Source of the DNA: an uncultured Pelagibacteraceae bacterium
GTDB taxonomy: Bacteria; Pseudomonadota; Alphaproteobacteria; Pelagibacterales; Pelagibacteraceae
Length of the DNA stretch: 64,000 nucleotides
Assembly (NCBI GenBank): GCA_902611465.1
Contig: CACLZS010000001.1
Span: 1-64,000, forward strand
Reading direction: 5' to 3'
Notes under the pieces: generated by a model
Told to the model about the DNA's origin: nothing
What the model saw: only the letters and a program-made list of their open reading frames with translations
The model's database searches: none
Shown here: piece by piece, positions 1-64,000 of the stretch
How positions within the stretch are numbered: position 1 is the first letter of the stretch
Layout of the letters: each line of letters begins with the position of its first letter
Made by a program: the position numbers and the translations under genes

Positions 1-1107
1 ATTTAGCTGATGTGTGATTGTATTTTTACTTATTTCAAAAATTCCTATTTTTCCCATAAATTTATTTTTTTTATAAAATATTTTCTTTGAAATATTAAAA
101 TCATTTTCATAAATTAAAAAATAAACCAAACCAATTAAATCATAGCTTAAAAATGAAAGTTGATCGCCATCCAATCCATAAGTATTCTTGAATTCATTCA
201 TAAATATTTCATAATTAATTTTATTTATAGAGGGAAAATAAATTGGATGAAGAGAATTTTCTTTTAAAAGACTTTCATCAAACCACTGATTTAACGTTAT
301 ATAAGAAATTCTCTTTGATGAGACATCCGTGTATAAAAGAGATGTAGCAACACTTTTTAAATTTTCATCAAAATCTGCAATAACAACTGAGTCAAAATTT
401 ATATTTCCAAGGGTATCTTTTTTTTTTAAGCTTTGAATTTTTTTATCTTTGTCTTTAAATGATAATCCTTCTATTCTTTTTATTTCATTTTTAAGATTAT
501 TTTTTCTTACTTGATAATTTGTTAAATTTTCAATTTGTTTAGTGAGTTTAGTTGGTTCTCTATCATAATAAAATACTTTTTTATGTTTGATTTTAGTTTT
601 ATTGATTGCCTGTTCTATTTCATTTTTAAATTGTGACTTAGGTATTAAAAAAATACTATTTGATAAATTATTTATATCACTAAATTTTTTTATTGTTTGT
701 AATTGCGATATCGCATTAACTCCTGCACTAATTACATTTTTTGGATTATCGATTAATTTGTTTGTGAAAGATATAAAAGTTACATTTTTTAAGTCATCAA
801 GATATTTAATACTTTCATTAAATACTGGTCCAATAATTATTCTTACACCATTTTTATATAACTCTTTAGATACTTTTAAAGCATCAATAGGATTCGATTT
901 TGTATCTTTCGGAATTATCTCAATTCTATCATCATTTATTTTGTTTATTGCTAATCTAGTTGATTTTATAATTTTTTCTCCAATTAAAGAATTTTCACCA
1001 CTTAAGGGAACTATTAATCCAATCTTAATTTTTTCTGAAGCAAAAACATTTTGATATGTAAAGAATATACTCAATGTAAAAAATAACAATTTAATAAAAG
1101 TTTTCAT
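1..1107 (-). CDS. Penicillin-binding protein activator (LpoA-like) / periplasmic substrate-binding fold protein, C-terminus beyond window edge
   Basis: Manual minus-strand translation from ATG at 1107 (MKTFIKLLFFTLSIFFTYQNVFASEKIKIGLIVPLSGENSLIGEKIIKSTRLAINKIND...) stays open to position 1; signal peptide plus 'IGLIVPLSGENSLIGE' periplasmic-binding start; divergent neighbour of rsmI, a common proteobacterial arrangement. Confidence 0.75.
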   Translation of the reverse strand, partial: MKTFIKLLFFTLSIFFTYQNVFASEKIKIGLIVPLSGENSLIGEKIIKSTRLAINKINDDRIEIIPKDTKSNPIDALKVSKELYKNGVRIIIGPVFNESIKYLDDLKNVTFISFTNKLIDNPKNVISAGVNAISQLQTIKKFSDINNLSNSIFLIPKSQFKNEIEQAINKTKIKHKKVFYYDREPTKLTKQIENLTNYQVRKNNLKNEIKRIEGLSFKDKDKKIQSLKKKDTLGNINFDSVVIADFDENLKSVATSLLYTDVSSKRISYITLNQWFDESLLKENSLHPIYFPSINKINYEIFMNEFKNTYGLDGDQLSFLSYDLIGLVYFLIYENDFNISKKIFYKKNKFMGKIGIFEISKNTITHQLN

Positions 1108-1143
1108 TTAAGTTTTAATAATATATTTAAATAAAGAAGTCAT

Positions 1144-1995
1144 ATGAATCTAAATAACAATAAATTTAAACCAGGGCTATATTGTGTTGCTACCCCAATT
1201 GGAAATATGAGTGATATTTCATTTAGAGCTATTAAAATCCTTCAGGAGTCTGATTTAATCTTATGTGAAGATACAAGGGTTTCGAAAAAAATACTTCAAA
1301 AGTTCGAAATAAATAAAAGACTTATTTCAAATCATAAATTTAATGAAAATAAAAATTTAGAGAAGGTTATAGAAGTACTGAAAAATAATAAAATAGTATC
1401 TATGGTTTCTGATGCAGGTACACCTGCTGTTTCAGATCCTGGTAAAATATTAGTTAAAGAGTGTATTAAAAATAAAATTAATATTTTTCCTATTCCGGGT
1501 GCATCAGCGGTAAGTTCAGCAATATCAATAAGTGGGTTTTCTGACAATTTTTATTTTTGTGGATTTCTTCCAGAAAAACAAACTCAAGTTAAAAAATTAT
1601 TTAAAAATTTATCTTTGCTTGATAGCTCAATTATTTTTTTTGTCTCACCAAGTAAACTTGATAAAAGAATAGTTGATATAAAGGAATTTTTTTTAGATAG
1701 AAATATAGTTATTTGTAGAGAAATTACAAAATATCATGAGGAATATATTAGAACCTCAGTAAAAGAATTATCAAATGTTAATTTTTCAAGAAAAGGTGAG
1801 ATAACAGTTGTTATTTCTGAAGTAAATAAATCAAGATTAAGTTTTAAAGAACTTCAAGAATCAGATAAAAAAAAAATTAATAAATTAATAAATAAAATGT
1901 CAATTAAAGATATTGTAAAAAAAGTTTCACAGGATAGAGAAATTCCAAAAAAACTTATCTATAATTATTGTCTTAGTTTAAAGCATGAAAATTAA
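1144..1995 (+). CDS. rsmI: 16S rRNA (cytidine(1402)-2'-O)-methyltransferase RsmI
   Basis: GLYCVATPIGNMSDISFRAIKIL, EDTRVSKKIL, SDAGTPAVSDPG, PIPGASAV motifs. Confidence 0.95.
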   Translation: MNLNNNKFKPGLYCVATPIGNMSDISFRAIKILQESDLILCEDTRVSKKILQKFEINKRLISNHKFNENKNLEKVIEVLKNNKIVSMVSDAGTPAVSDPGKILVKECIKNKINIFPIPGASAVSSAISISGFSDNFYFCGFLPEKQTQVKKLFKNLSLLDSSIIFFVSPSKLDKRIVDIKEFFLDRNIVICREITKYHEEYIRTSVKELSNVNFSRKGEITVVISEVNKSRLSFKELQESDKKKINKLINKMSIKDIVKKVSQDREIPKKLIYNYCLSLKHEN

Positions 1996-2578
1996 AAAAA
2001 TCATAATTTTAATTAGTTTGGTGTTCATTACCAGTTGTGTTGGATACTCTTCTACAGGGGTTTTGGGAACTGGAGTTTCAATTGCATTAGACCCTAGAAG
2101 TCTTGGAACGCAAATAGATGATTCTATAATGCAACAAAATCTTAGAGCGAGATTAATATCAGCAGACAAAAGCTATATAATTTCAGTAAAAACTAAAATT
2201 CTTGATGGGCGGATCTTTCTTACAGGTAAAGTAAATTCTGTTGAAGACAAACTAAAAATTACAAAGTTGGCTTGGGAAATAAAGGGAGCAAGATCAGTAA
2301 ATAATGATTTACAAATTAAAGAAAAATTTGATTTTAAAAGATCTGCAAAAGATATTCTTATAACCTCACAACTGAGAGCAGCTATGATAGGTAACAAAAA
2401 AATTAAATCAGTTAACTATAATATCGATACTTATAAGAAAATTATTTATGTTTATGGTATAGCTCAAAATAAAACAGAAAGAGATGAGATTTCTAAAGAA
2501 GCTAAGCAGATTCTAGATGTTGAGGATGTAATTACTAGTATATTTTTAGTTGATGATCTTAGAGTTGTTAAAAAATAA
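1985..2578 (+). CDS. BON-domain outer-membrane lipoprotein (DolP/YraP-like)
   Basis: Lipobox (FITSC), two BON-like repeats (ILDGRIFLTGKVNSVEDKLKITKLAWEIKGARSVNNDL; KIIYVYGIAQNKTERDEISKEA); overlaps rsmI by 11 nt. Confidence 0.85.
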   Translation: MKIKKIIILISLVFITSCVGYSSTGVLGTGVSIALDPRSLGTQIDDSIMQQNLRARLISADKSYIISVKTKILDGRIFLTGKVNSVEDKLKITKLAWEIKGARSVNNDLQIKEKFDFKRSAKDILITSQLRAAMIGNKKIKSVNYNIDTYKKIIYVYGIAQNKTERDEISKEAKQILDVEDVITSIFLVDDLRVVKK

Positions 2579-2586
2579 ATATAAAA

Positions 2587-4875
2587 TTAATTTGTCTTCT
2601 TATATTTAATTACTCCAGCAGAATATGCAGCAACAGATGCTAAATCTAATATTTCGGAAGTAGAAGATCTCAAAGGTGCAATTTCTATTGGTTGAGCAAG
2701 ACCAATTAATAGTGGACCAATAACCTTAGCACCTCCTAATGATTTCATGATTTTATAAGAAATTGCAGCACTATGTTGACCTGGCATTATTAAAATATTT
2801 GCATTTCCTACAATTTCTGAAAATGGATATAAATCAGAATATTCCTCATTTAGTGCTACATCAGGTTGCATATCACCATCAAACTTAAAATCTACTTTTC
2901 GATTTTTTAATATTTCTACAGCATCTCTTATATGTTTCGTTCTACTAGTTATTGGTTGACCAAATGTTGAATGAGATAAAAAAGCAACTTTAGGATCAAA
3001 TCCAAATAATCTCACAACTCTTGCTGACGAAATTGCTATATTAGCTAATTCCTCAGAGGAAGGATATTCATTTACTGACGTATCTCCAATAAAAACTGTT
3101 TTACCCTTGCTAACTACCATATTTAATCCAAACATTATTTCTCCCTCTCTTGGTGGAATAACTTTTTTAATTTTTTCCAATGACTGAGAATATCTTCTAG
3201 TGTTGCCTGTTACCATTGCATCTGCATCTCCACATTCAACCATACATGATGACCAAATAACTCTATCATTTCTTATCATTCTATCACAATCTCTCTCTAG
3301 TAAACCGTGATCTCTGTGCAACTTCTTAAAAAGAAATTTTACATATTTTGCTCTCAATTTTTTGTCAGTAGAATTAACAATTTTTATATCTAAGTTTTCT
3401 CCATACCCAATTTCTTTTAGTCTTTGTTTGACCACATTCTCTTTTGCAACAATTATTGGAGTTCCCAAGCCACCATTTTTAAATGCGATTGCAGCTTTAA
3501 GTGTATTTTCATCTTCACCATCAGCAAACACAACAGTTTTTTGATTTTTTTTGACCTTAGAATTTATCCCTTGCAGAATAGTTACTGAGGGATCCAATCT
3601 TTGTTTTAATTGTTCCGAGTATAAATTAAAATTTTCTATTTTTTTTCTAGCAACTCCAGTTTTAATTGCAGCTTTTGCTACTGCTACTGGGATTACACTT
3701 ATGAGTCTTGGATCAAATGTAGATGGAATAATATAGTCTTTTCCATACTTAGGTCTGTCTCCTCCCATTGCTGCTGCAACTTCATCAGGAACTCTTTCTC
3801 TAGCTAATTTAGCAATTGCATTAGCTGCAGAAATCTTCATTTCTTCATTTATTGTTTTTGCCCTTACATCTAGTGCCCCTCTAAATATATAAGGAAAACC
3901 AAGTAAATTATTAACTTGATTTGCATAATCTGATCTACCAGTTGCTATTATTGCATCTTTTCTAATTTTATAAGCTTCTTCTGGTAAAATTTCTGGATCA
4001 GGGTTAGCGCATGCAAATATAATTGGATTTTTGGCCATTTGTTTAATCATTTCTTTTTTTAGAATTCCAGCTGACGACAATCCTAAAAAAACATCTGCAT
4101 TTTTTAACGCATCACTTAAAGTCTTACTTTTTGTTTTTTTTGCATACCTTAATTTCCACTTGCTCAATCCTTTTCTATCAAAACTAATTACTCCTTTACT
4201 GTCTATCATCGTTAAATTATTTTTTTTTACTCCCAATTTTAAAAATAGATCTGAGCAAGCCATAGCAGATGCTCCAGCACCATTTACAACAACCTTTATT
4301 TTAGAAATTTTTTTTTTTGTAATATGTATTGAATTAATGAGTGCTGCTGAGGTTATTATTGCTGTTCCGTGTTGGTCATCATGGAATACAGGTATATCAA
4401 GTATTTTTTTTAAATTTTCCTCAATTATAAAACATTCTGGGGCAGCAATATCTTCAAGATTAATACCTCCAAAACTGACAGCAAAATTTTTTATACTATT
4501 AACTATTTCCTTGGGATCTTTGCTATCAATTTCTAAATCAATAGCATCTATATCTGCAAATCTTTTAAATAATACTGCTTTACCTTCCATTACAGGTTTT
4601 GATGCAATTGCTCCCAAGTTTCCTAATCCTAAAATTGCTGATCCATTACTAATTACGGCAACTAAGTTGCCCTTAGTTGTATAATCGTAGGCTTTTTCAG
4701 GGTTCCTGTAAATTTCTTTAACTGGTACTGCAACACCTGGAGAGTATGCTAAAGCCAAGTCCCTCTTTGATGTCATTGGTTTTGATGAATTTATCTCAAT
4801 CTTGCCAGATTTATTTGAATTGTGAAATTCTAGAGCCTCTTTATCTGAATAATGTTCAATTTTGTTTTTTTTCAT
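2587..4875 (-). CDS. maeB: NADP-dependent malic enzyme with C-terminal phosphotransacetylase-like domain
   Basis: RDLALAYSPGVAVPVKEI, FHDDQHGTAIITSAAL, C-terminal Pta-like domain; 762 aa. Confidence 0.95.
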   Translation of the reverse strand: MKKNKIEHYSDKEALEFHNSNKSGKIEINSSKPMTSKRDLALAYSPGVAVPVKEIYRNPEKAYDYTTKGNLVAVISNGSAILGLGNLGAIASKPVMEGKAVLFKRFADIDAIDLEIDSKDPKEIVNSIKNFAVSFGGINLEDIAAPECFIIEENLKKILDIPVFHDDQHGTAIITSAALINSIHITKKKISKIKVVVNGAGASAMACSDLFLKLGVKKNNLTMIDSKGVISFDRKGLSKWKLRYAKKTKSKTLSDALKNADVFLGLSSAGILKKEMIKQMAKNPIIFACANPDPEILPEEAYKIRKDAIIATGRSDYANQVNNLLGFPYIFRGALDVRAKTINEEMKISAANAIAKLARERVPDEVAAAMGGDRPKYGKDYIIPSTFDPRLISVIPVAVAKAAIKTGVARKKIENFNLYSEQLKQRLDPSVTILQGINSKVKKNQKTVVFADGEDENTLKAAIAFKNGGLGTPIIVAKENVVKQRLKEIGYGENLDIKIVNSTDKKLRAKYVKFLFKKLHRDHGLLERDCDRMIRNDRVIWSSCMVECGDADAMVTGNTRRYSQSLEKIKKVIPPREGEIMFGLNMVVSKGKTVFIGDTSVNEYPSSEELANIAISSARVVRLFGFDPKVAFLSHSTFGQPITSRTKHIRDAVEILKNRKVDFKFDGDMQPDVALNEEYSDLYPFSEIVGNANILIMPGQHSAAISYKIMKSLGGAKVIGPLLIGLAQPIEIAPLRSSTSEILDLASVAAYSAGVIKYKKTN

Positions 4876-4924
4876 TAGCTAAATTAAATATACTATTAAG
4901 GTAAATTTAGGACTAATATGATTT

Positions 4925-6454
4925 ATGAACCTCATTAAGTCAACAAGCACATTTAGTCTATTTGTTTTGCTTAGTAGGGTTCTAGGTTACGTAAGAGACT
5001 TTTTTATAGCAATATATCTTGGTTCAGGACCTTTAGCAGATGCCTTTTTTGTAGCTTTTAGAATTCCAAATACTTTTAGAAGATTATTTTCAGAGGGAAC
5101 TTTTAATGCTGCATTTGTTCCATCTTATTCTTCAGAACTTCTTAAAGGAAAAAAAAAAGCAAACACATTTGCAAATACGATTTTTAATTTATTGTTGTTG
5201 GGGTTGTTCTTTACAATCCTAATAATTGAAATATTTATGCCAGCATTTATTAAAATAATTGCACCAGGTTTTTCAAATGACCCACAAAAATTAAATATCG
5301 CAATTGATTTAACTAGAATAACATTTCCATTCTTATTTTTTATTAGCCTTGGATCATTTTTTTCAGCAATTTTAAACTCTCATAATAAATTTGCAGCAGC
5401 AGCTGCAGCGCCAATTATTCTTAATATAATGTTAATAATTTGTCTGTCATATGCTGAAAATTTAAATGACAATTTGGTTTATTACTTATCATATGTAGTC
5501 ACTTTTGCTGGCCTTATTCAATTTATTTTTTTATTAATATTTGTTAAAAAATATTTTGTAATAAACATAAATTTTAATTTAAAAATAAATAAGAAAGTCA
5601 AAAACTTTTTTAGTAAACTTTTACCAAGCATATTTTCATCAGGTGTAACCCAAATAAATATCTTAGTCGGAACAATTATTGCTTCATTTCAAGCAAGCGC
5701 TGTTTCATATTTGTATTATGCTGATAGAATTTATCAAATAAATTTAGCAATTGCTGGTATTGCAATAGGTACAGTAATACTCCCAAACCTTAGTCGACAT
5801 ATTAAAAGCAATAACTCGTTAAAAACGAGAGAACTACAAAATAAAGCTTTAGAATTGAGTTTATTTTTAAGTTTACCGGCATCACTTGCTCTAATCGTTG
5901 GTTCAGAGCAAATAACATCTGCTTTATTTGGATATGGTTCTTTCGACAAGGTAAGTGTTAGTAATTCTGCAAAAGCTTTATTTTATTTTTCTTTTGGGCT
6001 GCCAGCATTTTCTTTGATCAAAATATTTTCAACCTTTTTATTTGCAAGAAATGATACTAAAACACCATTTAAATATTCTTTGATTTCTGTAATTTTAAAT
6101 ATCATAATTAGTCTGATGTTTTTTTCAAAGGTTGGATTTATTATAATACCAATCGCAACTACAATCTCCTCATGGTTTAATGGAATTATCTTATTAATTT
6201 TCGTAATTAATAAAAATTACTTTAAATTTAGTTCAAATTTTATTATTCAAATATCAAAAATTATTTTCTCAAATATAATTGCAATTTTCATATTTTATTT
6301 TTTGATAAATCTTTTAGAAAGCTCATTAGTTTATGTAAATAATTATAAATTTATTTTTATTGTTTTAATTGTTTTATCAACTTTTGTTTCATACATTGGA
6401 ATTTCAATTATTATAAAAACCTTTAAAATTTCAGATATTAATTTAAAGTATTAA
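4925..6454 (+). CDS. murJ: Lipid II flippase MurJ (MviN)
   Basis: Polytopic 509 aa; STFSLFVLLSRVLGYVRDFFIA, DAFFVAFRIPNTFRRLFSEGTFNAAFVP. Confidence 0.95.
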   Translation: MNLIKSTSTFSLFVLLSRVLGYVRDFFIAIYLGSGPLADAFFVAFRIPNTFRRLFSEGTFNAAFVPSYSSELLKGKKKANTFANTIFNLLLLGLFFTILIIEIFMPAFIKIIAPGFSNDPQKLNIAIDLTRITFPFLFFISLGSFFSAILNSHNKFAAAAAAPIILNIMLIICLSYAENLNDNLVYYLSYVVTFAGLIQFIFLLIFVKKYFVININFNLKINKKVKNFFSKLLPSIFSSGVTQINILVGTIIASFQASAVSYLYYADRIYQINLAIAGIAIGTVILPNLSRHIKSNNSLKTRELQNKALELSLFLSLPASLALIVGSEQITSALFGYGSFDKVSVSNSAKALFYFSFGLPAFSLIKIFSTFLFARNDTKTPFKYSLISVILNIIISLMFFSKVGFIIIPIATTISSWFNGIILLIFVINKNYFKFSSNFIIQISKIIFSNIIAIFIFYFLINLLESSLVYVNNYKFIFIVLIVLSTFVSYIGISIIIKTFKISDINLKY

Positions 6455-6457
6455 AAA

Positions 6458-7459
6458 ATGTCCAAAAAAATATTCTCTGGTGTTCAGCCTACTGGCAATC
6501 TTCATTTAGGTAACTACCTTGGAGCTATTAAAAATTTTGTAGATTTAAATAATGATAATCAAAATGAATGTATTTTTTGTGTTGTAGATTTACATGCAAT
6601 TACTGTTAAGCAAGATAAAGATCAATTAAAGAATAATATTCGTGAAACAACTGCAACATTTATAGCAAGCGGCATTGATCCAAGTAAAAGTATTATTTTT
6701 AATCAATCAAAAGTTCATGCACATACAGAGGGCTCATGGATTTTGAGTTGTATGGCTCCAATGGGTTGGCTAAATAGAATGACACAATTTAAAGAAAAAG
6801 CTGGAAAGGATAAGGAAAAGGCTTCAGTTGGTTTGTATATTTATCCTATATTAATGGCTAGTGATATATTACTTTATGATGCTACACATGTACCTGTAGG
6901 AGAAGATCAGAAACAGCATTTAGAATTAACAAGAGACATAGCTCAAAAATTTAATAAAGATTTTGACTGTGAAGATTTTTTAAGGGTACCAGAACCATTA
7001 ATAAAAAAAGATTTTTCAAGAATCATGAGTTTAAAAGACGGTTTAAAAAAAATGAGTAAATCAGATCCATCAGATCTTAGTAGAATTAATTTAACCGATA
7101 CAAAAGACGAAATTATAAATAAAATTAAAAAAGCTAAAACAGACTCTTTTTCTCTTCCCAATGAAGAACACAAATTAAAAGATAGGCCAGAAGCTGAAAA
7201 TTTACTTGGAATATATTCTAGTGTTTTAAATCAAACTTTAGATAAAACCTTAGATGAATTTGGTGGAAAAAATTTTTCAGATCTAAAAAGTCAATTAGCA
7301 GAAGTTTTATCAAGTAAAATTTCCCCAATTTCCAACGAGATAAAAAAATTAGTCAATGATCGAAATTATTTAGATAAAGTTCTTGTAGAAGGATCAAATA
7401 AGGCTGAAGAAATCGCAGGAAAAAAAATAAAAGAAATGAAGAAAATAATAGGATTTTAA
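6458..7459 (+). CDS. trpS: Tryptophanyl-tRNA synthetase
   Basis: [22 protein letters not shown] motif ([10 protein letters not shown]). Confidence 0.97.
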
Positions 7460-7497
7460 ATTCTTTAAATTTAAGAATTTATCGCTATATAAGAAGT

Positions 7498-8040
7498 ATG
7501 TTTATTCGAACTCAGGAAACTCCAAACCCAAATTCTCTTAAATTTCTTCCAGGTAAAAGGGTATCAAACGATGGGCCCTACGAATTTTTAAATGTGAACC
7601 AAACAGAAATTCCTTTATTAAAAAATATTTTATCAATTAATGGTGTTTCAGGAATATTTTTGAGTGAGGATTTTATATCAATAAATAAAATTCAAGATGA
7701 AAAATGGGAAAATATAAAGCATATTGTTATTTCACATTTAAACGAATTCTATGATGAAGGTAATGAGTTTATTATAAATAAAAAGTCAGAAACAACCGAT
7801 AGCAATGATTATAGTGAGATTGAAAATAAAATTATTAAAATATTAGAAACTAAAATTAGGCCAGCTGTAGCGAGAGATGGTGGAGATATAACATTTAAAG
7901 AATTTAAAGATGGAAAAGTTACAGTTATGTTAAAAGGTAGTTGTTCTGGATGCCCCTCTTCAACTTTAACTTTAAAACAAGGCGTCCAAAACCTACTTTG
8001 TCATTACATTCCAGAAGTTAAAGAAGTTTTAGCTGTATAA
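7498..8040 (+). CDS. Fe-S cluster scaffold/carrier NfuA-like (Nfu_N + NifU C-terminal domain)
   Basis: MFIRTQETPNPNSLKFLPG and RPAVARDGGDITF...GSCSGCPSSTLTLKQGV. Confidence 0.93.
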   Translation: MFIRTQETPNPNSLKFLPGKRVSNDGPYEFLNVNQTEIPLLKNILSINGVSGIFLSEDFISINKIQDEKWENIKHIVISHLNEFYDEGNEFIINKKSETTDSNDYSEIENKIIKILETKIRPAVARDGGDITFKEFKDGKVTVMLKGSCSGCPSSTLTLKQGVQNLLCHYIPEVKEVLAV

Positions 8041-8076
8041 TATCACTTCTATCAATTATAAGAATTAAAAATAGTT

Positions 8077-9159
8077 ATGAAAAAAATAAGTTTTGGAAAA
8101 AAACAAGATAATAGTAATCTAAATTTCTTTAAAACTTTGTTAACAAGTTTAGCTATAATTTTAGTATTCTCAATTTTACCAAATTTAGTTAGTTTTATTA
8201 AAAATAATTTTAAATCAAATGAAGTTGTCCTTAATTCCTCAAAACAAAGTTTTCAGGAAATATTAGATAAGCAGAATAAAAAAAATAAAATAATAAAAGA
8301 TACTATAAAAGATAGATTTTCATGGAATATTTTCGAAGACATTGATGTTTTCGGTAAAGATGAAGAGGATAAAGATCCTCAAAGATTGAGTGCCTCAACA
8401 ATTGAAGAACTATTTAGAGATAATGAATATGATCTCGATACTGTTAAAAAAACTAAATTAGTCAATGTAGGCAATCAATTAACAAAGCTTCCTAAAGAAC
8501 TAAAAAATATTGAAAGTCCCAAAAAAAGAAAAAAACTATTTATTAAAATTGTACTACCATTGATTATTGAAGAAAATCTTAAAATAAGATTTGATAGAAA
8601 AAAACTTTTTGAAATTTTAAATAAAAATAACACCTCATCACGTGATAAAGCTTGGGTTGAACTTAAATTTAAACAGTATGGTATTAAAAATAATGATTTA
8701 GCAAAACTTAAAATAAGAATGGATGAAATTCCAGTTTCATTAGCAATAGCTCAAGCTGCAAAAGAAACTGGTTGGGGAAGTTCGAGATTTGCACAAGAAG
8801 GTAATGCATTATTTGGGCAGTGGACTTGGTCTGGTGAAGGTATTAAGCCTTTAGAAGTTGAAAAAGATAAAAAACACAGAGTCGCAAAGTTTAAAATTTT
8901 GAAAGCTTCTGTAAGAGCTTATCAAAGAAATTTAAATACACATCCTAGCTATAAAGAATTTAGGATTGAGCGAGCAATTCAAAGAGATAATGATGAAAAG
9001 TTAGACAGTTTAAAACTAGTTAATTTTTTAGAAAAATATGCTGAAACAGGCAAAAAATATACAGAAGTTCTTAAAGAAATTATTAATCAGAATTCTTTAA
9101 CTGATTTTGATGATGTAGATATTTTACCAACAAGTTTAAAAATGAAGAATCTAATTTAG
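8077..9159 (+). CDS. Bax-like glucosaminidase-domain membrane-anchored protein
   Basis: N-terminal TM segment; PVSLAIAQAAKETGWGSSRFAQEGNALFGQWTWSGEGIKP glucosaminidase motif. Confidence 0.88.
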   Translation: MKKISFGKKQDNSNLNFFKTLLTSLAIILVFSILPNLVSFIKNNFKSNEVVLNSSKQSFQEILDKQNKKNKIIKDTIKDRFSWNIFEDIDVFGKDEEDKDPQRLSASTIEELFRDNEYDLDTVKKTKLVNVGNQLTKLPKELKNIESPKKRKKLFIKIVLPLIIEENLKIRFDRKKLFEILNKNNTSSRDKAWVELKFKQYGIKNNDLAKLKIRMDEIPVSLAIAQAAKETGWGSSRFAQEGNALFGQWTWSGEGIKPLEVEKDKKHRVAKFKILKASVRAYQRNLNTHPSYKEFRIERAIQRDNDEKLDSLKLVNFLEKYAETGKKYTEVLKEIINQNSLTDFDDVDILPTSLKMKNLI

Positions 9160-10203
9160 AGTAAATTGAGTTCCAAACCATCTCCATCCATCTTTATCTT
9201 GCATTGAACAATTAATTCTCCCTCTTCTTGGTAAAAATTTTTCAGTAAATATAACTTCAATTTTATCTTTTTTATAATTTAGTTTAGAGTTTTTCCAATC
9301 ACCACCTTCATTTGAAAAGCAATTTATTTTATTAATTTTAGGTTGATCATTAAAAAATTCTATTACTAGTTTAGGTGGATTGTTAGTATCTTCCAAAAAT
9401 TTTTCTTCTGGAGTTATAACTTTATATTGAATTGGCAAAAGATTAATTAAAAATTTAAATCTTTCAAGGTCTCCATATTTCTCATTTATTGGAAATCTAG
9501 GTAACTCATATTTATCTTTATTTAAATCTATAACTCCTGAATGTTGTCCAAAAGCATAGTCAAATTTTTCAGTAATATATTTTTTTTGTTCTAAACTATA
9601 CTCTCCGAACGGATATGAAAAAAACTTAGAATTATAGCCAAGATTTTTCTCAAATATTTTTACTGATTTAAGAATATCTTTTTCAAATTTTTCAAAATTA
9701 TATTTTACTAAGTATTCATGTGAATGTGAATGATTTCCTATAAATACAAAATCTTCATTTGATATCTCTATAATTTCATCCCAATTCATATAACCTTTAT
9801 TACCTACAGCCTCTGTTGAAACAAATAAAATGAAAGGGATCTTGTCTTTTTTTAGAATTGGCCATGCATTTAAATAAAAAGAGGAGAATGCATCATCAAT
9901 AGTAAGTAAAATTTTTTTTTCTTCACTTACTTTATTAAACTCTAATTCAAAGTTTTTCGGATTTAAAAAAGAAAAATTATTTTCTCTGATAATATTTAAA
10001 TGTTCTTGAAATACGTCAATTTTTATATTGGTAGAAGGATATTTATTTTCTTCAAATCTATGATACATCAAGGCTAAAATTCCCTTTTCTTTAGGTTCAT
10101 ATTTTTTGTTTACAGGATCTGCGTAAGCATTTAAAAAAAATAAGAAAATAATGATAAATTTGATAATTGATGCGGCTAAGGAAGAAATTGTTTTTGTGAT
10201 CAT
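9151..10203 (-). CDS. Polysaccharide deacetylase family protein (NodB homology), exported
   Basis: LALMYHRFEENKYPSTNIKID, ILLTIDDAFSSFY, GNHSHSHEY, FSYPFGEY; ORF runs to 10230, but the signal-peptide-compatible Met is at 10203 (or a non-ATG start further in). Confidence 0.88.
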   Translation of the reverse strand: MITKTISSLAASIIKFIIIFLFFLNAYADPVNKKYEPKEKGILALMYHRFEENKYPSTNIKIDVFQEHLNIIRENNFSFLNPKNFELEFNKVSEEKKILLTIDDAFSSFYLNAWPILKKDKIPFILFVSTEAVGNKGYMNWDEIIEISNEDFVFIGNHSHSHEYLVKYNFEKFEKDILKSVKIFEKNLGYNSKFFSYPFGEYSLEQKKYITEKFDYAFGQHSGVIDLNKDKYELPRFPINEKYGDLERFKFLINLLPIQYKVITPEEKFLEDTNNPPKLVIEFFNDQPKINKINCFSNEGGDWKNSKLNYKKDKIEVIFTEKFLPRRGRINCSMQDKDGWRWFGTQFTLN

Positions 10204-10516
10204 CGCTGATAAACAATCATATACTAGCAAACATATAAACAGTAGAGAAAACTTTGATAATTTTATGAAACTACTTTTGAAATTTTTGAATATAAAAAAA
10301 ATTAAAATAAGTGATATTCATAGAATATTTGTCAATTTGGGACCTGGTAAATTTACCAGTCTCAGAATTTCCTTATCTGTAGCCAAAGCTATTTGTTTGG
10401 CAAACAGTGCGTCTTTGTTTGGATTTAAATCGCATGATTTAATTAATAAAAATTATAAAAATTTAATAAAATTGGATATAAATAAAAGTTTGATAAAACC
10501 TGTATATTCAAGTTAG
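10151..10516 (+). CDS. tsaB: TsaB-like tRNA t6A biosynthesis protein, short (121 aa)
   Basis: MINLIIDAAKEE and NLGPGKFTSLRISLSVAKAICLA correspond to the TsaB GPGSFTGLRIG region; ORF ends soon after. Confidence 0.75.
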   Translation: MINLIIDAAKEEIVFVIIADKQSYTSKHINSRENFDNFMKLLLKFLNIKKIKISDIHRIFVNLGPGKFTSLRISLSVAKAICLANSASLFGFKSHDLINKNYKNLIKLDINKSLIKPVYSS

Positions 10517-10524
10517 AATAAATT

Positions 10525-10950
10525 ATGAGTGAAACTATAGAACAAATTTGCCTGAAGAAAGGTGTCAAACTCACTGATCAAAGAAAAATAATTGCTAAAG
10601 TTTTATCTGAGTCAAAAGAAGTTTATGGTGAGTCTGATCATCCTGATGTCGATGAATTATACCAAAGAGTTTCTAAGCTAGATTCAAAGATAAGTATCGC
10701 TACAGTTTATAGAACAGTTAAGCTTTTTGAGGAATCTGGCATATTGACTAAGCACGATTTTAAAGGTGGAAAAGCAAGATATGAAAAATTAGTTGAAAGT
10801 CATCACGATCATCTTATTGATATTAAATCAGGAGAAATTATTGAGTTTGTTGATGAAGAAATAGAAAAATTACAAAAAAAAGTTGCAGAAAAGTATGGAT
10901 ATAACTTAGTAGATCATAAATTAGAGCTTTATGGAATTAAAAAAAAGTAA
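10525..10950 (+). CDS. Fur family transcriptional regulator
   Basis: LTDQRKIIAKVLSES...DVDELYQRVSKLDSKISIATVYRTVKLFEESGIL...HHDHLIDIKSGEIIEF. Confidence 0.93.
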   Translation: MSETIEQICLKKGVKLTDQRKIIAKVLSESKEVYGESDHPDVDELYQRVSKLDSKISIATVYRTVKLFEESGILTKHDFKGGKARYEKLVESHHDHLIDIKSGEIIEFVDEEIEKLQKKVAEKYGYNLVDHKLELYGIKKK

Positions 10951-10987
10951 ATGATAGATACTTTAGAATTTTTTTAAAAGCTAAAAT

Positions 10988-12322
10988 ATGCTAAATGGAA
11001 AAATCTTCATAAAAACTTTTGGTTGCCAAATGAATGAGTATGATTCAAATAGAATCTATGATTCTGTAAGTAAGTTGGGTTTTACAAAGACTACAAATCA
11101 ATCTAATGCAGATTGTTATATTTTAAACACGTGTCACATTCGTGATAAAGCTAAAGAAAAAGTTTACCATGAAATCGGTAGAGTTAAAAAACTATATAGA
11201 GATAAAAAAAAACCAATAATGGTAGTTGCAGGTTGTGTTGCACAGGCTGAAAATGAAGAAATGGTGAAGAGGGAGCCATATATAGATATTGTATTAGGTC
11301 CTCAATCATATCACAAAGTTAATGAATTGTTAAAAAATCATATTGCAAATTTAAAACAAGAGGAAACAGAATTTGATACTATTTCAAAGTTTGGATATTT
11401 TGATCAAATAAAAAACAATGATAACAAAATATCTGCTTTCTTAACTATTCAAGAGGGATGCGATAAGTTTTGTCATTTTTGTGTAGTCCCATATACAAGA
11501 GGACCTGAGTATTCTAGACCATTTAAAAATATCATAGCAGAAGCAGAACAATTAATAGAAAACGGTGCAAAAGAAATTACATTACTTGGTCAAAATGTTA
11601 ATGCTTACTCATACAAAGAGAACTTTAAAGAGTTTAGAATATCTAATCTAATAAAACATTTAGACCAATTTTCAGAATTAGAAAGAATTAGATATACGAC
11701 TTCGCATCCAAGAGATATGACAGATGATCTAATTAATTGTTACTCTTATAGTAATAAATTAATGCCATTTGTTCATTTACCCATTCAAAGTGGTTCAAAT
11801 AAGATGTTAGAGTTAATGAACAGAAAACATACTGTTGATGATTATTTAAAAGTTTATGAAAAATTAAAGAAAATCAATGCAGAGATAGAATTTTCTAGCG
11901 ATTTCATTATTGGTTATCCTGGAGAAACTCAAAAGGATTTTGAAGATACATTCGAACTGATAAAAAAAATTAAATTTATAAATTCTTTTTCTTTTATTTT
12001 TAGTCCTAGACCTGGAACAAAAGCTGCAAAATTAGAAATGATTGAAAAAAATATTGCCAAAGAGAGACTGACATTAATTCAAGAGGAATTATTTAATAAT
12101 CAAATAGAAATTAATAAATCATTGGAAAATAATACAATTAATGTACTTGTTGAAAATAAAATGGAAAAACAAAATAAATTATTTGGAAGAAATAAATATA
12201 TTTCACCTGTAATTTTTGATGGAAATGAAAATCTTATTGGCAAAGTTGTAAAAGTAAAAGTTCAAACTAGTAATCAGAATACTTTATTTGGTCTATTAGA
12301 TAAAAAAATGGAAGCTGCTTAA
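10988..12322 (+). CDS. miaB: tRNA-2-methylthio-N6-dimethylallyladenosine synthase
   Basis: TFGCQMNEYDS, radical SAM EGCDKFCHFCVVPYTRG, SDFIIGYPGET. Confidence 0.96.
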   Translation: MLNGKIFIKTFGCQMNEYDSNRIYDSVSKLGFTKTTNQSNADCYILNTCHIRDKAKEKVYHEIGRVKKLYRDKKKPIMVVAGCVAQAENEEMVKREPYIDIVLGPQSYHKVNELLKNHIANLKQEETEFDTISKFGYFDQIKNNDNKISAFLTIQEGCDKFCHFCVVPYTRGPEYSRPFKNIIAEAEQLIENGAKEITLLGQNVNAYSYKENFKEFRISNLIKHLDQFSELERIRYTTSHPRDMTDDLINCYSYSNKLMPFVHLPIQSGSNKMLELMNRKHTVDDYLKVYEKLKKINAEIEFSSDFIIGYPGETQKDFEDTFELIKKIKFINSFSFIFSPRPGTKAAKLEMIEKNIAKERLTLIQEELFNNQIEINKSLENNTINVLVENKMEKQNKLFGRNKYISPVIFDGNENLIGKVVKVKVQTSNQNTLFGLLDKKMEAA

Positions 12323-12323
12323 A

Positions 12324-13331
12324 TTGACTAACTTAATCAAAAAAAATATTACTTCTGAATTAAAATATGTATATTCTGAAAATAATACTTTAAGTATAAT
12401 ATTTCAAAATAATGATTTGTTACTTGGTGTAGCAGGTGAGTTTAATAATAATTTAAAGGAATTAGAGAAAATTACAAACACCAGCTTATATTCTAGAGGG
12501 AATTCTATCCTAGTAAAAAGTGATCCAGAAAAAAATAATTTGATCAAAAATGCTATACAATTTTTGACTGAACAGTTTTTAAATAATGGAACAATTGAAA
12601 AAAAAGATATAATTTCCTCCATAAACGAATTTATGATTGACGAAAAAAATAATACTGAAAAAAAAGTAGAATATATAATTAAAACTCCAAAAAAATCTGT
12701 AATACCAAGGTCTGAAAGGCAGAAGGATTATGTGAGAGCTTTAAGGGAATCTGATATAATTATTTCAGCTGGCCCAGCTGGAACTGGTAAAACTTTTTTA
12801 GCAGTTGCCATAGCACTAACAATGTTATTAGACAAAAAAATAGAAAGAATTATTTTATCAAGACCTGCTGTTGAAGCTGGAGAAAGACTTGGATTTTTAC
12901 CTGGTGATATGAGAGAGAAAGTTGACCCATATTTAAGACCATTATACGATTCTTTGTATGATCTATTAGATTTTGAAAAAATACAAAAAAAAATTGAAGT
13001 TGGTGATATTGAAATAGCTCCACTAGCATTTATGAGAGGTAGAACTTTAAAAAACTCATTTGCAATTCTTGATGAAGCACAAAACGCAACTGATACGCAA
13101 ATAAAAATGTTTTTAACTAGAATAGGAGAAAATTCAAAGATAGTGATCAATGGAGATCCTTCACAAATTGATCTGCCAAATAAATCCCTTTCGGGACTAC
13201 ATAGATCAAAAAAATTGCTTGGACATTTGAAAGAAATTTCAGTAGTTGATTTTGATCATAAAGATGTGGTTAGACATCCACTGGTATCAAAAATTGTTAA
13301 GGCATATTCTGATCACAGCTCTAACGAATGA
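12324..13331 (+). CDS. PhoH-like ATPase (YbeZ family)
   Basis: SAGPAGTGKTFLAVAIAL Walker A, EAGERLGFLPGDMREKVDPYLRPLYD; TTG start. Confidence 0.93.
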   Translation: MTNLIKKNITSELKYVYSENNTLSIIFQNNDLLLGVAGEFNNNLKELEKITNTSLYSRGNSILVKSDPEKNNLIKNAIQFLTEQFLNNGTIEKKDIISSINEFMIDEKNNTEKKVEYIIKTPKKSVIPRSERQKDYVRALRESDIIISAGPAGTGKTFLAVAIALTMLLDKKIERIILSRPAVEAGERLGFLPGDMREKVDPYLRPLYDSLYDLLDFEKIQKKIEVGDIEIAPLAFMRGRTLKNSFAILDEAQNATDTQIKMFLTRIGENSKIVINGDPSQIDLPNKSLSGLHRSKKLLGHLKEISVVDFDHKDVVRHPLVSKIVKAYSDHSSNE

Positions 13332-13774
13332 TAAAGGCTAATGTAATATCTAGCCATTTAGATTGGAAAAGAGTTATAAAAAGGCCAAATGATTATTTAA
13401 AAAATAGACTCAAAATATTATCCAATACGCCCTTCTTTAAAACAAAAAAACATGAATTTTCAATACTCTTAACCAACAATAAAGAAATGAAACACTTAAA
13501 CTTTAAATTTAGAAAAAAAAATAAAACTACTGATGTTTTATCTTTTCCAACTAACATAAAAGATAAAAAAAAAATATATGTTGGTGATATAGCTATTAGT
13601 TATGAAATTATCAAAGAGAGATCAAAAGATACAAATTTCTTTATAGAGTTTGACAAAATTTGGGTACATGGGTATTTACATCTAATTGGTTACGATCATA
13701 AGAAATTAAATGATTATAAAAAAATGCTTAAAAAAGAAAAATTAATATTAAAATATTTTAATAAAAAAAATTGA
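13328..13774 (+). CDS. ybeY: Endoribonuclease YbeY
   Basis: NKKTTDVLSFP-like motif (KKNKTTDVLSFPTN), GDIAISYE, HGYLHLIGYDH. Confidence 0.94.
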   Translation: MIKANVISSHLDWKRVIKRPNDYLKNRLKILSNTPFFKTKKHEFSILLTNNKEMKHLNFKFRKKNKTTDVLSFPTNIKDKKKIYVGDIAISYEIIKERSKDTNFFIEFDKIWVHGYLHLIGYDHKKLNDYKKMLKKEKLILKYFNKKN

Positions 13775-15297
13775 CATTAGTATATAATAACAAAATTATA
13801 TTATATCTAATCGTTTTTTCGCTTGGTTTAATTTCCTCATTTAGTCTTCCACCTTATAATTTATTTTATATAAATTTTTTTTCATACTCAGTTCTACTGT
13901 GGATTTTGTTATTTAATTCAAAAGAAAAATTTGTTTCATTTAAAATTGGTTGGATATTCGGTTTTGGATACTTTATTTCCAATTTATATTGGATAACACA
14001 TTCGCTTACATTTGAGGATATTTTTAAACCTCTAATACCATTTGCTTTAATTTTAATTCCTTTATTTTTAGGATTATTTTACGGATTTTCGACATTACTT
14101 TTTGCATTTTTAAATCCAAAGAAAAATCTTCTATCAATTTTAATATTAGGTACTTCTTTGTCGATATTTGAGTTTATAAGAAGTTTTATATTAGGTGGTT
14201 TTCCCTGGAACTTAATTGCATTCAGTTTTGTTAATTATTTAGAATTTATCCAATTACTTTCTATTACTGGAACTTATGCATTTAATTCAATAATTATATT
14301 ATTATTTTTATTACCTACTACTTTATTTTTTGACATCAAAAAAAAAATAAAAATAAGTATTTTAATTTTTTCTATATTTTTATGTTTTACAAATTATTTC
14401 TGGGGAAATCTAAATTTAAGAAAACATGACTTATCAGAAAAAAAAGATCTAGGATTTACTATTAAGGTAATTTCACCAAAAATAAATATTGATAGATATT
14501 TTCAAAATGAAAATCCAAGTGAATTTATCTCCGAATTAATAAATATTTCTGAACCCAATCCATCAAATGAAACAATATTTATTTTTCCAGAGGGAATTCT
14601 CTCAAGTATTTATTTTGAGGATATAAATAAATTTAAAACTCTTTTTTTAAATAATTTTTCAGAAAAACATAAGATTATTTTGGGTATGAATATATATGAA
14701 AAACAAAAAGTTTATAATTCTCTTTTAGTATTAGACAATGAGCTCAATATTTTGGAAAAATACTACAAAAATAAATTAGTACCATTTGGAGAGTTTTTAC
14801 CATTTGAAAAAATATTAGGTAATGTAGGATTTAAAAAAATCACTCAAGGTTATCAGTCCTTTTCTGCAGATAAACGAAGAGATATAATTAGGTTGAATAA
14901 TTTTAATTTTATACCACTTATTTGTTATGAAATAATTTACTCTGGTAAAATATATAGAGGTGAAAATAATTACGATTTTATTTTAAATATATCTGAGGAT
15001 GGTTGGTTTGGAAATTCTATTGGTCCTTACCAACATTATTATCATTCAATTTTTAGGTCAATTGAGGAAGGTAAATCCGTCGTTCGCTCATCAAACAATG
15101 GGATTTCAGCTTTTATCAATCCAAAAGGGCAAGCAATTGATATGATTCTAACAACTGACAAGGGATTTATCGAAATTAACTCTTTTAAAAAGTCCAATAA
15201 AACAATCTTTAGTTCTTTCGGCAACAAGATCTTCTTTTATTTTCTCTTTATTTATATTAGTTTAATTTTTTTTTTAAAACTACGGGAGAATAAATGA
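13771..15297 (+). CDS. lnt: Apolipoprotein N-acyltransferase
   Basis: Multi-TM N-terminus, nitrilase-fold C-terminal half: [44 protein letters not shown] start overlapping the ybeY stop. Confidence 0.92.
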
Positions 15298-16457
15298 AAA
15301 AAAATTTCTTATTTACAAGTGAGTCAGTGTCCGAAGGACACCCAGACAAAGTTTGTGACAGAATTTCAGATATGGTTGTGGATACTTTTTTAGCATCAGA
15401 GCCCCAAGCAAGAGTTGCTTGTGAAACTTTAACAACAACAAACAAAGTTGTATTAGCTGGAGAAGTAAGAGGACCTGAACTTAGAGAAGATGAACTAATT
15501 TCAAAAGTGAGAGATTGTATTAAAGATATAGGCTACGATCAAGATGGCTTTTCTTGGAAAGAACAAACAAAAATTGAGACTCATTTACACTCACAGTCAG
15601 CTGATATTGCTATGGGTGTAGATTCTGCAGGAAATAAAGATGAAGGCGCAGGAGACCAAGGAATTATGTTTGGTTACGCTTGTAATGAAACAGATGTTTT
15701 AATGCCAGCTCCAATTCATTACTCACATAAAATTTTAAGATTGATGGCTGAAGATAGAAAATCAGGGAAGCTAAATGGAATAGAACCAGATTCAAAAAGT
15801 CAAATTACTATTGAATATAAAGAGGGTATGCCTGCAGCTGTAACATCAGTAGTTATATCTACCCAACATTCCAAAGATGTTAGCTTAGCACAAGTCAAAG
15901 AGCTTTGTATGCCTTACATAGAAAGATCTATTCCTAAAAATTTATTAGGAAGTCTTAATGAAAAAGAAATTTACATAAATCCTACTGGGAATTTTGTAAT
16001 AGGTGGACCTGACGGGGATAGTGGTTTAACAGGTAGAAAAATTATTGTTGATACTTATGGTGGAGCTGCACCACATGGAGGAGGTGCATTTTCTGGTAAA
16101 GATCCAACAAAAGTCGATAGATCAGCTGCTTATGCATCAAGATATTTAGCAAAAAATATTGTTGCATCAAAAATTTCAGATAAATGTTTAATTCAACTTG
16201 CTTACGCAATTGGAGTATCAAAGCCCCTATCAATATATGTAGACTTGTTTGATAATGATGAAGAAAAGAATATGCATGTAGAAAAACTTATCAAAGAGAA
16301 TTTTGATTTAAGTCCAAGAGGTATTAGAGAAATGCTTGGATTGAATAAAGCTATATATGAAAAAACAGCAGCTTATGGACACTTTGGAAGAGTGCCTGAG
16401 AGCGATGGATCATTTTCATGGGAAAAAACTGATAAATCTGAGGTTTTTAGCAAGTAA
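15294..16457 (+). CDS. metK: S-adenosylmethionine synthetase
   Basis: [51 protein letters not shown]. Confidence 0.98.
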
Positions 16458-16515
16458 ATATTGTTGAAAACCAATAAAAAATAACTATATATTTCAGGAA
16501 CATTGTTGAAATTTC

Positions 16516-16542
16516 AAAATGGGCTAAGGCCCATTTTTTTTT
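16516..16542 (+). terminator. Rho-independent terminator downstream of metK
   Basis: AAAATGGGC-TAAG-GCCCATTTT followed by a T run. Confidence 0.85.
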
Positions 16543-16557
16543 GGCTAAAGATAAAAT

Positions 16558-18111
16558 ATGTTAAATAGAAGAGCTGATAAACTAGAATTATTGAGAATCG
16601 CAGAAGCTGTAGCATTAGAAAAATCTATCGATAAAGAACTTATCATAGGTTCAATGGAAACAGGTATTGCTAAAGCTGCGAAGTCGAAATTTGGATCAGA
16701 TAATGAAATAAAGGTAGAAATTGATAGAGACAACGGGGACATTGGAATATTTAGGAAATTATTAATAGTTGAAAAACCAGAAAATTCAAACTTAGAAATT
16801 ACCTTAGAAGATGCAATAAAGTTAAATCAAGTTAATAAAGATAAGAAAATCGGCGATGAGGTTCTTCAGCCACTGCCATCTTTTGATTTTGGAAGAATTG
16901 CAGCACAAACTGCAAAGCAAGTAATAAGCTTTAATGTAAGAGAAGCTGAAAGAGAAAGACAATACAACGATTTTATTGATAAAAAAGATACCATTTTAAG
17001 TGGGATTGTAAAAAGACTTGAATTTGGAAACGTAATTGTTGATTTAGGGAGAACAGAGGCAATTATTCAAAAAAACGAAATGATACCAAGAGAAAATATT
17101 AAAGCTGGAGATAGGGTTAAAGCGTATTGTCTTGATGTAAGAAGGGAACCTAGAGGTCAACAAATCTTTCTCTCTAGAGCGCATCCGAAATTTATGGATA
17201 AACTTTTTATACAGGAAGTCCCAGAAATTTATGATGGATTAATTGAAATTAAATCATCATCAAGAGATCCAGGTAGTAGAGCGAAGATATGTGTAAAAGC
17301 TATTGATACATCGTTAGATCCAGTAGGTGCATGTGTAGGCATGAGAGGTAGTAGAGTTCAGGCTGTAGTAAACGAGCTCCAAGGTGAAAAAATAGATATA
17401 GTTAATTGGTCTGAAGATCCAGCTGTTGTAGCAGCTAATGCATTATCACCAGCAGAAGTTCAAAGAGTTAATGTTGACAATGAGGCAAAAAAACTTGATG
17501 TTATTTTGACCGAAGAGAATTTAAGTAAAGCTATTGGTAGAAGAGGGCAAAATGTTAGATTAGCAACAAAATTATTGAATTATGAAATTAATATTATGAC
17601 AGAGCAAGAGGACTCTGAAAGAAGACAATTAGAATTTAAAGAAAAAACTGACTCTATAGTAAAAAATCTTGAACTTGACGAAACTTTAGGCCAACTTTTA
17701 GTTGCAGAAGGTTTTTCCTCAATTGATGAAATCAAAGATAGCTCACTTGATTCACTGATGAAAATCGAAGGTATTGAAGAAGATACAGCTAAAGAACTTG
17801 TTGATAGAGCAAAAGAATTTCATGAAAAAGACCAAGAAGAAATTTCAAAAAGAATTAAAGATCTTGGAGTAGAGAATGATTTAATTAATCACGAAGGTCT
17901 AACACCAGGAATGCTTGTAACTTTAGGAGAACAAAAAGTTTTGACTTTAATTGATTTGGCAGATCTTGCATCTGATGAACTAACAGGAACTTTTGATATT
18001 ATTAAAGGAGAGAGAGTAAAAATTAAAGGATATCTGGAAGACTTTGCACTATCTAAACAAGAGGCTGATAATTTAATTATGTCAGCAAGAGACAAAGTTT
18101 ATAAAGATTGA
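16558..18111 (+). CDS. nusA: Transcription termination/antitermination factor NusA
   Basis: S1 region (GDRVKAYCLDVRREPRGQQIFLSRAHP), KH domains (PVGACVGMRGSRVQAVVNELQGEKIDIV, NLSKAIGRRGQNVRLA). Confidence 0.96.
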   Translation: MLNRRADKLELLRIAEAVALEKSIDKELIIGSMETGIAKAAKSKFGSDNEIKVEIDRDNGDIGIFRKLLIVEKPENSNLEITLEDAIKLNQVNKDKKIGDEVLQPLPSFDFGRIAAQTAKQVISFNVREAERERQYNDFIDKKDTILSGIVKRLEFGNVIVDLGRTEAIIQKNEMIPRENIKAGDRVKAYCLDVRREPRGQQIFLSRAHPKFMDKLFIQEVPEIYDGLIEIKSSSRDPGSRAKICVKAIDTSLDPVGACVGMRGSRVQAVVNELQGEKIDIVNWSEDPAVVAANALSPAEVQRVNVDNEAKKLDVILTEENLSKAIGRRGQNVRLATKLLNYEINIMTEQEDSERRQLEFKEKTDSIVKNLELDETLGQLLVAEGFSSIDEIKDSSLDSLMKIEGIEEDTAKELVDRAKEFHEKDQEEISKRIKDLGVENDLINHEGLTPGMLVTLGEQKVLTLIDLADLASDELTGTFDIIKGERVKIKGYLEDFALSKQEADNLIMSARDKVYKD

Positions 18112-18121
18112 AAGATGGGTA

Positions 18122-20338
18122 ATGGAAAAAAAAAAATTAAAACTGTCAATATCAGGAAATTCAAAAAAAACTTTTAGTAGCATAGAGGAAGCCAAATCAA
18201 AGTCTAAAAACACTGTAGTTATTGAAAAAAAAAACTCAAAATTTGCAGGGAAATCTCAATTTTCAAGACAGAGCAATAATAATATTAAAACAAGTAACAA
18301 CATTTCCTCTAAACCAAATAATTTTTCACGGCCATCAACTCAACTTTCCTCAGATTTTGAGAAAAGGAAATTAGCGGAGCAAAGAGCCACAAGAAGACTG
18401 AAGGGAGAAGTTTCACAAAAAGACAATAAATCTAATCGAATTACTGGTAAAAGAAGAGAGTTAAAATTAACTATTTCTAGAGCCTTAAGTGAGGACCATG
18501 TAGAAGCAAAGTCAAGGAGTTTGGCATCTTTAAAAAGAGCTAAGCAAAAAGAAAACCGAAATTTAAATCAAACAGATGGTAAAGATAATTTTCAACAAGT
18601 AAAAAGAGAAGTTAAACTTCCTGAGATAATAACGATAAGAGAGCTCGCAAATAGAATGGCTGAGCAATCGAGTAGCATTATCAAGCTCTTACTCGGAATG
18701 GGTGTAACAGTAACAATTAATCATACAATAGATGCAGATACTGCTGAATATTTAGTTAAAGAATTTGGCCATAATCCAATTCGTGAGAAAAAAGCCGAGG
18801 AAATAATAAAAAAAATAAAAGAAGTAAAATCAGAAAATTTAAAAAATAGACCTCCAATTGTAACTGTTATGGGTCATGTTGATCATGGAAAAACTTCAGT
18901 GCTTGACGTTCTAAGAGAGGCAAATGTAGTTTCAGGTGAATTCGGTGGTATTACTCAACATATAGGAGCTTATCAAATTAATCACCAAAATAATAAAATT
19001 ACATTCATTGATACTCCAGGGCATGCTGCTTTTACTGAGATGAGAGCAAGAGGTTCTAAGCTTACAGATATAGTTGTATTGGTTGTAGCAGCAGATGATG
19101 GAGTTAAACCACAAACTGTCGAGTCAATTAAACATGCAAAGGCTGCAAAAGTGCCAATAGTTGTAGCAATAAATAAGTGTGATTTACCAGAGGCAGATCC
19201 ACAAAAAATTAAAAATCAATTGCTAGAATATGAATTAATAACCGAGGATTTATCGGGCGATACTTTGATGGTAGAGATATCTACTAAGACCAAAAATAAT
19301 TTAGAGAAATTAGTTGAATCTATTTTGTTACAGGCTGAGCTATTAGACTTGAAAACTGATTTTGAGACAAATGCAAAAGGGATAGTTTTAGAGTCAAAAA
19401 TTGATATTGGAAGAGGACCGGTTGCAAATATAATTGTTACTGCAGGTACTCTTAAAAAAGGAGATTACTTTGTAAGTGGATTGAAATGGGGAAAAATAAG
19501 AGCAATTATAAATGATCACGGAAAAAACATTGAAATTGCAGAACCAGCTACTCCAATTGAGATAATTGGTATTAATGGTGCAGCAAAATCTGGGGATGAT
19601 TTTATAGTTTTGTCAACTGAAAAAGAGGCCAAATCACTATGTGAAGCTAGGGTTCAAGAGTCAAAGGATGAAAAAATACCATTAAATTTTGTTACGCAAG
19701 ACTCAGCATTTCAAAATTCAATTTCCGAAGAGCTAAACATAATAATTAAATCTGATGTACATGGTTCGTCAGAGGCAATTAGAAATGCTATTGATAAAAT
19801 TAAACATGACGAGGTAAAACCAAAAATACTTCTTTCAGATATTGGAATGGTAACAGAAACAGATGTAACTTTAGCAAAAGCGTCAAGAGCAGTAATAATT
19901 GCATTCAACGTTAAACCTAGTAAAGAGGCAAAAAAAAGGGCTGAGAATGAAAAAATTACGATATCATCATTTAATATAATTTATGAAGTTTTAGATTTCA
20001 TTAAGAGTAAGATGGCAGGGTTATTGACTCCAGATGTTGAAGAGAAAATTATTGGAAGTGCTGAAATATTAGAAATCTTCAAGGTTTCAAAAGTTGGAAA
20101 AGTAGCTGGTTCAAAAGTTGTTGAGGGAGAAATAACTCAAAATTCAAGTGCAAGGGTTATAAGGGATGGAACTATAATATTTAATGGTAAAATAGGTTCT
20201 ATATTTAGAGAAAAAGATCAGACAAAACAAGTTTCAGCAGGTTTAGAATGTGGGATCACTCTGAAAGATTTCGCTGACTATCAAAAAAAAGATATTATAG
20301 AAGTTTATAATTCTACAATTACTGAGAGAATAATTTAA
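18122..20338 (+). CDS. infB: Translation initiation factor IF-2
   Basis: PPIVTVMGHVDHGKTSVLDVLR, FIDTPGHAAFTEMRARG, NKCDLP. Confidence 0.98.
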   Translation: MEKKKLKLSISGNSKKTFSSIEEAKSKSKNTVVIEKKNSKFAGKSQFSRQSNNNIKTSNNISSKPNNFSRPSTQLSSDFEKRKLAEQRATRRLKGEVSQKDNKSNRITGKRRELKLTISRALSEDHVEAKSRSLASLKRAKQKENRNLNQTDGKDNFQQVKREVKLPEIITIRELANRMAEQSSSIIKLLLGMGVTVTINHTIDADTAEYLVKEFGHNPIREKKAEEIIKKIKEVKSENLKNRPPIVTVMGHVDHGKTSVLDVLREANVVSGEFGGITQHIGAYQINHQNNKITFIDTPGHAAFTEMRARGSKLTDIVVLVVAADDGVKPQTVESIKHAKAAKVPIVVAINKCDLPEADPQKIKNQLLEYELITEDLSGDTLMVEISTKTKNNLEKLVESILLQAELLDLKTDFETNAKGIVLESKIDIGRGPVANIIVTAGTLKKGDYFVSGLKWGKIRAIINDHGKNIEIAEPATPIEIIGINGAAKSGDDFIVLSTEKEAKSLCEARVQESKDEKIPLNFVTQDSAFQNSISEELNIIIKSDVHGSSEAIRNAIDKIKHDEVKPKILLSDIGMVTETDVTLAKASRAVIIAFNVKPSKEAKKRAENEKITISSFNIIYEVLDFIKSKMAGLLTPDVEEKIIGSAEILEIFKVSKVGKVAGSKVVEGEITQNSSARVIRDGTIIFNGKIGSIFREKDQTKQVSAGLECGITLKDFADYQKKDIIEVYNSTITERII

Positions 20339-20704
20339 ATGAAACATTTAGGAAGACCAATTACACAACGTCAATTAAGAGTTGGAGAGATGATCAAGCA
20401 AGCTTTAGGAACTCTCTTTATAAGAGATGAGGCCAAAATAGGTAATTTTTCAACAAAAGAAATTACAGTCACTGAAGTTAGAATGTCCTCAGATTTAAAA
20501 ACAGCAAAAATATTTGTGATGCCTTTGGGAGGAAAAAACTCAGATGAAACTGTAGAAAAATTAAAAATAGCATCGTTCATGATCCGAAAAGTATTATCTA
20601 AGAAAATAATTATGAAGTATTTACCTAAACTTTTCTTCGTAAAAGATAATTCTTTTGATTATGCTGAAAAAATTGAAAATTTAATCAAACAAACAAATAA
20701 ATAA
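20339..20704 (+). CDS. rbfA: Ribosome-binding factor A
   Basis: RQLRVGEMIKQALGTLF; position directly after infB. Confidence 0.93.
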   Translation: MKHLGRPITQRQLRVGEMIKQALGTLFIRDEAKIGNFSTKEITVTEVRMSSDLKTAKIFVMPLGGKNSDETVEKLKIASFMIRKVLSKKIIMKYLPKLFFVKDNSFDYAEKIENLIKQTNK

Positions 20705-20712
20705 GGATAAAA

Positions 20713-20961
20713 ATGAAAGAAAAAATAAAAGAACTTCAAACTCATGATAAAGATACGGGATCTTCTGAAGTTCAGATTGCTCAGTTAACTGGTAAAATTG
20801 AGAGTTTATCGAAACACGTAAAACAATTCAAAAAAGACAAACATTCATCTGTTGGTCTTTTGAGAGCAGTAAATAGAAGAAAAAAATTATTAGACTATTT
20901 AAAGAAAAATAATATGGAGTCTTATAAGGCAGTATTAACAAAACTTAATTTAAGGAAATAA
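20713..20961 (+). CDS. rpsO: 30S ribosomal protein S15
   Basis: THDKDTGSSEVQIAQLTGKIESLSKHVKQFKKDKHSSVGLLRAVNRRKKLLDYLKK. Confidence 0.97.
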   Translation: MKEKIKELQTHDKDTGSSEVQIAQLTGKIESLSKHVKQFKKDKHSSVGLLRAVNRRKKLLDYLKKNNMESYKAVLTKLNLRK

Positions 20962-23034
20962 ATGTTTAAAGTAATTAAAAAAGAAATAGAAGTAGCTGGA
21001 AAAAAAATAAGTTTAGAAACAGGAAAAATAGCAAGACAAGCTGATGGAGCAATTATAGCTCAGTGTGGTGAGACAGTAGTGTTGGCAACAGCAGTTGGAG
21101 CAAAAAAAGTAAATCCAGATATGGATTACTTTCCTTTGTCTGTAAACTACCAAGAAAAATATTATGCAGCTGGTAAGATACCAGGTGGTTATTTTAAAAG
21201 AGAGGCAAGACCTACTGAAAGCGAAACATTAATTTCAAGATTAATTGATAGACCTATCAGACCATTATTTCCAGATGAATTTAAAAACGAAGTACAACTA
21301 TTACCAACAGTAATATCTTACGATAAAGAGAATGAAGCAGATATTTTATCTATCATTGCATCTTCAGCAGCTTTAGCAATCTCAGGAATGCCCTTTATGG
21401 GTCCTGTGGGAGCTTCTAGAGTTGGCTTTATTGAAGGAAAGTACGTCCTGAACCCATCTAAGACTGAATTGGAGAAATCCAGATTAGATTTAGTTGTAGC
21501 AGGAACTAAAGATGCAGTTTTAATGGTAGAGTCTGAGGCAAATGGTTTAACTGAAGAAGAAATGTTGAATGCTGTAAAATTTGGTCACGAAGGTTTTGTT
21601 CCAATAATAGAAATGATCGAAGACCTTGCGAAAGAATGTAGAAAACCAGAGTGGACAGTTGAGAAAAAAGATTTATCCGAAGTAAAAAAGAAATTAGAAG
21701 ATGAATTTACTGAAGATTTGAAAAAAGCTTTCTCTACAAGAGACAAGCAAGATAGATCAAATCAAATTTCTGAAATTACTGAAAAAGCGAAAAAATTATA
21801 TGAGGAAAATGAGGCTTACACTGATTTAGATGTAAATTCTCAACTTAAAAATTTGGAAAAATCCATTGTAAGAACTGATATTCTTAAAAATAAAAATCGT
21901 ATAGATGGAAGAGGTCTAGCAGATGTAAGACCAATTATGTGCGAAGTAGGTATTCTACCTAGAGTTCATGGTTCAGCATTGTTTACAAGAGGTGAAACGC
22001 AAGCGATTGTAACAACAACTTTAGGTACATCAGATGATGAACAAAGAATAGAGAGTTTAGACGGTCTTCAGAAAGAAAGATTTATGTTGCATTATAACTT
22101 CCCTCCTTTTTCAGTCGGTGAAACTGGAAGAATTGGAACAGGTAGAAGAGAGATAGGACATGGAAAATTAGCATGGCGAGCAATTAACTCATCACTTCCA
22201 TCAAAAGAGAGTTTTCCTTACACATTTAGAATTGTATCAGAAATAACGGAGTCTAATGGATCATCTTCTATGGCAACTGTTTGTGGAACTTCACTTGCTC
22301 TTATGGATGCAGGTGTTCCGATCAAAGAGCCAGTTGCTGGAATTGCAATGGGTTTAATAAAAGAAGGTGATGATTTCTCTGTACTATCAGATATTCTTGG
22401 TGATGAAGACCACCTTGGAGATATGGATTTTAAAGTTGCAGGCACTAAAGACGGGATCACATCATTACAAATGGATATTAAGATTACAGGAATTACATTT
22501 GAAATAATGGAGCAGGCTTTAAACCAAGCTAAAGATGGAAGAATTCATATTCTAGGTGAAATGAATAAGGCATTAGATAAATCTAGAGATGATGTTGGAA
22601 AACACACTCCAAAAATGGAAAAAATTACGGTCGATAAAAAAGATATAGCTGCCGTGATTGGAAAAGGTGGAGCAACGATTAGAGAAATTGTCGAAAAATC
22701 TGGTGCTAAAGTTGATGTAAATGATGAAGGTACAGTAACAGTTGCTGCTCCAGATGAAGAGTCTAGAAATGTTGCTATGCAAATGATCAAAGACATAACA
22801 GCTAAAGCTGAATTAAATAAAATTTATAATGGAAAAGTTATGAAAATTATGGAATTTGGTGCATTTGTAAATTTCCTTGGAAAGCAAGATGGACTTGTGC
22901 ATATTTCTGAGCTAGCAGATAAAAGAGTTGCTAAGGTAACCGATGTTGTCAAAGAAGGTGATGAAGTTAAAGTAAAAGTCATTGGATTTGATAGAGGAAA
23001 AGTAAAACTTTCTATAAAGCAGGCTGCTATATAG
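20962..23034 (+). CDS. pnp: Polyribonucleotide nucleotidyltransferase
   Basis: RNase PH domains, KH ([20 protein letters not shown]) and S1 domains. Confidence 0.98.
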
Positions 23035-23038
23035 GTAA

Positions 23039-23419
23039 ATGTCCAACCCATTTATTTTAATTGCTAGAATACGTGTTAAAGAGGGCAAGGTTGAAGAGTA
23101 TCTCAAGATAGCAAAAGAGGCTGATGATGCTGTTAATGCATCAGAGCCAGACATGCTTATTCATACTTTTGATCAAGATCCAACTGATCCTTTAGAGTTT
23201 ACTTGGAGTGAAGTTTACCGAAATAGTGAAGCTATGCTGCATCATCTAAATAATGCCCCAGTACAAGCTTATGTTGAAAAACACAACAAAATTGCGGATA
23301 GATTCGAAATAGAAGTGTATGGAAATATTACGGAAGAGACTTTCAAGGCAATAAAAGATACAAATATCCCTTTCAAGCATTTTAAAACTACTAATGTTGG
23401 TTATATCAGAAAAATATAA
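23039..23419 (+). CDS. Antibiotic biosynthesis monooxygenase (ABM) fold protein
   Basis: ILIARIRVKEGKVEEYLKIAKEADDAVNASEPDMLIHTFDQDP; ABM-like length and pattern. Confidence 0.75.
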   Translation: MSNPFILIARIRVKEGKVEEYLKIAKEADDAVNASEPDMLIHTFDQDPTDPLEFTWSEVYRNSEAMLHHLNNAPVQAYVEKHNKIADRFEIEVYGNITEETFKAIKDTNIPFKHFKTTNVGYIRKI

Positions 23420-23422
23420 TTA

Positions 23423-23914
23423 CTAACTCTCTGGGACGAAAAGCAAGCAAAGACCATTGCTACAATATCTTTTTCCACCATCTGGACCATCATTGAATAC
23501 ATGGCCGTGATGAGCACCACAATTTGCACAAGAATACTCTGTTCTTTTCATTCCAAATGAATAGTCAGTTTTTGTTACAAATGCGCCTGGTATTGCCTCG
23601 GTAAATGATGGCCAACCAGTTCCACTATCAAATTTTGCAGTGGACTCAAATAGTTTCACACCACAATTTGCACAATGATATGACCCTTTTCTTTTCTCAT
23701 AATTTAATTCGCTAGTACCTGCACGCTCAGTACCCTCTTCAAACATTATTATTTTTTGCTCATTTGTAAGATCAGGATTAATTATATTGTATTCACTCTC
23801 ATCTTTTTTTAATTTTTTTTTAAAACCCACTATGTTATTTGCTAATGATGTTAATGGGTAAAATATGAAACCTAAAATAGAAGCCCCAGCAATTTTCAAA
23901 AACTTTCTTTTCAC
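23423..23914 (-). CDS. msrB: Peptide-methionine (R)-S-oxide reductase with N-terminal signal sequence
   Basis: FDSGTGWPSFTEAIPGA, CANCGAHHGHVFNDGPDGGKRYCSNG; GTG start; hydrophobic leader MKRKFLKIAGASILGFIFYPLTSLA. Confidence 0.93.
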   Translation of the reverse strand: MKRKFLKIAGASILGFIFYPLTSLANNIVGFKKKLKKDESEYNIINPDLTNEQKIIMFEEGTERAGTSELNYEKRKGSYHCANCGVKLFESTAKFDSGTGWPSFTEAIPGAFVTKTDYSFGMKRTEYSCANCGAHHGHVFNDGPDGGKRYCSNGLCLLFVPES

Positions 23915-23923
23915 AATAATTAT

Positions 23924-24079
23924 TTATTTCTTATTTATTTTTTTCCCAAGTCTATTTATTAAAAATAAAGCTACAGCAGTCAATAGGGCAAAAACTTCTA
24001 GTGCATGACCAGAACCCTCAAGAATTAATTGAACAAAGATAAATATTATACAAACTACAAACCAAACTAAAATTAGCAT
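23924..24079 (-). CDS. Small (51 aa) hydrophobic membrane protein, not in supplied ORF track
   Basis: Hand translation MLILVWFVVCIIFIFVQLILEGSGHALEVFALLTAVALFLINRLGKKINKK*; two predicted TM stretches; fills the msrB-fabI gap. Confidence 0.55.
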   Translation of the reverse strand: MLILVWFVVCIIFIFVQLILEGSGHALEVFALLTAVALFLINRLGKKINKK

Positions 24080-24091
24080 ATTAATAAACTC

Positions 24092-24877
24092 TTAAGATAT
24101 ATTTTTTGGATCTGGCATACCTACTTTATTGTAACCAGCATCAACATAGTGAATTTCACCTGTAACTCCGCCTGCCATATCGCTTAGTAGATATAATGCT
24201 GAGTTTCCAACATCCATATTATCTACATTTCTCTTTAAAAAAGAATGATCTGCATTCCATTTATATAAGAATTTAGCATCCCCAATAGCTGATGCTGCCA
24301 AAGTCTTAATTGGACCTGCACTTATTGCGTTAACTCTTATTCCTTTAGCACCTAAATCTCTAGCTAAGTATTTAACACTAGATTCTAATGCAGCTTTACA
24401 AACACCCATTACATTATAATTAGGGATTGCTTTACTAGCCTCATAGCTAAGTGTAATCAAGCTGCCACCCTCTTTCATAACTTTTGAAGCTTCTTTTGCA
24501 ACTTCAGTAAATGAAAAGCATGAAATAAGCATACTTCTTAAAAAATTTTCTCTTGTTGTATTTAGATATTCTCCTGAAAGCTCAGATTTATCTGAAAAAG
24601 CAATAGCGTGAACAACAAAATCAATTTCTCCCCATTGACATTTAATATCTTCAAATAATTTTATTACATCTTCTTTTTTTTCAACATCACAGCTAAAAGT
24701 AACATTAGAATTTAGTTTTTTTGCAAGAGGAACCACTCTTTTTTTAAGAGCATCACCTAAATATGTAAAAGCTAATTCAGCACCTGCTTCTGAAAGTTTT
24801 TGAGATATACCCCAAGCAATAGATCTCTCATTAGCAACACCCATTATTAGTCCTTTTTTACCCTTCATTAATGACAT
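24092..24877 (-). CDS. fabI: Enoyl-[acyl-carrier-protein] reductase (NADH) FabI
   Basis: GKKGLIMGVANERSIAWGI, NVMGVCKAALE, RVNAISAGPIKTLAASAIGD. Confidence 0.96.
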   Translation of the reverse strand: MSLMKGKKGLIMGVANERSIAWGISQKLSEAGAELAFTYLGDALKKRVVPLAKKLNSNVTFSCDVEKKEDVIKLFEDIKCQWGEIDFVVHAIAFSDKSELSGEYLNTTRENFLRSMLISCFSFTEVAKEASKVMKEGGSLITLSYEASKAIPNYNVMGVCKAALESSVKYLARDLGAKGIRVNAISAGPIKTLAASAIGDAKFLYKWNADHSFLKRNVDNMDVGNSALYLLSDMAGGVTGEIHYVDAGYNKVGMPDPKNIS

Positions 24878-24880
24878 TAA

Positions 24881-26092
24881 TTAAACTCTCTCAAATACTA
24901 GAGTTGCATTTGTTCCACCAAAACCAAAACTATTAGACATGACAGTATTTAATGTTGCTTCTGTTTCTGTTTTTGCAACTATTGGAAATTTTTTAGCCTC
25001 ATCATCCATTTCACTTATGTTAGCTGAGCCTGTAATAAAATTATTTTTCATCATAATTAAACAATATATTGCTTCATGCACTGATGCAGCTCCTAACGGA
25101 TGACCTGATAAAGATTTGGTCGAACTAATCTTAGGAATTTCATCTCCAAAAGCATCTCTAACAGCATTTAATTCAGTAATATCTCCCACTGGAGTAGAAG
25201 TTCCATGAGTATTTATATAGTCTACTTTATTTTTTGAAGTTGCCATAGCCATTTGCATACATCTTACTGCACCCTCACCAGAAGGTGCTACCATATCATA
25301 TCCATCTGATGTTGCTCCATAACCTGTTAATTCTGCGTATATTTTAGCTCCTCTTGCTTTAGCGTGTTCATATTCCTCAAGAACTAAAACTCCTGCACCT
25401 CCAGCAATTACAAAACCATCTCTAGTTTTATCGTAAGCTCTTGATGCTTTCTCAGGTGTATCATTATATTTTGAGGATAAAGCTGTCATTGCATCAAACA
25501 TGGCTGTCATAGCCCAGTGTATCTCTTCGCTACCACCTGCAAAAACTACATCCTGTTTACCCATTTGGATAAGTTCCATAGAGTTTCCTATACAGTGCCC
25601 ACTTGTTGCGCAGGCTGAACTCATTGTGTAGTTTGTTCCCTTAATTTTAAATGGAACAGCGAGCGTTGCTGATGCGGTACTCGCCATAGTTCTAGGTACA
25701 ATAAATGGTCCCATCAATTTTGGAGTTTTAGCTCTAGTTTTATCAGCTGCCAAAATGACATTTTCAATTGAAGGTCCACCTGAACCCATAACAATTCCTG
25801 TTTTGAAATTACTTACTTCACTTTCTTCCAAGCCAGAATCTTCAATAGCCTCTTTCATTGCAATATAATTGTAAGCAGATCCCGAACCCATAAATCTAAT
25901 TGTTTTTCTATCTATATGATCCTCAAGTTTTATATTAGGCTTTCCATGAATATGACTTTTAAGATTGTGCTCTTTATATTCTTCTGAAAAAGAAATTCCT
26001 GATTTTGTATTTAGTAATGATTGATGAACCTCCTCTTGATTATTCCCAAGACATGAAACAATTCCTAAACCTGTAATTACTACTCTTCGCAT
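24881..26092 (-). CDS. fabB: 3-oxoacyl-[acyl-carrier-protein] synthase I
   Basis: [56 protein letters not shown]. Confidence 0.96.
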
Positions 26093-26592
26093 TATTTAAA
26101 TAATCCTACTTTTAAACTGTCAGCAGAGTATATTTTTTTACCATCAGCAAGAAGAATACCATTTGCTAGTCCAACAGTTGTTTCACCTTTAATTAATATT
26201 CTTTTCATATCAATAATATATGTCGCCATTTTGACATTCTTTAAAACCTCTCCTGTAAACTTTACCGTGCTTACTCCTAAAGCTCTTCCCCTTCCTGGAT
26301 TTCCAAGCCAACCCAGGTAAAAACCAACTAGTTGCCACATCGCATCCAAACCTAAACATCCTGGCATGACTGGATCCTCTTTAAAGTGACAATTAAAAAA
26401 CCACATATCATCTTTTATATCGAGTTCAGCCTTCATTATCCCTTTGTCAAAAGCTCCATTTTTTTCACTAATTTCGGTAATTCTATCAAACATTAGCATT
26501 GGTGGAGAAGGTAATTTTGCATTTCCAGGGCCAAAAAGTTCGCCTTTTGCGCAGCTTATTAATTCGTCATAATTAAAGGAACTTTTTTTCAT
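26092..26592 (-). CDS. fabA: 3-hydroxydecanoyl-[ACP] dehydratase FabA
   Basis: [47 protein letters not shown]; internal Met at 26592 chosen because it matches the FabA N-terminus (listed ORF extends to 26721). Confidence 0.94.
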
Positions 26593-26641
26593 ATTTTTTA
26601 ATCTTATTACTTGATTTACAAACATTATAATATAGATATTC

Positions 26642-26659
26642 TTTAGAATAATTATAATT
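26642..26659 (+). promoter_or_regulatory. Putative Irr/ICE-like operator at irr
   Basis: TTTAGAATAATTATAATT immediately upstream of the irr start; 15/18 match to the rubrerythrin box at 27176. Confidence 0.45.
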
Positions 26660-26663
26660 AGTG

Positions 26664-27092
26664 ATGGCTTACGCTGACCAATATATTGATAAATTAAGAA
26701 AATCAGGAATAAGACCCACAAAACAAAGAATTAAAATTTGTGAGGTGTTGTTTGATGCTGAAAAGACCTTTCACTTTACTATCAAAGAGCTGGTTAGAAT
26801 CATCGAAAATCAAGCAAATATGAAGGTTTCTTTAGCAACTGTTTACAACACTGTTCATGCATTCATGAAAAAGGGTTATTTAAAAGAGATTCCACTAAAT
26901 GCTTCACAAAGTTACTACGATACAAATGTAACTCATCATCACCATTTCTTTGATGAAGATGAAAATAAATTGATTGATATTCATCAAGATGATGTTGGTG
27001 AAGTTATTATTAAGAGAACTATCCCAGGAAAAAAAATAAGATCAGTAGAAGTTATCGCTAAAATTGTGAGTGATAATCAATCTCAAAAATAA
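26664..27092 (+). CDS. irr: Fur-family iron response regulator Irr
   Basis: [50 protein letters not shown]; divergent from fabA as in many alphaproteobacteria. Confidence 0.9.
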
Positions 27093-27141
27093 TTTTATAA
27101 TATCAATAGTTTAAATAGTAAATTATATTTATTCTAAACTG

Positions 27142-27169
27142 TTGACATATTAATATTCCTCTATATATA
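27142..27169 (+). promoter_or_regulatory. Sigma70-like promoter for rubrerythrin
   Basis: TTGACA - 16 nt - TATATA. Confidence 0.6.
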
Positions 27170-27175
27170 AACCAC

Positions 27176-27193
27176 TTTAGAATCATTATTAAT
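27176..27193 (+). promoter_or_regulatory. Putative Irr/ICE-like operator at rubrerythrin promoter
   Basis: TTTAGAATCATTATTAAT at the predicted transcription start. Confidence 0.45.
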
Positions 27194-27206
27194 AGTAGGA
27201 GTAAAT

Positions 27207-27623
27207 ATGTCATTAAAAGGTAGTAAAACAGAGGAAAATTTAAAAGAAGCATTTGCTGGAGAAAGCCAAGCAAATAGAAGATATCTTTATTTTGCTCAAA
27301 AAGCGGATGTTGAAGGCTTTAACGATGTTGCAGCGGTATTTAGATCAACTGCAGAAGGTGAAACTGGACATGCTCATGGCCACTTAGAATATTTAGAAGA
27401 AGTAGGTGATCCAGCAACTGGTAAGCCAATTGGTGAAACAAAAGCCAATCTTGAGTCTGCAATTCAAGGTGAAACACATGAGTACACAGATATGTACCCT
27501 GGAATGGCTAAAACAGCTAGAGACGAAGGTTTTGATGAAATAGCTGATTGGTTTGAGACTTTAGCAAAAGCTGAAAAATCACACGCGGGTAAATTTCAAA
27601 AGACTTTAGAAAGCATCGCTTAA
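27207..27623 (+). CDS. Rubrerythrin
   Basis: [54 protein letters not shown]. Confidence 0.95.
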
Positions 27624-27629
27624 ACAAAA

Positions 27630-27659
27630 TTTGTGGACGAAACCCCTCTCGTCCACAAA
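27630..27659 (+). terminator. Strong intercistronic hairpin (attenuator/processing element) after rubrerythrin
   Basis: TTTGTGGACGA-AACCCCTC-TCGTCCACAAA, 11-bp perfect stem; only a weak downstream T tract. Confidence 0.6.
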
Positions 27660-27681
27660 AACCACATTTTTAAAAAAATCT

Positions 27682-29007
27682 ATGAGTAAAGAAGGCAGCA
27701 CACAAGCACCTACAAGGCACCCATTAAAATTTAGGGATCCAGATTTTATAAATCCTGAAAAAATTGATCAGGAAATGAGAAGAGTATTTGATATCTGTCA
27801 TGGATGTAGAAGATGTTTTAATTTGTGTGACAGTTTTCCAAAATTATTTGATTACATTGATGAAACTGAGGGAGGCGAAGTATCAGATCTTTCAAGTGAT
27901 AAATTTAAACCTGTTGTGGATGCCTGCACTTTATGTGACATGTGTTTTATGACTAAATGTCCATATGTACCACCACACGAATTTGATTTAGATTTTCCAC
28001 ATTTGATGTTGAGATATAGAACGGCTCAAAGAAAAAATGGAGATATATCAAAAACTGCTAACCAATTAACTCAAATTGATCGAAATTCAAAAATAGGAAT
28101 ATTTTTTAGCTTTTTTATAAATTGGATTACCAATGTCAAAAATAAATTTGCTAGAAAAGTTTTAGAATTTTTTACTGGAATAGATAAAAGAGCTATTTTA
28201 CCAAAATATAATAAAGAAACATTTGCAAATTATTTTCAAAAATTTAAAAAAAATATATTACCAAAACATAAAGAAAGAAAAGTTGTAATCTATTCCACTT
28301 GTTTTGTTAACTTTAATAAGAAAAAAACTGGAGAAGCAGCTTTGAAAGTACTGCATCATAATAATGTAGAGGTAGAGCATTCTTATGCAGGTTGTTGTGG
28401 TATGCCTTATCTGGAACAAGCAGATCTAGATCAAGTTACAAAGCAAGCAGAGTTAGTTTCCAGAGAATTAATCAAATATGTTGAAAAAGGTTATAAAGTA
28501 GTAACCTTAACAGCAAGTTGTGGATTGATGTTAAAGTTCGAATGGCCTTTATTGATGCCAAATGATGGGATAATTAAAAAACTTTCTCAAAATACTCTCG
28601 ATATTGATGAATATGTAATGGATATTGCCAACAAAGAAGGGTTGGTAGATGGTTTGAAAGAAATTGATGGAGGAGTAACAGTGCATAATGCTTGTCATGC
28701 TAGAGCACAAAATATGGGTAATAAGGCAAGAGATATGCTTAAATTAATTCCAAATATTAAATTAGATGTTGTTGAGAGATGTGCTGGTCATGGAGGAACC
28801 TTTGGTATTATGAAAGAAACCCATGACATAGCAAATAAAGTGGGCAAAACTACCGCAAGTACTGTTAAAAGAAAAAATAATAAATACATGGCTTCTGATT
28901 GTCCATTAGCCGGCAAACATATTAAACAGTTAGCTGATGATACAAATATTGTTAATGATGAAGCTGTGCACCCAATTGAGATAGTTTCAAAAAGTTATGG
29001 ATTATAA
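27682..29007 (+). CDS. GlpC/HdrD-like Fe-S oxidoreductase (two CxxCxxC clusters, CCG domains)
   Basis: CHGCRRCFNLCDSFP, CTLCDMCFMTKCPYVPPHEF, AGCCGMPYLEQ; start at 27682 (MSKEGSTQAP) preferred because the upstream part of the ORF lies in the hairpin. Confidence 0.85.
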   Translation: MSKEGSTQAPTRHPLKFRDPDFINPEKIDQEMRRVFDICHGCRRCFNLCDSFPKLFDYIDETEGGEVSDLSSDKFKPVVDACTLCDMCFMTKCPYVPPHEFDLDFPHLMLRYRTAQRKNGDISKTANQLTQIDRNSKIGIFFSFFINWITNVKNKFARKVLEFFTGIDKRAILPKYNKETFANYFQKFKKNILPKHKERKVVIYSTCFVNFNKKKTGEAALKVLHHNNVEVEHSYAGCCGMPYLEQADLDQVTKQAELVSRELIKYVEKGYKVVTLTASCGLMLKFEWPLLMPNDGIIKKLSQNTLDIDEYVMDIANKEGLVDGLKEIDGGVTVHNACHARAQNMGNKARDMLKLIPNIKLDVVERCAGHGGTFGIMKETHDIANKVGKTTASTVKRKNNKYMASDCPLAGKHIKQLADDTNIVNDEAVHPIEIVSKSYGL

Positions 29008-29602
29008 AATGTCAAAAGAACAAAAAATTATTACAAAAGATGATCTTCTTCCTTTAGATGCATACACAAAGGTTAGAAGACAAATGAGAAAAGAATTAGT
29101 TCAGTTTAAAAAAAATAGAAGAGTTCTTTTAGGGCCTTATGCAACATTTTATTTTGAATGTTATGAAACAATGATAGCCCAAGTTCAAGAAATGCTTTAC
29201 ATTGAAAAAGGCGGAGACGAACAAGTTGCAGACGAACTTGCGGCTTATAATCCTTTAATCCCTAATGGAAAAGAATTAGTTGCCACTTTAATGTTTGAGA
29301 TAGACAATCCAATTATTAGAGCAGAGTTTCTTGGAAAGTTAGGTGGAGTAGAAAATAATATATTTATTAAAGTTGGGGACGAAAAAATTTATGCAGTTCC
29401 AGAAATGGATGTTGATAGAACTTCAGAGGATGGAAAAGCATCTTCAGTTCAATTCATACATTTTAAATTTTCAGATGATCAAGTAAATAAGTTCAAAGAC
29501 CAAAATAATTCAATTGAAGTAGGTATTGATCATAAAGAATACTCACACACAACTAAATTTTCGGAAGATAATATTAAAGCTCTTTCTGCAGACTTTAATT
29601 AA
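28997..29602 (+). CDS. DUF3501 family protein
   Basis: KVRRQMRKELVQFKKNRRVLLGPYATFYFECYETMIAQVQEMLYIEKGG; adjacent to rubrerythrin and Fe-S oxidoreductase. Confidence 0.8.
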   Translation: MDYKMSKEQKIITKDDLLPLDAYTKVRRQMRKELVQFKKNRRVLLGPYATFYFECYETMIAQVQEMLYIEKGGDEQVADELAAYNPLIPNGKELVATLMFEIDNPIIRAEFLGKLGGVENNIFIKVGDEKIYAVPEMDVDRTSEDGKASSVQFIHFKFSDDQVNKFKDQNNSIEVGIDHKEYSHTTKFSEDNIKALSADFN

Positions 29603-30050
29603 CGATACCCCAAATTTTGTCATCTTTCAAAATCCAACCTGAGTAATCGCCCGAACTTATATTACACCATTTTTCTTCGCATTTAATAACTTTTAAAAGA
29701 CGACCCTTATCCAACTTTGCCAATGGTTTTGAATATTTCGTAGGTTTTCTAAATAGAATTTTTTCAGATTTGGTGATTATAGAACGTGAATTCCTCAATT
29801 GTGAAATATGGATCCAACCACTATTTTTTTTATGATCAATAACTCTTCTGAAATTTTCTTTTTTATCGATTACTTTTAGAGGTAATTCTATCTTTCTATA
29901 AACATATTTAATTGGATAATCAAAGCTTGGACCGTATCTAACATTTACTTTTTTATTTTTTAACATCAGAAAATAATTATTTTCTTGAGCGAACGACGAA
30001 AATGGTAAAAGAAAAAAAAATGAAAGTATTAAATATTTTCGCATATACAT
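29595..30050 (-). CDS. Exported SH3-domain protein
   Basis: Signal peptide MRKYLILSFFFLLPFSSFAQ; KKVNVRYGPSFDYPIKYVYRKIELPLKVIDKKENFRRVID SH3-like repeats. Confidence 0.8.
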   Translation of the reverse strand: MYMRKYLILSFFFLLPFSSFAQENNYFLMLKNKKVNVRYGPSFDYPIKYVYRKIELPLKVIDKKENFRRVIDHKKNSGWIHISQLRNSRSIITKSEKILFRKPTKYSKPLAKLDKGRLLKVIKCEEKWCNISSGDYSGWILKDDKIWGIVN

Positions 30051-30778
30051 TCTTTTCTTTTTCTAAATAATACTTTTCTAAATTTAAGATTTAATAAATC
30101 TATTATTAAAATATGGGAATTTAAATTTTTACCAACATTTAAAATTGCCTTCAGAACCTCATTGGCTTGTAGGCTACCCGTAATAACTGCCGTTGATCCC
30201 AATATACCATCTGTTTCACAATCCAAAACTCCTTCTGCTGGTTCTCCTTGGTAGAAACATTTTAAACAGGGACTTTTCTTTAAATTAAAATCAAATGTAA
30301 AAATATGTCCTTCAAATTTACTTATAGCTCCAATAATAAGTTTTTTTTTATATTTTAACGAAAATTTATTTAAAAGAAATTTTGCTTTAAAATTGTCTGT
30401 ACCATCAACAATAACATCATATTGTTTAAGAATTTTTCCTAAATTTTTATCTTCTGCTTTAACTCTATATATTTTTACTTTTACTTCTTTATTAATTTTA
30501 TTAATTTTTTTTTTTAAAATATTAACTTTATATTTTCCAACATCATCAGAGGTGAACATAACTTGTCGATGTAAATTTGATATAGTCACTTTATCATGGT
30601 CCATTATCCCAATTTTGCCAATACCTGCTCTTGAAAGTAAATCAATCACTGGTGATCCTAAACCACCACATCCAACAACTAGAACTTTGGAATTTTGAAT
30701 TTTTTTTTGACCTAAAACCCCAACTTTTTTTAAAATAATCTGTCTTGAATATCGCTCGAGGTCTTTGTTACTAAACAT
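30029..30778 (-). CDS. MoeB/ThiF/HesA family adenylyltransferase
   Basis: RYSRQIILKKVGVLGQKKIQNSKVLVVGCGGLGSPVIDLLSRAGIG; VDGTDNFKAKFLLN. Confidence 0.92.
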   Translation of the reverse strand: MFSNKDLERYSRQIILKKVGVLGQKKIQNSKVLVVGCGGLGSPVIDLLSRAGIGKIGIMDHDKVTISNLHRQVMFTSDDVGKYKVNILKKKINKINKEVKVKIYRVKAEDKNLGKILKQYDVIVDGTDNFKAKFLLNKFSLKYKKKLIIGAISKFEGHIFTFDFNLKKSPCLKCFYQGEPAEGVLDCETDGILGSTAVITGSLQANEVLKAILNVGKNLNSHILIIDLLNLKFRKVLFRKRKECICENI

Positions 30779-30781
30779 TTA

Positions 30782-31219
30782 CTATTTACCAGTAGATCCA
30801 AATCCTCCAGACCCTCTGATTGTCTCTGGTAATTCGTTTGTTTCTTCAATTTCTACTTTTAAAATAGGCATTAAAACCATTTGAGCAACTCTATCTTCAT
30901 CATTGACAGTAAATTCACTTTTACCATGGTTAAATAAAATAATCTTTAGTTCTCCTCTATAATCACTGTCAATTGTGCCTGGTGTATTAAGTACACTTAT
31001 ACTTGATTTTGCAGCAAGACCCGATCTCGGTCTAATTTGAACCTCTGTATCCTCAGGAATTGCAATTGCAATACCTGTTGGTATCAATTTTGATTCATTT
31101 GGTTTGATTGTAACTGGCTTATCTAAACATGCCATCAGATCCATACCTGAAGATCCGCTAGTTTTATAACTTGGGAGTTTTGCTTTTTGGTTAAGTCTCT
31201 TAAATAAAACTTTTACCAT
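30782..31219 (-). CDS. dut: dUTP diphosphatase
   Basis: GSSGMDLMACLD, RPRSGLAAK, TIDSDYRGE, RGSGGFGSTGK. Confidence 0.96.
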   Translation of the reverse strand: MVKVLFKRLNQKAKLPSYKTSGSSGMDLMACLDKPVTIKPNESKLIPTGIAIAIPEDTEVQIRPRSGLAAKSSISVLNTPGTIDSDYRGELKIILFNHGKSEFTVNDEDRVAQMVLMPILKVEIEETNELPETIRGSGGFGSTGK

Positions 31220-31222
31220 TAC

Positions 31223-32413
31223 TTAATTAAGCTCAGAGATAACTCTATCCACTATCTCAGATGCTATTAATGACTTTTTCTTTTTTAGTAATTTTTCACT
31301 TTCTTTATTTTTATAAAATATAGAAACCTCATTATCATCAGAGTCAAAACCTATTGTTTTATCGGAAATATCGTTTGCAATAATCCAATCACAATTTTTT
31401 TGGTCTAATTTTCTCTTTGAATTTATTTCAAGATTTTGTGATTCTGCTGCAAATCCAATTGTAATCTTTGGTCTAAGTGAATTATGATTTGATATGTTTG
31501 ATAAAATATCAATATTTTTTTCTAACTTAAGATCCAAATTTTCACTTTTTTTAATTTTTTCACTATTGATCTCTTTAACTTTAAAATCTGCTACTGCTGC
31601 ATTAAAAATAGCAACATCAGTTGGTAGATTTCTGAGAGTTTCCCTAAACATTTCTTCTGCAGTTTTAACTGAAATAAATTTAACTCCCTCAACTGGGTCT
31701 AAATTTGTTTCTCCAGAAATAAGTGTAGTTTCAAAACCATTATCTCTTAATGATTTAGCAATTTCATAACCTTGTTTTCCACTTGATCTATTAGTTATAA
31801 ATCTTACTGGATCTATAAACTCTTTAGTAGGTCCAGCTGTAACTAATGCCTTATATTTTTTATTTTTTTCAATATTCTTAAAATAATTTTCTATTGTTTC
31901 TAATATATATGATGGTTCTGACATTTTGCCTTTTCCATACTCTCCACAAGCCATATCCCCAATTTCAGGGCCAATTATCTTATAACCGTAACTTTTTAAT
32001 TTTGATAAATTATCTTTAGTTGATTTGTGTTCCCACATTCTTACATTCATAGCTGGGACCAAAAACACCTGTTTATCAGATGCTAAAACGACAGTGCTAG
32101 CTAGGTCGTCGGTTAAACCATAACTTAATTTTGAGATTGTATTTGCTGTTGCAGGCACAATTAAAATTAAATCTGCCCATCTAGAAAGTGAAATATGATC
32201 CATTTCAGCTTCATTTTCTGCACTGAATATGTCTTCATACACTTTTTCCTGCGAAAGAGATGAAATAGACAGAGGTGTTACAAAGTTTTTACCGCTCTTT
32301 GTAAGTATTGTTTTAATACTCACATCTCTCTTTTTTAAACCTCTTATCACTTCTAAGCTTTTGTAAGCAGATATTCCACCACATATGATTAGAAGTATTT
32401 TTTTATTTTTCAT
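31223..32413 (-). CDS. coaBC: Bifunctional phosphopantothenoylcysteine decarboxylase/phosphopantothenate synthase
   Basis: IICGGISAYKSLEVIRGLKK, VPAMNVRMWEH, TAGPTKEFIDPVRFITNRSSGKQGYEIA. Confidence 0.95.
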   Translation of the reverse strand: MKNKKILLIICGGISAYKSLEVIRGLKKRDVSIKTILTKSGKNFVTPLSISSLSQEKVYEDIFSAENEAEMDHISLSRWADLILIVPATANTISKLSYGLTDDLASTVVLASDKQVFLVPAMNVRMWEHKSTKDNLSKLKSYGYKIIGPEIGDMACGEYGKGKMSEPSYILETIENYFKNIEKNKKYKALVTAGPTKEFIDPVRFITNRSSGKQGYEIAKSLRDNGFETTLISGETNLDPVEGVKFISVKTAEEMFRETLRNLPTDVAIFNAAVADFKVKEINSEKIKKSENLDLKLEKNIDILSNISNHNSLRPKITIGFAAESQNLEINSKRKLDQKNCDWIIANDISDKTIGFDSDDNEVSIFYKNKESEKLLKKKKSLIASEIVDRVISELN

Positions 32414-32421
32414 GAGAAGAA

Positions 32422-33990
32422 TTAAAATACCAATAGGGTTAAAATTACAAGAGATAATAAGCCAATAATAGACTGGTTTCTAAATGACTTCATTTCTTCT
32501 TTTTTAGTGTTTAATTCATTATATGAGTTTGAATTTTGGGGTATTTGACCACTTGCAAGGTAATTAAGAGCTTGGTTTGCTTTATCCATTACTTCAGGTA
32601 AATTTGGAAGACGTTTTAATACTTCCATAGAGTCTTTTAATGTTTCATTAATTGAATTTATAGGATCTTTAGTTTCTTTTAGCCATTTTTCTAGAACAGG
32701 TTTAGATGTTTCCCAAATGTTTGTTTCAGGGTTTAATCTTCTTGCAACTCCCTCAACTACTACCATTGTTTTTTGTAACATAAGTAACTGAGGTTGGGTT
32801 TGCATATTAAATTTTTCGGTAACGTCAAAAAGTTGTTTTAGTAGCTTACCACCTGAAATATTTTTTATAGAGTGTCCAAAAATTGGTTCACCAATTGATC
32901 TTAATGCTTGAGCAAGGTCATTAACAGGTACATTATTTGGGACTAGTCCTGCTGCAAGATGCACCTCTGCAACTTTTTTATAATCCCTTTGTATAAAACC
33001 AAATAAAATCTCAGCTAGAAATCTTTTACTTACGTTATCTAGCCTTCCCATGATACCAAAATCTATAGGCACAATTTGACCACTTTCATTTACAAAAATA
33101 TTTCCTTGATGCATATCTGCATGAAAAAAACCATCCCTTACTGCATGCCTTAAGAAATGTTGAATTATATCAGTAGCAATTTTTTTTGTATCAATTGATC
33201 TTTTCTCAAGCTCTTCTGTCTCTCTAATAGAAACACCATCAATCCAATCAAGTGTCATTATGTTTTCACTTGTATAATCCCAATAGATCTTGGGAACTTC
33301 AAAACCTGCATCATTTTTGGTATTTTCTGCATATTCGTTAGCTGCGGCGGCTTCAAATCTTAAATCCATCTCAAGACTGGTAATTTCTTTCAATAAAAAT
33401 ACCACCTCAACTAGCTTTAATCGTTTAGTTTTTTTGATAAATGACTCAATGATATAGGCAAAAAGCATCAAAGCATCTACTTCTTCATTAAAAATTTTTT
33501 TAATATCTGGTCTTAATATTTTTATTGCTACGTTTTTAATAACCCCATTATCGTTAATTTGAGCTTTATGTACTTGTGCAATTGAGGCGGCTGCAACTGG
33601 TTCACTTATATTAATTATTGAATTATATAGTTCATCACCTAAATCTTTTTTAATCATTTCTTTCGCTTTTGATTGTGAAAAAGGTGGAAGTTTATCTTGT
33701 AAATTTTCTAACTCCTTTGATAATTTATCTCCTATGATATCTGGCCTTGTTGCTAGAAACTGGCCGAGTTTAATAAAAGTTGTACCCATAGATGCTAATG
33801 AATTAGATAATTTTTCGCCTTCACTTAAATTATCAAATGACACATCTTTTTTAGTAAAGGATAGGGAAAGTAATTTAAATATTACACTTATTAGTAAAGG
33901 TGGTTTATTAAATTTTGATAAAATACTTAAAACATCAGATTTAGCGAGTTTTTTACCGAGTTTAAATAATGTAATTAATCTTTTGAACAT
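32422..33990 (-). CDS. ubiB: Ubiquinone biosynthesis kinase-like protein UbiB
   Basis: LGTTFIKLGQFLATRPDIIG-type motif, DGFFHADMHQGNIFV, IDFGIMGRL; ATG at 33990 overlaps the ubiE stop. Confidence 0.93.
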   Translation of the reverse strand: MFKRLITLFKLGKKLAKSDVLSILSKFNKPPLLISVIFKLLSLSFTKKDVSFDNLSEGEKLSNSLASMGTTFIKLGQFLATRPDIIGDKLSKELENLQDKLPPFSQSKAKEMIKKDLGDELYNSIINISEPVAAASIAQVHKAQINDNGVIKNVAIKILRPDIKKIFNEEVDALMLFAYIIESFIKKTKRLKLVEVVFLLKEITSLEMDLRFEAAAANEYAENTKNDAGFEVPKIYWDYTSENIMTLDWIDGVSIRETEELEKRSIDTKKIATDIIQHFLRHAVRDGFFHADMHQGNIFVNESGQIVPIDFGIMGRLDNVSKRFLAEILFGFIQRDYKKVAEVHLAAGLVPNNVPVNDLAQALRSIGEPIFGHSIKNISGGKLLKQLFDVTEKFNMQTQPQLLMLQKTMVVVEGVARRLNPETNIWETSKPVLEKWLKETKDPINSINETLKDSMEVLKRLPNLPEVMDKANQALNYLASGQIPQNSNSYNELNTKKEEMKSFRNQSIIGLLSLVILTLLVF

Positions 33991-34694
33991 TATATTTTCC
34001 AACCAGAATGAATAGCAACTATTCCACCAGTTAAATTTCTATATGAACAATTTTTAAAATTATTTTGTTTCATTAAATCTATCAATTCTTCCTGATTTAC
34101 AAATTCTTCTATACTTTTAGTCAAATATTCATAAGGGTCTTTATCACCAACAACTGCTTTCCCTATGTGAGGAATTAATTTCGAGTAATTTTTGTATAAA
34201 AAGTCTAAATTGGAATTTTGAATTTTTGAAAATTCTAAACACATATATCTCCCACCTGGTTTAAGAACTCTATAGGCTTCTAATAAAGATTTATCTAAAT
34301 TTTTTGTATTTCGTAAGCCAAAACTAATTGTATAAAAATCAAAAGTGTCATTTTCGAATGGTAAATTTTCTGCCTCTGCAACAACCCATTTTATATTTTT
34401 ATATTTACTTAGTCTTTTTTTTCCTTTTTCAATCATTTTGTTATTCGAATCTGAAGATGTAATTTCACCATCCTTATCTGTATAATCTAAAAATAATTTG
34501 CCTAAATCGCCAGTGCCACAAGCAACATCTAAATACTTTTTGTCTTTCGTTGGATTCATCCAATTCATGAGGTTTTTTTTCCAAAGTCTATGAATTCCAA
34601 ATGACATAAAATCGTTCATCAAATCGTATTTATCGTAAACCTTATTAAATACTCCTTCCACGAGTCCTGCTTTATTTTGAAGATTTTGTTGCAT
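33990..34694 (-). CDS. ubiE: Ubiquinone/menaquinone biosynthesis methyltransferase UbiE
   Basis: VFNKVYDKYDLMNDFMSFGIHRLWKK, DVACGTGDLG, SFGLRNTKN. Confidence 0.95.
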   Translation of the reverse strand: MQQNLQNKAGLVEGVFNKVYDKYDLMNDFMSFGIHRLWKKNLMNWMNPTKDKKYLDVACGTGDLGKLFLDYTDKDGEITSSDSNNKMIEKGKKRLSKYKNIKWVVAEAENLPFENDTFDFYTISFGLRNTKNLDKSLLEAYRVLKPGGRYMCLEFSKIQNSNLDFLYKNYSKLIPHIGKAVVGDKDPYEYLTKSIEEFVNQEELIDLMKQNNFKNCSYRNLTGGIVAIHSGWKI

Positions 34695-34727
34695 ATAAAT
34701 TATATTAAAACACTAATATAGTATTAA

Positions 34728-35594
34728 ATGCCTGAATTACCAGAAGTAGAAATTGTCAGACAATCTTTAAATAAGAGTATTACAGGAAAGATTATTAAAA
34801 GCATATTAATAAAAAATAGAAATTTGAGGTTTAAGATCCCGAAAAACTTTGAAAAAAAAATAGTAAAAAAAAAAATTATTAAAGTAGATAGGTTTTCAAA
34901 ACACTTAATACTTAAATTTGAGGATAACTCCAATTTAATGATACACCTTGGGATGTCAGGAACTATTCATCTAATTAACAAATCTAGTGAAAATAATTCT
35001 ATAACAAATACAAGCTTTTATCATTCTCCATTATTACCCAAAAAGCATAATCATGTAGAAATGAAAATAGATAATTTAAAGTTAATTTATAATGACCCAA
35101 GAAGATTTGGCTATTTTTCCTATTTTAAAAATAATAAACAGATAAATAACAACTTTAAAAAATACGGACCAGAACCTTTTGATCCTTTATTTGATAAGAA
35201 TTATATTTTTAATTATTTTAAAAATAAAAAAAAAAATATTAAGAATTTTTTAATTGATCAAAAATTTGTTTCAGGAATCGGCAATATTTATGCTAGTGAA
35301 ATACTATTTTTATGTAAGATTTTACCATCTAAAGAAGTAAGTTTGCTCAGTTTAAATGATTGCAAAAGAATTTCACATTATTCTAAACTAGTTTTGCAAA
35401 AAGCAATTGATAAAGGAGGATCAAGTATCAGAGATTTTATTAATATAAGTGGAAATCAAGGTTCTTTTCAAAAAAATTTTAATGTTTATCAAAGAGAAAA
35501 TAAAAAATGTTTAAAATACAATTGTAAGGGAACAATACATAAAAAATTTATTTCAAATAGGTCTAGTTTTTTTTGTAATTTATGTCAAAAATAA
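34728..35594 (+). CDS. mutM: Formamidopyrimidine-DNA glycosylase
   Basis: MPELPEVEIVRQSL, VSGIGNIYASEILF, C-terminal zinc finger CLKYNCKGTIHKKFISNRSSFFCNLCQK. Confidence 0.95.
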   Translation: MPELPEVEIVRQSLNKSITGKIIKSILIKNRNLRFKIPKNFEKKIVKKKIIKVDRFSKHLILKFEDNSNLMIHLGMSGTIHLINKSSENNSITNTSFYHSPLLPKKHNHVEMKIDNLKLIYNDPRRFGYFSYFKNNKQINNNFKKYGPEPFDPLFDKNYIFNYFKNKKKNIKNFLIDQKFVSGIGNIYASEILFLCKILPSKEVSLLSLNDCKRISHYSKLVLQKAIDKGGSSIRDFINISGNQGSFQKNFNVYQRENKKCLKYNCKGTIHKKFISNRSSFFCNLCQK

Positions 35595-35644
35595 ACAATA
35601 ATTGTATTGACCGGATCAATATCTGAAGATATACACTCACGCTT

Positions 35645-35905
35645 ATGGCCAATACTAAATCAGCAATTAAACGTACTAGAAAAATTAAAAGGCAAACAGC
35701 TGTTAATAGATCTAGAAAGAGTCGATATAAAAGTGCATTGAAAAAAATGAACTCTATAATTGAAAAAAAGGATAAAAAAGAAGCTTTGGCCTTTCTACCG
35801 AAGCTAAATTCAGAATTGATGTCAATTGCAAAAACAGGAATCATCAAAAGACAAAACGCCTCAAGAAACGTATCCAGAATTACAAAAAAAATTAATTCTC
35901 TCTAA
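35645..35905 (+). CDS. rpsT: 30S ribosomal protein S20
   Basis: MANTKSAIKRTRKIKRQTAVNRSRKSRYKSALKK. Confidence 0.96.
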   Translation: MANTKSAIKRTRKIKRQTAVNRSRKSRYKSALKKMNSIIEKKDKKEALAFLPKLNSELMSIAKTGIIKRQNASRNVSRITKKINSL

Positions 35906-36173
35906 CAACCTGCAATAAGTAAAAATTTTTCATTATACAACTTAAACGCACAACCTATTAGTAAATAACTACATCTAAAAGATTAACTTAAAAAATTACT
36001 AGATATAGATTTAGTAAAATTTTAAATTTTTTAATTTGTTACCCCACTGGGTTGCAAAATAATTTGAGAAAAATTCAATCAGAAATTTATTCAATCATAA
36101 ATTTTATTTATTTTTAATTTTACAAATAAACTTATTGCAATAATTTTTCATAAGTCTTAAGTGGAACTCCCTC

Positions 36174-37589
36174 ATGAAAAATAATTTACAAAACAATAAA
36201 GCACTCGAAAAGAAAATTGATTGGCCAAGTATTAAAAAAGAATTACGTGAAAAACTTGGAAACGATATTTTTGAGAGTTGGGTAAAAAAAATTGAATTAG
36301 TTGAAGAATTTCATAATTACATATTATTTTCAGTCTCCACAAGATTTATAAGAGATTGGATAGTATCAAGATATTTAGACCAAATATTGCAGACAATTAA
36401 AGAATATAAAAAAGACTTGGTGAGGATTGAATTTACAATAAAAAATAATAAAGAAACTGAAATTACTGACACAAGTACTTTATCCCAAAATTCTTTAAAA
36501 ACTAATAATGATAATGTGTCGTTTATAAAAGACTCTTATCTTCAATATAATAGGATAGATCCAAATAAAAACTTTGAAAATTTCATAACTGGAGGGAGTA
36601 ACAAATTAGCATTTGAAGCATCAAAAAAAGTTTCCAAAGATATAGCCCATTATAATCCTTTATACTTATATAGTGGTGTAGGAATGGGTAAAACACACTT
36701 ATTAAACGCTATTGGTCTAGAATTGAAAGAAAAGAATAAAGTTATGTTCATATCAGCAGAAAGATTTATGTACCAATTTGTAAAGTCTATAAAATCAAAT
36801 GAAATGGTAAAGTTTAAAGATTACTTTAGAAATACAGATATTTTATTAATCGATGATATTCAATTCATGAATGGTAAAGAAGCAATGCAAGAAGAATTTT
36901 TTCATACCTTCAATGCATTATTAGACAAAAATTCACAAATAATAATTTCAGCAGATAGACCACCAAATAAACTCACTAGAATACAAGAGAGAATAAAATC
37001 TAGATTTTCAGGAGGTTTAGTTGTGGATATACAAAATCCTGATTATGAACTTAGATATAAAATTATTAAATCTAAAACTGAAGAATTAAAATTATCTTAT
37101 TCAAATCAGGTAGTAATTTCTGAGGAAATTCAAAAATTTTTAAGCACAGAAATAAAAACTAGTATTAGAGAATTAGTTGGAGCACTAAATAGAATTGTTT
37201 CATTCACAAGGATCTATAATAAAGTTCCGAGTTTGTCAGAGGTTAAAATAGTTTTAAAAGATTTGCTAAATCTTACAGAAAATAAAGTGGATATTGACAC
37301 AATCCAGACAATAGTTTGCAAATTTTATAAAATTAGCAAAAATGAAATGCTTTCACCAAGGAGATCAAGATACCTTGTGCGACCAAGGCAGACTGCAATT
37401 TATCTTGCTAAAATGCTAACATCTAAATCATTACCAGAGATAGGTAGATCTTTTTCTAATAGAGATCATACTACTGTAATCCACTCAGTTAAAACTATAG
37501 AGAGATTGAGAAAAGAGGATAGTGAATTAAATATTAATATTGATAGTTTAAAAAATAAGATTTTGTATAATAAAGAAAATGAAGTTTAG
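36174..37589 (+). CDS. dnaA: Chromosomal replication initiator DnaA
   Basis: YSGVGMGKTHLLNAIG Walker A, LLIDDIQFM, C-terminal SNRDHTTVIHSVKTIE DnaA-box binding signature. Confidence 0.97.
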   Translation: MKNNLQNNKALEKKIDWPSIKKELREKLGNDIFESWVKKIELVEEFHNYILFSVSTRFIRDWIVSRYLDQILQTIKEYKKDLVRIEFTIKNNKETEITDTSTLSQNSLKTNNDNVSFIKDSYLQYNRIDPNKNFENFITGGSNKLAFEASKKVSKDIAHYNPLYLYSGVGMGKTHLLNAIGLELKEKNKVMFISAERFMYQFVKSIKSNEMVKFKDYFRNTDILLIDDIQFMNGKEAMQEEFFHTFNALLDKNSQIIISADRPPNKLTRIQERIKSRFSGGLVVDIQNPDYELRYKIIKSKTEELKLSYSNQVVISEEIQKFLSTEIKTSIRELVGALNRIVSFTRIYNKVPSLSEVKIVLKDLLNLTENKVDIDTIQTIVCKFYKISKNEMLSPRRSRYLVRPRQTAIYLAKMLTSKSLPEIGRSFSNRDHTTVIHSVKTIERLRKEDSELNINIDSLKNKILYNKENEV

Positions 37590-38691
37590 TTTAAATCAAC
37601 AAGACCTTCAAAAATCTTTAAATTATTGTCAGGGTGTTATTGAAAAAAGAAGTACCTTGCCAATTCTTTCCAATGTATTGTTAGATGTAAGTAATGGTAA
37701 ACTAACAATTACAGCTACTGATCTTGATTTAATTTTTATTCATCAAATTCCAAATGTCGAAATAATAGAAGAGGGTAAAACTACTTCATCTTCATCAATA
37801 ATGTATGACATTGTTAGAAAGTTTTCATCTGGAAGTAAAATTAACTTTTCTAATCCTAGTGAAAATAAATTGCATTTAGAATCTGATAAATCTGTATTCA
37901 ACTTAAATTGTATTAGTGCTTCTGAGTTTCCGTTAACAGATGAAAACTTTAATGAAAATGAGTTTTCGATTAAATCAAAAGAGCTACTAAAACTGTTAAA
38001 TAAATGTAAATTTTCAGTATCTAACGACGAAACAAGACATTATTTAAGTGGAATTTTTTTACATCAGACAGAAGTTGAAGATAAAAATTTCTTAACAGCC
38101 GCAGCTACTGATAGTCATAGAATGTCTATTTCAAAGATTAGATTACAAAATAAAGTTCAATTTGATCAGATAATTTTACCAAAAAAGACTATTTTTCAAC
38201 TTTGTTCATTACTAGAGGACTATGAAGGTGAAGTTAAAATATCAAATATAAAATCAAAAATTAAATTTGAAATTAACAATAGTATATTGATATCTAAACT
38301 TATTGATGGAAAATTTCCAAACTACGTACAGGTAATACCTAAAGAAAACCAAAAAAAATTAGAAGTTGATTTAAAATTATTTTTAAATTCAGTAGATAGA
38401 GTTGCTTCAGTCTCTTTAGATAAAAAAGATGGTGTAAAATTTAATCTTTCAAAAGATAATCTTGATCTTTCAGTTAATAATACAAATAGTGGTGATGGTA
38501 AAGAAAGCTTAGGTGTTAAGTTTGATCACGAGCTTGATATAAGCTTTAATTCTAGATATTTAATTGATGTTGCTTCCCAACTTGATGGAGATAGCATTGA
38601 GATTTATTTAAAAGATACAGGTTCACCAGCCTTAATCAGAGATCCAGCTGATTATGATAGTATATATGTTGTCATGCCAATGAAGGGCTAA
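37579..38691 (+). CDS. dnaN: DNA polymerase III beta subunit (sliding clamp)
   Basis: RSTLPILSNVLLDV, C-terminal YVVMPMKG; overlaps dnaA by 11 nt. Confidence 0.96.
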   Translation: MKFSLNQQDLQKSLNYCQGVIEKRSTLPILSNVLLDVSNGKLTITATDLDLIFIHQIPNVEIIEEGKTTSSSSIMYDIVRKFSSGSKINFSNPSENKLHLESDKSVFNLNCISASEFPLTDENFNENEFSIKSKELLKLLNKCKFSVSNDETRHYLSGIFLHQTEVEDKNFLTAAATDSHRMSISKIRLQNKVQFDQIILPKKTIFQLCSLLEDYEGEVKISNIKSKIKFEINNSILISKLIDGKFPNYVQVIPKENQKKLEVDLKLFLNSVDRVASVSLDKKDGVKFNLSKDNLDLSVNNTNSGDGKESLGVKFDHELDISFNSRYLIDVASQLDGDSIEIYLKDTGSPALIRDPADYDSIYVVMPMKG

Positions 38692-39398
38692 TTCATTAAT
38701 TTTAACTCATTATATATTTTATCCTCTATATAATTCGTAAAGTCTGCTGACTTTATTCCAGGTTTTACTACTGGAAGAATTGATATTGTTATTGTTTTTT
38801 TTGAAGATAATTTTCCATTTTTTGGCCAAACATTTCCAGAATTTATCGCCACAGGTTGGCAATTTATTTTTAATTCGTCATAAATTCTACCAACACCTTT
38901 TTTAAAAGGAATTATTTCATTTGGTAAAACTCTTGTTCCTTGAGGAAAAATAATTAATGGTCTTTCTGAATTTCTTATAGAATTTTTTATTTTATCTATT
39001 AAACCTAAATTATCTTTACTAATTTTATTTCTATTAATTGAAATTGATCCTATCTTTTTTAAATACCAGCCAAATATAGGCATTTTGATTAATTCATATT
39101 TTAAAATAAATATTGGTGAATTAAAAATTGTTTGTAGGTAAAAAGTCTCAAACATCGATTGATGAGAGCAAGCAATAAAAAACTTTTCATTTTTAATAAT
39201 ATTTTCCTTACCCTTAACAATAATTTTTGTTTGTAAAAAAATCCTAAGGCAAAGGGCGGCCCACCTTCCCATCATTTTTCCACCGAATAAAACTATTTTG
39301 GTTGGCATCATTAATGACGGCAAAAATATTATTGAAATTAAAGATATACCTAGGAAGAAAAAAAATAAAAATAGAAGTTTTCTTATCATTTTTTTCAA
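38688..39398 (-). CDS. 1-acyl-sn-glycerol-3-phosphate acyltransferase (PlsC family)
   Basis: CSHQSMFETFYLQ (HX4-type), IIFPQGTRVLP. Confidence 0.92.
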   Translation of the reverse strand: MKKMIRKLLFLFFFFLGISLISIIFLPSLMMPTKIVLFGGKMMGRWAALCLRIFLQTKIIVKGKENIIKNEKFFIACSHQSMFETFYLQTIFNSPIFILKYELIKMPIFGWYLKKIGSISINRNKISKDNLGLIDKIKNSIRNSERPLIIFPQGTRVLPNEIIPFKKGVGRIYDELKINCQPVAINSGNVWPKNGKLSSKKTITISILPVVKPGIKSADFTNYIEDKIYNELKLMN

Positions 39399-39401
39399 AA
39401 A

Positions 39402-40616
39402 CTAAATTATATCTTTTAGTTTTTGTCTTTTTTTAATTACATTTATTTTTGACCCTTTTATTAATATTTCAGCAGGTTTAGGTCTAATGTTATAATTTGA
39501 AGATAAAGATGAGCCATATGCTCCTACGTCACAAATAATAATATAATCTTTCTCATTTAATTTTTGAAATTTATTTGTAGTTAGGAATTTATCTGTGGTT
39601 TCGCAAATCGGACCTACAAAATCATAACTTTTCGTAGTCATTTTATTGGTTTTTTTTAATGGAATTATTTTATGCTTAGCCCCATACAACGCAGGTCTCA
39701 TAAAATCATTCATAGCTGCATCTATAATAATAAAATCTTTTTTAGAATTTTCTTTTATATAAATAATTTTTGAAATTAATATTGCTGTATCACCTATAAT
39801 TGATCTACCAGGTTCAAAAATAATTTTTGATTTATGCTTTTTTAAAAATTTTTTAATAATTTGATTATATCTTTTATAATTAAATTTTTTGTTGTCTTTG
39901 TTATAATCAATGCCCATACCACCACCAAGATCTATATACTCAAAATTAAAGTTAATTTTTTTTATTAATTTATCTAAGACGTTGAGCATTTTTTGGTATG
40001 GCCTATGATCTAGAATTTGACTTCCAATATGAACACTTAAACATTTTAGATTTAAAAATTTTGAATTTTTTATGTATTTTGAAACTTCAATAAATGTTTT
40101 TTCATTAACACCAAATTTATTTTCTTTTTTACCAGTTGAAATTTGTTTAATTGTTTTTGCATCAGTATTTGGATTTAATCTAATTCCAATATTTACCTTT
40201 TTATTCTTAGATTTTGCTATACTTTCTATTTCTAATATTTCACTTTTTGACTCACAATTAATCAATAAAATATTTTTATCTATTGCATAAATTAATTCTG
40301 ACCTAGTTTTACCCACTCCAGAAAAAACAATCTTTTTAGAAGTTATTCCTGCTTTAAGCGCAATCATTAATTCACCTTTTGAGACAACATCAGCTCCCAA
40401 TCCATTTCGTTTAATTAGTTTAAGTATTTCTAGATTGCAGTTTGACTTTGTTGAAAAACATATAATTGGAGAAAAAGATTTAAAATTTCTTTTAAAGTTA
40501 CTTATATTTTCATTAATCTTTTTCTCAGAATAGCAAAAAATTGGTGTTTCAAACTTTTTAGTTACTTTTGTGAGTTTGGATTTTTCAACTGTAAAAATAT
40601 TATTGATATATTTCAT
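39402..40616 (-). CDS. lysA: Diaminopimelate decarboxylase
   Basis: FSTKSNCNLEILKLI, SVHIGSQI, YIDLGGGMGIDY, EPGRSIIGD; start at 40616 (MKYINNIF). Confidence 0.95.
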   Translation of the reverse strand: MKYINNIFTVEKSKLTKVTKKFETPIFCYSEKKINENISNFKRNFKSFSPIICFSTKSNCNLEILKLIKRNGLGADVVSKGELMIALKAGITSKKIVFSGVGKTRSELIYAIDKNILLINCESKSEILEIESIAKSKNKKVNIGIRLNPNTDAKTIKQISTGKKENKFGVNEKTFIEVSKYIKNSKFLNLKCLSVHIGSQILDHRPYQKMLNVLDKLIKKINFNFEYIDLGGGMGIDYNKDNKKFNYKRYNQIIKKFLKKHKSKIIFEPGRSIIGDTAILISKIIYIKENSKKDFIIIDAAMNDFMRPALYGAKHKIIPLKKTNKMTTKSYDFVGPICETTDKFLTTNKFQKLNEKDYIIICDVGAYGSSLSSNYNIRPKPAEILIKGSKINVIKKRQKLKDII

Positions 40617-40764
40617 CTTTTTTTGGCACTTCAAATACGTTATTAAAATTATTAAATTTCATAACATTATTATTTAATGAAGCCTCATATTTTGGCTCAT
40701 TTTTTCTTCCACATGAAGTTAATAAAATTAGACACATGGTAATTAAAGTTATGTTTTTAATCAT
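40600..40764 (-). CDS. Small lipoprotein (54 aa) between argH and lysA, not in supplied ORF track
   Basis: Hand translation MIKNITLITMCLILLTSCGRKNEPKYEASLNNNVMKFNNFNNVFEVPKKDEIYQ*; lipobox LTSC; overlaps the lysA start by 17 nt. Confidence 0.75.
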   Translation of the reverse strand: MIKNITLITMCLILLTSCGRKNEPKYEASLNNNVMKFNNFNNVFEVPKKDEIYQ

Positions 40765-40766
40765 AG

Positions 40767-42155
40767 TTATTTCTTCTTGTAACTTAATATCATTTTCTTA
40801 ATGTTGTCGAAAGAAGTTCCGCCATAAGAAACTTTAGAATTAACAGATTTTTTTAGTTCAAATATTTTCAGAACATCAGCGGTTAAACCTTTTTCAATTT
40901 TATTTATCTCTTTTATTGAGAGTTCTGACAATTTTTTTTTATTTTTTTCAGCAAAATTTATGATTTTAGCCGTTTGTAAATAGGCTTTTCTAAATGGATA
41001 ATTTAATTCTCTAACCATGTAATCTGCTAAATCAGTTGCTGTAATGTAGCCAATTTCTGCAAGTTCGATCATCCTTTTCTTATCTGGTGAAAAATTTTTA
41101 AGAACATCATTTAATATAATTAAGGAATTTTTTAACTGATCAAACGATTTAAAAACAATTTCTTTATCATCTTGTAAATCTTTAAAATAAGAAAGGGGTA
41201 ATCCTTTTAATGTTGTAAGCATAGAAAATAGATTTCCAAATATAAAACCTGTTTTGCCTCTCAAGTATTCTAGAGGGTCAGGATTTTTTTTTTGAGGCAT
41301 AATGGATGATCCAGTTACAATTTTATCATTCAAATTAATAAGTTTAAAAGCATCTGAATTCCAGATTATAAATTCCTCAGCAATTCTAGAGATATGGACA
41401 GCACATGCAGAGCAAGAATACAGAAAATCAATTACAAAATCTCTATCAGAAACAGTATCAATTGAGTTTTTAGTTGGTCTATCAAAACCTAACTTTTTTG
41501 AGGTATAAAATCTATCAATTTTAAAAGAAGTTCCTGTTAAAGCAGCCACACCAAGTGGATTTTCACTAAGACTCTCTAAATTATTTTGAAATCTATTTTT
41601 ATCTCTATTAAACATTTCTAAGTAAGCCATTAAATAATGAGCAAAAGAAACCGGTTGTGCATTTTTTAGATGTGTGAAACCAGGCATAATTGTTTCAATA
41701 TTTTTTTCTGCTTTTTTTAAAATATTTTTAATTGTTGCATCTATATTCTTAACAATTTCTTTATTAGCTTTTCTTAACCAAATTTTAAAATCTGTGACTA
41801 CTTGATCATTTCTTGATCTTGCTGTGTGAATATATCCAGCATCCTCTCCAATTAGTTCAAAGAGTCTGTGTTCTATATTCATATGAATATCCTCAAGCTT
41901 ATCATCAAATACAAATTTTTTTTTTATAATTTCGTTCTTAATTCTATTTAAACCCCATACTATTTTATTTTTAATTTTAAAATTTATAATTTTTTGTTTA
42001 AACAGCATCTCAACATGTACAATTGAAGCTTCAATATCCTCTCTAAATAATCTTTTATCGATTGAAATTGATCCACCAACCTTTTTAAAAAGGTTTTTTG
42101 AGACCTTTTTTATTCTTGTATTCCAAATTGGCTGATTGTTTTTATTTTTACCCAT
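40767..42155 (-). CDS. argH: Argininosuccinate lyase
   Basis: HTARSRNDQVVTDFKIWLR, GSSIMPQKKNPDPLEYLRGK. Confidence 0.97.
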   Translation of the reverse strand: MGKNKNNQPIWNTRIKKVSKNLFKKVGGSISIDKRLFREDIEASIVHVEMLFKQKIINFKIKNKIVWGLNRIKNEIIKKKFVFDDKLEDIHMNIEHRLFELIGEDAGYIHTARSRNDQVVTDFKIWLRKANKEIVKNIDATIKNILKKAEKNIETIMPGFTHLKNAQPVSFAHYLMAYLEMFNRDKNRFQNNLESLSENPLGVAALTGTSFKIDRFYTSKKLGFDRPTKNSIDTVSDRDFVIDFLYSCSACAVHISRIAEEFIIWNSDAFKLINLNDKIVTGSSIMPQKKNPDPLEYLRGKTGFIFGNLFSMLTTLKGLPLSYFKDLQDDKEIVFKSFDQLKNSLIILNDVLKNFSPDKKRMIELAEIGYITATDLADYMVRELNYPFRKAYLQTAKIINFAEKNKKKLSELSIKEINKIEKGLTADVLKIFELKKSVNSKVSYGGTSFDNIKKMILSYKKK

Positions 42156-42178
42156 GATATTTAATTATTAATAATTGT

Positions 42179-42709
42179 ATGAAAATCATTTTTTTTAATT
42201 ATCTTATAATAATATTTTACTTAATATCATCTAGCGTCTCATATTCAATAGAACGTCCAGAAATTAAGAATCTTATAGTACATAAAGACAAGAAAAAAAT
42301 TAAAAATATAGAATTTATTAAATCTGAAGGTCAAAAAGTAAGTTTAAATAATTATAAATCAAACCCATTAATAATAAATTTCTGGGCCACTTGGTGTGCT
42401 CCTTGCAAAAAAGAAATGCCATCTTTAGATAAACTCAAAACATTAAATGAATTTAAAAACATAAACATAATCCCAATTAATATTGGTGGAGAAAGTTATA
42501 AAAAATCTAAAGAGTTTTTTGACAAAATAAAAATTGAGAATTTAGATATATTCACAGGATCTGGGCCAGAGTTTTCACAGCTATTTAAACTAAGAGGGTT
42601 ACCCACAACAATTCTAATAGACAAAAATGGTTTTGAGGTTGGAAGAATTGTTGGTTACATTGACTTTAATGATCAGTCTTTACTTGATTGGTTACCAAAA
42701 ATTTTATGA
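42179..42709 (+). CDS. TlpA/ResA-like thioredoxin-family protein
   Basis: Signal/TM segment; INFWATWCAPCKKEMPSLDKL. Confidence 0.92.
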   Translation: MKIIFFNYLIIIFYLISSSVSYSIERPEIKNLIVHKDKKKIKNIEFIKSEGQKVSLNNYKSNPLIINFWATWCAPCKKEMPSLDKLKTLNEFKNINIIPINIGGESYKKSKEFFDKIKIENLDIFTGSGPEFSQLFKLRGLPTTILIDKNGFEVGRIVGYIDFNDQSLLDWLPKIL

Positions 42710-43362
42710 AATTTTCATTAAATACAACAATAATAAAACCAGAGAATAATGAGGAAGTTAAAAGTGCTGTAATTTTACTTCATGGATATGGAGGTGATGG
42801 TAAAGACATCAGCATGTTAACTTTAAACTGGAAAAGATTTTTAAAAAATACAGTTTTTTTATGTCCCGATGCACATGAAGTATGCAGTATTAATCCAGTA
42901 GGATTTCAGTGGTTTAATTTAAATAATGAAGATCCAGAATATACTCTTCAAGAATCAAAAAAGGCGGAAAATATTCTAAACAGTTATATTTCAGAAGTAA
43001 GTAATTATTTTAATTTAGAATATTCACAAATTTGTGTTTCTGGTTTTAGTCAAGGATGTATGATGTCATTAAATGTTGGCCTGACATCCGAAAAAGAATT
43101 TAGTTGTATCGTAGGATTTTCTGGAAGAATTATAAACATGAAGGATCTATCTTCAAGAATAAAAACTAAAACCGATGTTTTAATGATACACGGTGAAAAT
43201 GACCCAATTGTCCCGCCAAATAATTTACTAGAGGCTAAGGATTTTTTTATTAGAAATAAAATTAAAATTGAAACTTTAATGATTAAAAACTGTGATCACC
43301 ATATACCTATGGAAGCTTCGAGTGCGGCATTAAAATTTATAAAAAAAAAAATAATCAGTTAA
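42706..43362 (+). CDS. Phospholipase/carboxylesterase (alpha/beta hydrolase)
   Basis: AVILLHGYGGDGKDI, CVSGFSQGCMMSLN, HGENDPIVPPN; ATGA overlap with upstream gene. Confidence 0.9.
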   Translation: MKFSLNTTIIKPENNEEVKSAVILLHGYGGDGKDISMLTLNWKRFLKNTVFLCPDAHEVCSINPVGFQWFNLNNEDPEYTLQESKKAENILNSYISEVSNYFNLEYSQICVSGFSQGCMMSLNVGLTSEKEFSCIVGFSGRIINMKDLSSRIKTKTDVLMIHGENDPIVPPNNLLEAKDFFIRNKIKIETLMIKNCDHHIPMEASSAALKFIKKKIIS

Positions 43363-43406
43363 TAAATATTATATAATATTAGTTGTGTTGATAAATAATA
43401 TATTTA

Positions 43407-43991
43407 ATGTATGCTTTAAGTATGATTGAACTTTCTGATCAAAGTATCTCTTTAGAAAAATGTCCTGCATTAGTTTTAAATGCAGATTATAGACCTTTAA
43501 GTTATTATCCACTTTCATTGTGGAGTTGGCAGGACTCAATTAAATCTGTTTTCCTAGATAGAGTTTCTATTGTTAGTTATTATGATAGACAAATCAGAAG
43601 TCCCTCGTTCAGTATGAAACTTCCAAGTGTAATTGCTCTTAAATCATACATAAGACCTCAATCAAATCCTAACTTTACAAGGTTCAATGTTTTTTTGAGA
43701 GATAAATTTAGTTGCCAATATTGTGGAAGTAAAAATGAATTAACGTTTGATCACTTACTGCCAAGATCAAAAGGTGGAAAAACTAATTGGGATAATGTTG
43801 TAACAGCTTGCTCTTCCTGTAATGTTAAAAAGGGAGGAAGACTAATAAAGAACTCAGGTATGACATTAAATCAATGGCCTTTTCAACCTACCACAGAAGA
43901 TCTTCATAAAAATGGAAAGAATTTTCCTCCTAACTTTTTACATAAAAGTTGGATGGACTATTTGTATTGGGATGTTGAACTTGAACCGTAA
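43407..43991 (+). CDS. HNH endonuclease family protein
   Basis: CQYCGSKNELTFDHLLPRSKGGKTNWDNVVTACSSCNVKKGGR. Confidence 0.92.
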   Translation: MYALSMIELSDQSISLEKCPALVLNADYRPLSYYPLSLWSWQDSIKSVFLDRVSIVSYYDRQIRSPSFSMKLPSVIALKSYIRPQSNPNFTRFNVFLRDKFSCQYCGSKNELTFDHLLPRSKGGKTNWDNVVTACSSCNVKKGGRLIKNSGMTLNQWPFQPTTEDLHKNGKNFPPNFLHKSWMDYLYWDVELEP

Positions 43992-44525
43992 CTAAATTTT
44001 TTCAGAGATTTTTATAGCAACCTTAGAACCAGTTTTAATTACTTTATCCATAATTGAATAAAGACCTTTTTTTGTAGCACCCTTCTCGTAGGCTATATCT
44101 TTATGATCTAATTCGTCTTGTCTAAATTTTATTATTTTTTCCTTTAAATCTTTTTCATCTCCTTCTATTTGGTCAATTTGGCTTTTATAATGTTCGTCTA
44201 TTACCTCCTCGACAGAGGCCGTACATAACATCGCTGCTTTTTTTCCAAGTATCGTTGAACCAAATCCAAGACCTAGTCCAAGCAAATCCCATAATGGTAG
44301 TAACTTTGTTGGTTTTATATTTCTTTTTTCTATTTCATCCTCAAAAAAATTTGAGTGTTCCTCCTCATGCTTCTTCATTTCTCCAATAATTTGTTTCAAA
44401 TCATCATTTTTTACAATTGTATTTAAAGCAAGAAGTTGACCTTCATAAATTTTAATTGCACCCCTTTCTCCAGCGTGATCTACTCTTATAAATTCTTCTA
44501 ATTTTTTTATATTAGTTTTTTTCAT
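43992..44525 (-). CDS. coq7: Demethoxyubiquinone hydroxylase (Coq7)
   Basis: IRVDHAGERGAIKIYEGQLLA, HEEEHSNFFEDEI, FRQDELDHKDIAYEKGA. Confidence 0.93.
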   Translation of the reverse strand: MKKTNIKKLEEFIRVDHAGERGAIKIYEGQLLALNTIVKNDDLKQIIGEMKKHEEEHSNFFEDEIEKRNIKPTKLLPLWDLLGLGLGFGSTILGKKAAMLCTASVEEVIDEHYKSQIDQIEGDEKDLKEKIIKFRQDELDHKDIAYEKGATKKGLYSIMDKVIKTGSKVAIKISEKI

Positions 44526-44991
44526 AGACTAATGTTCTAATAGAAAAAATAACAATTAAAATTGATAAAATTGTATTAATTGCCGCTAGTGAAATTCCAA
44601 GAATTTTAAAAGTAGCATCTTTACAGTTAACAGGCATTGTTTTGTTAAGAGAATCTAGTAATTTCGATTTATTTAAAATATCTGATGATCCGCTTGTACA
44701 GGCTGATAGCTCATCAAATATACTATTCTCAATTCCAAAATGATACCCAGATAGTATAGCGCTCAAAGTAAATATCATAATTGTAACTATTAAAATTTTA
44801 TCATTTTTCGAATAATTAAAACCGATAAAGCTTACAAATACTGCAGTTAGGTAAGGTAACCTTTGATAAATACATAATTTACATGGTTGATACTTCAATA
44901 CATACTCAATGTATAACGCAGAAATTATTGAAATTAATGAGATAAAAAAAACAATCACATAAAAATTTTTTCTATTTGGAAATAGGATCAT
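44512..44991 (-). CDS. DsbB family disulfide bond formation protein
   Basis: EYVLKYQPCKLCIYQRLPYL; four predicted TM helices. Confidence 0.88.
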   Translation of the reverse strand: MILFPNRKNFYVIVFFISLISIISALYIEYVLKYQPCKLCIYQRLPYLTAVFVSFIGFNYSKNDKILIVTIMIFTLSAILSGYHFGIENSIFDELSACTSGSSDILNKSKLLDSLNKTMPVNCKDATFKILGISLAAINTILSILIVIFSIRTLVYEKN

Positions 44992-44993
44992 AT

Positions 44994-45602
44994 TTAACTA
45001 ATAAAATTATTTAAAAATTTATAAATAGTATATGCAAAAATAATCAAAATTATTGATAAAATAATAGAAAATTTTAGAAGTTTTTTTTCAATAATTTTTT
45101 TCATTGTAGGTCCGAAGTTTCCAACTAAAAATGCTATTAAAAAAAAACGTGATCCTCTTGTTAAAAGAGAAATGATAATAAAATAAAAAATATTGAAGTT
45201 TATAAAACCACTTGTAATTGTTAGTAGCTTAAAAGGCACTGGAGAAAATCCAGCGATTGCTAATAGAGTTATCCAGGCTATAACACCACCCTCTGAGGAA
45301 ACTTTATCTTTTAAAAATGAAGCGTTGTCTACACCATAGATCTCAAAAATTTTTAGGCCAATTTCATTGAAGAATACGTATCCTATAAAATACCCTAGGC
45401 AAGCTCCCAAAACAGATCCTATAGTTGCAATTAATGCTATTCTAACCCATTCATTTTTACGAGCTATTGTCATAGGAATTATCAAAACATCTGGAGGTAT
45501 TGGAAATATAAAACTTTCAACAAAAGATATAAATCCCAAAATAGATTTAGATCTTTTATGGCCTGCTAGTTTAATAGTTTTATTGTACAGTTCTTTAAAC
45601 AT
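44994..45602 (-). CDS. DedA/YqaA family membrane protein
   Basis: FVESFIFPIPPDVLIIPMTIARK, AIAGFSPVPFKLLTITSGFI; start MFKELYNKT at 45602. Confidence 0.88.
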   Translation of the reverse strand: MFKELYNKTIKLAGHKRSKSILGFISFVESFIFPIPPDVLIIPMTIARKNEWVRIALIATIGSVLGACLGYFIGYVFFNEIGLKIFEIYGVDNASFLKDKVSSEGGVIAWITLLAIAGFSPVPFKLLTITSGFINFNIFYFIIISLLTRGSRFFLIAFLVGNFGPTMKKIIEKKLLKFSIILSIILIIFAYTIYKFLNNFIS

Positions 45603-45659
45603 ATTTTCTTTTAATATAATAAATGATTTAATACTATTAGTTAAAATATGCAAAGTTTT

Positions 45660-45746
45660 GGGCGAATGGCGGAACTGGTAGACGCGTTGGACTCAAAATC
45701 CAATAGTAGCAATACTGTGAGAGTTCGATTCTCTCTTTGCCCACCA
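45660..45746 (+). tRNA. tRNA-Leu (anticodon CAA)
   Basis: GGGCGAA...TTGGA-CTCAAAA-TCCAA...TTTGCCC-ACCA; long variable arm; CCA encoded. Confidence 0.95.
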
Positions 45747-45753
45747 AGAATAT

Positions 45754-47454
45754 ATGAGTACAAAAAATATTAATAATTTAGTTGAGCTGTTTTTTATTAA
45801 TTACAAAAAACAAAAAAAGGATAATGTTCTTTTAACATCCTTAAAAGACACTAATAATTGTTTTACATGGGAAAAAACATTCCATTCAATTAAAAAACTT
45901 TCTTCAGAAATTAAAAAATATGCAAATAAAGGTGATAGATGTTTATTAATTTCTGAAAATAGACCTGAGTGGTTTATAACAGATCTTTCTGTTATGTTAT
46001 CAGAATGTATTACTGTACCAGCTTATACAACTTATGCTGAGAAAGACTATGAATATATAATTGAAAATTGTAATCCAAAATTAATATTTGTTTCAAATCA
46101 AGAACAATTCAACAAAGTAAAAGATATTATAAAAAAAAAGATTTTTATTGCTAAAATTTTTTCTTTTGAAGAATTAGATATAAGTGAGAATGAATATCTA
46201 AACATTAATAAATTATTTTCTAATTTAGACTATCAAGATTTAAATGTGCCAGACTTATCAATTAAAAGAAATGATCCAGCTTGTATTATTTACACTTCAG
46301 GAACACAAGGTAACCCAAAAGGTGTAATCTTAAGTCATGGTGGGATTCTAAATAATTGTGATGGTGCACTCGATATATTGAAACCTTTGCTAACAGATCA
46401 GACTAGATTTTTAACCTGGTTGCCTCTCTCACATTCCTATGAACACACTGTTCAATTTGTTCAAATAAGTGTTGGAGCAAAAATATTCTATGCAGAAAGC
46501 ATTGAAAAATTAATTAAAAATATGAATGATTGTAAACCTCAACTAATGACTGCAGTACCTAGGTTTTACCAAAATCTTTTTCAAAAAATCAATGTAAGTT
46601 TCAATAAAGCAGTAGGTTTAAAGAAAAAACTAATATTAAAGATGTTAGAACTAGGAACCAAAAAAATTAATAAACAATCTTTAACAATTTTAGAAAAATT
46701 AATTGATAATATTTTGGAAAAAATAGTAAGAAAAAAAATTAAAAGTCAATTTGGAGGTGAGCTTAAAACTTTCGTTTCAGGCGGTGGAGCTCTTGATAAA
46801 GAAGTTGGTATTTTCTTAAATGCTATAGGACTTCCTACTCTGCAAGGTTATGGCTTAACTGAAACCTCTCCAGTTGTAAGTTGTAATCCAATTGATGATA
46901 TTAGGGTAGAGACTGTAGGACCACCATTTAATGGCAATGAGGTAAAAATAGCCTCAGATGGTGAAATTTTAGTAAAAGGCGAAAATGTAATGTTGGGTTA
47001 TTGGAATAATGAGGAAGAAACTAACAAAGTTTTAAAAGATGGTTGGTTACATACAGGAGATATTGGAATTTTTGAGAATGGTTATTTAAAAATTACTGAC
47101 AGAAAAAAAGATATTTTGATTACTCCCGGTGGAGATAATATTTCTCCAGTCAAAATAGAAAATGAATTATCAAATTCGAAATTTATTGATCAATCAATCG
47201 TTTATGGAGATAATAAACCGTATTTAGTCGCATTATTAGTTCTATCTGATGAAAATATAAATGCAACACAGGATCAAATTAAAAAAGAATTAGAAATTAT
47301 AAATAAAAATCTTTCTAAAATAGAAAATATAAAAAAATTTTTTATAATTAATGAAAAATTTTCAATTGAAAATGGAATGTTAACTCCAACTTTAAAACTA
47401 AAAAGATATAAAATAATTCAAAAATATAAAAACGAATTTGAAAAACTTTATTAA
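45754..47454 (+). CDS. AMP-dependent long-chain acyl-CoA synthetase family protein
   Basis: IIYTSGTQGNPKGVILSHGG, LQGYGLTETSPVVSCNP, DGWLHTGDIG. Confidence 0.92.
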   Translation: MSTKNINNLVELFFINYKKQKKDNVLLTSLKDTNNCFTWEKTFHSIKKLSSEIKKYANKGDRCLLISENRPEWFITDLSVMLSECITVPAYTTYAEKDYEYIIENCNPKLIFVSNQEQFNKVKDIIKKKIFIAKIFSFEELDISENEYLNINKLFSNLDYQDLNVPDLSIKRNDPACIIYTSGTQGNPKGVILSHGGILNNCDGALDILKPLLTDQTRFLTWLPLSHSYEHTVQFVQISVGAKIFYAESIEKLIKNMNDCKPQLMTAVPRFYQNLFQKINVSFNKAVGLKKKLILKMLELGTKKINKQSLTILEKLIDNILEKIVRKKIKSQFGGELKTFVSGGGALDKEVGIFLNAIGLPTLQGYGLTETSPVVSCNPIDDIRVETVGPPFNGNEVKIASDGEILVKGENVMLGYWNNEEETNKVLKDGWLHTGDIGIFENGYLKITDRKKDILITPGGDNISPVKIENELSNSKFIDQSIVYGDNKPYLVALLVLSDENINATQDQIKKELEIINKNLSKIENIKKFFIINEKFSIENGMLTPTLKLKRYKIIQKYKNEFEKLY

Positions 47455-47564
47455 AATTTTTTAAAAAAACACTTTATAAATAGCGATTTATTTAACTTTT
47501 TTTTTAATTAATTAAAAAAATAAAAAAATAATTTTTTTAAAATTTTTTATAAAAAATTATATGT

Positions 47565-47593
47565 TTGACATAACTATTCAAAAAAAATAAAAA
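47565..47593 (+). promoter_or_regulatory. Candidate promoter for the 27-aa basic peptide gene
   Basis: TTGACA - 17 nt - TAAAAA (weak -10). Confidence 0.4.
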
Positions 47594-47643
47594 TTAGTTA
47601 TTAACGAATCATAAAGATTCGTTTATAAAAAAGGGAGCTAAAG

Positions 47644-47727
47644 ATGGCTAAAAGAAGAAAAAAAGCTGCTAAAAAGAAAACTAAGAAAAAAGCTAAGAAA
47701 AAAGCTAAGAAGAAAAAAAGAAGATAG
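47644..47727 (+). CDS. 27-aa Lys/Arg/Ala-only-type basic peptide, histone-tail-like; not in supplied ORF track
   Basis: ATG...TAG encodes MAKRRKKAAKKKTKKKAKKKAKKKKRR; RBS-like AAGGGAG upstream; followed by terminator. Confidence 0.75.
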   Translation: MAKRRKKAAKKKTKKKAKKKAKKKKRR

Positions 47728-47749
47728 TTTAGTATTCTTTTTAATTGAT

Positions 47750-47789
47750 AACGCTTCTCATGGCGCTTGCGTGGGGAGCGTTTTTTTTT
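47750..47789 (+). terminator. Rho-independent terminator between convergent basic peptide gene and carD-like gene
   Basis: AACGCTTCTCATG-GCGCTTG-CGTGGGGAGCGTT followed by T9. Confidence 0.85.
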
Positions 47790-48615
47790 ACTCTGTAATT
47801 TCTTGATTTAGTGGTTTTTCAGCAACTGGTTTTTCCTCAATTTTTTGTGCCTGTTTTTCTAAATTTCTTTTTAAAGCTTTATCAAGCTTTTTTTGAGCGT
47901 CCTCTAAACTTGAACCCATTACAATCTGAAATTCTGTTAATAATCTCTCATAAGCTTTTTCAAATAATTGTCTTTCACTGTAGGATTGATCAATCATAAT
48001 ATCATCTCCTTTATTCAGATCTCTCACTACCTCAGCTAACTCATAAATTTTACCTGAAGATATTTTCGCTTCATATTCCTGAGCTCTCCGACTCCACATT
48101 GATCGTTTAATTTTTGGTTTACTTTTTAAGATACTTACACATTTATTTATCTGATTAATTGTAGCTAGTGGTCTTAAATGAGATTGTTTGTTTACTGGAA
48201 CCATCCCATTTGCTTTATCTTTTTCAAATTTAAGAATATATGTTTCAACATCAATACCACCAATATTAATTTTTTTTGTTTCTGTAATTTGACCTACACC
48301 ATGTTTTGGATAAACAACATAATCTTTAATCTTAAATAGTCTTTTTTCAGTATCTTGTTTTTTTACCTTTTTAATTTCAGGTTTTTGCTCATTATTTTTA
48401 GGAATTCTTAGTGGATCATTTTTTGTTTCAATTTTATCTTTTTTTTTTGGTTCTTTGATTACTTTCTTTTTACTTACTTCTTTAATTACTTTTTTAACTT
48501 TAGCTACTTTGGAAATTTTTTTTGGTTTAGTTACTTTTTTTATAGTCTTAGTTTTTTTCGAAACTTTTTTTTTTATTTTTTTGTTATTCAAGATTTTCTT
48601 TAAAATATTTTTCAT
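47788..48615 (-). CDS. CarD family transcriptional regulator with Lys-rich N-terminal extension
   Basis: [50 protein letters not shown] CarD N-domain; ~91 residues of Lys-rich sequence precede it. Confidence 0.9.
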
Positions 48616-48913
48616 ACTTATCTTTTACATCTTTAAATTGTTCGTGATCCGCAGGTGGATCTTTTTTTTCACTAATATTTGGCCACAAATCTGCATATTT
48701 TTTATTAACTTCTAACCATTTACCATTATTATCCTCGTTATCAGATATTATGGCGTCCACTGGACATTCTGGCTCGCAAACGCCACAATCTATACACTCA
48801 TCGGGTTTAATTACAAGCATATTCTTACCTTCATAAAAACAATCTACTGGACATACTTCAACACAATCCATCAATTTACATTTGATGCATTTATCATTTA
48901 CTAAATATGTCAT
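48584..48913 (-). CDS. fdxA: 7Fe ferredoxin FdxA
   Basis: [45 protein letters not shown]. Confidence 0.94.
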
Positions 48914-49335
48914 ATTTTTTTTTGTCGAACCTTCTCTTTTATATCACCAACTACTTTCGGATCTAGATAAAGCAAACCAGATAATCTTCTCATTAAGTTC
49001 GTTTCATACATATCCGCATCTTCATCTGAGTATATAATATCCCATAATGCCTCTATTATGATTCTTTTGTCTTCTTCATTAATATTTTTAATCTCTCTAG
49101 TAAAATCAAGTATTTGATTGGAGTCTTTTTCTTTTTCTTCTGCATCTTGCATTATTTTATCAATATTTTCGGTCTCACCTCCCATTTCGATAATTGCATC
49201 TTTAATAATTTTTTTTTCTTTATCTGTATAATTCTCGTCAATTCTTGCTGAATGAATTAATAAACAAGATACTGCAATTATTGATGGGTGATTATTTTCT
49301 TTTTCAGCTTCTTCTTTTTTAAAAATATTGAACAT
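48910..49335 (-). CDS. TerB-like (tellurite-resistance-fold) helical protein
   Basis: [26 protein letters not shown]...[28 protein letters not shown]. Confidence 0.75.
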
Positions 49336-51848
49336 TATTTTAAGTTAAGTTGTGAAAGTACATTAAATGGATTGTCATTAATATTCTTGTTGGTATCTTT
49401 TCTTTTTACTTTTCTTGATGGTATATATTTAAAGTGAAGATTATTATCTTTCTCGTAAGTTTTGTAATTCATTTTTTTAATTAATTTCACAAAATTTTCT
49501 TTATTACAACCTAACAAATTCAACATTTCAGGAATTAACTTGATCTCTTTAATTTTATCTTCTGATTTAGTATTAAAAATCATTAAAAATAACCTCTCTA
49601 AAATATCTATTCTAACATATAAATTTTCAAATTTTTCAAAACCACATAGAAGCATTAGATTTTTATTTAACATTTTTTTTTCCTCTAAAAAGTTCAATCC
49701 AAAAGTTGGAGGCGTAAAATCAAAATTTTTCTCATTATAGTTTTTCCATAAAAGAATTCGTAAAGATACGGAACTTGGTTTAAATAATTTAAATAAAAAA
49801 ATATGATATCTTCCAAATTTTACACCTAGATTTCTCAATTTTTTCCTTTCATCTTGTTTAAGTCTTTTTAAATAATTTAAAACCTCATCTCTTTTAACAA
49901 CTCCATTATTTTCATAAAGATGATATGCCAAAGCTCTTATTTCGGAATTATTATCTTTAACATTTTTTAAATCTATTAGACTTTTTAACTCTGTTTCAAT
50001 TTTTTCATTGATCCATTTCTGTAAATAAGAATTTAGTCTTGATTTTTCATTATTCTCAATCATTTCATCAATAATTAATTGAATTTGAGGATTTAAATAA
50101 TCAGAACCAGGAATTAATTTAGCTATTTGATTGTTGTTCCAATAAATTTTAAAATCATTTTTTAGTTCAATCAAACCAGTATCAATTATCTGAGTTATTC
50201 TCTTTATAATTTCTGGCACAACGTTTTGTCTTGCTGCTTTTTTAAGTGATTTTACATCAGCATCTAATGTATCAACTTTTAAGTCTAACTCTAATCTTAA
50301 ACCTTTTAAACGTCCAATATACTGTTCATTAATCATTACTTCTTCATCATTAACAATCTCAGTTTCAAAAACTATATCTTGTTTTAAACCTCTAGCTAAA
50401 ATACTTGCTCTTTTATCAATAAATGTTTTTGTTAACTCCTCATGAAGTCGATCAGACAGCTTATCTTCAAGGTTTTTAGTTCTTTCTATCCAATAGTCCT
50501 GATTTTCAACCCAATTAGATTTATTTGATACATAAGCCCAAGTTCTAACATTAGCAATTCTATTTGATAAAGAGTCAACATTTCCATCTAATTTGTCAAG
50601 TAAAGATAGTTGCTCTTTCATATAGTGGTTTGGAACTTTGTTATTTCCATTTGTTAAAAAATTAAAAATTTTACTTACAACATCAAAATGATGACCATAA
50701 GTTTTCTTTACAAAATCAGGTATTTGACAACATTCCCATAGTATCTGTAAAATTTCAGAATTATCTTTAATCTCTATGTTTGGTGCTTCTTTTAAAAAAT
50801 ATTTTAATACCTTTTCATCTTGACATTCACTTATCCGTCTAAGCCAATCTTTATGAGGTCTTTCTTCTAAAGATTTTATCAACAAAACTTTATTAACAAA
50901 ATTTAATTTTGAATTTCTCCAAAAGATCGTTTGTATATCTGGAAAAGTGTGTGTTTCTAATGCTTCAATTTCCTCAGGCCCAACTTCTTTACATTCTCCA
51001 GTTGTGCCAAATACGCCATCATTCAAATATCTTCCTGCTCTACCTGCAATTTGTCCAATTTCTGAAATATTTAAATTCCTTAATTTTTTACCATCAAACT
51101 TTTTTAAATTTGAAAAATAAACGTTATCTAGATCCATATTTATTCCCATTCCAATTGCATCAGTTGCAACTAAATAATCAACATCACCAGATTGGTATAA
51201 GCTTACTTGTGAATTTCTTGTCTTGGGACTTAAAGAACCCATCACAATAGCAGCTCCACCTTTTTGACGCCTAATTAATTCTGCAATTGCATAAACCTCC
51301 TCAGTAGAAAAAGCTATAACAGCACTTTTCCTCTCTATTCTGGAAATTTTTTTATGACCACCAAATGATAATTTTGAGAGTCTTTCTCTATTTTTAAATT
51401 CAATATCATCATCAAGTTTTTGAATAATATTTTTTATAGAATTCGAACCCATGAGCATAGTAAGTTTTTCACCTCTCATATGTAACAATCTATCCGTAAA
51501 AATATGACCTCTTTCGTGGTCATTACACATTTGTATTTCATCTATACCTACGAATTCTAAACTTTTATCTAATGGCATAGATTCCACAGTACAGAGAAAA
51601 TACTTTGCGTTAATTGGAATAATTTTTTCTTCACCTGTTATCAAAGCAACTTTTGACGGATCAACTTTTTTGATAATTTTGTCATAAACTTCTCTTGCTA
51701 AAAGTCTTAAAGGGAAACCAATCATACCCGAATCAAAAGAAAGCATGGTCTCTATGGCTAGGAAAGTTTTTCCAGTATTTGTAGGTCCAAGAACTGCTGT
51801 GATTTTATTTTTTATCATTTCTAGCTTTGGTATGATTTTTTTAACCAA
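49335..51848 (-). CDS. SUV3/MgpS-like superfamily 2 RNA/DNA helicase
   Basis: AVLGPTNTGKTFLAIETML Walker A, ATDAIGMGINMDLDNVYFS, IGQIAGRAGRYLNDGVFG. Confidence 0.92.
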   Translation of the reverse strand: MVKKIIPKLEMIKNKITAVLGPTNTGKTFLAIETMLSFDSGMIGFPLRLLAREVYDKIIKKVDPSKVALITGEEKIIPINAKYFLCTVESMPLDKSLEFVGIDEIQMCNDHERGHIFTDRLLHMRGEKLTMLMGSNSIKNIIQKLDDDIEFKNRERLSKLSFGGHKKISRIERKSAVIAFSTEEVYAIAELIRRQKGGAAIVMGSLSPKTRNSQVSLYQSGDVDYLVATDAIGMGINMDLDNVYFSNLKKFDGKKLRNLNISEIGQIAGRAGRYLNDGVFGTTGECKEVGPEEIEALETHTFPDIQTIFWRNSKLNFVNKVLLIKSLEERPHKDWLRRISECQDEKVLKYFLKEAPNIEIKDNSEILQILWECCQIPDFVKKTYGHHFDVVSKIFNFLTNGNNKVPNHYMKEQLSLLDKLDGNVDSLSNRIANVRTWAYVSNKSNWVENQDYWIERTKNLEDKLSDRLHEELTKTFIDKRASILARGLKQDIVFETEIVNDEEVMINEQYIGRLKGLRLELDLKVDTLDADVKSLKKAARQNVVPEIIKRITQIIDTGLIELKNDFKIYWNNNQIAKLIPGSDYLNPQIQLIIDEMIENNEKSRLNSYLQKWINEKIETELKSLIDLKNVKDNNSEIRALAYHLYENNGVVKRDEVLNYLKRLKQDERKKLRNLGVKFGRYHIFLFKLFKPSSVSLRILLWKNYNEKNFDFTPPTFGLNFLEEKKMLNKNLMLLCGFEKFENLYVRIDILERLFLMIFNTKSEDKIKEIKLIPEMLNLLGCNKENFVKLIKKMNYKTYEKDNNLHFKYIPSRKVKRKDTNKNINDNPFNVLSQLNLK

Positions 51849-51980
51849 TACTATATATTGTTACCTCTAAAGAACAAAAATAGGCTAAAACTAGTCCGAA
51901 TCATTGAGGAAAAAGTTCTCATTTTTATTATTTAATGTTTTAAGGTTATCATAATTTCTAAAAATTAAATATATTTTTTT

Positions 51981-53939
51981 ATGCCTCAGAAATTGTGGGA
52001 AGCTACTCCTCAAATAAAATCAAAATCAAATTTATTTAGATTTGAAAAATTTTTATCAAAAAAATTTAATTATAAACCTAAAAAAAATTATAAAAAATTG
52101 TTTGATTGGACAATCAAAAACCCTAAGCTTTTTTGGAGCTCGATTTGGGAATTTTCAAATATAAAAGGTATTAAAAATAATAAGTTTTATTTTCCAAAAG
52201 AAATTATAAAAAGTAAATTTTTAGTAAAATCCAAATTAAATTATGCAGAAAACTTGTTGTCTAAAAATGACAATTCAAAAGCTGTTACATTTATTAGTGA
52301 AAATGGATACCGAGAAGAAATATCTTGGAATGAATTAAATAATAACACTTTAAAATTAATTAAATTTTTTATAGATAATAAAATTAAAGAAAAAGACAGA
52401 ATTGCAGCGTATACAGCAAATCAAATTGAGACAGTTGAGAGTTTTTTAGCAACTAGTGCTATCGGAGCCATTTGGTCATCATGTTCCCCTGACTTTGGTA
52501 TACAAGGTGTTATAGAGAGATTTTCTCAAATTAAACCGAAACTATTAATAATTACAGATAGGTATTATTATAATGGTAAAGAGATTAATGTACTTGAAAG
52601 ATTACCAGCTATTCTAAAAAAAATTAAATCTATTAAATGTGTTCTAATTGCTAATTATCCTGGTAAAAAAAGCTTAAAACAAAATAAGATCAAGGGAATT
52701 AAAATTTTCTATTACAATAAGCTTAAAGGTAAAAAAGATAAAAATTATTCATTTAAAAAATTTGATTTTGATAAAGAGCTAGCTATTTTATATTCAAGTG
52801 GAACAACTGGAAAACCAAAATGCATATGTCATAGAGCTGGTGGTGTTTTGTTGCAACATTTAAAAGAACATAAACTTCATTGTGATGTTAAGGAAGGAGA
52901 CAATGTTTTTTATTTTACTACCTGTGGATGGATGATGTGGAATTGGTTAATGACCTTTTTGGCATCAAAAGCTTCTATTGTTCTATTTGATGGCTTTCCG
53001 ATGCATAAAAAAAATGATTTACTATTTAAAATAGCTGAGAAAGAAAAAATTTCTCTCTTTGGTATAAGTGCTAAGTACATCGATCAATTAAAAAAGCTTA
53101 ATTTAAAGATTAAAAATAAATATAAACTAAATTATCTCAAAATTATTTGTTCTACTGGATCACCCTTATCATCTGAAGGTTTTGATTATGTTTATAAAAA
53201 TATAAAAAAAAATGTTCATTTAGCGTCAATTGCAGGAGGAACAGACTTAGTATCGTGCTTCGTATTAGGAAATATATATTCACCAGTTTACAGGGGACAG
53301 ATCCAAAATAATGGATTAGGGATGAATACTGATGTTTTTTCTGAAAGAGGAAAATCTTTAATAAATCAAAAAGGGGAATTAGTTTGCAAATCTCCTTTTC
53401 CTTCAATGCCAAAATTATTTTGGAATGATAAGAATAATAAAAAATATAAGGGTGCATATTTCAAAAAATTTAAAAATGTTTGGCATCATGGAGATTTTGC
53501 TGAAAGAAAATCTAATGGAGGTTATGTAATTTATGGAAGATCAGATGCTACACTAAATCCTGGTGGAGCAAGGTTGGGTACTGCTGAGATATATTCCGTA
53601 GTTGATAAATTTAAAGAAGTTAAAGAGTCAATTGTTATTGGTCAGAAATGGGATAATGATGTAAGAATTATATTATTTGTTGTTCTAAAGAAACCTAAGT
53701 CGTTAAATGAAGATTTATCTTTTAATTTAAAGAAGGCTATACGTAAAGATGCATCCCCGCGGCATGTACCCAAAAAAATAATTGAGGTCTCAGATATACC
53801 AAGAACAAAAAATGGAAAAATAGTTGAGATCGCAGTTAGAAATACTGTTGAAGGAATAAAAATAAAAAATATTCAAGCCCTTATAAATCCTAATATTTTA
53901 AATGAATTTAAAAATTTGGATGAACTTAAGACACCATAA
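51981..53939 (+). CDS. Acetoacetyl-CoA synthetase
   Basis: AILYSSGTTGKPKCICHRAGGVLLQHLKEH, TTCGWMMWNWLM, YGRSDATLNPGGARLGTAEIY. Confidence 0.93.
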   Translation: MPQKLWEATPQIKSKSNLFRFEKFLSKKFNYKPKKNYKKLFDWTIKNPKLFWSSIWEFSNIKGIKNNKFYFPKEIIKSKFLVKSKLNYAENLLSKNDNSKAVTFISENGYREEISWNELNNNTLKLIKFFIDNKIKEKDRIAAYTANQIETVESFLATSAIGAIWSSCSPDFGIQGVIERFSQIKPKLLIITDRYYYNGKEINVLERLPAILKKIKSIKCVLIANYPGKKSLKQNKIKGIKIFYYNKLKGKKDKNYSFKKFDFDKELAILYSSGTTGKPKCICHRAGGVLLQHLKEHKLHCDVKEGDNVFYFTTCGWMMWNWLMTFLASKASIVLFDGFPMHKKNDLLFKIAEKEKISLFGISAKYIDQLKKLNLKIKNKYKLNYLKIICSTGSPLSSEGFDYVYKNIKKNVHLASIAGGTDLVSCFVLGNIYSPVYRGQIQNNGLGMNTDVFSERGKSLINQKGELVCKSPFPSMPKLFWNDKNNKKYKGAYFKKFKNVWHHGDFAERKSNGGYVIYGRSDATLNPGGARLGTAEIYSVVDKFKEVKESIVIGQKWDNDVRIILFVVLKKPKSLNEDLSFNLKKAIRKDASPRHVPKKIIEVSDIPRTKNGKIVEIAVRNTVEGIKIKNIQALINPNILNEFKNLDELKTP

Positions 53940-54015
53940 ATACTCCTAAATTTATATAGACAATAATAATTGATTAATATTAAATAGTAATAATAATTAA
54001 TAGATTGGAGTAAAA

Positions 54016-55023
54016 ATGATAAAAAACTTATTCAAAAGTTCTCTAATGATATTACTTCTGACACTTGGTTTGTCAGGTAAATCGTTTGCTCAAGAACTAA
54101 AATTTTTTACAATTGGTACAGGAGGAACGGCTTATACTTATTATCCAGTTGGTGGAATGATTGCAAATGCAATTTCTAAACCGCCAGGATCAAGAGAATG
54201 TGGTAAAGGTGGAAGTTGTGGAGTTCCTAACTTAATTGCATCTGCTGTTTCATCAAGAGGTTCAGTAGATAATGTAAATGCTATTATTTCAGGTTTAAGA
54301 AATTCAGGATTTGCACAGTCTGATGTAGCTTATTGGGCTTACACTGGTACTGGAACTATGGAGGGAAAAGAACCAGCAAAAGATTTAAGAACTATTGCAG
54401 CACTTTTTCAAGAACACATTCATTTAGTAGCGCTTAAAAAAAGCAATATTAATTCTGTTAAAGACCTAAAAGGTAAAAGAGTTTCACTCGACGAACCTGG
54501 ATCTGGTACATATGTTGACGCTAAATTAATTTTAGAGTCAAATGGTTTAAGTACTAGTGATGTAAAAGCTGAAGCTCTAAAAGGTAAAGCAGCTACAGAC
54601 GCACTAAGAAATGGTAAAGTTGATGCAATTTTTGTTGTAGCAGGTTTTCCAACAGGAGCTATTGTTGAGTTAGCATCTGCAGTTGATGTAAAATTAGTTC
54701 CTATAGATGGTGCAGGAGCTAAAGCATTAACTTCAAAATATGGATTTTTCTCACAAAGCCCAATTCCTTCAGGAACTTATGAAGGAGTTGATGAGGTAAA
54801 TACTGTAGCAGTAGGTGCCCAATGGTTTACATCTGCAAAAGAAGATAATGAGCTAATCTATCAAATCACTAAAGCTTTATGGAATAAAGAATCTAGAAAG
54901 CTAATGGATGTTGGTCATGCTAAAGGCAAAACAATAACGCCTGATACAGCTCTTTCTGGAGTAGGAGTACCATTACATCCTGGCGCAGAAAAGTTCTATA
55001 AAGAAGCAGGACTTATAAATTAA
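54016..55023 (+). CDS. TAXI-family TRAP transporter solute-binding protein
   Basis: Signal peptide; FTIGTGGTAYTYYPVGGMIANAIS; KGKRVSLDEPGSGTYVDAKLIL. Confidence 0.95.
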   Translation: MIKNLFKSSLMILLLTLGLSGKSFAQELKFFTIGTGGTAYTYYPVGGMIANAISKPPGSRECGKGGSCGVPNLIASAVSSRGSVDNVNAIISGLRNSGFAQSDVAYWAYTGTGTMEGKEPAKDLRTIAALFQEHIHLVALKKSNINSVKDLKGKRVSLDEPGSGTYVDAKLILESNGLSTSDVKAEALKGKAATDALRNGKVDAIFVVAGFPTGAIVELASAVDVKLVPIDGAGAKALTSKYGFFSQSPIPSGTYEGVDEVNTVAVGAQWFTSAKEDNELIYQITKALWNKESRKLMDVGHAKGKTITPDTALSGVGVPLHPGAEKFYKEAGLIN

Positions 55024-55048
55024 ATTTATAAGTATTCTAAATAAATTG

Positions 55049-55074
55049 TGCCCTAGGTCATTAGACCTAGGGCA
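55049..55074 (+). repeat. Perfect 11-bp inverted repeat (mRNA hairpin) overlapping the TRAP permease ribosome-binding region
   Basis: TGCCCTAGGTC-ATTA-GACCTAGGGCA, 5 nt before ATG at 55080. Confidence 0.85.
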
Positions 55075-55079
55075 TTATT

Positions 55080-57065
55080 ATGTCTCAATTTAATATTTCT
55101 CCTGAGGAAGTTTCAAAACTTGAAGAAAGGTTTGAGATAAAAAGTAACGAAAGAAAATTAAAAAATTTTTTAAAATTATTGACGTTTATTGCATTAGTTA
55201 CAATGTCAATTTACCATTTTTATGCTTCAGGATTTGGAACAATTAGAGACATACTTCATAGAGGTATACACATCTCTTTTGTAGTTGGCCTAGTGTTTCT
55301 ATTTTATAATTGGAAAATTTTTCCTGATGACAAATCAAAAAGCAAAGTTCCTATAATAGATATTATTTTTTCAATTCTTGTTGTAATAACTGCACTTTAT
55401 CTACCTTTATTACCTCCTGAAATATTAGCTAGCAGAGTAGGAAATCCTTCAAGTACTGAAGTTATCATGGGATCAATACTTATAATTTTGACCCTTGAAG
55501 CTGCAAGGAGATCTATTGGATACACACTTCCATTAATATGTATAATATTTATGATTTTTGCACTTTATGGTCCTATTTTCCCTGGAGCTTTAAAACATGG
55601 TGGCAGTAGTTGGGCAGGATTTGTAAATCATATTTATATAACTAACCAAGGAATTTATGGAATCGCTGTTGGTGTTATGGCTCAATATGTTTTTTTATTT
55701 ATTTTATTTGGTGTACTTGCAACACGAATAGGACTAGGACAATTATTTATTGATTTAGCAATGGTAATAGCTGGACGATACTCTGGAGGACCAGCGAAAG
55801 TTGCAATTTTTTCTTCAGCATTTTTAGGAACCATATCTGGTTCCTCAATTGCAAATACAGTAACAACTGGATCTTTAACAATACCTGCAATGAAAAAAGT
55901 TGGATATCCGCCTCATTTTTCTGGTGCTGTGGAAGCCACAGCATCTACTGGCGGACAAATAACTCCACCTATTTTAGGAGCTGCTGCCTTTATTATGGTT
56001 GAATATTTAGAATTGCCTTTAAGAGATATTTTAGCGGCTGCATTAATTCCAGCACTGCTTCACTATTTTGGAATTTTTGTAATGGTTCATTTAGAGGCAA
56101 AAAAATTAGGACTTAGAGGTTTAAACGAAAGTGAGGTTCCTAAATTTATAAAAATTATACAAGACAATTGGCTTGCAATAGTTCCATTGTTTATCTTGGT
56201 ATATTTAATTTTAATTGGTCGTACACCAGATTATGCTGCAGTAAATGGAATAATTGCATGTGTCGTCATTGGATTTATTAGAAAAAAAAATAGACTTACT
56301 TTTAACGACTTATTTGAGTGTCTTGCAAGAGGAGCAAAGAATACCTTGGCTGTTGGAGCCGCTGCAACATCAATTGGAATTATAGTTGGTGTAGTTACAC
56401 TAACAGGTGTTGGTTTTAGACTAGGTTATGTAGTAATCCAAACGGCTGGTGATATTGGAGGTTTCTTCTTAAACTTTTTACCTTTCAATTATTTTTCTTT
56501 AGCCGATCTAACATTATTTTTCTCACTAATACTAATAGCAATATCATGCATATTTATGGGCACAGGAGTTCCAACTACTGCAACATACATAATACTAGTT
56601 GCTGTTGCTGCGCCTGCTCTTGCTCAATTACAAATTGAGCCCATTGTTTCTCACTTTTTTGTATTTTATTATGGTGTCTTAGCTGACATAACACCGCCTG
56701 TTGCTCTTGCAGCATATGCTGCTGCTGGAATTGCAGGATCAAATCCATTTACCACTGGTAATACTGCATTTAGATTAGGAATTGCAAAAGCTCTTGTGCC
56801 TTTTGTATTTGTTTATTCACCATCTCTACTACTGGTTGCCCAAGGATTTAATTTTTATGATTTTTTTGTAACTTTAATATCTGCAATGATTGGCATTGGT
56901 TTGATTGGAATTGGATTTACAGGCTATCTATTTAAAAGAGTTTCTACGTTTCAAAGATGGTATTTGGGAATTGTTTCATTATTATTTATTGCACCTGGTT
57001 TAAGTTCATCAATTATTGGCTTAGTTTTAGTGTTGCCAATATTTATTCTTCAATTAAGAAAATAA
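55080..57065 (+). CDS. TRAP transporter fused permease (4TM/12TM, DctQM fusion)
   Basis: Large polytopic protein; GQLFIDLAMVIAGRYSGGPAKVAIFSSAFLGTISGSSIANTVTTGSLTIPAMKKVGYPPHFSGAVEATASTGGQITPPILGAAAFIM. Confidence 0.95.
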   Translation: MSQFNISPEEVSKLEERFEIKSNERKLKNFLKLLTFIALVTMSIYHFYASGFGTIRDILHRGIHISFVVGLVFLFYNWKIFPDDKSKSKVPIIDIIFSILVVITALYLPLLPPEILASRVGNPSSTEVIMGSILIILTLEAARRSIGYTLPLICIIFMIFALYGPIFPGALKHGGSSWAGFVNHIYITNQGIYGIAVGVMAQYVFLFILFGVLATRIGLGQLFIDLAMVIAGRYSGGPAKVAIFSSAFLGTISGSSIANTVTTGSLTIPAMKKVGYPPHFSGAVEATASTGGQITPPILGAAAFIMVEYLELPLRDILAAALIPALLHYFGIFVMVHLEAKKLGLRGLNESEVPKFIKIIQDNWLAIVPLFILVYLILIGRTPDYAAVNGIIACVVIGFIRKKNRLTFNDLFECLARGAKNTLAVGAAATSIGIIVGVVTLTGVGFRLGYVVIQTAGDIGGFFLNFLPFNYFSLADLTLFFSLILIAISCIFMGTGVPTTATYIILVAVAAPALAQLQIEPIVSHFFVFYYGVLADITPPVALAAYAAAGIAGSNPFTTGNTAFRLGIAKALVPFVFVYSPSLLLVAQGFNFYDFFVTLISAMIGIGLIGIGFTGYLFKRVSTFQRWYLGIVSLLFIAPGLSSSIIGLVLVLPIFILQLRK

Positions 57066-57068
57066 AAC

Positions 57069-57539
57069 TTATCCACCTAGTCCAGCATTTGGAAGAGGTC
57101 TTCTTAAAATTTTCCAAATTCCAACCGCACTTGCAATTAATTTATTTTTATACTTGAGTTTGCAATTTATAAATACCATTGACTTTGTAACTTTTTGAAT
57201 TTCTACCGTTCCCAATAATTCGTCTCCAATGTTAGAGGGAGCTATAAATTTTATATCCAATGAAATAGTTACACACGGTTTATTTCCACTTGCTCTGTGA
57301 CAAGCTGTACCTGCACCTGCATCAATGATTGTACAAATATAACCACCATGAGTTATCCCAGCTTTATTTAAATGTGTTTTTTTAATCTTAGTTTTAAACT
57401 CGAATTTTTTTTTAGTAATTGATCTAAACAATAAACCACCATTATGTTTCATGTAGCTTGGCTTATTACTTAATTGTTCAAATTTTTTTTTCATTAAAGG
57501 ATTATTGTCATAATTAGTATAAATAATAAAACTAAACAA
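57069..57539 (-). CDS. PaaI-family hotdog thioesterase
   Basis: HLNKAGITHGGYICTIIDAGAGTACHRASGNKPCVTISLDIKFIAPSNIGDELLG. Confidence 0.88.
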   Translation of the reverse strand: MFSFIIYTNYDNNPLMKKKFEQLSNKPSYMKHNGGLLFRSITKKKFEFKTKIKKTHLNKAGITHGGYICTIIDAGAGTACHRASGNKPCVTISLDIKFIAPSNIGDELLGTVEIQKVTKSMVFINCKLKYKNKLIASAVGIWKILRRPLPNAGLGG

Positions 57540-57591
57540 AAGAAATATATTACAGATTTTTCAAGTGATACTTTCATTTATCCTTTCATTT

Positions 57592-57668
57592 TGGTGCGCC
57601 TGCTAGGAGTTGAACCCAGAACCTCCTGGTCCGTAGCCAAGCGCTCTATCCAATTGAGCTACAGGCGC
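57592..57668 (-). tRNA. tRNA-Arg (anticodon ACG)
   Basis: GCGCCTGTAGCTCAATTGGATAGAGCGCTTGG-CTACGGA-CCAGG...GGTTCAACTCC...GCAGGCGCACCA; CCA encoded. Confidence 0.96.
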
Positions 57669-57745
57669 AATTTGTACAGTTTTTATACATAATTAATAAT
57701 GTAAATTATTTTTTTAGCAAATATTGATATATATATACTACAAAA

Positions 57746-60700
57746 ATGAATCTAGATTTATTAGTTCCTGATATAGGAGACTTTGAAAACGTTGAAATTA
57801 TCGAAGTACTTGTAAAAAAAGGTGACAAAATCAATAAAAATGACCCTGTTGTCACTTTAGAAAGTGATAAATCAAGTGTTGAGGTGCCATCCAATTATGG
57901 AGGCACAATTGAAAATATAAATGTAAAAATTGGTGATAAAGTTTCAAAAGGTGATTTGATATTAACTCTATCTTCAGAAAATAAAGATGAAAACGAGAAA
58001 ATTAGCAAAACTTTAGATGAAAAAATTCCACCTTCAACCGAGAAATTAATAGAGGAAGCAGAAGCTACTACAAAACCTGATATAAAAGTTGAAAAAGAAG
58101 TTATAAAGCCAACACAAATCAAGCAAACAAGATTAGTTAATGAAGTTAAAATGGTCAGTAGTAACGATGATATTGATCCAACTGAAACTAAAGAGTGGTT
58201 AGATTCATTAAGTGCAGTTCTGCAAAATGATGGTTCTGAAAGAGCTCATTTTTTAATTAAACAATTAATTGATCAATCTTATAAAGCTGGATCTAAAATT
58301 CCTCATACTCAAACTACTCCTTACGTGAATACGATACCCCCCGAAGAGGAAAAAAGATCACCTGGAGATCAAAATATTGAACGTAAGTTAAGATCATTAA
58401 TTAGATGGAATGCTGCTGCCATGGTAGTAAGAGCAAATAAAAAACATCCTGAACTTGGTGGTCACATAGGAACATTTGCATCAGCTGCAACCTTGTATGA
58501 TGTTGGAATGAATCATTTTTGGCGAGCAAAAAATAATAAATTCGGAGGTGATCTAGTATATTTTCAAGGTCATAGTGCACCAGGAATGTATGCAAGAGCT
58601 TTTCTTGAGGGAAGACTAAATGAAAAGCAGTTAGATAGATTTAGACAAGAAGTACAAACTGGTGGACTTTCATCTTATCCACATCCTTGGTTAATGCCAA
58701 ACTTTTGGCAGTTTCCAACAGTTTCAATGGGTATTGGTCCTATGTTAGCAATATATCAAGCAAGATTTATGAAATACCTAATCAATAGAGGATTAATTAA
58801 AGATGAGGGAAGAAAAGTTTGGGCTTTTCTTGGAGATGGAGAAATGGATGAACCCGAGTCACTTGGGGCAATTGGTTTAGCGGCGCGTGAAAATTTAGAT
58901 AATTTAATATTTGTTGTAAACTGCAATTTACAAAGATTAGACGGTCCAGTAAGAGGAAATGGAAAAATAATTCAAGAATTAGAAGGTATTTTTCGAGGCG
59001 GTGGCTGGAACGTTTTAAAAGTTATTTGGGGATCTTATTGGGACTCACTTTTAGCAAATGATAAGACAGGACATTTAGTAAAAATCATGAATGAGACCGT
59101 AGATGGTGAATATCAAGCTTTTAAAGCAAGAAATGGACTGTATGTGAGAGAAAAGTTTTTTGGCAAATATCCTGAAACAACAGAATTAGTTTCATCAATG
59201 TCAGATACTGATATTTGGAGGCTTAATAGAGGAGGCCATGATCCTCATAAAGTTTATGCTGCATATGATAAAGCGGTCAATCACAAAGGAAGCCCTACAG
59301 TCATAATAGCCAAAACTATAAAAGGTTATGGTATGGGTAAAAGTGGTGAAAGTGTAAATACTACTCACCAACAAAAGAAATTGGATGTTGATGATTTAAT
59401 GTATTACAGGGATAGGTTTGATGTTCCTTTAACAGATTCTCAAGTCAAAAATATTGAATATTTCAAACCAGACGAAAACTCTGAAGAAATTAAATACTTA
59501 AAAAAAAGAAGATTAGAACTTGGTGGATTTATACCAGAGAGAACATCATATTCAAAACCGATTAAAGCCCCAGTTAAAGATATTTTTGATTTTATGAAAA
59601 AGTCTACTGGCGAAAAAGAAATGTCTACAACAATGGCATTAGTAAGAATGTTAACTAATCTTTTGAGAGATAAAAATGTTGCACCAAAATTGGTTCCAAT
59701 TATTCCCGATGAAGCTAGAACATTTGGAATGGAAGGTTTCTTTCAAAAAATAGGTATTTATGCTCATGAAGGTCAAAAATATGAGCCAGAGGACTCAGCA
59801 CAACTTTCATCTTATAGAGAAGAGAAAAGTGGTCAGGTATTAGAAGAAGGTATAACTGAAGCAGGTTCTATGTCATCTTGGATAGCAGCAGGAACAGCAT
59901 ATACAAATCATGATATTGAAATGATTCCAATTTATCTTTTCTATTCTATGTTTGGCTTTCAAAGAATTGGAGATTTTGCTTGGGCTGCAGGAGATAGTCA
60001 AGCGAGGGGCTTTTTAATTGGTGCGACTGCGGGAAGAACAACACTTGCAGGAGAAGGTCTTCAACACCAAGATGGTCATAGTCATTTGTTAGCATCAACA
60101 ATTCCAAACTGCATTTCTTATGATCCAACATTCCATTACGAATTAGCTGTGATTTTTAGAGAAGGTTTAAGAAGGATGCACGAAAAAAATGAAAATATTT
60201 TTTATTATATTACTACAATGAATGAAAATTACTCTCACCCTGAAATGCCAAAGGATTGTGAGGATGGAATTCTCAAGGGAATGTACAAAATTAAAGAAAC
60301 ATCAGGTTCTAAAGATGCAAAAATTCAATTATTAGGTTCTGGAACAATACTAAGAGAAATGATGGCAGCATCAGAAATTCTCAAAAAAGAATATCAGGTT
60401 GATAGTGAAGTTTGGAGTGTTACTAGTTTTAATGAGTTAAGAAAAAATGGAATGGAAGTTGAAAGATTTAACCTTCTAAATCCCGCAGAAACAAATAAAA
60501 AATCATATGTAGAGGAATGTTTAGGCAAACAACAAGGTCCTATCCTTACAGCCACTGACTATATGAGAATAAATGCTGATCAAATAAGACCTTTTACAAA
60601 AAAGAGCTTTTATTCGTTAGGTACTGATGGATATGGAAGAAGTGATACAAGAAAAAATTTAAGAAATTTTTTTGAAGTAGATAAAGAACACATAGTTGCT

Positions 60701-60811
60701 TATAGCCTTAGTGTTTTAGCAAACGAACAGCTTGTTGCATCAAAGTATGCTGAAGATGCAATCAAAAAGTATAAAATTGACAAAAACAAACCCATGCCAA
60801 CAAAAATGTAA
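57746..60811 (+). CDS. aceE: Pyruvate dehydrogenase E1 (homodimeric AceE type) with N-terminal lipoyl domain
   Basis: N-terminal LLVPDIGDFENVEIIEVLVKKGDKINKNDPVVTLESDKSSVEVPSNYGG lipoyl domain, then AceE (GGHIGTFASAATLYDVGMNHFWRA, YFQGHSAPGMYARAFLEGR, AFLGDGEMDEPES). Confidence 0.95.
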   Translation: MNLDLLVPDIGDFENVEIIEVLVKKGDKINKNDPVVTLESDKSSVEVPSNYGGTIENINVKIGDKVSKGDLILTLSSENKDENEKISKTLDEKIPPSTEKLIEEAEATTKPDIKVEKEVIKPTQIKQTRLVNEVKMVSSNDDIDPTETKEWLDSLSAVLQNDGSERAHFLIKQLIDQSYKAGSKIPHTQTTPYVNTIPPEEEKRSPGDQNIERKLRSLIRWNAAAMVVRANKKHPELGGHIGTFASAATLYDVGMNHFWRAKNNKFGGDLVYFQGHSAPGMYARAFLEGRLNEKQLDRFRQEVQTGGLSSYPHPWLMPNFWQFPTVSMGIGPMLAIYQARFMKYLINRGLIKDEGRKVWAFLGDGEMDEPESLGAIGLAARENLDNLIFVVNCNLQRLDGPVRGNGKIIQELEGIFRGGGWNVLKVIWGSYWDSLLANDKTGHLVKIMNETVDGEYQAFKARNGLYVREKFFGKYPETTELVSSMSDTDIWRLNRGGHDPHKVYAAYDKAVNHKGSPTVIIAKTIKGYGMGKSGESVNTTHQQKKLDVDDLMYYRDRFDVPLTDSQVKNIEYFKPDENSEEIKYLKKRRLELGGFIPERTSYSKPIKAPVKDIFDFMKKSTGEKEMSTTMALVRMLTNLLRDKNVAPKLVPIIPDEARTFGMEGFFQKIGIYAHEGQKYEPEDSAQLSSYREEKSGQVLEEGITEAGSMSSWIAAGTAYTNHDIEMIPIYLFYSMFGFQRIGDFAWAAGDSQARGFLIGATAGRTTLAGEGLQHQDGHSHLLASTIPNCISYDPTFHYELAVIFREGLRRMHEKNENIFYYITTMNENYSHPEMPKDCEDGILKGMYKIKETSGSKDAKIQLLGSGTILREMMAASEILKKEYQVDSEVWSVTSFNELRKNGMEVERFNLLNPAETNKKSYVEECLGKQQGPILTATDYMRINADQIRPFTKKSFYSLGTDGYGRSDTRKNLRNFFEVDKEHIVAYSLSVLANEQLVASKYAEDAIKKYKIDKNKPMPTKM

Positions 60812-61738
60812 ATGTCTGATCAATCAAATAAAATATCTGCAAGTCCAAAAGTTAGAAAATTTGCAAGAGAGCTGGGAGTAGATATAAATAATGTTAAGGG
60901 AACAGAAAGATCAGGTAGGGTTGTTGAAAAAGATTTAAAAGATTTTGTCTCATCTAGAATCAATCATCCTCAGAATAATAGTGAAAGACAAAAAGAAAAA
61001 ATTATTAAAAGCGAATATCAACATTCAGATTTTGGGGAAATTGAAATTAAAGATATTCCTAGAGTAAAAAAAATAGCAGCTCCACATCTTGTAAATTCGT
61101 GGACAAATATTCCACATGTAACCAATCATGATGAAGCTGATATTACAGAAATGGAGGAATTTAGAAACACAATAAAAGATAATTATACAGGAGAAAAAAT
61201 AAAAATTACTCCTCTTGCATTTATTATTAAAGCATTGGTGCTTTCACTAAAAAAATTTCCATCATTTAATTCATCAATTGATGATATTGAAAATGGCAAG
61301 ATTACTTTTAAAAAGTATTTTCATGTTGGTATCGCGGTTGATACTCAACATGGACTTATGGTTCCTAAAATTAGAGATGCTAATCAAAAAGATATCAATG
61401 AGTTAAGTGAGAAATTAAAAAAAGTAAGTGATGATTGTAGAAACTTAAAAATTGATAAAAAAGAGTTCTTTGGTGGATCAATGACCATCACAAGCTTAGG
61501 TGGCATAGGTGGTTCATTTTTTACACCAATAATTAACTTTCCAGAAGTTGCTATACTTGGCGTTGGTAGAAGTTATAAAAAACAGGTTTTTATGGATGGT
61601 AAATTTATTCCAAGAACCATGCTTCCATTATCCCTCTCATATGATCACAGAATTATAGATGGTGCTGAGGCTGCCAAATTTAATAATGAATTAAAAGATA
61701 ACCTTGGTTCTAATTTTGCATATAATTTGAGTAAATGA
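60812..61738 (+). CDS. aceF: Dihydrolipoamide acetyltransferase (E2), peripheral-subunit-binding plus catalytic domain only
   Basis: ASPKVRKFARELGVDINNVKGTERSGRVVEKDL (PSBD); SLSYDHRIIDGAEAAKF catalytic motif; no lipoyl domain in the 308 aa. Confidence 0.93.
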   Translation: MSDQSNKISASPKVRKFARELGVDINNVKGTERSGRVVEKDLKDFVSSRINHPQNNSERQKEKIIKSEYQHSDFGEIEIKDIPRVKKIAAPHLVNSWTNIPHVTNHDEADITEMEEFRNTIKDNYTGEKIKITPLAFIIKALVLSLKKFPSFNSSIDDIENGKITFKKYFHVGIAVDTQHGLMVPKIRDANQKDINELSEKLKKVSDDCRNLKIDKKEFFGGSMTITSLGGIGGSFFTPIINFPEVAILGVGRSYKKQVFMDGKFIPRTMLPLSLSYDHRIIDGAEAAKFNNELKDNLGSNFAYNLSK

Positions 61739-62835
61739 TTACTAAAATTGAAATACTAGCAGATGATGTACACATCCACTTTAATGGAGAAAATTCTGAA
61801 ATTTTTCCTAATATTTGGCTAAGAGATCATGCAAAAGATGAGCAAAATTGGGATAAAAGGTCTAGCCAAAGGAAAACATATACAGCAGCATTAGATATAA
61901 ATTTAAAAGTTAAAAAGGCAGAAATAATTGAAAATGGAAAATATTTGAGTATTTCATGGCCTGATTTAGAAAAACCAGTTAAATATTCATCTGAATTTCT
62001 AACTAATAATAAAATAAAAAAGAAAAAAGAAGTAAAATCTAATTTAAAAATCTGGAAAGCTAATGAAATAAAAGAAGAAATTTTTTTAGATTATAATTCA
62101 ATTTTATCAAATGAGGGATTTAAAAATTTTTTGAAAAATATTCATGATTATGGATTTTCAGTAATTAAAAATTGTGAAACCAATTTAAAGTCTGTTGAAA
62201 CAATTGCAAATAGAATTGGTTATGTAAGAAACTCTATATTTGGAGGACTATGGAGTTTTGAGTCAGACGAAAATAAAGCAGATAGCGCATACACTCAAGA
62301 AGAGCTCAGACCTCATACAGATTCAACATATAGTAATGACGCTCCAGGATTACAATTATTACTATGTTGCGAATATAATGCTAGAGGTGGTGAATCGATT
62401 ATGGTTGATGGATTAAAAATAGCAGAAACAATAAAAAAAGAAAACCAGCCGATTTATGAATTAATGACAAAAATAAATGTTAAGGGAAATTATATCGGTG
62501 ATGGTGTTTATCTTGAGGCTGAAAGACCAATATTTAAGTTAAATGAAAATAATGAAATAGTTCAAGTTAGTTTTAATAATTATGATCGAGCACCATTTAG
62601 ATTTGAAAAAGATTTAACATTAAAGTTTTATGAAGCGATAAAAAAATTTGATCTTATTGCTAATAATAAAGATTATCAGTGGCGACATATCCTTAAACCT
62701 GGAGAACTTCTAATATTTAATAATTGGCGAATACTTCATGGTAGAGGATCGTTTAATGGAGTTAGAAAAATGTCTGGATGTTATATTAACAAAGAGGATT
62801 TTGACAGCTCTTGTAAGTTAAACGGAATAAATTAA
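61735..62835 (+). CDS. Gamma-butyrobetaine/trimethyllysine dioxygenase-like 2-oxoglutarate Fe(II) oxygenase (TauD superfamily)
   Basis: N-terminal GBBH-like domain (NIWLRDHAKDEQNWDKRSSQR); RPHTDSTYSNDAPGLQLLLC (HxD), NNWRILHGRGSF (distal His); ATGA overlap with aceF. Confidence 0.88.
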   Translation: MITKIEILADDVHIHFNGENSEIFPNIWLRDHAKDEQNWDKRSSQRKTYTAALDINLKVKKAEIIENGKYLSISWPDLEKPVKYSSEFLTNNKIKKKKEVKSNLKIWKANEIKEEIFLDYNSILSNEGFKNFLKNIHDYGFSVIKNCETNLKSVETIANRIGYVRNSIFGGLWSFESDENKADSAYTQEELRPHTDSTYSNDAPGLQLLLCCEYNARGGESIMVDGLKIAETIKKENQPIYELMTKINVKGNYIGDGVYLEAERPIFKLNENNEIVQVSFNNYDRAPFRFEKDLTLKFYEAIKKFDLIANNKDYQWRHILKPGELLIFNNWRILHGRGSFNGVRKMSGCYINKEDFDSSCKLNGIN

Positions 62836-62861
62836 TTAATAAAATTATCTAATTAAATATA

Positions 62862-63746
62862 ATGACAAAATCCCTTTCAATGGTCTGCGCACTAGTCACA
62901 ACTTTTATTTGGGGAACAGCTTTCATCGCTCAAGACACTGGTATGGATAATATCGGTCCATTAACTTTTAATTCAGCAAGATTTATTGTTGGCTTTTTTA
63001 CAATATTACCACTTGCCTTATTATTTGAGAGGAAGAAAATTAAACTAGAAATACTTTCAAAATCAAAACTTTTTATAAAATATTTAGTTTTCATGGGAGT
63101 ATCCCTGTTTTTGGGAACTTTTTTACAACAAACTGCCCTCCAATATACAAATATTGCAAATGCAGCTTTTTTTACAGTATTTTACGTACCGATAGTTCCA
63201 ATTTTGTTATTTTTTATCTACTCCAAAAAAGTTCATTGGAGTATATGGCCAGCAATTGGTCTTTGTATCCTTGGTGTATACCTTCTAAGTGATTTTTCTA
63301 ACTCAGAAATTATGTTAGGTGATGGTCTAGTTATATTGTGCTCAGTATTTTGGGCTTTGCATATAATTTTTGCAGGTAAGTTCATGGAAGAATTTGATAT
63401 TCCAATGTTTTATGCTGCACTTCAAGCATTATTTGTTGCAACACTTTCGTTAATCTTTTCTTTTATTTTTGAAGAAATAAATATTTCAAAAATATTAATG
63501 GAAAGTAGTTCTATTCTTTATGCAGGAGCATTATCAGGCGGTATAGCCTTTACATTACAAATGTATGCTCAAAAAAATATAGAAGAGGCACCAGCAGCAA
63601 TTATTTATTCTCTCGAGGGAGTATTTGCAGCTGTAGCAGGATGGATTATTCTCAATCAATTTTTAAGTACTAATAACATGATTGGATGTTTATTAATTTT
63701 GATTGCAGTAATTTCTTCTCAAATTTCACCTAGTTCTAAAAATTAG
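62862..63746 (+). CDS. EamA/DMT-family transporter
   Basis: Ten-TM type; TFIWGTAFIAQDTGMDNIGPLTFNSARFIVG, second EamA repeat ending EGVFAAVAGWIILNQFL. Confidence 0.9.
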   Translation: MTKSLSMVCALVTTFIWGTAFIAQDTGMDNIGPLTFNSARFIVGFFTILPLALLFERKKIKLEILSKSKLFIKYLVFMGVSLFLGTFLQQTALQYTNIANAAFFTVFYVPIVPILLFFIYSKKVHWSIWPAIGLCILGVYLLSDFSNSEIMLGDGLVILCSVFWALHIIFAGKFMEEFDIPMFYAALQALFVATLSLIFSFIFEEINISKILMESSSILYAGALSGGIAFTLQMYAQKNIEEAPAAIIYSLEGVFAAVAGWIILNQFLSTNNMIGCLLILIAVISSQISPSSKN

Positions 63747-64000
63747 ATATAAGCAATTACAAAAAGAATTAAAGCAAGAAAAGTTCTGTAATAAACAAAA
63801 ATATTTAAATTAAAATTTTTTACATAAATTAAAAAATATTTGATTGTTAAATAAGAAACTATAAATGAAAATATTATTGAATATAAAAATAATATGTTTA
63901 AATCTATATTTGCATTCATCACATCTTTCAAACTAAGTATACTTGCTCCCGCTAATGCAGGTATTGATAAGTAAAAAGATATTTTTGAAGAATCTACTCT
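63743..64000 (-). CDS. uppP: Undecaprenyl-diphosphatase (UppP/BacA), partial: C-terminal part only, 5' end beyond window
   Basis: Minus-strand reading RVDSSKISFYLSIPALAGASILSLKDVMNA...FIVSYLTIKYFLIYVKNFNLNIFVYYRTFLALILFVIAYI matches UppP C-terminus. Confidence 0.8.
   Translation of the reverse strand, partial: RVDSSKISFYLSIPALAGASILSLKDVMNANIDLNILFLYSIIFSFIVSYLTIKYFLIYVKNFNLNIFVYYRTFLALILFVIAYI

Follow-up and report, generated by a model that had tools for sequence, protein, structure and literature searches.

A gene for a 27-residue, lysine- and arginine-rich peptide, which faces carD in an uncultured Pelagibacteraceae bacterium, is conserved and protein-coding, and purifying selection acts on the encoded protein. 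As judged from its sequence and those of its relatives, the peptide is the short form of an order-wide family of stand-alone proteins resembling the C-terminal tail of histone H1, and it probably counts, despite its very small size, among the tail-like proteins that bacteria use to condense their DNA. The features discussed here lie in one window, namely the whole 64,000-nucleotide stretch that was analysed:

45754..47454, + strand: acyl-CoA synthetase gene (AMP-binding, PF00501), upstream and co-directional, outside the peptide transcription unit
47565..47570, + strand: -35 element TTGACA of the peptide promoter
47588..47594, + strand: probable -10 element of weak consensus, either TAAAAA (spacing 17) or AAAAAT (spacing 18), the exact hexamer being uncertain
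47603..47623, + strand: predicted 5'-terminal mRNA hairpin, 8 bp with a loop of 5
47606..47610, no strand: GAATC, a GANTC (CcrM-type) site within an invariant CGAATC box
47616..47620, no strand: GATTC, a second GANTC on the opposite arm of the hairpin, which does vary
47631..47637, + strand: Shine-Dalgarno sequence AAGGGAG
47644..47727, + strand: gene for the 27-aa Lys/Arg-rich, H1-tail-like peptide
47750..47790, + strand: intrinsic terminator, a stem-loop at 47750-47782 followed by a U-tract
47788..48615, - strand: carD (PF02559 and PF21095), convergent conserved neighbour

Translation of 47644-47727 on the + strand gave MAKRRKKAAKKKTKKKAKKKAKKKKRR followed by a TAG stop. The residue types are exclusively M, A, T, K and R, as a preliminary description of this DNA had read them, whereas its value of about 80% for lysine plus arginine was too high: 20 of the 27 residues (74%) are K or R, and the remainder are Ala, Thr and Met. 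Among ORFs of 20-100 aa, this one is alone in the window in reaching a K+R content of at least 60%, and 15 windows of 64 kb, simulated with a Markov model of matching nearest-neighbour composition, contained zero ORFs with K+R of at least 70%. These simulations, together with the synonymous excess described below, ruled out a chance reading frame in poly-A sequence. Pfam, NCBIfam and PDB yielded zero matches to any length form of the family. Prodigal accepts genes from 90 nt upwards, and the ORF, at 84 nt, falls below this minimum; it is plausible that gene callers skip the gene through such length cut-offs. Very short basic genes of this kind escape annotation, trypsin-based proteomics and assemblies that are broken inside them. 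Two assembly contigs (G004:C11 and G222:C16) were observed to end within the peptide gene, and the locus may escape detection in draft genomes because of such breaks.

A search of relatives with 201 bases of the DNA recovered the locus in nearly 30 genomes of the same genus. An in-frame Lys/Arg ORF followed AGGGAGCTAAAG-ATG, which is almost invariant within the genus, in 28 of the 30 fetched loci; of the two others, the L008 sequence opens within the gene, where its contig starts, and L030 proved to be another gene, one with a Lys-rich C-terminal tail. Public genomes were scanned with a pattern that joined the Shine-Dalgarno region to the first six codons, and at least 120 contigs matched, the matches listed being Pelagibacteraceae or Pelagibacterales. 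No viral copies carried the exact pattern. When three mismatches were allowed, 184 of 297 genomes in a sample of the order matched, including three off-target matches in the sister family f2, and the same-genus subset, counted from the table, gave 175 of 198. Eight good same-genus genomes without a match were checked: six also lacked a carD match, one (G222) has a contig ending inside the peptide gene, and one (G193) has a contig ending within the carD match. Most absences thus look like assembly gaps.

Selection on the reading frame was assessed by counting substitutions on minimum spanning trees that joined variants of equal length, with the expectation taken from random placement of the same changes. 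As a result, 88 of 150 substitutions were synonymous compared with 46.4 +/- 5.0 expected and a maximum of 61 in 500 random placements, a large effect even though the uncertainty of aligning different lengths is left out of account in the trees. Changes at codon positions 1, 2 and 3 numbered 15, 44 and 91. The check that the preliminary description had proposed, conservation and synonymous bias across the carD region of SAR11, therefore came out in favour of the gene, with ORF, start and stop kept. Codon use departed from that of the genome (AAG 0.28 vs 0.13; GCT 0.75 vs 0.40). This bias was rejected as a sign of high expression, since the GCT preference is not common to ribosomal genes, in which GCT makes up 0.375 of alanine codons compared with 0.85 in the peptide. 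The longest A-run was 7.1, shorter than the 10.1 expected from background usage or the 8.9 expected from the gene's own usage, as would be the case if the peptide is translated. Because ribosomal genes lack the GCT preference, avoidance of slippery A-runs is the simpler account of the departure, and such avoidance matters only if the sequence is accurately transcribed and translated.

Elsewhere in the order, where CarD was used to find the locus, every lineage tried had a Lys-rich ORF facing carD. The family ranges from 20 to 91 aa and changes in whole codons: most Pelagibacter forms have 20-30 aa, genera g8 to g10 have 21-24 aa, g6 has 31 aa, g5 has 36-38 aa, g7 has 34-58 aa with AAKKPA-type repeats, and f2 has 76-91 aa, starting with MEELKVIFAKARKKAKKKAAPKK and continuing with AAPKK repeats. 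A GTG start is used by one member of g6, G293, whose apparent lack of the gene was thereby overturned. In f1, residues outside K/R/A/T/P/S/G/V are nearly absent. The f2 forms open with M-E-E/D-L, so that their N-terminus, and no other part, holds one or two acidic residues; their stretch AKARKKAKKKAA is similar to the f1 start AKRRKKAAKKKT. Orthology between f1 and f2 was judged by position, control elements and composition, not by alignment score. This whole-codon length series at one locus marks the 27-aa peptide as a short form of the family. A class-wide protein search with one f2 form, run without a positive control, gave zero returns.

The gene had been described as looking like an expressed one, with a good Shine-Dalgarno sequence, a candidate promoter, a 5' hairpin and a dedicated terminator, and these control elements proved to be conserved along with the coding sequence across SAR11. 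All 172 distinct upstream regions that were long enough to judge, from two families, contained TTGAC[AT], then CGAATC at 39-42 nt, counted from the first base of the -35 element, and then a Shine-Dalgarno motif. Transcription would start near 47600, and this constant spacing therefore places the box a few bases past the start. Consensus-only promoter-like matches were no commoner than in shuffled sequence (7 vs 8.5), so that the promoter claim rests on conservation; of the candidate promoter described earlier, the -35 element held up and the -10 remained weak. The terminator (1 found vs 0.2 expected) has an equivalent in every ortholog displayed. The hairpin that had been described is present as well. 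Its stem cells are 95.6% paired compared with 24-44% when the partner is slid, whereas in the shuffle control for covariation 120-173 of 500 shuffles were equally good; the first arm is invariant, and the hairpin is thus likely, though unproven by covariation. In most genera CGAATC forms the left arm and GATTCG, or GATTTG with a G-U pair, the right arm; the stem of g5 to g7 is a different one, lying immediately after the box. An inverted repeat acting as a fixed-spacing DNA operator was disfavoured, because the spacer between the arms varies from 4 to 8 nt and the stem differs in some genera. The hairpin pattern occurs once per genome in most same-genus genomes searched, with one exception lying elsewhere than the locus. 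More speculatively, the hairpin would shield the short mRNA or tune translation of the peptide.

Resemblance to a stand-alone H1 tail without a globular domain had been proposed from the 27 residues, and the AAKKP/AAPKK repeats of the longer orthologs strengthen it. The family shows the low-complexity K, R, A, P and T composition of H1-like proteins and no acidic residues, apart from those at the f2 N-terminus, as well as in-frame, repeat-driven length variation over 20-91 aa. Lys/Ala/Pro tandem repeats are clear in f2 and g7 (AAPKK, KPAAKK), whereas the 27-aa form has only an AKKK-type periodicity and no proline. The closest analogues of the family, chlamydial Hc2 (HctB) and BpH1 of Bordetella, are likewise Lys/Ala-rich and repeat-based, have no globular domain, are expected to bind nucleic acid, and owe their variation in length to in-frame Lys-rich repeats (PMC2848022). 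However, they measure about 165-237 aa (PMC2848022), belong to another phylum or class and, for Hc2, are bound to the chlamydial developmental cycle; the SAR11 family has no Pfam HC1/HC2 match. The C-terminal domains of AlgP and PhaF of Pseudomonas carry KPAA-type Lys/Ala/Pro repeats like those of the longer SAR11 orthologs, and peptides of KPAA repeats bind DNA (PMC9239181). In those proteins the tail follows an N-terminal domain (AlgP has 352 aa), whereas the SAR11 protein consists of nothing but the tail, which in Pelagibacter is nearly without proline and repeats. Eukaryotic H1 C-terminal tails and protamines are similarly disorder-promoting, extremely basic and suited to neutralising DNA charge; the SAR11 peptide differs in being bacterial, 27 aa long and free of a globular domain, and no homology is claimed. 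Low complexity makes homology to the named H1-like families undecidable by sequence. We rate the peptide as belonging with tail-only H1-like proteins, far shorter than the named ones. The open-licence papers searched contained nothing on the gene, and a survey of structured RNAs in SAR11 (Meyer et al. 2009, PMC2704228) does not mention the carD region; it is possible that the gene, especially in its longer forms, is already on record as a hypothetical protein without a name or as a small-ORF catalogue entry.

With moderate confidence, we propose that the gene encodes a stand-alone polycationic peptide, of a minimal histone H1 C-terminal-tail kind, that would bind and condense nucleoid DNA non-specifically. 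The peptide would be made as a disordered chain with some 20 positively and no negatively charged side chains, and would bind nucleic-acid phosphate without sequence specificity. By neutralising charge it would compact the chromosome, working together with HU/IHF, in the manner of Hc2 and of the H1 and AlgP/PhaF tails. The freedom of length (20-91 aa) at fixed composition suits a polyelectrolyte more than it does a fixed binding site. The peptide has no Pfam match to the HU/IHF fold (PF00216, about 90 aa), and true HU/IHF genes occur elsewhere in the genome, at 1-3 copies per genome and mostly 2-3, so that the peptide would not be the sole nucleoid protein. SAR11 bacteria are among the ocean's most abundant cell groups and a model of genome minimisation, and a near-universal gene missing from the searched family libraries would extend what is known of their chromosome biology. 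The peptide would be close to the smallest that a nucleoid protein can be, and the forms of 20 to 91 aa at one locus offer a natural series relating the length of a polycationic tail to DNA condensation.

A polycation of any kind binds RNA too, not DNA alone, which counts against a reading specific to DNA, and the main rival is a peptide that binds RNA or the ribosome, such as an accessory ribosomal protein, an RNA chaperone or an rRNA-compacting peptide. We consider it rather unlikely. Tiny Met-Ala-Lys-Arg-rich proteins do exist in bL37, bTHX and eL41, basic ribosomal proteins of 24-26 aa are known, and the SAR11 peptide shares their size and a very basic N-terminus (e.g. MAKRxRKK). Those proteins nevertheless keep a constant length and specific non-basic anchor residues, and the SAR11 family, almost all K/R/A/T/P, does neither; the lack of PDB matches and the differing alanine codon use of ribosomal genes also speak against a ribosomal role, though A-run avoidance may explain the latter. 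For Hc2 itself, binding to RNA in addition to DNA and repression of translation are described (PMC2848022). An organiser of polyphosphate granules is very improbable. Its model is the H1-tail-like AlgP of Pseudomonas aeruginosa, which localises to and spaces polyP granules (PMC9239181), and the genome of the window does have PPK1. PPK1, which was scored without PPK2, is however present in only 4 of 21 genomes and absent from a single-contig genome that bears the peptide gene (G012). The polyanion binding suggested earlier is thus disfavoured, in its polyphosphate sense, as a general role, and a polyphosphate-only role likewise, because most genomes checked lack PPK1. It is no more probable that a small regulatory RNA is the conserved unit and the reading frame incidental. 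A predicted short transcript with hairpin and terminator would suit such an RNA, and the complete unit has a better predicted fold than its shuffled versions (z -3.6), whereas the synonymous excess, the whole-codon length changes, the kept start codon and Shine-Dalgarno sequence, and a frame maintained up to 91 aa point to the protein. Rfam matches all fell below the gathering score, and with this negative result and the coding selection a structured RNA was rejected as the main reading.

The genomic neighbourhood bears on a further rival, a transcription-linked regulator acting for example as a partner of CarD or RNA polymerase. A convergent CarD gene lies nearby in 188 of 192 loci with the peptide gene, across two families; three of the four remaining loci are at locus edges, and the fourth (L127) has an intervening gene. 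The acyl-CoA synthetase gene lies upstream in 168 of the 192. SAR11 CarD itself has a Lys-rich N-terminal tail. We nevertheless regard this rival as improbable: SAR11 gene order is generally conserved, which makes adjacency weak evidence, the two genes are convergent and not co-transcribed, and L127 separates them. Furthermore, none of 30 carD loci from alphaproteobacteria outside the order has such an ORF, and the presence of the peptide gene at this position therefore looks order-specific. As side observations, the L127 gene, in one Pelagibacter, is methyltransferase-like (5536-6210), and the Lys-rich part of SAR11 CarD, about 90 residues with 41% K+R before the CarD domain (48346-48615, - strand, in the window), occurs in L127 as well; no K/R-rich ORF corresponding to it was observed at the 30 other alphaproteobacterial carD loci. 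PPK1 is patchy in SAR11, being found in the window genome (G000:C7 38146-38676) and 3 of 20 relatives.

For the favoured DNA-condensing peptide, the promoter region suggests a possible mode of control. The GANTC site in the CGAATC box is present in all 172 upstream regions, and a second GANTC follows the box in 155 of them, with GATTTG in g8-g10. GANTC is scarcer than expected in the window (99 sites vs 168 by base composition), and the invariant promoter-side site stands out against this depletion. GcrA was found in 18 of 21 genomes, and a CcrM-like methylase (N6_N4_Mtase, N6/N4 type) scored above the cut-off in 18 of 21, the incomplete window genome being among those without. In Caulobacter, GcrA binding depends on GANTC methylation (PMC3667746), and in Pelagibacter GANTC methylation has been measured and tied to the cell cycle (PMC9516812). 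The sequence pattern, an invariant GANTC near the putative transcription start within a clade that has both GcrA and a CcrM-like enzyme, is the one expected of a GcrA/CcrM-controlled gene, and makes cell-cycle control through these proteins plausible, albeit unproven. Such a site would couple peptide expression to the replication cycle, a weaker part of the proposal. More tentative still is the picture of an order-wide, dedicated SAR11 chromatin peptide, streamlined in Pelagibacter to as few as 20-30 residues and with its synthesis timed to replication by the methylation state of the invariant GANTC. Through this site one can ask directly whether the CcrM/GcrA switch is still in use in the reduced cell cycle of SAR11.

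Two minor observations concern sequences around the locus and among the fetched loci. In the predicted fold of 47670-47742, the 3'-UTR stretch UUUAGUAUUCUUUUU pairs with the A/G-rich coding sequence, and a similar stretch, TAGTATTCTTT, follows the stop codon in several relatives. The distinct gene of L030 (421-1743) encodes a 440-aa protein with a secreted-like start that occurs in several Pelagibacter genomes; it includes a stretch that we take to be a FecR-like domain, and its C-terminal tail of about 130 residues is K-rich with ATKKK/APKKK repeats.

Follow-up and report, generated by a model that had tools for sequence, protein, structure and literature searches.

A lipoyl domain on the homodimeric pyruvate dehydrogenase E1 and repeated loss of the E2 lipoyl domain in Pelagibacteraceae

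Domain architecture of the aceE-aceF locus

The window analyzed here, a stretch of 64,000 nucleotides from an uncultured Pelagibacteraceae bacterium, carries adjoining genes for the E1 (AceE) and E2 (AceF) components of the pyruvate dehydrogenase (PDH) complex (Table 1). Public matches belong to single-cell genomes and metagenome-assembled genomes (MAGs) of the Pelagibacteraceae and to Candidatus Pelagibacter ubique HTCC9565, i.e., to SAR11. Elsewhere in the window, dnaA and dnaN adjoin at positions 36174-38691, and the chromosomal origin may be near.

Table 1. Features of the aceE-aceF locus, in coordinates of the window
Feature	Position	Strand	Remarks
aceE gene	57746-60811	+	1021 aa
AceE lipoyl domain, aa 1-78	57746..57979	+	PF00364 match aa 6-75, E 6.4e-19
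K42 codon AAA, candidate lipoyl-lysine	57869..57871	+	Motif ESDKSS; all 84 E1 lipoyl domains from the 82 family representatives have Lys
AceE linker, flexible, Lys/Glu-rich, aa 79-140 (~62 aa)	57980..58165	+	Hypervariable across relatives
Conserved linker motif PPSTEKLIEEAE, aa 95-106	58028..58063	+	Kept in 64/82 representatives
AceE homodimeric E1p core, aa 139-1019	58160..60802	+	TIGR00759; end-to-end alignment to 1l8a
aceF gene	60812-61738	+	308 aa
AceF E1/E3-binding domain (PSBD), aa 9-47, near the N-terminus	60836..60952	+	PF02817 aa 9-42
AceF acetyltransferase core, aa 80-298, DHRIIDG, His279	61049..61705	+	PF00198, E 1e-74

The AceE protein combines an N-terminal lipoyl domain, a linker and a full homodimeric E1p. 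The lipoyl domain is recognized by PF00364 both within the whole protein and, with an E-value of 3.5e-20, in the isolated N-terminus, and it matches all three lipoyl domains of E. coli AceF (7b9k) as well as the E3-borne lipoyl domain 5u25. The AlphaFold2 (AF2) model, with pLDDT mostly 70-85 over residues 1-80, has a hairpin and strand pattern around K42, which lies within the motif ESDKSSVEV. Judged by its fold and by the lysine in the DK hairpin, the N-terminus of AceE is thus a PF00364 lipoyl domain, and lipoylation of K42 is predicted. The remainder of the protein scores 1438 bits with TIGR00759 (cut-off 860; model positions 2-883 of 885), which identifies it as an equivalog of this family, and does not score high enough for TIGR03186, the exception model. 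In the alignment to the E. coli homodimeric E1p 1l8a, which covers residues 141-1018 of AceE, the ThDP and active-site residues are retained; among them, the histidine H407 corresponds to H541 and is invariant. The first part of this core (residues 141-182) aligns with residues 6-47 of the E. coli E1 (9h1n_C), a segment that was solved together with a PSBD-containing piece of E2. The AF2 model of full-length AceE, built on 27 sequences, is poor (pLDDT 41), so that only its lipoyl domain was used.

The AceF protein begins almost directly at the PSBD, which matches the solved PSBDs 9h1n_A, 4qoy_E and 1ebd_C and is the usable part of its AF2 model (pLDDT 75-80 for the PSBD; 46 for the full-length protein, based on 22 sequences). 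Its catalytic core aligns with that of E. coli AceF (7b9k) and carries SYDHRIIDG from residue 276. Matches to PF02817 and PF00198 above their cut-offs, together with the DHRxxDG motif, assign AceF to E2p by its binding domain and core. A profile search of the whole protein gave no PF00364 match, and the window AceF therefore does not carry the lipoyl arm of a canonical PDH E2. With TIGR01348 it scores 333 bits, under the cut-off of 552, which would be expected if the lipoyl part covered by this model is absent.

The preliminary description of the locus, made from the nucleotide sequence, had proposed the same layout for both proteins, i.e., a lipoyl domain, linker and full homodimeric E1p in AceE and a 308-residue AceF reduced to a PSBD and a core with DHRIIDG. 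The profile matches bear out both assignments, and the proposed lipoyl-lysine codon, like all other positions and motifs it gave, proved to be exact.

Distribution and evolutionary history of the fusion

Among the Pelagibacteraceae, 178 genomes out of 198, representing all 12 genera, encode AceE, and among the matches listed in this family nearly all begin at model position 1-5, thus including the lipoyl domain. The fusion occurs in each of the 12 genera; chance is therefore excluded, and the architecture is kept in relatives as the preliminary description required. In four genomes of the same genus (G009, G529, G567 and G591; 92-97% complete), AceE was not detected, which may reflect PDH-less lineages or gaps. 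Family f2 of the same order yielded no AceE in the genomes sampled. In the phylum sample, AceE is present in 162 of 399 genomes, and among the matches listed none outside the family extends into the lipoyl region proper. None of 44 non-family AceE proteins has a lipoyl domain (32 pairs searched with the lipoyl HMM and 12 further E1s picked for unusually long frames and checked singly), and AceF possesses one to three lipoyl domains in all 32 outside pairs. Neither the class sample nor the phylum sample thus yielded a fusion outside the Pelagibacteraceae.

We further counted lipoyl domains in 172 non-redundant aceE-aceF pairs of the family and found one on each protein in 115 pairs and one on AceE alone in 45. 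The other pairs have two on AceE and one on AceF (6), one on AceE and two on AceF (2), two on each (1), none on either (2), or one on AceF alone (1). In both pairs with none, a lipoyl domain sits on an abutting upstream open reading frame (ORF), split off by a frameshift in the linker, and in the single pair with a domain only on AceF the aceE gene is cut by the contig end. Every intact AceE thus carries a lipoyl domain, no sampled genome has lost both domains, and no loss from E1 was seen. The AceF proteins without a lipoyl domain (47 of 172 pairs) start directly before the PSBD and retain the catalytic histidine. In one lipoyl-less clade (L015, L021, L227, L230), DHRxxNG replaces DHRxxDG. 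Two tandem N-terminal lipoyl domains are found on AceE in genera g5 and g288 (L040, L041, L207, L209-L212). In L205, L206 and L207 (g282, g288), AceF has a second, degenerate lipoyl-like domain in which the lysine is absent (DDENS, DEENA, DDESS).

It is hardly conceivable that this architecture arises from an assembly or annotation artefact, in which the lipoyl domain was mis-joined and aceF truncated. Indels do occur in single-cell genomes and MAGs, and two split genes were found (L060 and L204), in which a frameshift in the linker separates the lipoyl ORF of aceE from its E1 ORF; the split is probably a sequencing indel but could be real. However, identical junctions are shared by dozens of assemblies made independently of one another, and the complete one-contig genomes G012, G268, G358 and G158 as well as the isolate HTCC9565 also carry the fusion. 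The truncation of aceF by a frameshift, which the preliminary description had named as a possible objection, was rejected together with the artefact: the junction with aceE is seamless (TAA directly followed by ATG), and orthologs with the same start are present in many independent genomes.

The history of the two domains was reconstructed on a tree of the concatenated E1 and E2 cores from 82 family representatives and nine outgroup pairs. All fused E1s group in a single, fully supported clade. The lipoyl state of E2 changes 10 times on this tree, with at least eight changes forced by well-supported branches, and a second tree method gave the same numbers. Since all outgroup AceFs carry a lipoyl domain, these changes are mainly losses, although within-operon recombination could mimic some of them. 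The E1 fusion therefore has a single origin, which lies at the base of the Pelagibacteraceae or earlier, and the E2 domain was then lost repeatedly, on at least eight occasions; the fusion is an ancestral trait of the family that was never lost in our sample. The AceE lipoyl domain shares 58% identity with the family's own AceF lipoyl domains, as compared to 45% with those of outside AceFs and 37% with SucB, suggesting a copy from the neighboring gene. This favors the family's own AceF as the probable donor, whereas a tree of the lipoyl domains, with 78 columns, is too short for proof. The initial suggestion that the domain had moved from E2 to E1 holds insofar as AceE bears it and the window AceF has none. 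The domain was, more exactly, copied to E1 and then lost from E2 many times: there was a single gain on E1, most AceFs keep their own domain, and the losses from E2 number at least eight. Genome streamlining, brought up in the preliminary description, is a hypothetical cause of these changes.

The AceE lipoyl domain as the probable only swinging arm

The AceE lipoyl domain is under purifying selection, with median dN/dS values of 0.05 for the clade of the window and of 0.08 over all lipoyl-less lineages, as compared to 0.19-0.82 in the linker; the dN/dS of the AceF core is 0.07. The SDKSS motif is invariant among the E1 lipoyl domains, as is the lysine. The preliminary description had made its reading depend on the absence of a separate lipoyl-bearing PDH E2. 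The assembly to which the window belongs (1.18 Mb, 38 contigs, 80% complete) encodes three PF00364 domains, namely those of AceE, AccB and SucB (the gene of the last lies next to sucA and lpd), and two E2 catalytic domains, in SucB and in the window AceF. Its one Pyr_redox_dim match corresponds to an Lpd of 464 aa, which does not include a lipoyl domain. The same set was found in each of 15 searched genomes with a lipoyl-less AceF (86-99% complete, 14 of them at least 92%), which cover several independent losses and in which the full lipoyl/biotinyl PF00364 domains are exactly those of SucB, AccB and AceE. Genome G550 has one additional weak, partial match. A hidden lipoyl-bearing PDH subunit encoded elsewhere is thus ruled out in the sampled genomes, and there is no other candidate PDH lipoyl domain in them.

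From these sequence comparisons, it is very likely that Pelagibacteraceae with a lipoyl-less AceF possess a PDH complex whose only swinging arm is on E1 and serves a bare E2 core in trans. Points against this reading are the incompleteness of the window's own genome, a trend in linker length that is not significant once kinship is considered (see below), and the lipoyl domain of SucB, which could serve in trans. The last of these would give a shared-arm complex, in which the SucB domain visits the bare AceF and the AceE domain is auxiliary. Such an arrangement has a counterpart in Corynebacterium glutamicum, where the PDH and ODH form a hybrid with common lipoyl domains (PMC7568260) and OdhA depends on the AceF lipoyl domain; moreover, no E2 besides AceF and SucB is encoded, and lpd adjoins sucB. 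We nevertheless consider a shared arm very unlikely, as the AceE domain was never lost, keeps its lysine and is subject to purifying selection even in lineages whose E2 has none; the domain that proved dispensable is that of E2; and the AceE domain resembles the lipoyl domains of AceF, not that of SucB.

It is also very unlikely that the AceE domain is a non-lipoylated docking or regulatory module and that PDH complexes with a lipoyl-less AceF are inactive. This possibility draws on the linker, which likewise holds a conserved non-catalytic motif, but it is at odds with the invariant lysine and SDKSS motif, with intact catalytic residues and selection in both E1 and E2, and with the presence of the lipoylation genes (LipA in five of five genomes and LipB in four of five, the window's own being among those with both).

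If the AceE domain is the arm of the complex, LipB and LipA would lipoylate K42, and AceE would decarboxylate pyruvate and reductively acetylate the lipoyl group carried by the same chain or by the other chain of the dimer. The domain would then swing on its linker of about 60 residues to the bare AceF core, where the acetyl group would pass to CoA, and the lipoyl group would be reoxidized by the Lpd encoded beside sucAB. By homology to 9h1n and 4qoy, the AceE segment just past the linker (residues 141-182) may dock on the PSBD kept by AceF, and AceE would be held on the core because this contact persists. With the docking segment and the PSBD both retained, the arm would leave just before the E1-PSBD joint, nearly as in a normal complex although from the other partner, a geometry that would allow visits to the E1, E2 and E3 sites. 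Under this mechanism, the number of arms would follow E1 occupancy and not core size.

The linker itself contains a stretch of 12 residues, PxxTExIIxEAE, which is conserved despite the hypervariable remainder and is also present in the basal genera. AF2 places a low-confidence helix at AceE residues 96-107; the motif is a candidate docking helix. It is likely that the combination of a homodimeric E1 bearing the only arm with a bare E2 arose in at least eight independent instances following a single gain on E1, with this conserved linker helix positioning the arm. As would be expected, AceE linkers are also longer in pairs with a lipoyl-less AceF (median 61 aa, as compared to 50 aa in the others; p 6e-6 in a rank test that ignores kinship). 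Kinship-paired contrasts point in the same direction 4.3 times as against 0.1 in the opposite one, out of eight, with a median p of 0.125 that is not significant, and a link between linker length and loss of the E2 domain is suggestive only.

Comparison with other lipoyl-dependent complexes

In the textbook PDH, the lipoyl arm belongs to E2, the core of the complex, and the E2 subunits of Zymomonas mobilis, Neisseria and Alcaligenes keep lipoyl domains of their own. The E. coli AceEF system (1l8a, 7b9k, 4qoy, 9h1n) shares with the window a homodimeric E1p, a PSBD and catalytic core on E2, an E1 docking segment and a separate Lpd, but its three lipoyl domains all belong to E2 and its E1 is without one, whereas the window has one on E1 and none on E2. 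A lipoyl domain on a partner of E2 is also reported for Mycoplasma hyopneumoniae, where the E3 (PdhD) carries it and is the reported lipoylated PDH subunit (Matic 2003; PMC7873978); in the Pelagibacteraceae the putative arm is on a homodimeric E1, with many independent E2 losses within one family. According to a study cited in PMC7873978 (FEMS Microbiol Lett 1999), the E1-beta of Z. mobilis has an additional lipoyl domain, although its E1 is heterotetrameric and unrelated to the homodimeric AceE. The E3 of Neisseria meningitidis and Alcaligenes eutrophus, as cited in the same paper, represents another non-E2 subunit with a borrowed lipoyl domain, and the AceE domain has a sequence match in 5u25; in these two organisms the domain is on E3. 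Finally, the acyltransferase domain of C. glutamicum OdhA lacks its own lipoyl domain and is served in trans (PMC7568260), but the serving domain belongs to another E2, AceF, whereas in the Pelagibacteraceae it would be that of E1. Within the open-licence literature we found no published lipoyl domain on a homodimeric E1 and no E2 lipoyl loss in SAR11, an absence that is not proof.

A bacterial family that ranks among the most abundant in the ocean would thus tie the PDH arm to E1, and the E1 arm together with the repeated loss of the E2 arm would amount to a rearrangement of the classic PDH design. Natural lineages with both arms, such as those of the G012 or HTCC9565 type, or with the E1 arm only represent a ready comparison set, in which questions usually approached by engineering become testable: whether the arm must be tethered to the core, whether arm number follows E1 occupancy, and what linker length is needed. 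For annotation, it should be noted that the lipoyl-less AceF scores too low for the curated threshold of the family to which it belongs and has the appearance of a truncated protein.

A genomic study of SAR11 IIIa gives aceEF and additional aceE copies but mentions neither the fusion nor the E2 loss (PMC10030771). In our sample, L034 and L048 represent a further AceE-like E1, about 884-902 aa long and devoid of a lipoyl domain, which was also obtained as the second match in G011, G013, G018, G027, G477, G463 and G502. No aceF adjoins the gene at L034 or L048, and for L034 the scores with TIGR00759 and with the exception model TIGR03186 are equal.
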